Below are positions 1-37,412 of a stretch of 37,412 nucleotides of DNA, one piece after another. The notes under the pieces are model-generated. The model was not told where the DNA came from. It did not search any database and worked only from the letters and a program-made list of their open reading frames with translations. The first letter of the stretch is position 1. Each line of letters opens with the position of its first letter. The stretch is from Deltaproteobacteria bacterium. Lineage in GTDB: Bacteria > Myxococcota_A > Polyangia > Polyangiales > JADJMO01. The translations under genes and the position numbers were made by a program. The DNA is taken from NCBI GenBank assembly GCA_022843175.1, contig JALHOE010000075.1:1-37412 (forward strand), given 5' to 3'.

Positions 1-116
1 TCGAGGTCTGCGGCGTGCTGCCGTTGGCGGGCGAGGCCGTGCCGATGCAGCTCCAGGCCGCCGCGGGTTAGCGAAAACCTCGGCAATTTGGCCGGTGTGT
101 TTGTCGACACGACTCC

Positions 117-1016
117 CTGCTCGTCGGCCCCCCCGGCGCCGGCAAGACGATGCTCGCCTCGCGCCTCCCCGGTCTGCTTCCCCCGCTCGGCGACGAGGAG
201 GCGCTCGAGGTCACCGCGCTCCACTCCGTCGCCGGCATCCTCCAAGAGGGCCTCGTGCGGCGGCGCCCGTTCCGCGCGCCGCACCACACCGTGAGCGCGG
301 GAGGTCTCCTCGGCGCCGGCGATCCGCCGCGCCCCGGCGAGGTCTCGCTCGCGCACGAGGGCGTGCTCTTCCTCGACGAGCTCCCGGAGTTTCCGCGGAG
401 CGCGCTCGAGGGCCTGCGCCAGCCGCTGGAGGACGGCGCGATCCGCATCTCGCGCGCGAGGAGCGCGGCCACCTTCCCCGCGCGCAGCCTGCTCCTCGGC
501 GCGATGAACCCGTGCCCGTGCGGCTGGTTCGGGTTCCGGGTGAAGGGGCGCACCTGCAACTGCACGCTCGACCGCGTGAAGAGCTACCGCGCGCGGGTGT
601 CGGGGCCGATGCTCGATCGCATCGACCTCCACGCCGCGGTCGAGCCGGTGCCCATCGCGGCGCTCATGAACGAGGCGGCCACCGCCGAGTCCACCGCCAC
701 CGTGCGCGCCCGCGTACTCGCCGCCCGCGCGCTGCAGCGCGAGCGCTTCCTCCGCGGCGAGACGAGCGCGCCGATCAACGCGCGGCTCACGCCCGGAGAT
801 CTCCGCCGCGTCGCGAGGCCGCGCAAAGAGGTGCGCGAGCTGCTCCAGGCCACGATGGAGCAGGGCAAGCTCTCGGCGCGCGTCTACCACAAGCTCCTGC
901 GCGTCGCGCGCACGATGGCCGACCTCGAGGGCAAGACAGCCGTCGAGTGGCTCCACCTGAGCAACGCAACAGGTTTTCGCGTCCTCGACCGTCCTGTCGA
1001 CGCCGAGGCCGCATAG
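117..1016 (+). CDS. comM: ComM/YifB-type Mg-chelatase-like AAA+ ATPase, 3' part, probably disrupted
   Basis: This is the AAA+ core and C-terminus of the YifB/ComM family, a helicase that in Vibrio promotes branch migration of incoming DNA during natural transformation. Visible are Walker A GPPGAGKT (about 127-150), a Walker B-like run FLDELPEF near 370, the family motif MNPCPCG near 505, the SGPMLDRIDLH sensor segment near 600, and a C-terminal LSARVYHKLLRVARTMADL region. The family normally has about 200 residues before Walker A. Here the same frame carries a TAG at 69-71, and no usable start codon lies between that stop and Walker A. The first in-frame ATG (150) is inside Walker A. The window edge hides the true 5' end. 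Either the gene is a pseudogene or there is a local sequence change or error. recA follows 95 bp downstream. Confidence 0.8.
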   Translation: MLVGPPGAGKTMLASRLPGLLPPLGDEEALEVTALHSVAGILQEGLVRRRPFRAPHHTVSAGGLLGAGDPPRPGEVSLAHEGVLFLDELPEFPRSALEGLRQPLEDGAIRISRARSAATFPARSLLLGAMNPCPCGWFGFRVKGRTCNCTLDRVKSYRARVSGPMLDRIDLHAAVEPVPIAALMNEAATAESTATVRARVLAARALQRERFLRGETSAPINARLTPGDLRRVARPRKEVRELLQATMEQGKLSARVYHKLLRVARTMADLEGKTAVEWLHLSNATGFRVLDRPVDAEAA

Positions 1017-1028
1017 GTCGCCCGCGCC

Positions 1029-1054
1029 GCCGCTCGCAATGGTGCGAGAGCGGC
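1029..1054. other. Inverted repeat between comM and recA
   Basis: GCCGCTCGCA (1029-1038) pairs with TGCGAGAGCGGC (1043-1054) around an ATGG loop, with a two-base bulge. No T-run follows, so it is not a canonical intrinsic terminator. It could end comM transcription or act as an operator ahead of recA. No E. coli-type LexA box (CTGT-N8-ACAG) is visible in the spacer. Confidence 0.35.
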
Positions 1055-1111
1055 GCGATCGATTCGTCGTGAGTGAGCTCCACGCGTGATGCGCGGAGAA
1101 AGGGTCGTGTC

Positions 1112-2134
1112 ATGTTCGAAACGTTTGGTGAGAAGGTCAAAGCGCTCAAGAGCGTCGTCGCGGGCATCGAGAAGCAGTTCGGCAAGGGCGCGCTGATGGC
1201 GCTCGGCGACGTCGAGGCCGAGCCGGTCTCGGTGATCTCGTCGGGCTCCACGGCGATCGACCTCGCGATGGGCGTCGGCGGCTACCCCCGCGGGCGCGTG
1301 ATCGAGATCTTCGGCCCGGAGTCGAGCGGCAAGACCACGCTCACGCTCCACGCCATCGCCGAGGCGCAGCGCGCCGGCGGCATCGCGGCCTTCATCGACG
1401 CCGAGCACGCGCTCGACGTCGCCTACGCCAAGTCGCTCGGAGTCGACACCGAGAAGCTGCTGGTGTCGCAGCCCGACACGGGCGAGCAGGCGCTCGAGAT
1501 CGCCGAGGCGCTCGTCCGCTCGGGCGCCGTCGATCTCGTCGTCGTCGACTCGGTCGCCGCGCTCACGCCCAAGGCGGAGATCGAGGGCGACATGGGCGAC
1601 GCGCACATGGGCCTGCAGGCGCGCTTGATGAGCCAGGCGCTCCGCAAGCTCACCGGCGTCACCCACCGCACGCAGACCACGCTCATCTTCATCAACCAGC
1701 TCCGCCAGAAGATCGGCGTGATGTTCGGCCCCTCCGAGACGACCACCGGAGGCAACGCGCTCAAGTTCTACGCGTCCGTCCGCCTCGACGTGCGCCGCAT
1801 CGCGACCATCAAGTCCGGCGACGAGAAGCTCGGCGCGCGCACCCGGGTGAAGGTCGTGAAGAACAAGTGCGCGCCGCCGTTCTCGGAGGCGGAGTTCGAG
1901 ATCCGCTGGGGCATCGGCATCGACAGTGCCAGCGAGCTCCTCGACCTCGGCCTCGCGCGCGGCGTCGTCGAGAAGGCGGGCGCGCACCTCTCGTTCGGCG
2001 GCGAGCAGCTCGGCCACGGTCGCGAGCGCGCCCGCGAGGCGCTCCTCGGCAACCCGAAGCTGCTCCTCGCCCTGCGCGAGGCGGTGATGGCGGCGGGGCC
2101 GATCAAGCCCGGTCGCCGCGAGGCCGACGCCTGA
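1112..2134 (+). CDS. recA: RecA recombinase
   Basis: RecA forms ATP-dependent filaments on single-stranded DNA for homologous recombination and co-protease activation of LexA. The 340-residue product has the expected length. It shows an N-terminal oligomerisation helix (residues 1-25), Walker A GPESSGKT (68-75), the Walker B-like [12 protein letters not shown], the DNA-binding loop region [20 protein letters not shown], the [14 protein letters not shown] signature, and the [11 protein letters not shown] segment. I chose ATG 1112 because GGAGAAAGGG (1095-1104) sits at Shine-Dalgarno distance. A GTG at 1073 would add 13 residues not typical of the family. The acidic C-terminal tail is short. 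Myxobacteria often carry two recA genes, so a second copy may exist elsewhere. Confidence 0.97.
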
Positions 2135-2251
2135 GCCACGGGCGACGGGCGAGCGAACAGAGCGCGCCGGGAGTTTCGGAGAACCAACCTCACCGAAACG
2201 AAACAGCTCCAATGCTCCCGGCGTCCTCTGTTCGCTCGCTCGTCGCGTGGC
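2135..2251. repeat. Large imperfect palindrome 1 downstream of recA
   Basis: The arms 2135-2173 and 2215-2251 are near reverse complements; the core shared by both is the motif GCGAACAGAG / CTCTGTTCGC, flanked by CGGGAG / CTCCCG and GCCACG / CGTGGC. A second, inner hairpin GTTTCGG (2173-2179) / CCGAAAC (2193-2199) lies in the loop. The element starts on the base after the recA stop. It probably acts as a transcription terminator for the convergent genes, or it is a dispersed palindromic repeat. Confidence 0.75.
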
Positions 2252-2258
2252 CGTTGGC

Positions 2259-2429
2259 CCGTCGACCGTCGACCGTGTGCTGTCGACGCTCGCGCGAGCT
2301 GCCGCGAGGTCGCGGCGTCGCGGAGAACGCCTTGTCCCCGTTCTCGAGTGCCCCCTACGCGACGCCGCGTCTTCGCGGCGAGCTCCCCGGCCGGTCGACG
2401 GTTAACGGTCGACGGTCAGCGGTCGACGG
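2259..2429. repeat. Large palindrome 2 with GGTCGACGG tandem arms
   Basis: The core arms CGCGGCGTCGCG (2311-2322) and CGCGACGCCGCG (2358-2369) are perfectly complementary. Pairing extends outward through AGCTGCCGCGAGG and CTTCGCGGCGAGCT. The outer arms carry two overlapping CCGTCGACC units (2259, 2266) on the left and three GGTCGACGG units (2393, 2407, 2421; 14-bp period) on the right. There is no coding sequence here. Together with palindrome 1 this fills the whole 300-bp spacer between recA and the convergent DUF2752 gene. Confidence 0.75.
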
Positions 2430-2435
2430 ACACCC

Positions 2436-2843
2436 TCAGATCGGCGCCGGCCCCCCGAACATCCCACCAAACCGCGCCAGCCACAGCGCGAGCAGCGCGC
2501 CGACGAACGCGTACCACGTGAGGCGCAGCCACCGCGGCAGCGGCGGCGGGAGGCCGGTCTGCACGATGCCGCGGAGCGCGATGAACGCGGTCGGGATCAT
2601 CAACACGGCGGCGGGGATCGCCAGCGGGTGCAGGTGCATCGCGGCGTGCACATCGCCGCGCAGCGCCGTGAGGATCGCGCGCGTGGCGCCGCAGCCGGGG
2701 CAGGGGATGTGGAGCCAGTTGCGCGTCGGGCAGATCGGCACCGGCGCGAACACCAGCAGCGCGAACGAGCCGACCAACAAAAGCGCGCGCCCCCACCGCG
2801 CCGAGGGCGCGACGGGGGCGGGCAACTGCGACTCCACGCTCAA
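2436..2843 (-). CDS. DUF2752 membrane protein
   Basis: A small 135-residue inner-membrane protein. It carries the DUF2752 signature CPGCGATR at residues 48-55, followed by LRGD and a nearby HPLA motif (72-75), as in that family. Hydrophobic stretches at about 20-37, 72-92 and 108-125 suggest three membrane segments. The molecular function of DUF2752 is unknown; the paired cysteines and the following His could bind metal. It starts 10 bp after the end of the zinc-ribbon/DUF4234 gene on the same strand, so the two are probably co-transcribed. DUF2752 genes are often found beside small TM2- or CD225-like membrane protein genes, which fits this pairing. Confidence 0.85.
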
Positions 2844-2853
2844 GCCAAGAAGC

Positions 2854-4197
2854 TTAGCTGAGCGAGGGATCCCAGATCTTGTTGGCCTCGGTCTGGATGA
2901 CCCACGGGATGGCGAGCATCGTCGGCACGCCGAGGAGCACGTTCACCGCGAAGAGGATCCAGATGAGGTTGGTCTTGTCCTCGGCGTTGGGACGACCGGC
3001 GCGCTGCTGACCCTCTTGGATCATCTTGCACGCCTTGGCGACGCCGAGCAGGTACCAGATGCCGCAGGTGACGATCGAGAGGATCACCTGCGTGGTCGGG
3101 TTGTACTCGTCGTTGCGGCCGAGGTACGCGCGGAGCTCGGGCATCAGCTGGTAGTAGAACCAGTAATAACCGTAGATTCCGCAGGTCACGAGGGAGAGCA
3201 GGACGATGGTGACGGGGTTGCGAACCTCGCCACGCGCGCCGGCCATTCCGCCGCCGCCGCCCGCCGGCACCATCGCGCCGAAGCCGGGAGGTGCGCCGCC
3301 CATTTGGCCGGGAGGTGCGCCGAAGCCCTGCGGGGGACCGCCGAACCCACCGGGCGGAGGACCGCCACCGGGAGGACCGCCGAACCCACCGGGCGGAGGA
3401 CCGCCACCGGGAGGACCGCCGAACCCGCCGGGCGGAGGACCGCCACCGGGAGGACCGCCGAACCCACCGGGAGGAGGACCGCCACCGGGAGGACCGCCGA
3501 ACCCGCCGGGCGGAGGACCGCCACCGGGAGGACCGCCGAACCCGCCGGGAGGAGGACCGCCACCAGGAGGACCGCCGAACCCGCCGGGCGGAGGACCGCC
3601 ACCGGGAGGACCGCCGAACCCACCGGGAGGAGGACCGCCGGGAGGAGGACCGCCGAAGCCGCCACCACCGGGAGGAGGACCGCCACCGCCAGGAGGAGGA
3701 CCGCCGAAGCCGCCACCACCGGGAGGAGGACCGCCGAAGCCACCGCCGGCCGCGCCCATTCCCTCGGGAGCGACCATGGTGCCCGCGAACTGGTTCGCGC
3801 CGCCATGACCGCCCGGGGGACCGAACGCCGGAGCCGCGGGCGGAGGAGCCTGCGGAGGCGGAGCAGCCGGGGGAGGACCGCCGAACTGGGCGGGCGGCGG
3901 AGGACCGCCGAAACCACCGGGTGCGGGCGGCGGAGCGCCGGGTGGACCCATGTTGGGGGCCATTCCGACCATCGTGCCCTTGATGTTGGGCTTCGGCGGT
4001 GCGCCGGGCGCAGCCTGCGGCGGCGCCGCGGGCGGAGCTCCGGGAGGGGCAGCAGGGGGAGCCCCCGGCTGCGGTTGATTCATCATCAACATCGTCCCTT
4101 TGAACTTGGGCGCGGCTCCGCCTTTAAGGTTGAAGCCGCACTTCGAGCACGCCGGCGACGTATCGGGATTTTGTGTACCGCAATTCGGGCAGAACAC
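2854..4197 (-). CDS. Zinc-ribbon, Pro/Gly-repeat, DUF4234 membrane protein
   Basis: A 447-residue protein in three parts. The N-terminus is a zinc ribbon with Cys3, Cys6, Cys17 and Cys20 (CPNC...CSKCG). The middle (about 50-320) is a Pro/Gly/Phe/Ala-rich low-complexity region that includes eight tandem 13-residue [13 protein letters not shown] units. The C-terminus is a DUF4234 domain with membrane segments beginning near [19 protein letters not shown] and including [14 protein letters not shown] and a last helix around [16 protein letters not shown] chose the GTG at 4197 because AGGGAGG lies just upstream and the zinc ribbon begins immediately after. The family has no known reaction; a membrane-anchored scaffold is possible. 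Transcription is divergent from the nuo cluster. Confidence 0.85.
3343..3654 (-). repeat. Eight 39-bp tandem repeats inside the DUF4234 gene
   Basis: Units begin at 3343, 3382, 3421, 3460, 3499, 3538, 3577 and 3616, each exactly 39 bp apart. They differ mainly by single A/G changes, as in GAACCCACCGGG versus GAACCCGCCGGG. The unit is a multiple of three, so copy-number change would keep the reading frame. It is a coding minisatellite. Confidence 0.95.
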
Positions 4198-4343
4198 CGC
4201 TCGCCTCCCTTGGTGAGCACGCGCGTGTCGAAAACGAGTGCGATGCCTCTCGTGATGGAGAGGACATCCCGCGCGGAGCGGCGTGGAGACTACAACCACG
4301 TCGCATCGCTTCACAAGCAAGAGATGCATGTGCGTCGGCGGAA

Positions 4344-4376
4344 GGGCGCGGCGAGAGCACATGTCGCGCCGCGCCC
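4344..4376. other. Hairpin in the divergent spacer
   Basis: GGGCGCGGC (4344-4352) and GCCGCGCCC (4368-4376) form a perfect 9-bp stem around a 15-base loop. It lies in the 338-bp gene-free spacer (4198-4535) between the DUF4234 gene and nuoE. No T-run follows. I see no credible small gene in this spacer. Confidence 0.4.
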
Positions 4377-4417
4377 GTGCGGCGCGAAATCAACGTGTTT
4401 CCACGACGATCGAGCGC

Positions 4418-4447
4418 TTGACTTTCCAGGTGACCGACCACTAGCGT
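4418..4447 (+). promoter_or_regulatory. Possible sigma-70-like promoter for the nuo cluster
   Basis: TTGACT at 4418-4423 matches five of six bases of the -35 consensus. A weak -10 candidate (CTAGCG, or TAGCGT one base later) follows after 17-18 bases. It lies about 90 bases before nuoE and points the right way. The -10 match is poor, so this is only a suggestion. Confidence 0.25.
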
Positions 4448-4535
4448 GCGCGGCGCCCTGCGGCTCGTTTCGAGGGGTTAACGAGCAGTGTACCTCGTGC
4501 GCCTTCTCTGAGTCCTCTGTGACAAGCCGCCGGCG

Positions 4536-5032
4536 ATGAGCGACATGCCCTTCGAACCGACCCAAGAGCTCACGCGCGAGATCGACGACATCCTCTCGCG
4601 CTACCCCAACAAGATGGCTGCGTGCATCCCCGTGCTGCACGCGTGCCAGGCGCAGAACAACTGGGTCTCGCCCGAGGTCATCGACTTCGTCGCGCGCCGA
4701 CTCGACCTGTCCACTGCGCACGTGCAGGGCGTCGTCACCTTCTACACGCTGTTCAACCAGCACCCCGTCGGCAAGCACCAGGTCTGGGTGTGTCGCACGC
4801 TCCCCTGCGCGCTCCGCGGCGGCGAGGACCTCCTCTCCCACTGCGAGAAGCGCCTCGGCATCCACCAGGGCGAGACCACCAAGGACGGCGCGGTCACCCT
4901 GCGGTCGGCCGAGTGCCTCGCGTCGTGCGGCACCGCCCCGATGATGCAGGTCGACAAGGACTACCACGAGAACCTCACGACCGAGCGCGTCGACGAGATC
5001 CTCGAGAGCCTCGGCGCGAAGCTGGTGAAGAA

Positions 5033-5036
<4 letters not shown>
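4536..5036 (+). CDS. nuoE: NADH-quinone oxidoreductase subunit E
   Basis: The 24-kDa-type peripheral subunit of complex I, a thioredoxin-fold protein that holds the N1a [2Fe-2S] cluster next to the NADH site. The four cluster ligands are visible as Cys86 and Cys91 (CRTLPC) and Cys127 and Cys131 (CLASC). The helical N-terminus with [15 protein letters not shown] and the GVVTFYTLF motif is typical. Length (166) is normal. A second ATG at 4545 is possible; neither has a strong Shine-Dalgarno. The stop overlaps the nuoF start by four bases (ATGA), implying translational coupling. It is the first gene of the cluster. Confidence 0.96.
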
Positions 5037-6379
<1,343 letters not shown>

Positions 6380-6391
6380 GGGCACCCTTCG

Positions 6392-6979
6392 ATGGCTCAA
6401 GCCGATCTGCTCGAACGCATCTACTTCGGGATCTGTGCGGTCCTCGCCGTCGCCGGCGCGATCGGCACGGTCTCGTTCCCCAACCCGATCCGCGGCGCGC
6501 TCTCGCTGCTGTTCTCCATCGTGGCGATCGCCGGGCTGTACCTCCAGCTCCACGCGCCGTTCCTCGCGGCGATTCAGCTCATCGTCTACGCGGGCGCGGT
6601 CGTCGTCCTCTTCCTCTTCGTCATCATGCTGATCGGCCCCGACGCGGTGCCCCCCAAGGACTCCCGCGCCATCGTCGCGCGCGTCGGCGGCGGCATCGCC
6701 GGCACTGCGATCGGCGCGCTCGTCATCCTGGTCCTCGCGCGCAAGACGTTCGGCCGCATCCCGGTCGCGCAGGCGGGCTTCGGCTCGGTCGAGTCCATCG
6801 GCGCGCTGCTCTTCAGCGACTACCTCGTTCCCTTCGAGGTCGCGTCGTTCCTGCTCATGGTCGCCATCGTCGGCGCGGTCGCCGTCGCGCGCGGCAAGCA
6901 GCCCGATCCCCAGGCCGCTCCCAAGGATCTCCAAGCGTCCAAGGAGCTCTCGGCCGGCGAGGGCGAGGTGGTCAAATGA
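6392..6979 (+). CDS. nuoJ: NADH-quinone oxidoreductase subunit J
   Basis: A membrane-arm subunit of complex I (ND6 homologue) near the quinone-site end of the proton path. The 195-residue protein has about five hydrophobic segments and the family pattern FPNPIRGALSLL, followed by APFLAAIQLIVYAGAVVVLFLF, whose helix break is typical of the pi-bulge helix TM3. The hydrophilic C-terminal tail (about 170-195) is charged and variable. It sits between nuoF (12 bp upstream) and nuoK (ATGA overlap). Confidence 0.95.
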   Translation: MAQADLLERIYFGICAVLAVAGAIGTVSFPNPIRGALSLLFSIVAIAGLYLQLHAPFLAAIQLIVYAGAVVVLFLFVIMLIGPDAVPPKDSRAIVARVGGGIAGTAIGALVILVLARKTFGRIPVAQAGFGSVESIGALLFSDYLVPFEVASFLLMVAIVGAVAVARGKQPDPQAAPKDLQASKELSAGEGEVVK

Positions 6980-7281
6980 TCCCGATTCCCGCGTTCCTGG
7001 TGCTCGCCGCCATCCTGTTCACGATCGGCACCGTCGGGTTCCTCGTGCGGCGCAACGTGCTCGTCGCGCTCATGAGCATCGAGCTCATGCTCAACGCGAT
7101 CAACCTCACCTTCGTCGCCTTCAACCGGGCGTACCCCAACGAGCACACCGGCCAGACCACTTCGTTCTTCGTCATCGCCATCGCCGCCGCCGAGGCCGCG
7201 GTGGGCTTGGCGATCGTGCTGTCGTTCTTCCGGCTCCGTAAGACCGTCCGGTCCGACAGCGCCGACCTTCTCAAGAACTAA
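6976..7281 (+). CDS. nuoK: NADH-quinone oxidoreductase subunit K
   Basis: A small ND4L homologue with three membrane helices, part of the lateral proton pathway. The two buried glutamates needed for pumping are present: Glu36 (SIELMLNAINL) and Glu73 (AIAAAEAAVGLAI). The length of 101 residues is standard. Its ATG overlaps the nuoJ stop (ATGA), which points to coupled translation. nuoL begins 14 bp after its stop. Confidence 0.97.
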   Translation: MIPIPAFLVLAAILFTIGTVGFLVRRNVLVALMSIELMLNAINLTFVAFNRAYPNEHTGQTTSFFVIAIAAAEAAVGLAIVLSFFRLRKTVRSDSADLLKN

Positions 7282-7295
7282 GAGAACAGAGAGAG

Positions 7296-10013
7296 ATGGA
7301 ACACGCCTCCTCGTTCGCCCCGGCCAACAACTGGTTCCTGCTCGGGCTGATCCTGGGCCTCCCGCTGTATGGCGCCTTCTTCAACGGCGTCTTCGGCAAG
7401 CGCTTCGGGCGCGGAGCGGTCCGGTTCGTCGGCGTGGGCACGATCTTCGTGAGCTTCCTCGCGTCGATCTACACGTTCATGGAGCTGCACAAGCTCCACC
7501 ACCACGCCGAGGCCGCGGCCAAGCAGGCCCACGGCGCCTCGCCGGCCGAGCTCGTCATCCCCACCACCAAGCTCTCGTGGCTCGCGTGGCACTGGATGGA
7601 CATGGCGAAGTTCGGCACCACCGACCGCCTCCCGATCGAGGTGAAGTTCTCGGTCGACCAGCTCTCGGGCGTGATGCTGCTCGTCGTCACCGGCGTCGGC
7701 TTCCTGATTCACCTGTACGCCTCGAGCTACATGGCGAAGGACCCGAGCTACCACCGGTTCTTCGCCTACCTGAACCTCTTCATCTTCTCGATGCTCACGC
7801 TCGTCCTCGCGGACAACCTGCCGGTGCTGTTCGTCGGCTGGGAGGGCGTCGGGGCGTGCAGCTATCTGCTCATCGGCTTCTGGTTCGACAAGACCGAGAA
7901 CGCCGCCGCCGGTCGCAAGGCCTTCATCGCCAACCGCATCGGCGACGTCGGGATGATCGCCGGCATGCTGATCGTCGGCTACTACGTCGGCGCCCTCGAC
8001 TGGGACGGCATCAACCAGAACTCCGAGCGCCTGCTGAACGCGGAGCGCATCACGATCATCCAGCGCGCTGCCGGCCCGATCACCATCAGCATGGCGACGG
8101 CCGCCTGCCTCTGCTTCTTCATCGGTTGCACCGGCAAGAGCGCGCAGATCCCGCTCTACGTCTGGCTCCCCGACGCGATGGCCGGCCCCACCCCGGTGTC
8201 CGCGCTCATCCACGCGGCCACCATGGTCACGAGCGGCGTCTACCTCATCTGCCGCCTCAACCACGTGTTCGCGATGTCGCCGTTCGCCATGGCGGTCGTC
8301 GCCGTCACCGGCGCGGCCACGGCGCTGTTCGCGGCCACGATCGGCCTCGTGCAGAACGACCTCAAGAAGGTGCTCGCCTACTCCACCGTGAGCCAGCTCG
8401 GGTTCATGTTCCTCGGCGTGGGCGTGGGCGCGTTCGGCATGGGCTTCTTCCATGTCTTCACCCACGCGTTCTTCAAGGCCTGCTTGTTCCTCGGCGCCGG
8501 CTCCGTCATCCACGCGATGCACGCGCGCATCCACGACGACGTGAAGTCGCAGGACATGCGCTTCATGGGCGGCCTCAAGAAGTACATGCCGTGGACCTTC
8601 TACTCCATGGCCGCCGCCACGCTGGCGATCTCGGGCTTCCCGCTCACCGCCGGCTTCTTCTCGAAGGACGGCATCCTCTTCAAGGCGTTTACCAACCGGG
8701 TGCTCCACCCCGTCGCCGCCACGGCGCAGACGGTGCTCAACCGGCCCGAGTGCAAGGACCTCACCCTCACGCACTGCAAGCAGGCCTCGATCGACTACGC
8801 GCAGCACTGGCACGCGCCCGAGTGGTTCGGCCCGTTGCTCTTCGTGGTGGGCATCATCGCGGCCACCTGCACCGCGTTCTACATGTTCCGCCTCCTGTTC
8901 AAGACGTTCTGGGGCGAGTTCCGCGGGTGGTCGGTCGACCCGGCCGCGGCCATCGCGCCCGATCCGTTCAAGAACCTCGAGCCGCTCGAAGAGGGCGTCA
9001 CCGAGTACGCCGCCGGCCACGAGGCCCACGACGGCCACGAGCACGCGCACACCGATCCGCACGACCTGATCGACGGCGACCGTCACGACGATCACCACGA
9101 TCACCACGACGAGGACCTCACCGTCCCCGCCGCGCCGCCGCACGAGGCGCCGTGGCAGATGGCGGTCCCGGTGGCGATCCTCGGCGCGTTCGCGATCTTC
9201 GCTGGCTGGCTCTACGCCGAGCCGTTCCACTTCGAGCCGATGGGGCACTGGCTCCACGGCGTGTTCCAGACGGTCGTCGGCCACGAGGTCATTCAGGTCG
9301 CCAACGCGGCCAAGCTCGAGTGGCCGCTGATGGGTCCCGGCGTCCTCGCCTTCGCGGTCGGCGCGGGCCTCGCGTACGTCTGGTACGTCCGCGACGAGGA
9401 GCGCGTCCCCAAGCAGCTCGTCGCCAGCTGGCCGCGCCTGCACCGCGCCGCGTACAACAAGTGGTACGTCGACGAGATCTACGAGGCGACCGTCATCGGC
9501 GGCGCCGACGCGCTCGCCGACGGCGCCGCCCTGATGGACGTGTGGATCGTCGACGGCATCCTCGCGAAGCTCTCGGCGCTGATCGTCTCTGGCCTCGGCG
9601 CGCTCCTCCGCTCGTTCCAGACCGGCGTCGTCCACGTCTACAGCGGCGTCCTCGCGGTCGGCACGCTCGGCCTGTTCGTCTTCTTCGTGCGGCCGCACCC
9701 CGAGGCGACCGTGATGAAAGAGGGAGACACCTACACGCTCGAGGCCGCCGCCGGCACGGGCTACGAGTACAAGTGGGAGGTCGAGGGGGGCGAAGCCGAC
9801 AAGGACTTCGTCACCGGCGACCAAGCCACTAAGCGCACCGTGCAGGTGCCGCTCGACGCCACGCGCAAGATCACCCTCGAGGTGAAGAACGCGTTCGGCC
9901 GCACCGCCAAGCAGACCTTCACGCTCACCAATCCCAAGCCCGCGCCCGTGCCGTCGATGTCGGTTCAGGGGATGCCGGGACGTCCGCCGCCGCGTCCGCC
10001 GGCGGGGCACTGA
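7296..10013 (+). CDS. nuoL: NADH-quinone oxidoreductase subunit L with C-terminal Ig/PKD-like extension
   Basis: The distal antiporter-like proton-pumping subunit. Conserved charged residues are present: Glu183 in GWEGVGACSYLL, the lysine in TGKSAQIPLYVWLPDAM, and FPLTAGFFSKDG later on. At 905 residues it is far longer than the usual 610-670. Two additions explain this. One is a His-rich loop (about 574-608, 11 His among roughly 33 residues). The other is a C-terminal tail after the last membrane helix (about 803-905) that reads like one PKD/Ig-type beta-sandwich (GDTYTLEA...YKWEV...KITLEVKNAFGR), then a Pro-rich end. AGAGAGAG precedes the ATG. It is followed by nuoM after 12 bp. Confidence 0.95.
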   Translation: MEHASSFAPANNWFLLGLILGLPLYGAFFNGVFGKRFGRGAVRFVGVGTIFVSFLASIYTFMELHKLHHHAEAAAKQAHGASPAELVIPTTKLSWLAWHWMDMAKFGTTDRLPIEVKFSVDQLSGVMLLVVTGVGFLIHLYASSYMAKDPSYHRFFAYLNLFIFSMLTLVLADNLPVLFVGWEGVGACSYLLIGFWFDKTENAAAGRKAFIANRIGDVGMIAGMLIVGYYVGALDWDGINQNSERLLNAERITIIQRAAGPITISMATAACLCFFIGCTGKSAQIPLYVWLPDAMAGPTPVSALIHAATMVTSGVYLICRLNHVFAMSPFAMAVVAVTGAATALFAATIGLVQNDLKKVLAYSTVSQLGFMFLGVGVGAFGMGFFHVFTHAFFKACLFLGAGSVIHAMHARIHDDVKSQDMRFMGGLKKYMPWTFYSMAAATLAISGFPLTAGFFSKDGILFKAFTNRVLHPVAATAQTVLNRPECKDLTLTHCKQASIDYAQHWHAPEWFGPLLFVVGIIAATCTAFYMFRLLFKTFWGEFRGWSVDPAAAIAPDPFKNLEPLEEGVTEYAAGHEAHDGHEHAHTDPHDLIDGDRHDDHHDHHDEDLTVPAAPPHEAPWQMAVPVAILGAFAIFAGWLYAEPFHFEPMGHWLHGVFQTVVGHEVIQVANAAKLEWPLMGPGVLAFAVGAGLAYVWYVRDEERVPKQLVASWPRLHRAAYNKWYVDEIYEATVIGGADALADGAALMDVWIVDGILAKLSALIVSGLGALLRSFQTGVVHVYSGVLAVGTLGLFVFFVRPHPEATVMKEGDTYTLEAAAGTGYEYKWEVEGGEADKDFVTGDQATKRTVQVPLDATRKITLEVKNAFGRTAKQTFTLTNPKPAPVPSMSVQGMPGRPPPRPPAGH

Positions 10014-10025
10014 GAGGAGCCGACG

Positions 10026-11834
10026 ATGCAGCCCGCCGTCGCTCAAGCGCAGCAGTCCATGCCCGTCATCGGGCCGTTCCTCGCCAAAATGTGGCCGGTG
10101 CTCGCCGCCGGCGCGGCCGGCGCGCTCGTTCCCCGTCGCGACTCGCGCAGCGAGCGCTTCTGGTTCGCGGTCGCCGCGGCGCTCGCCGTGCTGTTCCTCA
10201 CGCTGCTGTGGCCCGACGCGAAGGTCGCGGCCGAAGAGGCCACCGCCACCGGTGAGTACCCGCACCTGCTGTCGTGGCTGATCGCGATCCCGGTGTTCGG
10301 CGCGCTGGCCGTGCTGTTTGTGCCGCGCCAGGCCACGCGCGCGGTGCAGGTCATCACGATGCTGGTGATGGCGGCGGAGATCGTCGCCACCTGCCTGCTC
10401 TTCAAGGTCACGCCCAAAGAGGGCTTCTGGCTCGAGGAGACGGTCGAGTGGATCCCCGCGTGGGGCATCAAGTACCACGTCGCGCTCGACGGCATCAGCT
10501 ACTGGCTCATCGTCCTCACGAGCATCCTCACGCCGGTCGCGGTGTTCGTCTCGTTCGGTTCGATCAAGACGCGCCTGAAGGACTTCTGCTTCGCGTTCCT
10601 CCTCCTGCAGGGCGCGATGGTCGGCTCGCTCGTCGCGCTCGACCTCTTCCTCTTCTACGTGATGTGGGAGGCGATGCTCATCCCGATGTACGTCCTCATC
10701 GGCGTATGGGGCGGCGTCGATCGCATCAAGGCGTCGATCAAGTTCTTCATCTACACGATGGCCGGCAGCATGCTGATGCTCGCCGCGATCCTGTGGATCG
10801 TGTTCAAGTACCGCGCGCTCTCCGGCACGATGAGCTTCGACCTCGTCGACCTGCAGCGGCTCGGGCTCCCGCTCGTCACGCAGAAGTGGTTGTTCGCCGG
10901 CTTCGCCATCGCGTTCCTCATCAAGGTGCCGATGTTCCCGGTGCACACCTGGCTGCCCGACGCCCACACCCAGGCGCCCACCGGCGGCTCGATCATCCTC
11001 GCCGCGGTCATGCTCAAGCTCGGGTGCTACGGCTACATCCGCTTCGGCATGGGCTTGTTCCCGCACGCGGCGCACGAGGCCGGCGCCACGCTCGCCGGCG
11101 TCGCGGTCGTCGGCGGCATCATTTACGGCGCGCTCTGCGCGCTCAAACAGAACGACATCAAGCGCCTCGTCGCGTACTCGTCGGTCAGCCACCTCGGCTA
11201 CGTCATGCTCGGCATCTTCGCGGGCAACCCGGCCTCGATGGAGGGCGCGATCCTCCAGATGGTCAACCACGGCATCTCGACCGGCGCGCTCTTCCTCCTC
11301 GTCGGCGTCATCTACGACCGCCGCCACACCCGCGACGTCGCCGAGTACGGCGGCATCGCCAAGGCCATGCCGTGGTTCGCCGCGGTGTGGGTCATCGTCA
11401 CCTTCTCCAGCATCGGCCTGCCGGGCACCAACGGCTTCATCGGCGAGTGGCTCGTGATCAGCGGCGCCTTCATGTCGAAGGGCACGCTCGGGCAGTGGGG
11501 TCGCTCGCAGGCCATCGGCGCGGCGATCGGCGTCATCCTCGGCGCCGCGTACATGCTGACCGTCACCCAGAAGGTCTTCTTCGGACCGCTCGACAACCCG
11601 AAGAACAAGCGCCTCCCCGACCTCACTCGTCGCGAGGCGATCGCCCTCGCGCCGCTCATCGTGCTGGTGTTCGCGATCGGGTTGTTCCCGCGCGTGTTCA
11701 CCGAGCGGATGCACGGCAGCGTCGCCGCCTTCCTCCAGGACCACACCATGCGCTACAGCGCGACCCCGCCCGAGAAACCGGTGCTCGCACCGCCGCCTGC
11801 GCCCGCTGCGCCTGCTGCCAAGGCGGGGGAGTAG
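10026..11834 (+). CDS. nuoM: NADH-quinone oxidoreductase subunit M with N-terminal extension
   Basis: An antiporter-like proton-pumping subunit. It shows MWEAMLIPMYVLIGVWGG (with the key Glu), FLIKVPMFPVHTWLPDAH (with the key Lys) and QNDIKRLVAYSSVSHLGYVMLG. The normal NuoM start corresponds to about residue 80 (HLLSWLIAIPVFGALAVLF). The preceding region has two extra hydrophobic segments (about 20-36 and 44-65), and the C-terminus ends in an Ala/Pro tail. GAGAGGAG lies before the ATG. An internal start is possible, but no good ribosome site is seen near residue 80. Confidence 0.95.
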   Translation: MQPAVAQAQQSMPVIGPFLAKMWPVLAAGAAGALVPRRDSRSERFWFAVAAALAVLFLTLLWPDAKVAAEEATATGEYPHLLSWLIAIPVFGALAVLFVPRQATRAVQVITMLVMAAEIVATCLLFKVTPKEGFWLEETVEWIPAWGIKYHVALDGISYWLIVLTSILTPVAVFVSFGSIKTRLKDFCFAFLLLQGAMVGSLVALDLFLFYVMWEAMLIPMYVLIGVWGGVDRIKASIKFFIYTMAGSMLMLAAILWIVFKYRALSGTMSFDLVDLQRLGLPLVTQKWLFAGFAIAFLIKVPMFPVHTWLPDAHTQAPTGGSIILAAVMLKLGCYGYIRFGMGLFPHAAHEAGATLAGVAVVGGIIYGALCALKQNDIKRLVAYSSVSHLGYVMLGIFAGNPASMEGAILQMVNHGISTGALFLLVGVIYDRRHTRDVAEYGGIAKAMPWFAAVWVIVTFSSIGLPGTNGFIGEWLVISGAFMSKGTLGQWGRSQAIGAAIGVILGAAYMLTVTQKVFFGPLDNPKNKRLPDLTRREAIALAPLIVLVFAIGLFPRVFTERMHGSVAAFLQDHTMRYSATPPEKPVLAPPPAPAAPAAKAGE

Positions 11835-11838
11835 ATCG

Positions 11839-13350
11839 ATGTCGATCTGGTTCGCCCTCTCGCCCATCCTCGTACTCGCCGTCGGCGCGCTCGGCCTCAT
11901 GATGGCCGACGCCTTCAGCAAGTCGCGCTCCGATCTCGCGCTCGGCTCGTTCATCACGTTCCTCAGCGCGGGGCTCTTCGCCGTCGCGCTGTGGATCATG
12001 GGCGGCGTCCCCGCCGAGACGGCCAAGCTCGTCGCGCCCTGGATCATCCTCGACAAGTTCACGCTCTTCTTCGAGGCCACCCTCTGCCTCGGCGGCGCGA
12101 TCTCGTCGCTGCTCGCCGGCGGCTACCTGCCCGAGCACGACCTCGATCGAGGCGAGTTCTACGCGCTGATGCTGCTGTCGGCGATCGGCGCGCTGCTCCT
12201 CGCCGCCGCGGGCGAGATCCTCGCGCTCTTCATTGGCCTCGAGACGATGTCGCTCGGCGTCTACGCGATGACGGCCTTCCGCCGCACCAACCCCCGCTCC
12301 GCCGAGGGCGCGCTCAAATACTTCCTCCTCGGCTCGTTCGCCGCGGCGCTGCTGCTCTACGGCGGCGCGCTCCTCTACGGCGCCACGGGCACAACCTCGC
12401 TCACCGGCATCCGCGACGCGCTCACCAGCGGTCAGTTCGGGAGCCTCCGCGATCCGTCGCGGCTGCCGATGGTCGTGCTCTCGATGGTGTTCATCCTGGT
12501 CGGCCTCGCGTTCAAGGTGTCGGCGGTGCCGTTCCACATGTGGACGCCCGACGCCTATCAGGGCGCGCCCACTCCGGCCACCGCGTTCATGAGCGTGGTC
12601 GTCAAGGGCGCTGCGCTCGCGACGATGATGCGCGTGATGCTCGTCGCCTTCGGCGACAAGGGCTCGGCGTCGTGGGCCAGCGGCTGGCCGCCGGTCGTCG
12701 CCGGCCTCGCCATCGCCACGATGGTCGTCGCCAACCTGATCGCGATCCGCCAGGAGAACGTGAAGCGCATGCTCGCGTACTCGAGCATCGCGCACGCGGG
12801 CTACCTGCTCGTCGGGCTGGTCGCCTCGTGGGGCTCGGGCAATCCGCAGGTCGCGGCCGAGGGCCGCGCCGCGCTCCTCTTCTACATCCTCCAGTACACC
12901 GTCACCCAGGCCGGCGCGTTCGGCGCGCTCATCCTCTGCGGGTCGCGCGGGCGCGAGGCGGTGTCCTACGAGGACCTCGCCGGGCTCGGGCGCAGGCACC
13001 CGGCCGCGGCGTTGCCGTTCGCCGTGTTCTGCGTGTCGCTCGCCGGCATCCCGCCCACGGCGGGCTTCTTCGGCAAGCTCTACATCTTCCGCGCGGCGAT
13101 CGAGGGCGGGTTCACCGGCCTCGCCGTCATCGGCCTGCTGAACAGCGCGCTGTCGGTCTACTACTATCTGCGCGTCCTCGTGTACCTCTACATGCGCGAG
13201 CCCGCGCCCGGCGCGCCGCAGGCGATCCCGATGCGCTCGGGCTACGTCACGGCGGCGCTCGTGCTCGCCGGCGTGCTCCTGCTCTACTTCGGTCTGCTCC
13301 CCGGCCGCTCGCTCGAGATGGCCCTCTCGGCGGCCAAGTCGCTCATTTGA
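11839..13350 (+). CDS. nuoN: NADH-quinone oxidoreductase subunit N
   Basis: An antiporter-like proton-pumping subunit (ND2 homologue). Conserved features include IGLETMSLGVYAM (Glu), GLAFKVSAVPFHMWTPDAYQ (Lys), QENVKRMLAYSSIAHAGYLL and GIPPTAGFFGKLYIF. Length (503) and about 14 hydrophobic segments are standard. The start lies 4 bp after nuoM, consistent with one transcript. It is the last complex I gene in this cluster. Confidence 0.96.
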   Translation: MSIWFALSPILVLAVGALGLMMADAFSKSRSDLALGSFITFLSAGLFAVALWIMGGVPAETAKLVAPWIILDKFTLFFEATLCLGGAISSLLAGGYLPEHDLDRGEFYALMLLSAIGALLLAAAGEILALFIGLETMSLGVYAMTAFRRTNPRSAEGALKYFLLGSFAAALLLYGGALLYGATGTTSLTGIRDALTSGQFGSLRDPSRLPMVVLSMVFILVGLAFKVSAVPFHMWTPDAYQGAPTPATAFMSVVVKGAALATMMRVMLVAFGDKGSASWASGWPPVVAGLAIATMVVANLIAIRQENVKRMLAYSSIAHAGYLLVGLVASWGSGNPQVAAEGRAALLFYILQYTVTQAGAFGALILCGSRGREAVSYEDLAGLGRRHPAAALPFAVFCVSLAGIPPTAGFFGKLYIFRAAIEGGFTGLAVIGLLNSALSVYYYLRVLVYLYMREPAPGAPQAIPMRSGYVTAALVLAGVLLLYFGLLPGRSLEMALSAAKSLI

Positions 13351-13387
13351 CGGGAAGAGTTGGCCGAGGCCAACGCTTGAGCAATCC

Positions 13388-14338
13388 ATGAAGCGCCTCG
13401 CGTTGCTCTCGAGCCTGGCCGTCGTTGCGTGCCTCGCGGCCTGCAAAGAGGGGCCGCCCAAGCTCGAGGGCGGCCCGACGCCCACGGCCATGCCCGTGCC
13501 CTCTCCCGGCGATCCGCAGGATCCGCCCGAGCTCGCGAAGGCACCGAGCCCGAAGACGTCGGTGGAGCCGCCGAGCGAGAAGTTCCCGCTGAGCGACCAG
13601 CAGATCGCGAAGATGGTGAACCCGACGAACGCGACCGAGTACACCGGCCCGACCGGCGTCGTCGAGGGCACCATCACCGTGAAGGGCGATCCGCCCGCGC
13701 TTCGCACGTTCATGACGCTCCCCAAGGAGTGCGTCATCTCCGCCAACGCGATCTACGCGCCGGCCTATCGCGCCGGCCCCAAGGGCGAGCTCGCCGACGC
13801 GCTGGTCGGCGTCATCGGCGTGCAGGGCTACGTGCGCCCCTCGCGCGAGGACAAGGTCGTCACCATCAAGAACTGCGCGATCGAACCCACCGTCATCGAC
13901 GTGTCCTTCGGTCAGCGCCTCATGGTCGCCAACGCCGATGCGATGCCGTACATGCCGCAGATCCCCGACAAGATGGTGATCCGCCGTCTCGCCCTCAAGG
14001 ACATGTCGCCCGTCCCGATCCTGCTCACCCAGACCGGCGCCATCTCCATGACGTGGCTCGCCGGCGCGATGCCCGGCACCGACGTTCCGACCGTCACGCT
14101 GTTCGTCCTCCCGAACGCGCTCCACCAGGTCACGCAGCTCGACGGCAAGTACCGAATCACCGGCGTGCCGGTCGGCAAGGCCAAGGTCACCGCCACGCAC
14201 CTCGGCATGAACGAGGCGCTCAAGGACGTCACGATCGAGGCGGGCAAGTCGCTGAAGGTCGACCTGGTGCTCGAGTACAAGAACCCGACCGCCGCCGCAG
14301 CGCCGAAGCCATCGTCCTCCGAGAAGCCGATCCACTGA
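13388..14338 (+). CDS. Cupredoxin-like/carboxypeptidase-regulatory-like lipoprotein
   Basis: A 316-residue predicted lipoprotein with signal MKRLALLSSLAVVACLAAC (lipobox LAAC, Cys19) and then a Pro-rich linker (20-70). A beta-rich domain begins near VEGTITVKGDPP and continues through KNCAIEPTVIDVSFGQRLMV. The end (about 255-300) resembles a carboxypeptidase regulatory-like fold (DGKYRITGVPVGKAKVTATH). The order matches plastocyanin-like proteins of Gram-negative envelopes, but the usual copper pair (Asn-His after the NAD segment, then Cys/His/Met) is not evident, so copper binding is doubtful. It starts 37 bp after nuoN and may be co-transcribed. Role unknown; a link to respiration is inferred from position only. 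Confidence 0.8.
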   Translation: MKRLALLSSLAVVACLAACKEGPPKLEGGPTPTAMPVPSPGDPQDPPELAKAPSPKTSVEPPSEKFPLSDQQIAKMVNPTNATEYTGPTGVVEGTITVKGDPPALRTFMTLPKECVISANAIYAPAYRAGPKGELADALVGVIGVQGYVRPSREDKVVTIKNCAIEPTVIDVSFGQRLMVANADAMPYMPQIPDKMVIRRLALKDMSPVPILLTQTGAISMTWLAGAMPGTDVPTVTLFVLPNALHQVTQLDGKYRITGVPVGKAKVTATHLGMNEALKDVTIEAGKSLKVDLVLEYKNPTAAAAPKPSSSEKPIH

Positions 14339-14344
14339 GCGGAG

Positions 14345-14384
14345 AGCGCCGAGCCGCGATCGAGAGGTCTCGACTCTGGGCGCT
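14345..14384. terminator. Possible terminator-like nested hairpin after the nuo/lipoprotein unit
   Basis: AGCGCC (14345-14350) pairs with GGCGCT (14379-14384), enclosing CGAGA-GG-TCTCG (14361-14372). It lies a few bases after the lipoprotein stop. No U-tract follows, so the assignment is weak. Confidence 0.3.
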
Positions 14385-14453
14385 GGTACCGGGCGGCGGA
14401 GGTTCCGCCAGAGGTTCCGCCCGTGGTCGTGCGCGTGATCCGTCGTCGTGAGC

Positions 14454-14495
14454 GGGCACGTGGTCGGGCACGGGCACGGGCACGGGCACGGGCTC
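14454..14495. repeat. GGGCAC hexamer repeat
   Basis: Four contiguous GGGCAC units (14466-14489) follow an isolated unit at 14454 and end in GGGCTC. A similar complementary tract (GTGCCCGTGCGCGTGCCC) lies at about 14711-14728. The repeat sits just before the recognisable part of the four-helix-bundle relic. Confidence 0.8.
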
Positions 14496-14496
14496 G

Positions 14497-14704
14497 CGCT
14501 TCAGCTGCGCGCGCAACCGTCGCACCGCGAAGCCATCGGCAGCGGATCGAGCGCGCGACTACGCGACGGCGTGCGGCAGCGCGCTCTGGTTCGCGGCGCT
14601 CGACGTGTGTCCACTGCTCGGACACGCCATCGGCTGATCAGCTCGATCGAGGCAAGCGCATGCTGAGTCGAATCGTGGCCATGCTTACCCGAATGCGCCG
14701 GTGA
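14497..14704 (+). pseudogene. Decayed four-helix-bundle (S23/IVP-like) protein gene
   Basis: Pieces of one protein appear in shifted frames. LQLRAQPS (about 14498-14524) resembles the DQLRRAA helix. Frame 14521-14637 reads KPSAADRARDYATACGSA then AALDVCPLLGHA and hits a TGA. After a frame change near 14625-14635, ADQLDRGKRMLSRIVAMLTRM runs to TGA at 14702-14704. These match, in order, the second half of the small four-helix-bundle proteins found in 23S rRNA intervening sequences and as free genes in many myxobacteria. The N-terminal half is missing, replaced by GGGCAC repeats. No intact frame covers it. Identification is from memory of the family pattern. Confidence 0.6.
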
Positions 14705-14804
14705 GGCCTCGTGCCCGTGCGCGTGCCCGAATCGCCGTCTCGACCGCCTCGCATTGCTCGGCCGTGAGCGGGTACGGCTTCGCCCGAGGACCGGCGTGGG
14801 GGCG

Positions 14805-15593
14805 TCACTCGCCGAAGCGGGCGCGGAAGGCGCTGAGGCACGGCTCGCCGCGCGCGCGGTCGTAGATCGCGAACACCACCTCGGCGAACGAATCGGCGAA
14901 GGGGCCGGCGAGCGCCGCCGCGAAGAGCTCGGCGACCATCACCGGATCGTTGCGGAACGCGCCGCAGCCCCACGCGCCGAGGACGATTCGCGTGTGTCCC
15001 TGCGCGGCGAACACCGAGAGGACGTGGTGCAGCCGGCGCGCGAACGCGTCGCGGAGCCGCGCGCGTTCGTCGTCGGTGCGGAGCGCGCCGGCGTTCGGGG
15101 CGGGGGAGGTGACGACGCCCGCGACGAACGGCTCCTCGAGCAGCGCGAGCTCCTCGTCGCGGAAGAACGGCACGCTCGGCGAGTAGATGAGGTGATCGGT
15201 GTAGAGCGCCGACGGCTCCGCGCGGTTCTCGTCGTAGTACGCGCGTGCCTCGAGCAGGTAGGGGTAGAGCGCCGACTTGCGGCAGAGATCCTCTTCCTGG
15301 GCCCGCGCGCCGTTGAGAAACCCACCGCCGACGTTGCGGGCCGAGGCGAAGTTGAGCACCGCGACGTCGCCGCCGAGCCGACGCGCGGCGGCGGCGGTGG
15401 TCTGGCTGGTGACGGTGACGACGGTGCGGTGCGCGCCCGCGACCGGCTCGCGCGGCAGCTCGGCCGGCTTGTAGAGCACCGTGGTGTCGGGCGCGACGCG
15501 GATCGTCACCTCGCGCCCCGAGGGGGCGACGTAGCGACCGCGCTCGCAGATCGCGAGCGTCTCGACGGCGACGGCCTTCAGCGACACAGCCAC
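14805..15593 (-). CDS. TIGR02452-family macrodomain-like protein
   Basis: A 262-residue cytoplasmic protein of the TIGR02452 (microbial PARG-like, DUF2263) family, thought to include ADP-ribose glycohydrolases. Key blocks are ETLAICERGRYVAPSG at the N-terminus, VLNFASARNVGGGFLNGARA followed by QEEDLCRKSALYPYL (the GGG and paired Glu of the catalytic loop), and LGAWGCGAFRNDP near the C-terminus. The Glu pair in QEE supports an active enzyme. Start is GTG at 15593, or GTG at 15587 two codons later. It lies 89 bp after the acyl-CoA dehydrogenase on the same strand, with a strong inverted repeat between, so it may be expressed separately. Confidence 0.85.
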   Translation of the reverse strand: MAVSLKAVAVETLAICERGRYVAPSGREVTIRVAPDTTVLYKPAELPREPVAGAHRTVVTVTSQTTAAAARRLGGDVAVLNFASARNVGGGFLNGARAQEEDLCRKSALYPYLLEARAYYDENRAEPSALYTDHLIYSPSVPFFRDEELALLEEPFVAGVVTSPAPNAGALRTDDERARLRDAFARRLHHVLSVFAAQGHTRIVLGAWGCGAFRNDPVMVAELFAAALAGPFADSFAEVVFAIYDRARGEPCLSAFRARFGE

Positions 15594-15602
15594 AAAGTAG
15601 CC

Positions 15603-15670
15603 GGAGCCGCGACCGTAAGGGAGCGGGTTGTCAGAGATCCAACAACCCGCTCGCTGACGCGCGCGGCTCC
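15603..15670. terminator. Long two-part inverted repeat, likely terminator
   Basis: GAGCGGGTTGT (15621-15631) pairs perfectly with ACAACCCGCTC (15642-15652) around a 10-base loop. The outer arms GGAGCCGCG (15603-15611) and CGCGGCTCC (15662-15670) also pair. It lies directly after the acyl-CoA dehydrogenase stop. It is a good hairpin, but lacks a U-run. Confidence 0.55.
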
Positions 15671-15682
15671 GAGCGGCGGTGT

Positions 15683-17521
15683 TCAGATCGTCGCGAAGGC
15701 GTCGGCCGGGATGTCGATCGGCGAGCTGTCCTCGCGGCCGAGGATCTCGGCCTTGAGCTTCACGCCGGGGACGACGTTGAGCGCGAAGTAGCGCGCCGCG
15801 TGCTTCTTGCCCTCGTAGAAGGCGCGGTCCTTGGCGCCGGCGTCGCCCTCGGGGAGCTTGGCCTGCGCGTCGTGCGCGATCTTCGCGCCCTCGAGGAGCA
15901 GCCAGCCGACGGCGAGCTCGCTCATCATCTCGAGGAAGCGGGTGGCGGCGAGCGGCACCATCGCCATCTGGCCCGACTGGAACCACGAGAGCAGCCGCAT
16001 CGCGGTGCCCGCGACGGCCTCGTGCGCGCCCTGCAGCTCCTTGACCCACGGCCCGATGACCGCGTGCTCGGAGTTCTCGGCCACGAACTTGGCGATGTCG
16101 CCGAGGAACGCCTGGAGGTTGGCGCCGCCGTTCTGCCCGAGCTTGCGGCCGACGAGGTCCATCGACTGGATGTGGTTGGTTCCCTCGTAGATCGAGAAGA
16201 TCTTCGAGTCGCGGCAGTACTGCTCGACGGGGTAGTCCTGCGTGTAGCCGACGCCGCCGAAGGTCTGGATCGCCATCTCGCAGATGCGGAAGGACTGGTC
16301 GCTGCCGTAGGCCTTGACCAGCGGCACCAAGAGATCGACCTGGCCGTTGTGGTAGGCGGCCGCGTTGTCGTCCTTGCCCTTGAAGACCTCGACCGCGTCC
16401 TGGTGGCGGGCGAGCTTCACGATCAGCGCGCGGATGCCCTCTACGCGCGACTTCATGTCGAGCAGCATGCGGCGGACGTCCGGGTGCTCGATGATCGGCA
16501 CGCGCGGCGCGGTGGCGTCCTTCCAGAACTTGATCGACGCGCCCTGCTTGCGGTCGCGGGTGTACTCGAGCGCGTTGAGGTACGCGCTCGACGCGACGGC
16601 GACGCTCTGCAGGCCGACGGCGATACGTGCGCCGTTCATCATCTTGAACATCTGCGGCATGCCCTGATTCTCGACGGTGCCGACCAGCTCGCCGAAGCAC
16701 TGGTCGCTCTCGCCGAAGTTGAGGACACACGTCGACGAGCCGTTGATGCCCATCTTGTGCTCGATCCCGCCGACGGTGACGTCGTTGCTCTTGCCGTCGG
16801 CGCCGAGCTTGGGGACGATGAACAGCGAGAGGCCCTTGGTGCCGGCGGGCGCGCCGTCGACCCGTGCGAGCACGAGGTGGATGATGTTCTCGGCGAGGTC
16901 GTGATCTCCGCCGGAGATGAAGATCTTGGTGCCCTTGATCGCGTAGCGGCCGTCGGCCTGCTTCTTCGCGGTGGTCTTCGACGAGCCGACGTCCGAGCCG
17001 GCCTGCGGCTCGGTGAGACACATCGTGCCGCCCCACTGGCCGGCGTACATGCGCTTGAGGAACGTCTCCTTCTGCTTCGCGGTGCCGAACTCCTCGATCA
17101 CCTCGGCAGCGCCGTAGGCGAGGCCCGGGTACATGTTGAACGCCGTGTTGGAGCCCGAGAGGAACTCCTCGACGCAGACGAGCACCGCGTGCGGCGCGGC
17201 CTGCCCGTCGTACTCGGTGTCGACGCCGACCGACTTCCAGCCCGACTCGTAGAGCTTCTTCCAGGCTTCCTGGAAGCCCTTCGGCGTCTTGACCTGGCCG
17301 TCCTCGAGGCGGCAGCCCTGGTCGCCGATCTTGTTGAGCGGGCCGAGCACCTCGCAGCAGAACTCGTAGGAGCCGTCGAGGACCATGTTGACCTCGTCGA
17401 CGCCCCAGTTCTCGAACGGCGCCTGGCCGAGGAGCTCGCTCAGCTTGAACTGCTCGAACAGCAGGAACTTGAGCTCACGAAGGTCGGCTTTGTAGCGGTT
17501 CTGGGCGAGGTCTTTGGACAC
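15683..17521 (-). CDS. Acyl-CoA dehydrogenase, long DmdC/FadE-type
   Basis: An FAD-dependent dehydrogenase forming trans-2-enoyl-CoA from acyl-CoA. At 612 residues it belongs to the long branch that adds a C-terminal domain (about 480-600) to the common fold. Visible are the flavin/substrate segment MCLTEPQAGSDVGSS, the KGTKIFISGG strand, the QTFGGVGYTQDYPVEQYCRD helix and the catalytic Glu446 in YEGTNHIQ. The GTG start at 17521 is supported by AGGAGG (complement of 17528-17533). The substrate cannot be read; the DmdC group acts on 3-methylthiopropionyl-CoA in some bacteria, but most members are annotated for fatty acids. A short palindrome lies 50 bp upstream. Confidence 0.93.
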   Translation of the reverse strand: MSKDLAQNRYKADLRELKFLLFEQFKLSELLGQAPFENWGVDEVNMVLDGSYEFCCEVLGPLNKIGDQGCRLEDGQVKTPKGFQEAWKKLYESGWKSVGVDTEYDGQAAPHAVLVCVEEFLSGSNTAFNMYPGLAYGAAEVIEEFGTAKQKETFLKRMYAGQWGGTMCLTEPQAGSDVGSSKTTAKKQADGRYAIKGTKIFISGGDHDLAENIIHLVLARVDGAPAGTKGLSLFIVPKLGADGKSNDVTVGGIEHKMGINGSSTCVLNFGESDQCFGELVGTVENQGMPQMFKMMNGARIAVGLQSVAVASSAYLNALEYTRDRKQGASIKFWKDATAPRVPIIEHPDVRRMLLDMKSRVEGIRALIVKLARHQDAVEVFKGKDDNAAAYHNGQVDLLVPLVKAYGSDQSFRICEMAIQTFGGVGYTQDYPVEQYCRDSKIFSIYEGTNHIQSMDLVGRKLGQNGGANLQAFLGDIAKFVAENSEHAVIGPWVKELQGAHEAVAGTAMRLLSWFQSGQMAMVPLAATRFLEMMSELAVGWLLLEGAKIAHDAQAKLPEGDAGAKDRAFYEGKKHAARYFALNVVPGVKLKAEILGREDSSPIDIPADAFATI

Positions 17522-17570
17522 GGGGAGCCTCCTGACTGACAGCTGGCCGCCGAACGGGTCGGCCGCGGAA

Positions 17571-17584
17571 TGAATCGTGATTCA
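17571..17584. promoter_or_regulatory. Palindrome, candidate operator
   Basis: TGAATC-GT-GATTCA is a perfect 6+6 inverted repeat in the 121-bp divergent spacer between the acyl-CoA dehydrogenase and the GH3 gene. It is AT-richer than the surroundings. Its size and position would suit a dimeric repressor such as a TetR-type fatty-acid regulator; that identity is a guess. Confidence 0.4.
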
Positions 17585-17621
17585 CTTTGGCACGTCGACG
17601 CGGGGCGTCAATTGGCGGCGG

Positions 17622-17630
17622 TGCCATAAT
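17622..17630 (+). promoter_or_regulatory. Extended -10 promoter for the GH3 gene
   Basis: TGC-CATAAT forms an extended -10 (TGn plus five of six TATAAT bases). It is only 12 bases from the ATG at 17643, which predicts a start site a few bases before the codon and a nearly leaderless transcript. No good -35 is seen. Confidence 0.4.
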
Positions 17631-17642
17631 GCAAACCCCATC

Positions 17643-18707
17643 ATGGATGAGTCGGTGAGCCTCGAGGTCGCGTGTGGTCAGCTGTTGTTCGTGGGGTTCG
17701 ACGGCACCGAGCTGCCGCCCCCCCTCCGCGACGCGCTCTCGAGGGGACATAGGGGCGGCGTGATCCTCTTCAAGCGCAACATTGGGGCGCGCATGCTCGA
17801 GGTCGCGCGCCTCAACGCGGCCATCGCCGGCGCGGCGCCGCGCGAGCTGCCGCCGCTGATCGGGGTCGACCAGGAGGGAGGCCGGGTCAAGCGGCTCGGT
17901 CCGCCGGTGCTCCAGGTGCCGCCCATGCGCTCGTTCACCTCCGCGGCGGTCGTCGAGCAGGTCGCGTTCGCCGTGGGGCAGGAGCTCGCCGCGCTCGGCT
18001 TCACGATGAGCTTCGCGCCCGTCCTCGACGTCGACAGCAACCCGCAGAACCCCATCATCGGAGACCGCTCGTTCTCCCGCGAGCCCGCCGTGGTCGCGGA
18101 GCTCGGCGCCGCCTACGCGCGCGGCCTCGCCCGCGCCGGGATCCTCGCGTGCGGCAAGCACTACCCCGGGCACGGCGACACCGAGGAGGACAGCCACCTG
18201 TCGCTCCCGCGCGTGCGCCACGATCGGGCCCGCATGGACGCGGTGGAGCTCTTCCCGTTCCGCGCCGTCTTCCCGCTGCTGCCGAGCGTGATGACCGCGC
18301 ACGTGGTGTTCGATGCGCTCGACCCCGAGCACCCCGCCACGCTGTCGCGCGCGGTGATGTCGCTGCTGCGGAGCGAGTTCGCCGGCGTGATCATCTCCGA
18401 CGACCTCTTCATGCGCGGCGTGTCGCCGTCCGGCGGCGCCGACGTGCGCGAGATCGCCGACGCCGCGGTGCGCGCGGTCGACGCGGGCTGCGACATGCTC
18501 CTGGTCTGTCACGCCGGCCCCGCCGCCGACGCCGCGCACGAGGCGCTGCTCGCTCGCGCGAGGGCCGACGCCGCGTTCGCCGAGCGGGTGCGCGAGTCGT
18601 TCGCGCGCATCCACAAGATGCGGACGATCCCGCGTCCGATCACCGACGAGGCCGAGCTCGTGCGTCGGCTCGACCACGATCTCAACGCGCTCTCATGCGG
18701 CTGCTGA
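17643..18707 (+). CDS. nagZ: GH3 beta-N-acetylhexosaminidase (NagZ-like)
   Basis: A glycoside hydrolase family 3 enzyme that removes N-acetylglucosamine from peptidoglycan fragments during cell-wall recycling. The 354-residue protein covers one TIM-barrel domain. It shows GVILFKRNI, GVDQEGGRVKRL, FAPVLDVDSNPQNPIIGDRSFS, the diagnostic NagZ loop KHYPGHGDT with a following DSH (Asp/His dyad), and VIISDDLFM containing the Asp nucleophile. ATG 17643 was chosen over an upstream ATG at 17577 because the family domain begins right after it. No signal peptide is seen, so it acts in the cytoplasm. It overlaps the next gene by 13 bp. Confidence 0.92.
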   Translation: MDESVSLEVACGQLLFVGFDGTELPPPLRDALSRGHRGGVILFKRNIGARMLEVARLNAAIAGAAPRELPPLIGVDQEGGRVKRLGPPVLQVPPMRSFTSAAVVEQVAFAVGQELAALGFTMSFAPVLDVDSNPQNPIIGDRSFSREPAVVAELGAAYARGLARAGILACGKHYPGHGDTEEDSHLSLPRVRHDRARMDAVELFPFRAVFPLLPSVMTAHVVFDALDPEHPATLSRAVMSLLRSEFAGVIISDDLFMRGVSPSGGADVREIADAAVRAVDAGCDMLLVCHAGPAADAAHEALLARARADAAFAERVRESFARIHKMRTIPRPITDEAELVRRLDHDLNALSCGC

Positions 18708-19660
18708 TCCTGCTCGCGCTCGCTGGGTGCGCGCCGCGGCCACCCGCGCCGCCCCCGTCTCCCGATCCGAAGATCTGCCACGGCGAGCGTCGTCCATTGC
18801 TCGTCGTGCGGCAGCTACCTCTCGCGCTCGCGCGGGTCGCCGGGGCCGAGGGCACGTTCGTCCTCGATTTCGCCACCACCAACAGCACCCTCGATCGAAG
18901 CGTGTTCACGGTGCCGCCGCAGCCGCGCGCGGGCACCACCGACGAGTACGCGTCGTTCGAGTTCTTCGGGGAGTGGGGCAAGGTCCGGCTCAGCCCGGCC
19001 AACCACAAGGACTTCGCCGGCCCGACGCCGATCGCCGGGCTCATCGGGACCGACTTCCTCGCGCAGCACACCTACACGCTCGACTATGCCGGGGGCGCGC
19101 TGCAGCGCGCGGAGGCGCGGTCGTTCTGCACCGACGACGTGCTCCGCGCCGAGGGGCTCGCGCCGATGACGAGCGAGGGGTACTACGCCTCCGAGCCCGC
19201 GCGCCTCCTCGCCGATGTGCCCAACGTGCCGACGGTCCCGGTGCGCGTGGCGGGCGTGGCCGCGGTCGCGCAGCTCGACACCGCCTTCAACGACACGACC
19301 ATTCGCCACTCGGTGAACATCAACCGCGCGCTCTTCGAGGCGGTGGTGGCGAGCGGCGCCAAGCTCACCCGGGGCGCCTCGGTGCCGCTCTCCACCTGCG
19401 TGCCCGGCGTGTGGGAGAACACCGTGGTCTACCGGGGCGCCGCGCGCCTCGAGCTCGTCGGCACCGACGGCGCTCCGGTCCGCTACGCCGACGACGCGAC
19501 CTTCCTCCTCAAGGAGACGCCGGCCGAGGCGATGCGGTGCGGCGGCATCGGCACCTGGACCAGGCCGGCGGCGCAGATCGGCGCGTCTTTCTACGTGGAC
19601 GCGGGGCGCGTCGTCTTCGACCCGTTCACGTCGCGCGTGTGGATGCCCAAGCAGAAGTGA
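18695..19660 (+). CDS. Retropepsin-like (aspartyl protease fold) lipoprotein
   Basis: A 321-residue predicted lipoprotein with the short signal MRLLILLALAGC (lipobox LAGC, Cys12). The rest looks like two retropepsin-type half-domains. The first has VLDFATTNSTL (Asp58) followed by GLIGTDFLAQHTYTLDY, a run typical of that fold. The second has QLDTAFNDTTI (Asp195). The canonical triad would be DTG or DSG, but these read DFA and DTA, so catalysis may be lost or altered. It overlaps the GH3 stop by 13 bp, so the two are likely co-expressed. The substrate is unknown. Annotation as a protease would be premature. Confidence 0.75.
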   Translation: MRLLILLALAGCAPRPPAPPPSPDPKICHGERRPLLVVRQLPLALARVAGAEGTFVLDFATTNSTLDRSVFTVPPQPRAGTTDEYASFEFFGEWGKVRLSPANHKDFAGPTPIAGLIGTDFLAQHTYTLDYAGGALQRAEARSFCTDDVLRAEGLAPMTSEGYYASEPARLLADVPNVPTVPVRVAGVAAVAQLDTAFNDTTIRHSVNINRALFEAVVASGAKLTRGASVPLSTCVPGVWENTVVYRGAARLELVGTDGAPVRYADDATFLLKETPAEAMRCGGIGTWTRPAAQIGASFYVDAGRVVFDPFTSRVWMPKQK

Positions 19661-19669
19661 GCCCCGCGG

Positions 19670-20677
19670 TCAGCGGACGAACCCGCCGTCGATCAGCACC
19701 ACGCCGTCTGCGCTGACCGTGGCGTCGCGGCCGCAGATGGGGAGCGAGGTGGGCGCCGACCACTTGGCGCCGGTGACGCGCGCGGCCGGATCGCCGATCG
19801 AGAGGTGGAGGCCGGGGAGGTTCTGATCGACGAGCGGATCGCCGCACGGCCGGTCGATGGCGAAGTTGACGCCGACCGCGACGAGGCCGACGCGCGAGGA
19901 GTTGGGGGCTGCGTTGAGCAGCGAGGCGATCTCGCGCCGCAGGGGCTCGGGCGCGGACACATCGAGGACGTGGCCGTCGCGGATGCGGAACGTGACCGGC
20001 TTGCTCCCGAGCGAGCCCTCGCGGCGGCCGAACCACTCGCCCATCGACGCGTCGGCGACGAACGTGCCGTTGATCGCCGCGGGAGACGCGTAGAGCGCGC
20101 CCGCGGGGAGGTTGCCCCAGCGCCCCGGCTCGAGGACGCCGAGCTGCGCGAACCACTTGGCGTCGCGCTCGAGATCGACGACCAGATCGGTGCCGCCCGG
20201 GCTCGTGCACACGAGCCGGCGCGCGGAAGACAGCGCCTGCAGAACGCGCTGGCCGACCGCCGCGAGCCGCGGATGACCCGCGCGCACCCCGCGCACGAAC
20301 ACCTTGGTGGTGATGTTCGGCATGTGCGCGTGGCGGAGGCGGTACGCCGACACCAGGTGGAGGAGGTGCTGCCGCATCGCGACCTCGTCGGGCGGCGACG
20401 AGGCGACGAAGACGCTCGACTTCGCGAGGGCCAGCGCGAAGCACCACGCCTCGGGGAGGACCTTGTGCGGGCGCACGCCGACCTCGTCGAGGTCGAACAC
20501 CATCGCGAGCGCGCCGACCTCGCGGGCCGCTCCGGCGAGCGAGCGAGCGATCTCGCGGGAGTTGCGGTCGGCGATGATCACCAGCTTCTCGCCGGCGGAG
20601 AGCCCGAGCGCGCTCGCGACCACCACGCTCGACGAACGAGCGATCTCCCGCTCGGTCGGAACTGGTGTGGGGCCCAC
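19670..20677 (-). CDS. M29-like (AmpS/PepS-type) aminopeptidase
   Basis: A 335-residue protein resembling the thermophilic M29 aminopeptidases. Supporting blocks are NLPAGALYASPAAINGTFVA (compare NLPAGEV...P in the family), the preceding DLVVDLERDAKWF, and GLHLSIGDPAARV near the C-terminus, where the family has a metal-site His. The N-terminal half contains a Rossmann-like start (ALGLSAGEKLVIIADRNS). The chosen GTG at 20677 avoids overlap with the TPR gene that ends at 20742; an upstream ATG would run into it. It is shorter than most M29 enzymes (370-410) and not all metal ligands can be assigned by eye. It is the last gene of a four-gene minus-strand run. Confidence 0.7.
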   Translation of the reverse strand: MGPTPVPTEREIARSSSVVVASALGLSAGEKLVIIADRNSREIARSLAGAAREVGALAMVFDLDEVGVRPHKVLPEAWCFALALAKSSVFVASSPPDEVAMRQHLLHLVSAYRLRHAHMPNITTKVFVRGVRAGHPRLAAVGQRVLQALSSARRLVCTSPGGTDLVVDLERDAKWFAQLGVLEPGRWGNLPAGALYASPAAINGTFVADASMGEWFGRREGSLGSKPVTFRIRDGHVLDVSAPEPLRREIASLLNAAPNSSRVGLVAVGVNFAIDRPCGDPLVDQNLPGLHLSIGDPAARVTGAKWSAPTSLPICGRDATVSADGVVLIDGGFVR

Positions 20678-20741
20678 GGGGCGCAGTCTTATCGAGCGCG
20701 CCAGACCTCGCAACGGCGTTCGCCGCGACTGTTCACGCGCA

Positions 20742-21392
20742 TCAACCCCCGCTGCGGCGGGCCACCGAGGCGAGCGACTTTCGGAAGGGCTCGGTGGAGG
20801 TACCACCCCATGTCACCGGATCGATCTCCCCGACAAACAGAGCCAACGCGCGGGACTTCACGGACGCCTCCTTGGTCAGCGCGCCGTCGCTGCGGGCGCG
20901 CGCGATCGCGAGGACCCGCCGCCACCCGAGCAGCTCGGCGGCGGGCTCGCGTTGCTCGTGGGCGATGGCGATGAGCTCGCGCACGATCGCGAGCTCCTCG
21001 GGCGACGACGTGTTGCCCTCGAGGAGCCACGCCCGCCGGAGGTCCAGGCGCGCCTCGGCGAAGCGCCCGCGGAGACGGCGCACGCGCCCCCGCTCGAAGG
21101 CCACCGCGCGCGACCCCGGCACCCGCACCGCGGCCACGTCGTAGACGCTCTCGGCCTCGACGAGCTCGTTGCGCTTGGTGCGAAGGGCGCCGAGCGCGAG
21201 GTAGGCCTCTTCGTGCCCGGGATCGATCGCGAGCGCGTCGCTGTAGCGCTTGATCGCCGCGAGCTCGTCGCCGTCGGCCTCGCGCTGCTTTCCCTGCGTG
21301 ACGAGGAGCGCCGCCGAGCCGGACGGCGCGGCCGAGACCGGTGGCACCGCGAAGAGCAGCACGAGCGCGACGACACGCAGCCGACGAAGCAC
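20742..21392 (-). CDS. TPR-repeat exported protein
   Basis: A 216-residue protein with a signal peptide (LRVVALVLLFAVPPVSAAP) and two or three TPR-type helix pairs. The clearest repeat is ALLVTQGKQREADGDELAAI then YSDALAIDPGHEEAYLALGA, followed by a second pair around NELVEAESVYDVAA. TPR proteins bind partner proteins; no partner can be named. It lies 18 bp after murJ and 64 bp before the M29-like gene on the same strand. Confidence 0.8.
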   Translation of the reverse strand: MLRRLRVVALVLLFAVPPVSAAPSGSAALLVTQGKQREADGDELAAIKRYSDALAIDPGHEEAYLALGALRTKRNELVEAESVYDVAAVRVPGSRAVAFERGRVRRLRGRFAEARLDLRRAWLLEGNTSSPEELAIVRELIAIAHEQREPAAELLGWRRVLAIARARSDGALTKEASVKSRALALFVGEIDPVTWGGTSTEPFRKSLASVARRSGG

Positions 21393-21410
21393 GGAGCGGA
21401 GTGTAGTGCG

Positions 21411-22979
21411 TCAGCCGCGCCTGCGCAGGCGGCGCGAGAGCCCGGCGCTGATTTCCGCGAGCTCCTCGTTGCCGAGGGCGCGACACGCGGCGACGTAGAC
21501 GGCGACAAAGACCAGGCCGCCGAGCACGCCGGGGAAGAGCCCGGAGAGCGGCGCGGCGCGCGCGGCCGAATACCCTGCTGCGCCGGCGGCGATCGACGCA
21601 AGCGCGGCGGTGAGCGTGCTCTTGCCGATCATCGACCAGCGCAGCTCCGGCAGGCGCTTGCGGAGGAGGACCATCAAGAACCCCATCTGCACGAGCGACG
21701 AACCCGTCACCGCGAGCGACACCCCGACGTGCCCGAGCGGGCCGCGCGCGAGCAGCGCGATGGCGATGAACGCGAGGAGATCGACGCCGCTGATCGCGAC
21801 CGGCGTGCGGGTGTCCCCGAGGGCGTAGTAGAGCGGCACGAGCTGGCGAACCATCGCGACGAACACGACGCCGAGGCCCTGCACCATGAGGGCTGCGGTC
21901 GTGCCGTCCACGCTCACGGCGTCGAACGCGCCGCGGGCGAACACCGCGACCACGATCGGCCGCGCGAGGGCGAAGAGCAGCGCGCTCGCGGGCAGGCCGA
22001 CGAACAACGCGAGCCGGAACGCGTGCGCCGCGGTGGCCGCGACCTCCTCGCGCTCGCCGCGTGCGACGAGCTTGGCGAGCGAGGGCAGGGTGGCGGTCGC
22101 GAGGGCGAGGGCGAAGATGCCCTGCGGAAAATCGCACAGCCGCTGCGCGTAGTAGAACCACGAGTTCGCGCCCTCGCCGGCCTGCGAGAGGAACCGGCGC
22201 GAGAGCACCAGATCGACCTCGTAGATCATCAGGCCGAGCGTCATCGGCGCGATCCGGCGCGCGACCTCGCGGATGTGGGGATCGCGAAAATTCACCGACA
22301 GCCGCGCGGTGAAGCCGGCCGCGCGGAGATCGGGCAGCTGCGCCCACACCTGCAGCGCGCCGCCGACGAGCGCGCCGATCGCGAGCGCGTAGAGCGGATC
22401 GTAGCCGTGGCGAGCGAGCACCGGGGCGAGCGCGATCGCGCACACGATCATCGCCACGTTGAGCAACGCTGGGGCGAACGCGGCGACGCCGAACCGCTTG
22501 CGGGTCTGGAGCGCGCCAGCGCCGATCGCCGCGAGGCCCATGAAGAAGAGGTAGGGGAACACCGCGCGGGTGATCGCGACGGTGCGTTCGAACGCGCCCG
22601 GTCGCGCGTGAAAGCCGGCGGCGAACAGCTCGCAGAGGAGCGGCGCGGCGGCGACGCCGACGACGCAGGCGAGCGCGAGCACGACCCACATCACGCCGCG
22701 TAGGCGCGCGTAGAACTCCTCGGCGCGCTCGGCGCCCTCCTCCTCCTCGACCTTGGCGAGCACCGGCACGAACGCCGACGAGAGCGCGCCCTCGGCGAGC
22801 AGCTGCCGGAGCGCGTTGGGGATGGTGAACGCGACGAAGAAGAGATCGGTCGCGGCGCGCGGGAAGAACGCGGCGAGCACGAGGTCGCGGCCGAGGCCGA
22901 GCACCCGCGAGACGAGCGTGCCCGCACCGACGATGCCGGCACGGCCGGCGATGGCGCGGCGCTCGCCCGCTCCGCTCAC
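21411..22979 (-). CDS. murJ: Lipid II flippase MurJ
   Basis: A MOP-superfamily transporter that moves lipid II across the inner membrane for peptidoglycan synthesis. The 522-residue product has about 14 hydrophobic segments. It starts with the MurJ pattern GAGTLVSRVLGLGRDLVLA and IPNALRQLLAEGALSSAFVP (conserved Arg-rich N-terminus), followed by APMTLGLMIYEVDLVLSR and SWFYYAQRLCDFPQGIFALA. The GTG start overlaps the stop of the L,D-transpeptidase gene (GTGA), so the two are translationally coupled. Function is well supported by the pattern. Confidence 0.95.
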   Translation of the reverse strand: MSGAGERRAIAGRAGIVGAGTLVSRVLGLGRDLVLAAFFPRAATDLFFVAFTIPNALRQLLAEGALSSAFVPVLAKVEEEEGAERAEEFYARLRGVMWVVLALACVVGVAAAPLLCELFAAGFHARPGAFERTVAITRAVFPYLFFMGLAAIGAGALQTRKRFGVAAFAPALLNVAMIVCAIALAPVLARHGYDPLYALAIGALVGGALQVWAQLPDLRAAGFTARLSVNFRDPHIREVARRIAPMTLGLMIYEVDLVLSRRFLSQAGEGANSWFYYAQRLCDFPQGIFALALATATLPSLAKLVARGEREEVAATAAHAFRLALFVGLPASALLFALARPIVVAVFARGAFDAVSVDGTTAALMVQGLGVVFVAMVRQLVPLYYALGDTRTPVAISGVDLLAFIAIALLARGPLGHVGVSLAVTGSSLVQMGFLMVLLRKRLPELRWSMIGKSTLTAALASIAAGAAGYSAARAAPLSGLFPGVLGGLVFVAVYVAACRALGNEELAEISAGLSRRLRRRG

Positions 22980-24745
22980 GGTCGTGTGATCACGCGCGTG
23001 CCGGGGTGCGCATCATCGGCCCACACCGCGTGCCATCCCGGCGGCACCTGCGGCTCGGTCCACATGAACACGCGCTTTGCGTCGGAGGGCGAGAGGTTGA
23101 CGCAACCGTGGCTGCGCACGCGACCGAACTCGCCGTGCCAGAAGGCGCCGTGGAGCGCGTACGACGCGTGGAAGTATTGGATGTAGGGCACGTCGTCGAT
23201 CGAATAGAGCTCGCCGGACGTGTCGCCGTCCATCGTCGCGGCGACGTGCTTCTCGCGGACGCGGAAGGTGCCCTGCACGGTGGCGAACGGCGCCTTGACG
23301 GTGGTGCCGTCCTTGCCCGCGGAGATCAGGGTGACGAACACCGGCTTGTCGCCCTCGTAGGCCACCAGCGTCTCGCTCTTGATCCCGACGTCGATCCACT
23401 TCTCGCCCGGCTTGATGTCTGCGGGCGGGGCGATCTTGTCGGCGCGGTTGATGTCCTGCGCCCGCACGTAGCGGCCGTCGGCGGTGGGCACGTACGTGAT
23501 GGTGCCGCTCTTGACCTCCTCGTAGCCGGGGGCGTCTGGCGCGAGCAGGCGGATCGCCGTCTGCTTCTTGAAGCGGTCCTTGATGGAGAAGGTCTTCTTG
23601 TCCTTCGACTCGTAGATGCCCGCCTCTTTGATCAGCGAGAACGCGACCGGGAGCTGCCAGTCGCCGGTGAGCTCCACGCCCTTGAACTCCGGCGCCTTGG
23701 TGATGCTCACCGCGTCGGCGGGCGCGACGAGGCCCATCGTCGTGCGGTGCCAGGTGCGGTTGCTCCAGGTGAAGGTGCGGTCGATCGAGATCGCGAAGCC
23801 CTTGGCCATGCGACGCGCGACGAGGCCGTCGCCCTCGATGGTGTCCTTCAGCGAGATCTGCGGCTTGCCTCCCGCGTCGGCCATCCACCAGGGGACGCTG
23901 CCGGCGTCGGGCTCGGGATCGGCGATGAGCTTCGGCGGCGGGCCGGCGTCGAGCAGCTCCGACTCGCTCACCGTGTCGTGGTACGGGTCGTCGTCGTCGG
24001 AGGCCTTCTTCTTCTCGACCTTGGGCGCCGGGCGCAGCCACGGCTCGTACTCGAGCCACTGCTTGGGCGTGGGCACCTTGCGATAGAGCGGCGCGCCGTT
24101 GCGCCAGGTGAAGCCGTATTTGTAGGGCAGCAGATCGTCGAAGTTGGGCGGGGCGGTGGCGAGGCGGACGTTGGGCGCCTCGAGGTTGAGCTGGCCGCCG
24201 CCCTTCTCGAGGCACACGTAGCCGCGCGGGACGACCGCGACCCAGCCCTCTTTGCACGACGGCGACTTGATGCGCGCCACAGCCTCGCCGGGCTTCGCGT
24301 CCTTGATCGGCACCTTGGCGCCGGCGCGGAGGTAGCCGATGCGCGGCGAGCTGTAGTCCGGCTTCTCGAAGACGTGAGTCATGAAGTGCGCGGCGCCGAG
24401 CAGCACGCCGCTCATGCCGGGCACGCCGCCGTCGCGGCCGTCGATGAACGCGTCGGCGGGAATGGCGATGAGGTTGTTGCCGCCGCCGTCGCTCGGATCG
24501 ATCAGCCCGTTGCTGTGGCCCGCCGCGTGCGGAACCTCGGCCGCGCCCGCCGACGCGCTGCCCGCGTGGGTCGGCTGCGGGGGCTCGCCCGGTTTGCCGC
24601 ACGCCCAGAGCGGCGCCGAGGACATCCGGGTGGGGTTGAGGATCGCGTACGCGCCGCCCATGCCCGCGAGCAACGCGAGGACCGGCACGGCCAGGGAAGG
24701 GCGCTTGCTCTTCTTCGATCGCTTCGGGGACTGCTGCACTGCCAT
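22976..24745 (-). CDS. L,D-transpeptidase (YkuD domain) with N-terminal membrane anchor
   Basis: An L,D-transpeptidase that cross-links peptidoglycan or attaches proteins to it. The 589-residue protein starts with a basic segment and one membrane helix (LAVPVLALLAGMGGAYAIL), so it faces the periplasm. A long region rich in Asp/Gly/Pro follows; it has a probable SH3-like part (about 120-190). The C-terminal YkuD domain contains ALHGAFWHGEFG and SHGCVNLSPSDAKR with nucleophile Cys548. ATG 24745 fits. It shares a GTGA overlap with murJ, a sensible pairing of precursor export and cross-linking. No catalytic residue appears missing. Confidence 0.93.
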   Translation of the reverse strand: MAVQQSPKRSKKSKRPSLAVPVLALLAGMGGAYAILNPTRMSSAPLWACGKPGEPPQPTHAGSASAGAAEVPHAAGHSNGLIDPSDGGGNNLIAIPADAFIDGRDGGVPGMSGVLLGAAHFMTHVFEKPDYSSPRIGYLRAGAKVPIKDAKPGEAVARIKSPSCKEGWVAVVPRGYVCLEKGGGQLNLEAPNVRLATAPPNFDDLLPYKYGFTWRNGAPLYRKVPTPKQWLEYEPWLRPAPKVEKKKASDDDDPYHDTVSESELLDAGPPPKLIADPEPDAGSVPWWMADAGGKPQISLKDTIEGDGLVARRMAKGFAISIDRTFTWSNRTWHRTTMGLVAPADAVSITKAPEFKGVELTGDWQLPVAFSLIKEAGIYESKDKKTFSIKDRFKKQTAIRLLAPDAPGYEEVKSGTITYVPTADGRYVRAQDINRADKIAPPADIKPGEKWIDVGIKSETLVAYEGDKPVFVTLISAGKDGTTVKAPFATVQGTFRVREKHVAATMDGDTSGELYSIDDVPYIQYFHASYALHGAFWHGEFGRVRSHGCVNLSPSDAKRVFMWTEPQVPPGWHAVWADDAHPGTRVITRP

Positions 24746-24809
24746 GACGCCTTACCGCGGGATGCGCCGGGCGGGCCAGTTCCCGAGGGCCCACAAAGGC
24801 CGAGGGAAA

Positions 24810-24846
24810 CCCACCGGGTGGGGATTTCTAGCGCGGCCCGCGGGCC
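24810..24846. other. Two palindromes in the 24746-24924 divergent spacer
   Basis: CCCACC-G-GGTGGG (24810-24822) and GGCCCG-CGGGCC (24835-24846) are perfect short palindromes. They lie between the L,D-transpeptidase and cyclase starts and could be operators or end a leader. At this base composition chance is a fair alternative. Nothing else is recognised in this spacer. Confidence 0.3.
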
Positions 24847-24924
24847 ACTGGCGAGCGCGAACGGACACGTATGGTTGAGGTCGGCGGTGCCCGCGGGCCT
24901 GGTGCTACGTTGCCGGAGGGGTTC

Positions 24925-26835
24925 ATGCGCGAAGCGTTCGAGGTCCTGACGAGGCGCATTCCCGCGCCGGCCGCGCTGGTCTGGGCGCTCGTCGCCGACA
25001 CCAACCGGTTCGATCGCGCCGCGGGGCTCGTCGCCGGCAACTACCGATTCCGCGACCTGCCGGACGGCACCCGCGAACGCGTCGCCACCGCCAAGCAGAC
25101 CGGCTTCAACATCGAGTGGATCGAGCCGGCCTACGACTGGCTCGAGGGGCGCTTCGTCCGCGGCGCGCGCACCTTCGTGCAGGGCCCGGCCAAGGCCGGC
25201 GGGTTCTCGGTCGAGCTCACGCCCGATCCGGCGGCGCCCGACACCGCGACGCTGGTCGAGGCGCGCGCCTGGGTCGCGGGCACCGGCTTCTTCGGGTTCG
25301 TCGCGCGCACGATCATGCGGCCTCGCTTTCGGGCCGCGCTCCGCAGCTACCTCGACGCGATCGAGGCGGTGCTCACCCGGGCGGCGGTCGAGTATCGCTG
25401 GGAGGACGAGCCGCCGGCCGCGGCCGCGCGCCGCGCGCTGCTCAACGCGCAAACGGACTCCGTCGCCTCCGGCGTGCGCTCGCCGAACCGCGAGGCCGAC
25501 TTCGACTTCCGCGCGCGCCGCTTCGGACAGACGCCGATCGAGAAGCCGCTCCGCGACAAGCTGCTCGAGTTCCTCGCGACCCGTCCCGACGAAGAGGTCG
25601 CGTCGATCCGTCCCTTCGAGGTCGCCCACGCGTGGGGCATCGATCGGCGCGAGGTGCTCCGCGCGTTCCTCCACGCCGCGCGCTCCGGGCTCGTCGAGCT
25701 GCAGTGGCAGATCAACTGTCCGTCGTGTCGGGTCGGCGCCCAGACCGCCCGCTCGCTCGACGAGGTCGAGCGCCGCGCGCACTGCGACGCATGCAACATC
25801 GGCTACGACCTCGACTTCGGCGAGCACGTCGAGGCGATCTTTCGGATCAGCCCCTCGATCCGCCAGGTCGAAACGGCCGTGTACTGTGCGAGCTCGCCGT
25901 GGTTCCGCCCGCACGTCTACGGGCAGATCACCGCGCCCGCCGGCGCCACGATCGAGCGCACCTGCGCGCTCCCTCCCGGCTCGATCCTCATCCGCACGCT
26001 GCGCCATGGTCGGCGCGCGACGGTCGAGATCGGCGCGCACGCCCCGCAGAAGCTCCTGGTCCGCCTCGACGACGATCGGTTGACGGTCGAGGCCTCGGGC
26101 GAGGTTCCGCTGGGCAAGGACACCGAGCTGCGGATCGAGAGCACGGCGACGCGCGCCGAGACGTTGCTCGTCGAGCGCACCGGGTGGAGCGCCGACATCG
26201 TCCTCGGCAGCGTCATCACGACGTTCCCCGATTTCCTCGACCTCTTCGCCACCGAGGCGCCGGCCGCCGGGGTCGAGCTCTCCGTCTCCTCGCTCACGCT
26301 CCTGTTCTCCGACCTCACCGGCTCGACGGCGCTCTACGAGCGGGTCGGCGACGCGCGCGCGTTCGCGATCGTCGAGCAGCACTTCCGCGACATGGAGCGC
26401 GCGATCACCGAGAATCAGGGCGCGATCGTCAAAACCATGGGCGACGCGGTGATGGCCACCTTCGCCTCGCCGGCCGACGCGCTCCGCGCCGGGGTGCAGA
26501 TGGTGGCCGAGTGCGAGCGCGCGCACGGCGAGCTCGGGCTCTCGGTGAAGGTCGGGCTCCACGAGGGCGCGTGCCTCGCGGTCCGCGCCAACGACAAGCT
26601 CGACTTCTTCGGCACCACGGTCAACGTCGCGGCGCGCCTGCAGGCCCAGGCGCGCGGCAGCGAGGTCGTCATCGCCGAGTCGCTCATCGAGCACCGCGGG
26701 GTCGCCGAGCTCGTGAAGGAGCAGGGCCTCCCGGCGCGCCGGTTCGAGGCGTCGCTCAAGGGGATCCGCGAGGTGCAGCGGCTGATCGGCCTCGACGCCT
26801 CCACCGCCCGGGCCAAGGAGGAGGAGGTCGCATGA
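24925..26835 (+). CDS. Adenylate cyclase with SRPBCC-like and DUF5939 regions
   Basis: A class III nucleotide cyclase making cAMP from ATP. Residues 1-165 look like an SRPBCC (START-like) ligand pocket (AFEVLTRRIPAPAALVWALV). About 210-450 matches the DUF5939 region, with a four-Cys zinc site (Cys265, Cys268, Cys287, Cys290). The catalytic domain (about 455-615) has the metal Asp463 (FSDLTGST) and Asp507 (KTMGDAV), adenine-selecting Lys503 and Asp560, and Asn567/Arg571, so it looks active and ATP-specific. ATG 24925 is favoured by GGAGGGG just upstream. No membrane segment, so it is cytoplasmic. It shares an ATGA overlap with the next gene. Confidence 0.9.
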   Translation: MREAFEVLTRRIPAPAALVWALVADTNRFDRAAGLVAGNYRFRDLPDGTRERVATAKQTGFNIEWIEPAYDWLEGRFVRGARTFVQGPAKAGGFSVELTPDPAAPDTATLVEARAWVAGTGFFGFVARTIMRPRFRAALRSYLDAIEAVLTRAAVEYRWEDEPPAAAARRALLNAQTDSVASGVRSPNREADFDFRARRFGQTPIEKPLRDKLLEFLATRPDEEVASIRPFEVAHAWGIDRREVLRAFLHAARSGLVELQWQINCPSCRVGAQTARSLDEVERRAHCDACNIGYDLDFGEHVEAIFRISPSIRQVETAVYCASSPWFRPHVYGQITAPAGATIERTCALPPGSILIRTLRHGRRATVEIGAHAPQKLLVRLDDDRLTVEASGEVPLGKDTELRIESTATRAETLLVERTGWSADIVLGSVITTFPDFLDLFATEAPAAGVELSVSSLTLLFSDLTGSTALYERVGDARAFAIVEQHFRDMERAITENQGAIVKTMGDAVMATFASPADALRAGVQMVAECERAHGELGLSVKVGLHEGACLAVRANDKLDFFGTTVNVAARLQAQARGSEVVIAESLIEHRGVAELVKEQGLPARRFEASLKGIREVQRLIGLDASTARAKEEEVA

Positions 26836-27149
26836 TCCAGCTGCTCCACGAGGACGCGCACTTCCGCGTCGAGCTCAACGCGCCCGAGCAACTCGTCCGC
26901 GTCGCCGCCCGCGCGCCGGGCGGCCTCGCGGCGATCGAGCGCGTGCTCGACTCCGTCCCGCGCGGGGGCAAGCTGTTTCTCGACCTCCGCGACGCCCCGA
27001 GCGGCGACGCGCGCCCCTTCGAGCGGCTCTTCTCGCGCTTCGCCAGGGTCGCCGTTCTGAGCCGAAAGGCTGTCCCGATCGAGGGTCAACCGGCGACGGT
27101 CGCCTCCTTCGACGACGAGGACCGCGCCTTCGATCATTTGTACGTCTGA
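26832..27149 (+). CDS. Small unknown protein coupled to the cyclase
   Basis: A 105-residue protein with no membrane segment, not recognised. It reads MIQLLHEDAHFRVELNAPEQ at the start, then AIERVLDSVPRGGKLFLDLRD and FERLFSRFARVAVLSRKAVP. The alternation of short strands and helices, with a hydrophobic strand before an aspartate, loosely recalls STAS or SpoIIAA-like folds, but I cannot support that further. The ATG overlaps the cyclase stop (ATGA), which implies fixed stoichiometry and a shared job, perhaps control of the cyclase. Confidence 0.8.
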   Translation: MIQLLHEDAHFRVELNAPEQLVRVAARAPGGLAAIERVLDSVPRGGKLFLDLRDAPSGDARPFERLFSRFARVAVLSRKAVPIEGQPATVASFDDEDRAFDHLYV

Positions 27150-27189
27150 TTGACTTGCCGCCCGCGCGGCGCAGCGCGAACGGGCGCGC

Positions 27190-30066
27190 ATGGCTTCGAC
27201 CCCGCGGTGGACGACCTCGCGAAAGCTCGCGCTGCTCGTGCTCCCGTTCCTCCTGGTTTGGGTGTTCCTCGCGATCCGGTCGCGCGGGCCGGTCCAGTTC
27301 GAGCGCGGCGTCGAGCTGGTCGAGGTCACCATCCCCGGGGGCGCCGCGATCGGCGGCAACCTCTCCATCGATCTCAAGTTCCGCGCCGCAGAGGCGCTCT
27401 CGCCCAACGACTCGGTGTTCCTCCACATCGAGGCGCTCGGCGAGCACTCCGATCGCAACTGCCGCATGGTGGCCGACCGGGTCGTCCCCCCTGCGCTCGC
27501 CAGCCAGTTCCAGCCCGGCCAGGTCGTCACCCACCACGTCGACGTCGCCGTCCCGTCCTCGTGCCGCGAGGCCGACTTCCGCGTGCTCACCGGCATCTGG
27601 AACACGCAGACCGGCGACCGCCGCAAGATCCTCGATCCGCAGTCGCTCGACGAGCGCCTGCACATCGCCGATCTCGAGATCGGCAGCGACGCCGATCCGA
27701 GCGCGCGCACGCTCAGCGGCAGCGAGGTCAAGCGCTACGCGCGGCTCGCGCTGCTCCGGCCCTTCGGCAAGTGGATCCTCGGGCTGTTCGCGGCGGCCGC
27801 GCTCGCGGTGCTCCTCGCCAAGCGGGTGCCCGAGAAGGAAGACGGCGAGCCGCTCCCCCGGCCCTTCCAGTTCGTCGCGCTCGCCGTCCCCACCGGCATC
27901 CTCATCGCCGGCATCCTGGTGGTGCTCGAGTTCATCAAGGACGACGCGTACATCTCGTTCCGCTACGCCCACAACTTCGTGAAGGGCAAGGGGTTGGTCT
28001 TCAACCCCGGCGAGCGGCTCGAGGGCTTCACCAACTTCCTGTGGACGCTCGTGCTCTCGCCGTTCGAGGCGCTCGGCTGGGACCTGTTCCAGGTCTGCGA
28101 GTTCCTCGGCACCGGCCTCTCGATCGTCGTCATCGCGTTCATGATGCTGTTCACGATCAGGCTCGACGAGCCGCGCAAGGACCTCTCCTTCGCGTGGGGC
28201 GCGACCTGGCTCGCGTCGTCGTCGAGCTGGGTGCTCTGGGCCAAGAGCGGCCTCGAGCAAGCCTGCGCGGCGACGCTGCCCGTCGTCGGCGCCTGGCTCC
28301 TCTTCCGCGCGATCGAGGACGCGCGGGTCGAGGAGACGAAAGACGTCCAGAAGCGGGCGGCGCTCGCCGGCTTCGTGATGGCGCTCGGGTGCATGACCCG
28401 CCCCGAGATCCACCTGGTCACGGCGATCGTCGGCGCGCCGCTCGTCTACGAGGCGATCCGGCTCAAGAAGGTCCCGCGCTACGGCCTGTACTTCGCGGCG
28501 ACGGTGCTCGCGGTCGTCGTGCCGTTCCACCTCTTCCGCTACAGCTACTACCACTCGTGGCTGCCCAACACGTTCTACGTGAAGACGGGCAAGGGCTCGA
28601 TGATCTGGCGCGCGGGCCTCGACCAGCTGCGCGAGATGCTCGACTTCAACCGCCTCGGCTACGCGCTGCTGTTCGTGCCGTTCGCGTTCGTGACCAAGAA
28701 GCGAATGATGGCGAAGCTGGTCGCGCTCGCGATCTCGGTCGCGTTCATGGGCTACATCGTCAAGGTCGGCGTCGACGAGATGCAGTGGTATCGGCTCTAC
28801 CTGCCGGCGCTGCCGTTCGTGCTCATCCTCGCCGGGCTCGGCCTCCGCAACCTGCTCGACGCGCTGCTCGCCATCCTCAAGCGCGAGGACGACGCGAACG
28901 CCAAGTGGCTCGCGGCGGCGATCGGCTGGGCCGGCGTGCTCTACGCGGCGCAGCGCAACTTCCAGTTCACCTACAAAGAGCTCCATGGCTTCGACGGCCA
29001 CGGCGATCTCTCGGGCATGTATCACCCCGACCTCGGCAAGTTCATCACGCGCCACGAGCGTCCGGGCGGCCTGGTGGCGTTCCAGGACATGGGCTCGACG
29101 CCGTACCACGCGCCGGACATCAACTTCCTCGACTTCATCGGCCTGACCGAGGGCCCGGTGGCCCGCGCGCGTCACGCCTACGGCCTGCACGCCTTCGTCC
29201 CGAGCGACGTCGCCGCCAAGCGCAAGTACGACGCCGACATGCGCGACTACTTCTGGAAGCGCAACCCGGAGTGGGCGATCCTCACGGTGTACCCGCCGCG
29301 CGATCAGGAGGCCGCGATCGCCGCCAAGTTCGACCTCGATCCGGGGCCCAACGCCATCGGCGGCGCCTACCACAACAACAGCTACCAGTTCGGCATCTGG
29401 GGCGACCAGCGCTTCCACACCGACTACGTCCACGTGCGCACGTGGCAGCGCTCGCGCGGCTACTACCTGTCGCTGTTCCGCCGCCGCGATCTGTGGGAGC
29501 AGATCCCGCGCGAGGTCGTGCTCGACGCGCCGCCGCCGAACCTCGGGGGCACCAAGGCCATGTTCGAGCGGAACATCGAGCTGCTCGGCTCACGGATCGA
29601 CGGCAACCTCGACGGCAACTTCAACCAGCCGGTCACGCGCGAGCGGCACGAGGTCTTCATCAACACCTGGTGGAAGGTGCCGGGCCCGATGGAGAAGGAC
29701 CTCACGTTCTTCGTCCACGTGAGCAAGCCCGGCTTCCAGGCCCCGCTCGACCACGCGCCGGGAGACTGGATGTACCCGGCCGACCGCTGGCGCGCGGGCG
29801 ACATCGTCGAGGACCGCGTGCTCTTCCAGCTGCCGATCAACATGCGGCCGGGGAAGTACGAGGTGTTTCTCGGCATCTACCGTCGCTCCACCGGCGAGCG
29901 CCTCAAGATCCCGAACGGCCCGGCGGACGGTCGCGTGCTCGTCGGCAGCTTCGAGGTCAAGCGCCTCTATCCGGTCATCCACCAGCTCATCCCGCCGACG
30001 GTGCCGGAGAAGATGCGCCTCTACCCGGACCGCATCCCCGACCACCACCGCCAACCCGGCCAGTGA
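27190..30066 (+). CDS. GT-C-type membrane glycosyltransferase with flanking beta domains
   Basis: A 958-residue integral membrane protein. After one N-terminal helix (12-30) comes a beta-rich periplasmic-type domain (about 35-170). A multi-span core (about 185-600) follows; it begins with KDDAYISFRYAHNF and continues GLVFNPGERLEGFTNFLW. That DD-containing loop is typical of polyprenyl-phosphate-sugar-using GT-C enzymes related to mycobacterial AftB-like arabinosyltransferases. The C-terminal part includes FFVHVSKPGFQ, DHAPGDWMYPADRW and PGKYEVFLGIYRRSTGERL, a beta domain similar to the N-terminal one. Sugar and acceptor are unknown. It stands alone between the cyclase pair and a convergent gene. 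Confidence 0.8.
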   Translation: MASTPRWTTSRKLALLVLPFLLVWVFLAIRSRGPVQFERGVELVEVTIPGGAAIGGNLSIDLKFRAAEALSPNDSVFLHIEALGEHSDRNCRMVADRVVPPALASQFQPGQVVTHHVDVAVPSSCREADFRVLTGIWNTQTGDRRKILDPQSLDERLHIADLEIGSDADPSARTLSGSEVKRYARLALLRPFGKWILGLFAAAALAVLLAKRVPEKEDGEPLPRPFQFVALAVPTGILIAGILVVLEFIKDDAYISFRYAHNFVKGKGLVFNPGERLEGFTNFLWTLVLSPFEALGWDLFQVCEFLGTGLSIVVIAFMMLFTIRLDEPRKDLSFAWGATWLASSSSWVLWAKSGLEQACAATLPVVGAWLLFRAIEDARVEETKDVQKRAALAGFVMALGCMTRPEIHLVTAIVGAPLVYEAIRLKKVPRYGLYFAATVLAVVVPFHLFRYSYYHSWLPNTFYVKTGKGSMIWRAGLDQLREMLDFNRLGYALLFVPFAFVTKKRMMAKLVALAISVAFMGYIVKVGVDEMQWYRLYLPALPFVLILAGLGLRNLLDALLAILKREDDANAKWLAAAIGWAGVLYAAQRNFQFTYKELHGFDGHGDLSGMYHPDLGKFITRHERPGGLVAFQDMGSTPYHAPDINFLDFIGLTEGPVARARHAYGLHAFVPSDVAAKRKYDADMRDYFWKRNPEWAILTVYPPRDQEAAIAAKFDLDPGPNAIGGAYHNNSYQFGIWGDQRFHTDYVHVRTWQRSRGYYLSLFRRRDLWEQIPREVVLDAPPPNLGGTKAMFERNIELLGSRIDGNLDGNFNQPVTRERHEVFINTWWKVPGPMEKDLTFFVHVSKPGFQAPLDHAPGDWMYPADRWRAGDIVEDRVLFQLPINMRPGKYEVFLGIYRRSTGERLKIPNGPADGRVLVGSFEVKRLYPVIHQLIPPTVPEKMRLYPDRIPDHHRQPGQ

Positions 30067-30078
30067 CCGAGAAAACAG

Positions 30079-30103
30079 GCGCGCGCCAAAAGCAGGCGCG
30101 CGC
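30079..30103. terminator. Hairpin between convergent genes
   Basis: GCGCGCGCC (30079-30087) and GGCGCGCGC (30095-30103) form a perfect 9-bp GC stem with an AAAAGCA loop. It lies 13 bp after the glycosyltransferase stop and 30 bp beyond the end of the convergent ParB-like gene, a place for a bidirectional terminator. No U-run. Confidence 0.5.
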
Positions 30104-30132
30104 GTCAGCGAGCGCCTAGACGCCGCTCCACT

Positions 30133-31125
30133 CTACTCCTCGTCCGGCGCGCCGCCGGCGACGCGGGCGAGATCTTCCTGGCGGACCTTGTCGATGCTGA
30201 AGCGGCCCGCGCGATCGCGCATCTGCTCGAGCACCTTCTCCGCGGACGGTAGCTCGCCCTTGATCCAGCGGAGCGGGTTGATCCGCGAGACGACGAACGA
30301 CCGCAGATAGGGCGAGGTGAGCCCCTTGGCCTTGAGCTTGGCGACGACCGCGGCGACGTTGGTCTCGAGCTCGAGGGTGAGGCCGGCGAGCTTCTCGTGG
30401 TGCTTGATCGCCACCCTGATCGGCTCGCTCGAGAACTGCTCCACCCGCCGCAGGATCGGGTGATACGCGCCGCCCGCGAACCGCGGCTCGCGCTCGTAGC
30501 ACACGCCGATCGTCACGAGCGCCGGATCCTCGAGGTAGAAGGCGAAGCCTTCCTCGCTGCGGCTCCCGTCCTCCTCGAGGAGCCCGCGATAGATGCGAAT
30601 GACCTCGAGCGAGCGCTCCTTGAGGTTGTGCGCCTTCTCGGTGTTGAGGGCGAGGATCTGCCAAGCGACCTCGCGGTCGGGCACCACCAGCGCGGTGATC
30701 GCGCGCGCGCCGAGGCGCTGCATGGCGGCGAGGCGATGGCGGCCGTTGGGCGTCCAAAACCCGTGCTCGGGCGCGGTGATGGCGATCAGCGGATCGAGGA
30801 AGCGGCCGGTCTTCTGGATCACCTCGGCGAGCCTCTTGTGGTGGGCCTCGGAGAGATCGCGCTGAAATGGCGTGGGCTCGATCTTGTCGATCGGGAGCAC
30901 GGCGACCACGACCGGGTGCCCCGAGAGCGGCTCGCAGTACGTGCCGACGACGCCGCCGCCCTCGCTGCGGATGCGCGCGAGCAGCGCGTCGACGCCCTCT
31001 TTGCCCTCGGGCACCTGGAGGCAGGCGAGGGGCTCGAGGCCGGTGCTCGCCGCCTTTGCCTTGCGCGGGGTCTTCCTTCGCGCGGGAGCGCGCTTGGCGG
31101 TCGCGGCCTTCTTCTTCGCTGCCAT
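30133..31125 (-). CDS. ParB/Srx-fold domain protein with basic N-terminal tail
   Basis: A 330-residue protein with a Lys/Arg/Ala-rich, histone H1-like first 27 residues (AAKKKAATAKRAPARRKTPR). A ParB N-terminal-type domain follows (about 70-170); it contains IDKIEPTPFQRDLSEAHHKR and the GRHRLAAM motif (128-135), the CTPase/nucleotide pocket signature of this fold. No helix-turn-helix of chromosomal ParB type is evident afterward; the remaining 160 residues are helical and unrecognised. It is not near parA, so it is unlikely to be the segregation ParB. It follows the acyl-CoA synthetase by 7 bp on the same strand. DNA binding by the basic tail is inference. Confidence 0.8.
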   Translation of the reverse strand: MAAKKKAATAKRAPARRKTPRKAKAASTGLEPLACLQVPEGKEGVDALLARIRSEGGGVVGTYCEPLSGHPVVVAVLPIDKIEPTPFQRDLSEAHHKRLAEVIQKTGRFLDPLIAITAPEHGFWTPNGRHRLAAMQRLGARAITALVVPDREVAWQILALNTEKAHNLKERSLEVIRIYRGLLEEDGSRSEEGFAFYLEDPALVTIGVCYEREPRFAGGAYHPILRRVEQFSSEPIRVAIKHHEKLAGLTLELETNVAAVVAKLKAKGLTSPYLRSFVVSRINPLRWIKGELPSAEKVLEQMRDRAGRFSIDKVRQEDLARVAGGAPDEE

Positions 31126-31132
31126 CTCCCGG

Positions 31133-32851
<1,719 letters not shown>

Positions 32852-32909
32852 GATTGCACCCCTCGAGATCCGGGTTCAGCACGACGCGTGCCCGACGACG
32901 GGCGCCGAA

Positions 32910-33401
32910 ATGCGTGAGCTCCACCGCCTGCGCGACGGCGCGAGGGTTGTCGTGAGGCACATCCGCCCCTCGGACGCGGCGCAGCTCGTGGACGGGTTCC
33001 GTCGCCTCTCGCCCGAGTCGCGGCGTCTCCGGTTCCTCGGCGGTCGCGTTCGGCTGACGCCCGAGCTCGCCGAGTACCTCACGAACGTCGACCAGCTCGA
33101 CCACGTGGCGCTCGTTGCGACGACGGAGGACGACCGCGGCCTCGGCGTGGCGCGGTTCATCCGCGATCGGGTCGACCGCACCGTCGCCGAAGCGGCGATC
33201 ACCGTCGCCGAGGGGGAGCAGGGCCGGGGCGTCGGCACCGTGCTCCTGCTCGCGATGCGGCGCGCGGCGCGCGAGCGGGGGGTGCGCACGCTCCGCGGTG
33301 AGATCCTCTGGGAGAACACGGCCATGCGTCGCCTGCTCGCGCGGGCCCGTGCGCGGGTCCGGTCGAGCGACGGTCGACTGAGCTTCGAGGTCGACGTCTA
33401 A
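32910..33401 (+). CDS. GNAT-family N-acetyltransferase
   Basis: A 163-residue acetyltransferase using acetyl-CoA. It begins [20 protein letters not shown], the usual start of this group. The acetyl-CoA loop is [20 protein letters not shown] (motif A), followed by the motif B-like [20 protein letters not shown] prefer ATG 32910 because the family domain starts there; an earlier ATG at 32850 would give 183 residues and overlap the start of the divergent synthetase. The target is unknown. Its position next to an acetyl-CoA synthetase gene, 32 bp upstream, suggests AcuA/Pat-like control of that enzyme; this is an inference. Confidence 0.85.
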
Positions 33402-33433
33402 CGATTGGCACGCGCTGCGCATCGCCCTCGGCG

Positions 33434-35130
<1,697 letters not shown>

Positions 35131-35134
<4 letters not shown>

Positions 35135-36102
35135 CGACCGATCGCGCGCATTCGTTGAAACAGCTCCGCCGCATGCTGCTCGTCCGCCGCTTCGAGGAGA
35201 AGTGCGCCGAGGTCTACCAGCAGCAGAAGATCCGCGGGTTCCTCCACCTCTACATCGGCGAGGAGGCGGTCGCGGTCGGCGCGCTCGCCGCGCTCCGTGA
35301 CGACGACGCGGTGGTCACGACCTACCGCGAGCACGGGCACGCGCTGGTGCGCGGGATCTCGCCCGACGCCGTGATGGCCGAGATGTACGGGCGCGCGACG
35401 GGCTGCGCCCGCGGACGCGGCGGCTCGATGCACCTGTTCGGGGCCGCGCAGCGCTTCTTCGGCGGCTACGCGATCGTCGGCGGCGGGCTCCCGATCGCCG
35501 TCGGCCTCGCGCTCGCCGAGCAGATGCAGGCGACCAAGCGGCTCGTGGCGTGCTTCTTCGGCGACGGTGCGACCGAGGAGGGCGAGTACCACGAGTCGCT
35601 CAACCTCGCGTCGCTGTGGCGCCTGCCGGTGCTCTTCCTCTGCGAGAACAACTTCTACGCGATGGGCACCGCGCTCGCGCGCCACGCCGCGGTGCCGGAT
35701 CTGTGTGCCATCCCACGCGCCCACGGGATCGTCTCCGAGAGCGTGGACGGCATGGACGTCGTGGCGGTGGAGCGGGCCGCGCGCGCGGCGGCCGACGCGA
35801 TTCGCGAGACCGGCAAGCCACGCTTCCTCGAGCTCCAGACCTACCGGTTTCGCGCGCACTCGATGTACGACGCCGACCGCTACCGCGACAAGGCCGAGAT
35901 CGCGGAGTGGAAGAAGCGCGATCCGATCGAGCTCTTCGTCGCGCGGCTCAAGGCCGCGAGCGTCGCGACCGACGAGGACGTCGCCGCGATCGAACGCGAG
36001 GTCTCCGGCGAGGTCGAGCGGGCCGCGCTCGCGGCCGACGCGGCGCCCCTCGAGCCCATCTCCGACCTCGAACGCGACGTCCTCGCCAAGGTGGTCCCAT
36101 GA
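35131..36102 (+). CDS. pdhA: Pyruvate (or acetoin) dehydrogenase E1 alpha subunit
   Basis: A 323-residue thiamine-diphosphate-binding alpha chain of a 2-oxo acid dehydrogenase complex. The ThDP/Mg motif runs from [15 protein letters not shown] to CENNFYAMG (Gly144 to Asn174). Also visible are [21 protein letters not shown] and [13 protein letters not shown]; the last is the PDH-type phosphorylation-loop segment. The length matches the alpha/beta heterotetramer type. ATGA overlaps on both sides show tight coupling with the Acs-like gene and with E1 beta. The PDH/acetoin distinction cannot be fixed from E1 alone; the PDH reading is favoured by this last motif. Confidence 0.9.
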
Positions 36103-37082
36103 CGCGCACGACCTATCGAGAGGGCATCCGCACCGCGCTCCGCACCGCGCTCCACGACGATCCGCGCGTGTTCCTGATGGGCGAGGACGTCGGGAAGTAC
36201 GGCGGCGCCTACGCCTGCAGCCTCGGTTTGCTCGAGGACTTCGGCCCCGAGCGCGTCCGCGACACGCCGCTCTGCGAGTCCACGTTCGTCGGGGCCGGGA
36301 TCGGCGCGGCCCTCGGCGGCATGCGTCCCATCGTCGAGATCATGACGGTGAACTTCAGCCTGCTCGCGCTCGACCAGATCGTGAACAACGCCGCGACGCT
36401 CCGGCACATGTCGGCGGGGCAGTTCGCGGTGCCCCTGGTGGTGCGGATGGCCACCGGCGCGGGGCGACAGCTGGCGGCGCAGCACTCCCACAGCCTCGAG
36501 AACTGGTACGCGCACGTCCCCGGGATCAAGGTGCTCGCGTCGGGGACGGTGCAGGACGCGCACGACTTCGTGCTCGAGGCGCTGGCCGATCCCGATCCGG
36601 TGATCGTGTTCGAGCACCAATATCTCTACGCGATGGAGGGCGAGCTGGAGCTCGGGCCGGCGCGGGCCTCGCCGTGGCGCGCGAGCGTGCGCAGGGCGGG
36701 CGCCGATCTCAGCGTCATCACCTACGGCGGCTCGCTCCCCAAGGCGCTCGCCGCCGCCGAGGCGCTCGAAGCCGAGGGGATCCGCGCGGAGGTCGTCGAC
36801 CTGCGCTCGCTCCGGCCGCTCGACGACGAGACGATCCTCGCGAGCGTGCGCAAGACGCACCGCGCGCTGATCGTCGACGAGGGCTGGCGCACCGGCAGCC
36901 TGTCGGGCGAGCTCGCGACCCGGATCATGGAGGGCGCGTTCTACGATCTCGACGGCCCGATCGCGCGGGTGTGCTCGGCCGAGGTGCCGATCCCCTACGC
37001 CAAGCACCTGGAGGACGAAGCGCTCCCGCGGGTCGAAACGATCGTCGCGCGCGCGAAGGAGCTGGTGGCTCGCCGTGGCTGA
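36099..37082 (+). CDS. pdhB: Pyruvate (or acetoin) dehydrogenase E1 beta subunit
   Basis: A 327-residue beta chain completing the E1 heterotetramer that decarboxylates the 2-oxo acid. It shows [37 protein letters not shown] with Glu60 at the ThDP site, and [20 protein letters not shown], followed by [19 protein letters not shown]. The C-terminal transketolase-like domain includes [15 protein letters not shown]. Its start overlaps the E1 alpha stop (ATGA) and its last codons overlap the E2 gene by 8 bp. Confidence 0.92.
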
Positions 37083-37412
37083 GTTCGTCATGCCGTCGCT
37101 CGGGTCCGACATGGACGCCGGCACGCTGGTGAAATGGCGCGTCGCGGTCGGCGATCGCGTCGCCAAGGGCGACATCGTCGCCGAGGTCGAGACCGACAAG
37201 GGGATCATCGAGGTCGAGACGTTCGTGCCGGGGGTGGTCGAGCGGCTGGTGGTGGAGCCGGGGGCGAGGGTGCCGGTGGGGACGTTGTTGGCGATGCTGC
37301 GCGGGGAGGGGGAGGCGGCGGGTACGCCTGCGCTTGCGCCTGCGCCTGCGCCTGCGCCCGGGCCTGCGCTTGCGCCTGCGCCTGCGCCTGGGCCTGCGCC
37401 TGCGCCTGGGCC
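37075..37412 (+). CDS. pdhC: Dihydrolipoamide acyltransferase E2, 5' part (runs off the window)
   Basis: The first 112 codons of an E2 subunit, which carries acyl groups from E1 to CoA. A lipoyl domain is clear (residues 2-77): it starts [20 protein letters not shown] and contains [13 protein letters not shown] with lipoylation Lys42. An Ala/Pro linker made of a repeating CCTGCG hexamer (37327-37412) follows. The peripheral-subunit-binding and catalytic domains lie past the window end. The GTG start overlaps the E1 beta stop by 8 bp; there is no alternative good start. Confidence 0.93.
37327..37412 (+). repeat. CCTGCG hexamer repeat coding the E2 linker
   Basis: Tandem CCTGCG units with CTTGCG and CCTGGG variants encode alternating Pro-Ala with a few Leu and Gly. 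The run continues to the window end. It is a coding repeat that forms the flexible interdomain linker and could vary in length between strains. Confidence 0.9.

Follow-up and report, generated by a model that had tools for sequence, protein, structure and literature searches.

A class III adenylate cyclase with an SRPBCC front end overlaps the gene of a shortened SpoIIAA/STAS-like protein in one genus of Polyangiales

A class III adenylate cyclase gene in the 37,412-nucleotide stretch of DNA analysed here (contig JALHOE010000075.1, positions 1 to 37,412; the window) is followed, with overlapping stop and start codons, by a real gene for a small protein which, to judge by sequence relatives and a structural model, belongs to a Polyangiales family distantly related to SpoIIAA/STAS proteins. 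This pair formed in, or has been kept only in, one genus, and is a genus-level association. A regulatory role of the STAS-like protein on the cyclase is plausible by analogy with known pairs, and the best explanation overall, to which we give slightly less than an even chance, would be that the protein is coupled to the cyclase and binds and tunes it as an accessory. The preliminary description of this DNA, which had proposed a distinct signalling module of a ligand-sensing cyclase and a small regulator, was largely right in its observations; the module is possible, unproven and not general.

The cyclase gene (24925..26835, plus strand; 636 aa) encodes an SRPBCC domain, a DUF5939 part with a zinc ribbon, a beta-rich middle and a catalytic domain. 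GGAGG lies just 5' of its ATG at 24925; a longer open reading frame from 24871 was rejected in favour of this start, since conservation begins only near residue 18-26 of the longer frame. The SRPBCC/START-like domain (PF10604; 24949..25374) scored 29.2 bits against a curated Pfam cut-off of 27.4, DUF5939 (PF19363) 68.7 against 22.5 and Guanylate_cyc (PF00211) 64.8 against 21.9, the DUF5939 match covering only positions 20-128 of 281, the N-terminal part of the profile (25552..25875). Within the latter, a helical stretch precedes a CxxC-x18-CxxC ribbon (25717..25794) whose four cysteines are invariant across all 76 sequences of our alignment. The class III catalytic domain (26287..26688) has the D, K, D, D, N and R of an ATP-type enzyme, that is, the complete set of two metal-binding aspartates, substrate lysine and aspartate, and transition-state asparagine and arginine; these residues (D481, K521, D525, D578, N585 and R589, numbered from 24871) are invariant in 19 of the 19 sequences of the close set. 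Solved structures matched the cyclase by sequence over the catalytic region only, the nearest being Ma1120 and Rv1900c.

The full-length model of the cyclase was modest (pLDDT 65.8, pTM 0.36) and too weak for judging a pocket or docking site. Its secondary structure is of moderate confidence over the first domain, where strand, two helices, strands and a long helix follow one another in START/helix-grip order; the stretch 5' of the zinc ribbon is probably winged-helix-like, and a beta-rich region separates the ribbon from the catalytic domain. Taken together, the profiles and conserved residues bear out the START-like, zinc-ribbon DUF5939 and ATP-type catalytic parts first described: the enzyme looks intact, the sequence supports a soluble ATP-type cyclase with an SRPBCC front end, and a fair reading of that front end is as a putative intracellular sensor of a hydrophobic ligand.

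This architecture is common in the class, since DUF5939 was found in 111 of 240 genomes and most relatives of the cyclase also align across the SRPBCC part. The literature searched held no mention of DUF5939 by name and, at title and abstract level, nothing direct on SRPBCC cyclases or on pairs of a STAS protein and a class III cyclase. The genome itself has nine matches to class III cyclases and 27 to cNMP_binding (24 over the cut-off), so a cAMP network is present to receive a signal. Identifying the ligand of the SRPBCC-DUF5939 cyclases would give access to a large part of bacterial cAMP signalling that is as yet uncharacterised.

The small gene (26832..27149, plus strand; 105 codons) shares an ATGA with the cyclase, its ATG at 26832-26834 lying over the cyclase TGA at 26833-26835, an overlap of 4 nt, and is preceded by AAGGAGGAGG, a strong Shine-Dalgarno sequence. 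In the one congener available for comparison (G241, a groundwater MAG; contig JACPFM010000040.1) a homologue of ∼127 aa with ∼59% identity occupies the same place, and the junction GCATGATC is identical in the two genomes. Since both the junction and the protein behind it recur in the congener, the overlap noted at the outset is not due to chance. Between the two species dN/dS of the small gene is about 0.38-0.40 over 103 aligned codons, and the length differences fall in in-frame blocks. We accordingly rejected a fortuitous reading frame in GC-rich DNA, given the homologue, the in-frame length changes and a dN/dS below 1; the alignment indicates a real coding gene under purifying selection. 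It evolves fast, at about twice the pace of its neighbours, its dN being 0.32-0.37, according to the alignment used, and that of the neighbouring genes 0.14-0.22.

As a single query, the 105-residue protein returned nothing besides itself and noise from Pfam, NCBIfam, PDB sequences or the 240 genomes. The link to its relatives came through the longer copy of the congener as a stepping stone, which found homologues in 60 of 183 genomes of Polyangiales, among them a relative in the sister genus G178 (40% identity, E 4.5e-19) and two paralogues in the window genome (one at E 2.2e-14). The family so defined carries the motifs DLR-xx-P-x-RNDPxFE, F-x-R-x-AVLVRTAVG-x-LQV-x-R and F-x-DE-xx-ALAYL. The window protein is homologous over most of its length and keeps the core of each (DLR..P, F.R.AVL and FDDE..A), and a profile built without it recovered it at E 8.1e-8. 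It is ∼23 residues shorter than the family, in three in-frame blocks, and has lost the near-invariant RND and G-LQV-R motifs. Members of the family are stand-alone proteins of about 130 aa, often several to a genome, and no Pfam model exceeded its cut-off on those scanned.

The nearest Pfam model was SpoIIAA-like, PF11964. It matched the congener copy at E 0.0047 (18.1 bits, under the 25-bit cut-off) and 4 of 22 family members weakly, and gave no match on the window protein; the family profile in turn matched a bona fide PF11964 protein of the window genome at E 4.4e-6 and found none of the solved structures by sequence. An AlphaFold model of the window protein from a two-sequence input reached pLDDT 86.9 and pTM 0.83, although only two of the five models were confident. 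Foldseek with this model gave nothing under 1e-3, the best match being an anti-sigma antagonist complex at 2.2e-3. In a structural comparison with VIA, STAS and SpoIIAA entries led the list at Z 8-9.5 (a STAS protein at 9.5, SpoIIAA at 9.3, the SpoIIAA-like 2q3l at 8.5 and 2ook at 8.2), a modest margin over unrelated folds, which reached at most 7.8. SiaC matched at Z 7.4; as values below 8 can reflect a common arrangement, it is its biology that makes it relevant here, and we do not count it among the close structural matches. The predicted fold is of the STAS-type alpha/beta kind. First described as a protein of no known family, the small protein is placed by its relatives in a widespread SpoIIAA/STAS-like family, and its gene is no longer an orphan.

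We found the pair of cyclase and small gene in both genomes of the genus that we compared (2/2). Beside the ∼60%-identical cyclases of three other genomes of the same family (G178, G239 and G240) the small gene was absent; G240 keeps the order MurJ - L,D-transpeptidase - cyclase, after which comes a different gene. Searching downstream of 91 distinct cyclase loci with the family profile gave a single significant match, the window's own small gene; 70 of these loci had at least 600 nt of downstream sequence, and 17 of the 19 closest cyclases were so covered. Conversely, among 40 loci of the small-protein family a class III cyclase was nearby only at the pair itself. A widespread module of cyclase and small gene was therefore rejected, the small gene being missing beside the orthologues covered outside the genus, and to that extent the general form of the module first envisaged largely falls. 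Adjacency in the two congeners is itself weak evidence of a functional link, because the neighbourhood of the pair is wholly syntenic between them. A different family of the class has another conserved gene, of ∼144 aa, a short distance after the cyclase orthologue (loci L118, L120, L135 and L136); its product has the motif RFPWRRRKPR...LWADP...ALVRSLVEHHA and no Pfam match.

Upstream and divergent from the cyclase (21411-24745, minus strand) lie genes for the lipid II flippase MurJ and a YkuD-type L,D-transpeptidase, the order that G240 retains. The gene that starts some 40 nt beyond the small gene (27190..30066, plus strand) encodes a 958-aa protein with a partial glycosyltransferase-family match; it is also the next gene in the congener and possibly in the same transcript as the small gene, given the short gap and the same order in the congener. 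This protein has a partial NCBIfam match to arabinofuranosyltransferase, and its gene is not the one that follows the cyclase in G240.

This distribution bears on whether the small gene is a passenger, that is, a family member that came to lie next to the cyclase before the genus diversified, perhaps along with the glycosyltransferase-like gene, and has since been kept or is slowly decaying without a role in control of the cyclase, the overlap reflecting only operon packing. Its restriction to one genus, the retention by G240 of the upstream genes and cyclase without it, its rapid divergence, its loss of ∼23 residues and of the RND motif, and the occurrence of other family members in unrelated places are all as such an origin would predict, and short gene overlaps are common in bacterial operons. 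The gene is nevertheless still under purifying selection, its product is predicted to fold well and the exact coupled junction has been kept in both species. We rate a passenger origin a little below an even chance, which makes it and regulation of the cyclase about equal in odds. The narrow distribution and the shortened copy count against regulation, and so does the state of the cyclase gene in the congener, whose assembled sequence changes reading frame in the linker that follows the SRPBCC domain (locus L151, 3998-5843 of JACPFM010000040.1), through either an assembly error or a genuine break in the gene.

The fold raises two further readings. The classical partners of STAS/SpoIIAA proteins are GHKL anti-sigma kinases, and the small protein could have kept such a role with a kinase or anti-sigma protein from another locus, its linkage to the cyclase serving co-expression only. 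Fold matches to SpoIIAA-SpoIIAB and RsbV-RsbW complexes agree with this, but the neighbouring genes that we scanned included no kinase, phosphatase or anti-sigma gene, and the canonical phosphorylatable serine of SpoIIAA was not located in the Polyangiales family, in which the motif before helix 2 has, by sequence alignment, the consensus P-x-R-N-D (P-S-G-D in the window protein). We consider a partner other than the cyclase improbable. A hand-over of lipid, in which the SpoIIAA-like protein would act as a CRAL-TRIO-type carrier delivering a nonpolar ligand to the cyclase's START-like domain, is suggested by the conjunction of that adjoining domain with a published proposal: the cavity of 2q3l is large and nonpolar, the protein resembles CRAL-TRIO carriers, and a role in carrying nonpolar compounds has been put forward for SpoIIAA-like proteins (PMC2954212). 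The model of the small protein does match 2q3l and 2ook (at the Z scores given above), but the residues missing from the window copy appear to fall in helices and loops like those that surround the cavity in solved relatives, and we regard this as the least probable of the readings.

We return to the preferred explanation, that the STAS-like protein is a regulatory accessory to the cyclase. The SRPBCC domain would sense a small nonpolar ligand, the zinc-ribbon and helical part would relay this signal to the dimeric catalytic domain, and the latter would make cAMP for the many cNMP-binding proteins of the genome. Translational coupling may keep synthesis of the STAS-like protein matched to that of the cyclase, to which the protein might bind directly, adjusting how the enzyme dimerises or how active it is, in the manner of SiaC with SiaD; as orthologues of the cyclase occur without the protein, its part would be auxiliary, not indispensable. 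Class III cyclases work as dimers and STAS-type proteins control diguanylate cyclases, so a similar accessory role is a reasonable proposal. SiaC binds the stalk of the diguanylate cyclase SiaD, promotes the active dimer and so activates the enzyme, and BgrV and HsbA control BgrR and HsbD (PMC8457831). A partner gene of the SiaC-SiaD type would be expected to be conserved beside its cyclase; here such conservation was found in one genus only. Of the small regulator first proposed, what stands is its STAS-like nature, shared with the switches of diguanylate cyclases elsewhere; the single-genus occurrence and the shortened, fast-evolving copy leave the idea of a distinct module weakly supported. 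The fuller claim is that the class III adenylate cyclase senses a nonpolar ligand through its SRPBCC domain and is under direct control of the STAS/SpoIIAA-like protein, which would extend the partner-switch logic of diguanylate cyclases to cAMP signalling in one genus; we consider it doubtful. If the STAS-like neighbour does control the cyclase, the pair would show how partner-switch proteins come to serve a nucleotide cyclase of a new class.

Compared with known systems, the window cyclase shares its catalytic fold and all ATP-type residues with the class III adenylyl cyclases Ma1120 and Rv1900c and differs from them in its SRPBCC and DUF5939 front end, the sequence match being confined to the catalytic region. 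It belongs with the DUF5939 cyclases (PF19363), whose other members compared here, the congener excepted, are without the small downstream gene that it has. The small protein has in common with the SpoIIAA-like proteins of PF11964 (2q3l and 2ook) and with STAS proteins a predicted fold and, via its relatives, a weak profile link; unlike them it is itself without a Pfam match and is shortened, and the SpoIIAA serine switch was not identified in it. The closest functional parallels are SiaC-SiaD, HsbA-HsbD and BgrV-BgrR, which likewise pair a small STAS-like protein with a nucleotide cyclase. Those cyclases, however, are diguanylate cyclases working in phosphorylation-based partner switches, whereas the window pair would join a STAS-like protein to a class III adenylate cyclase, at a locus where no kinase or phosphatase was seen.
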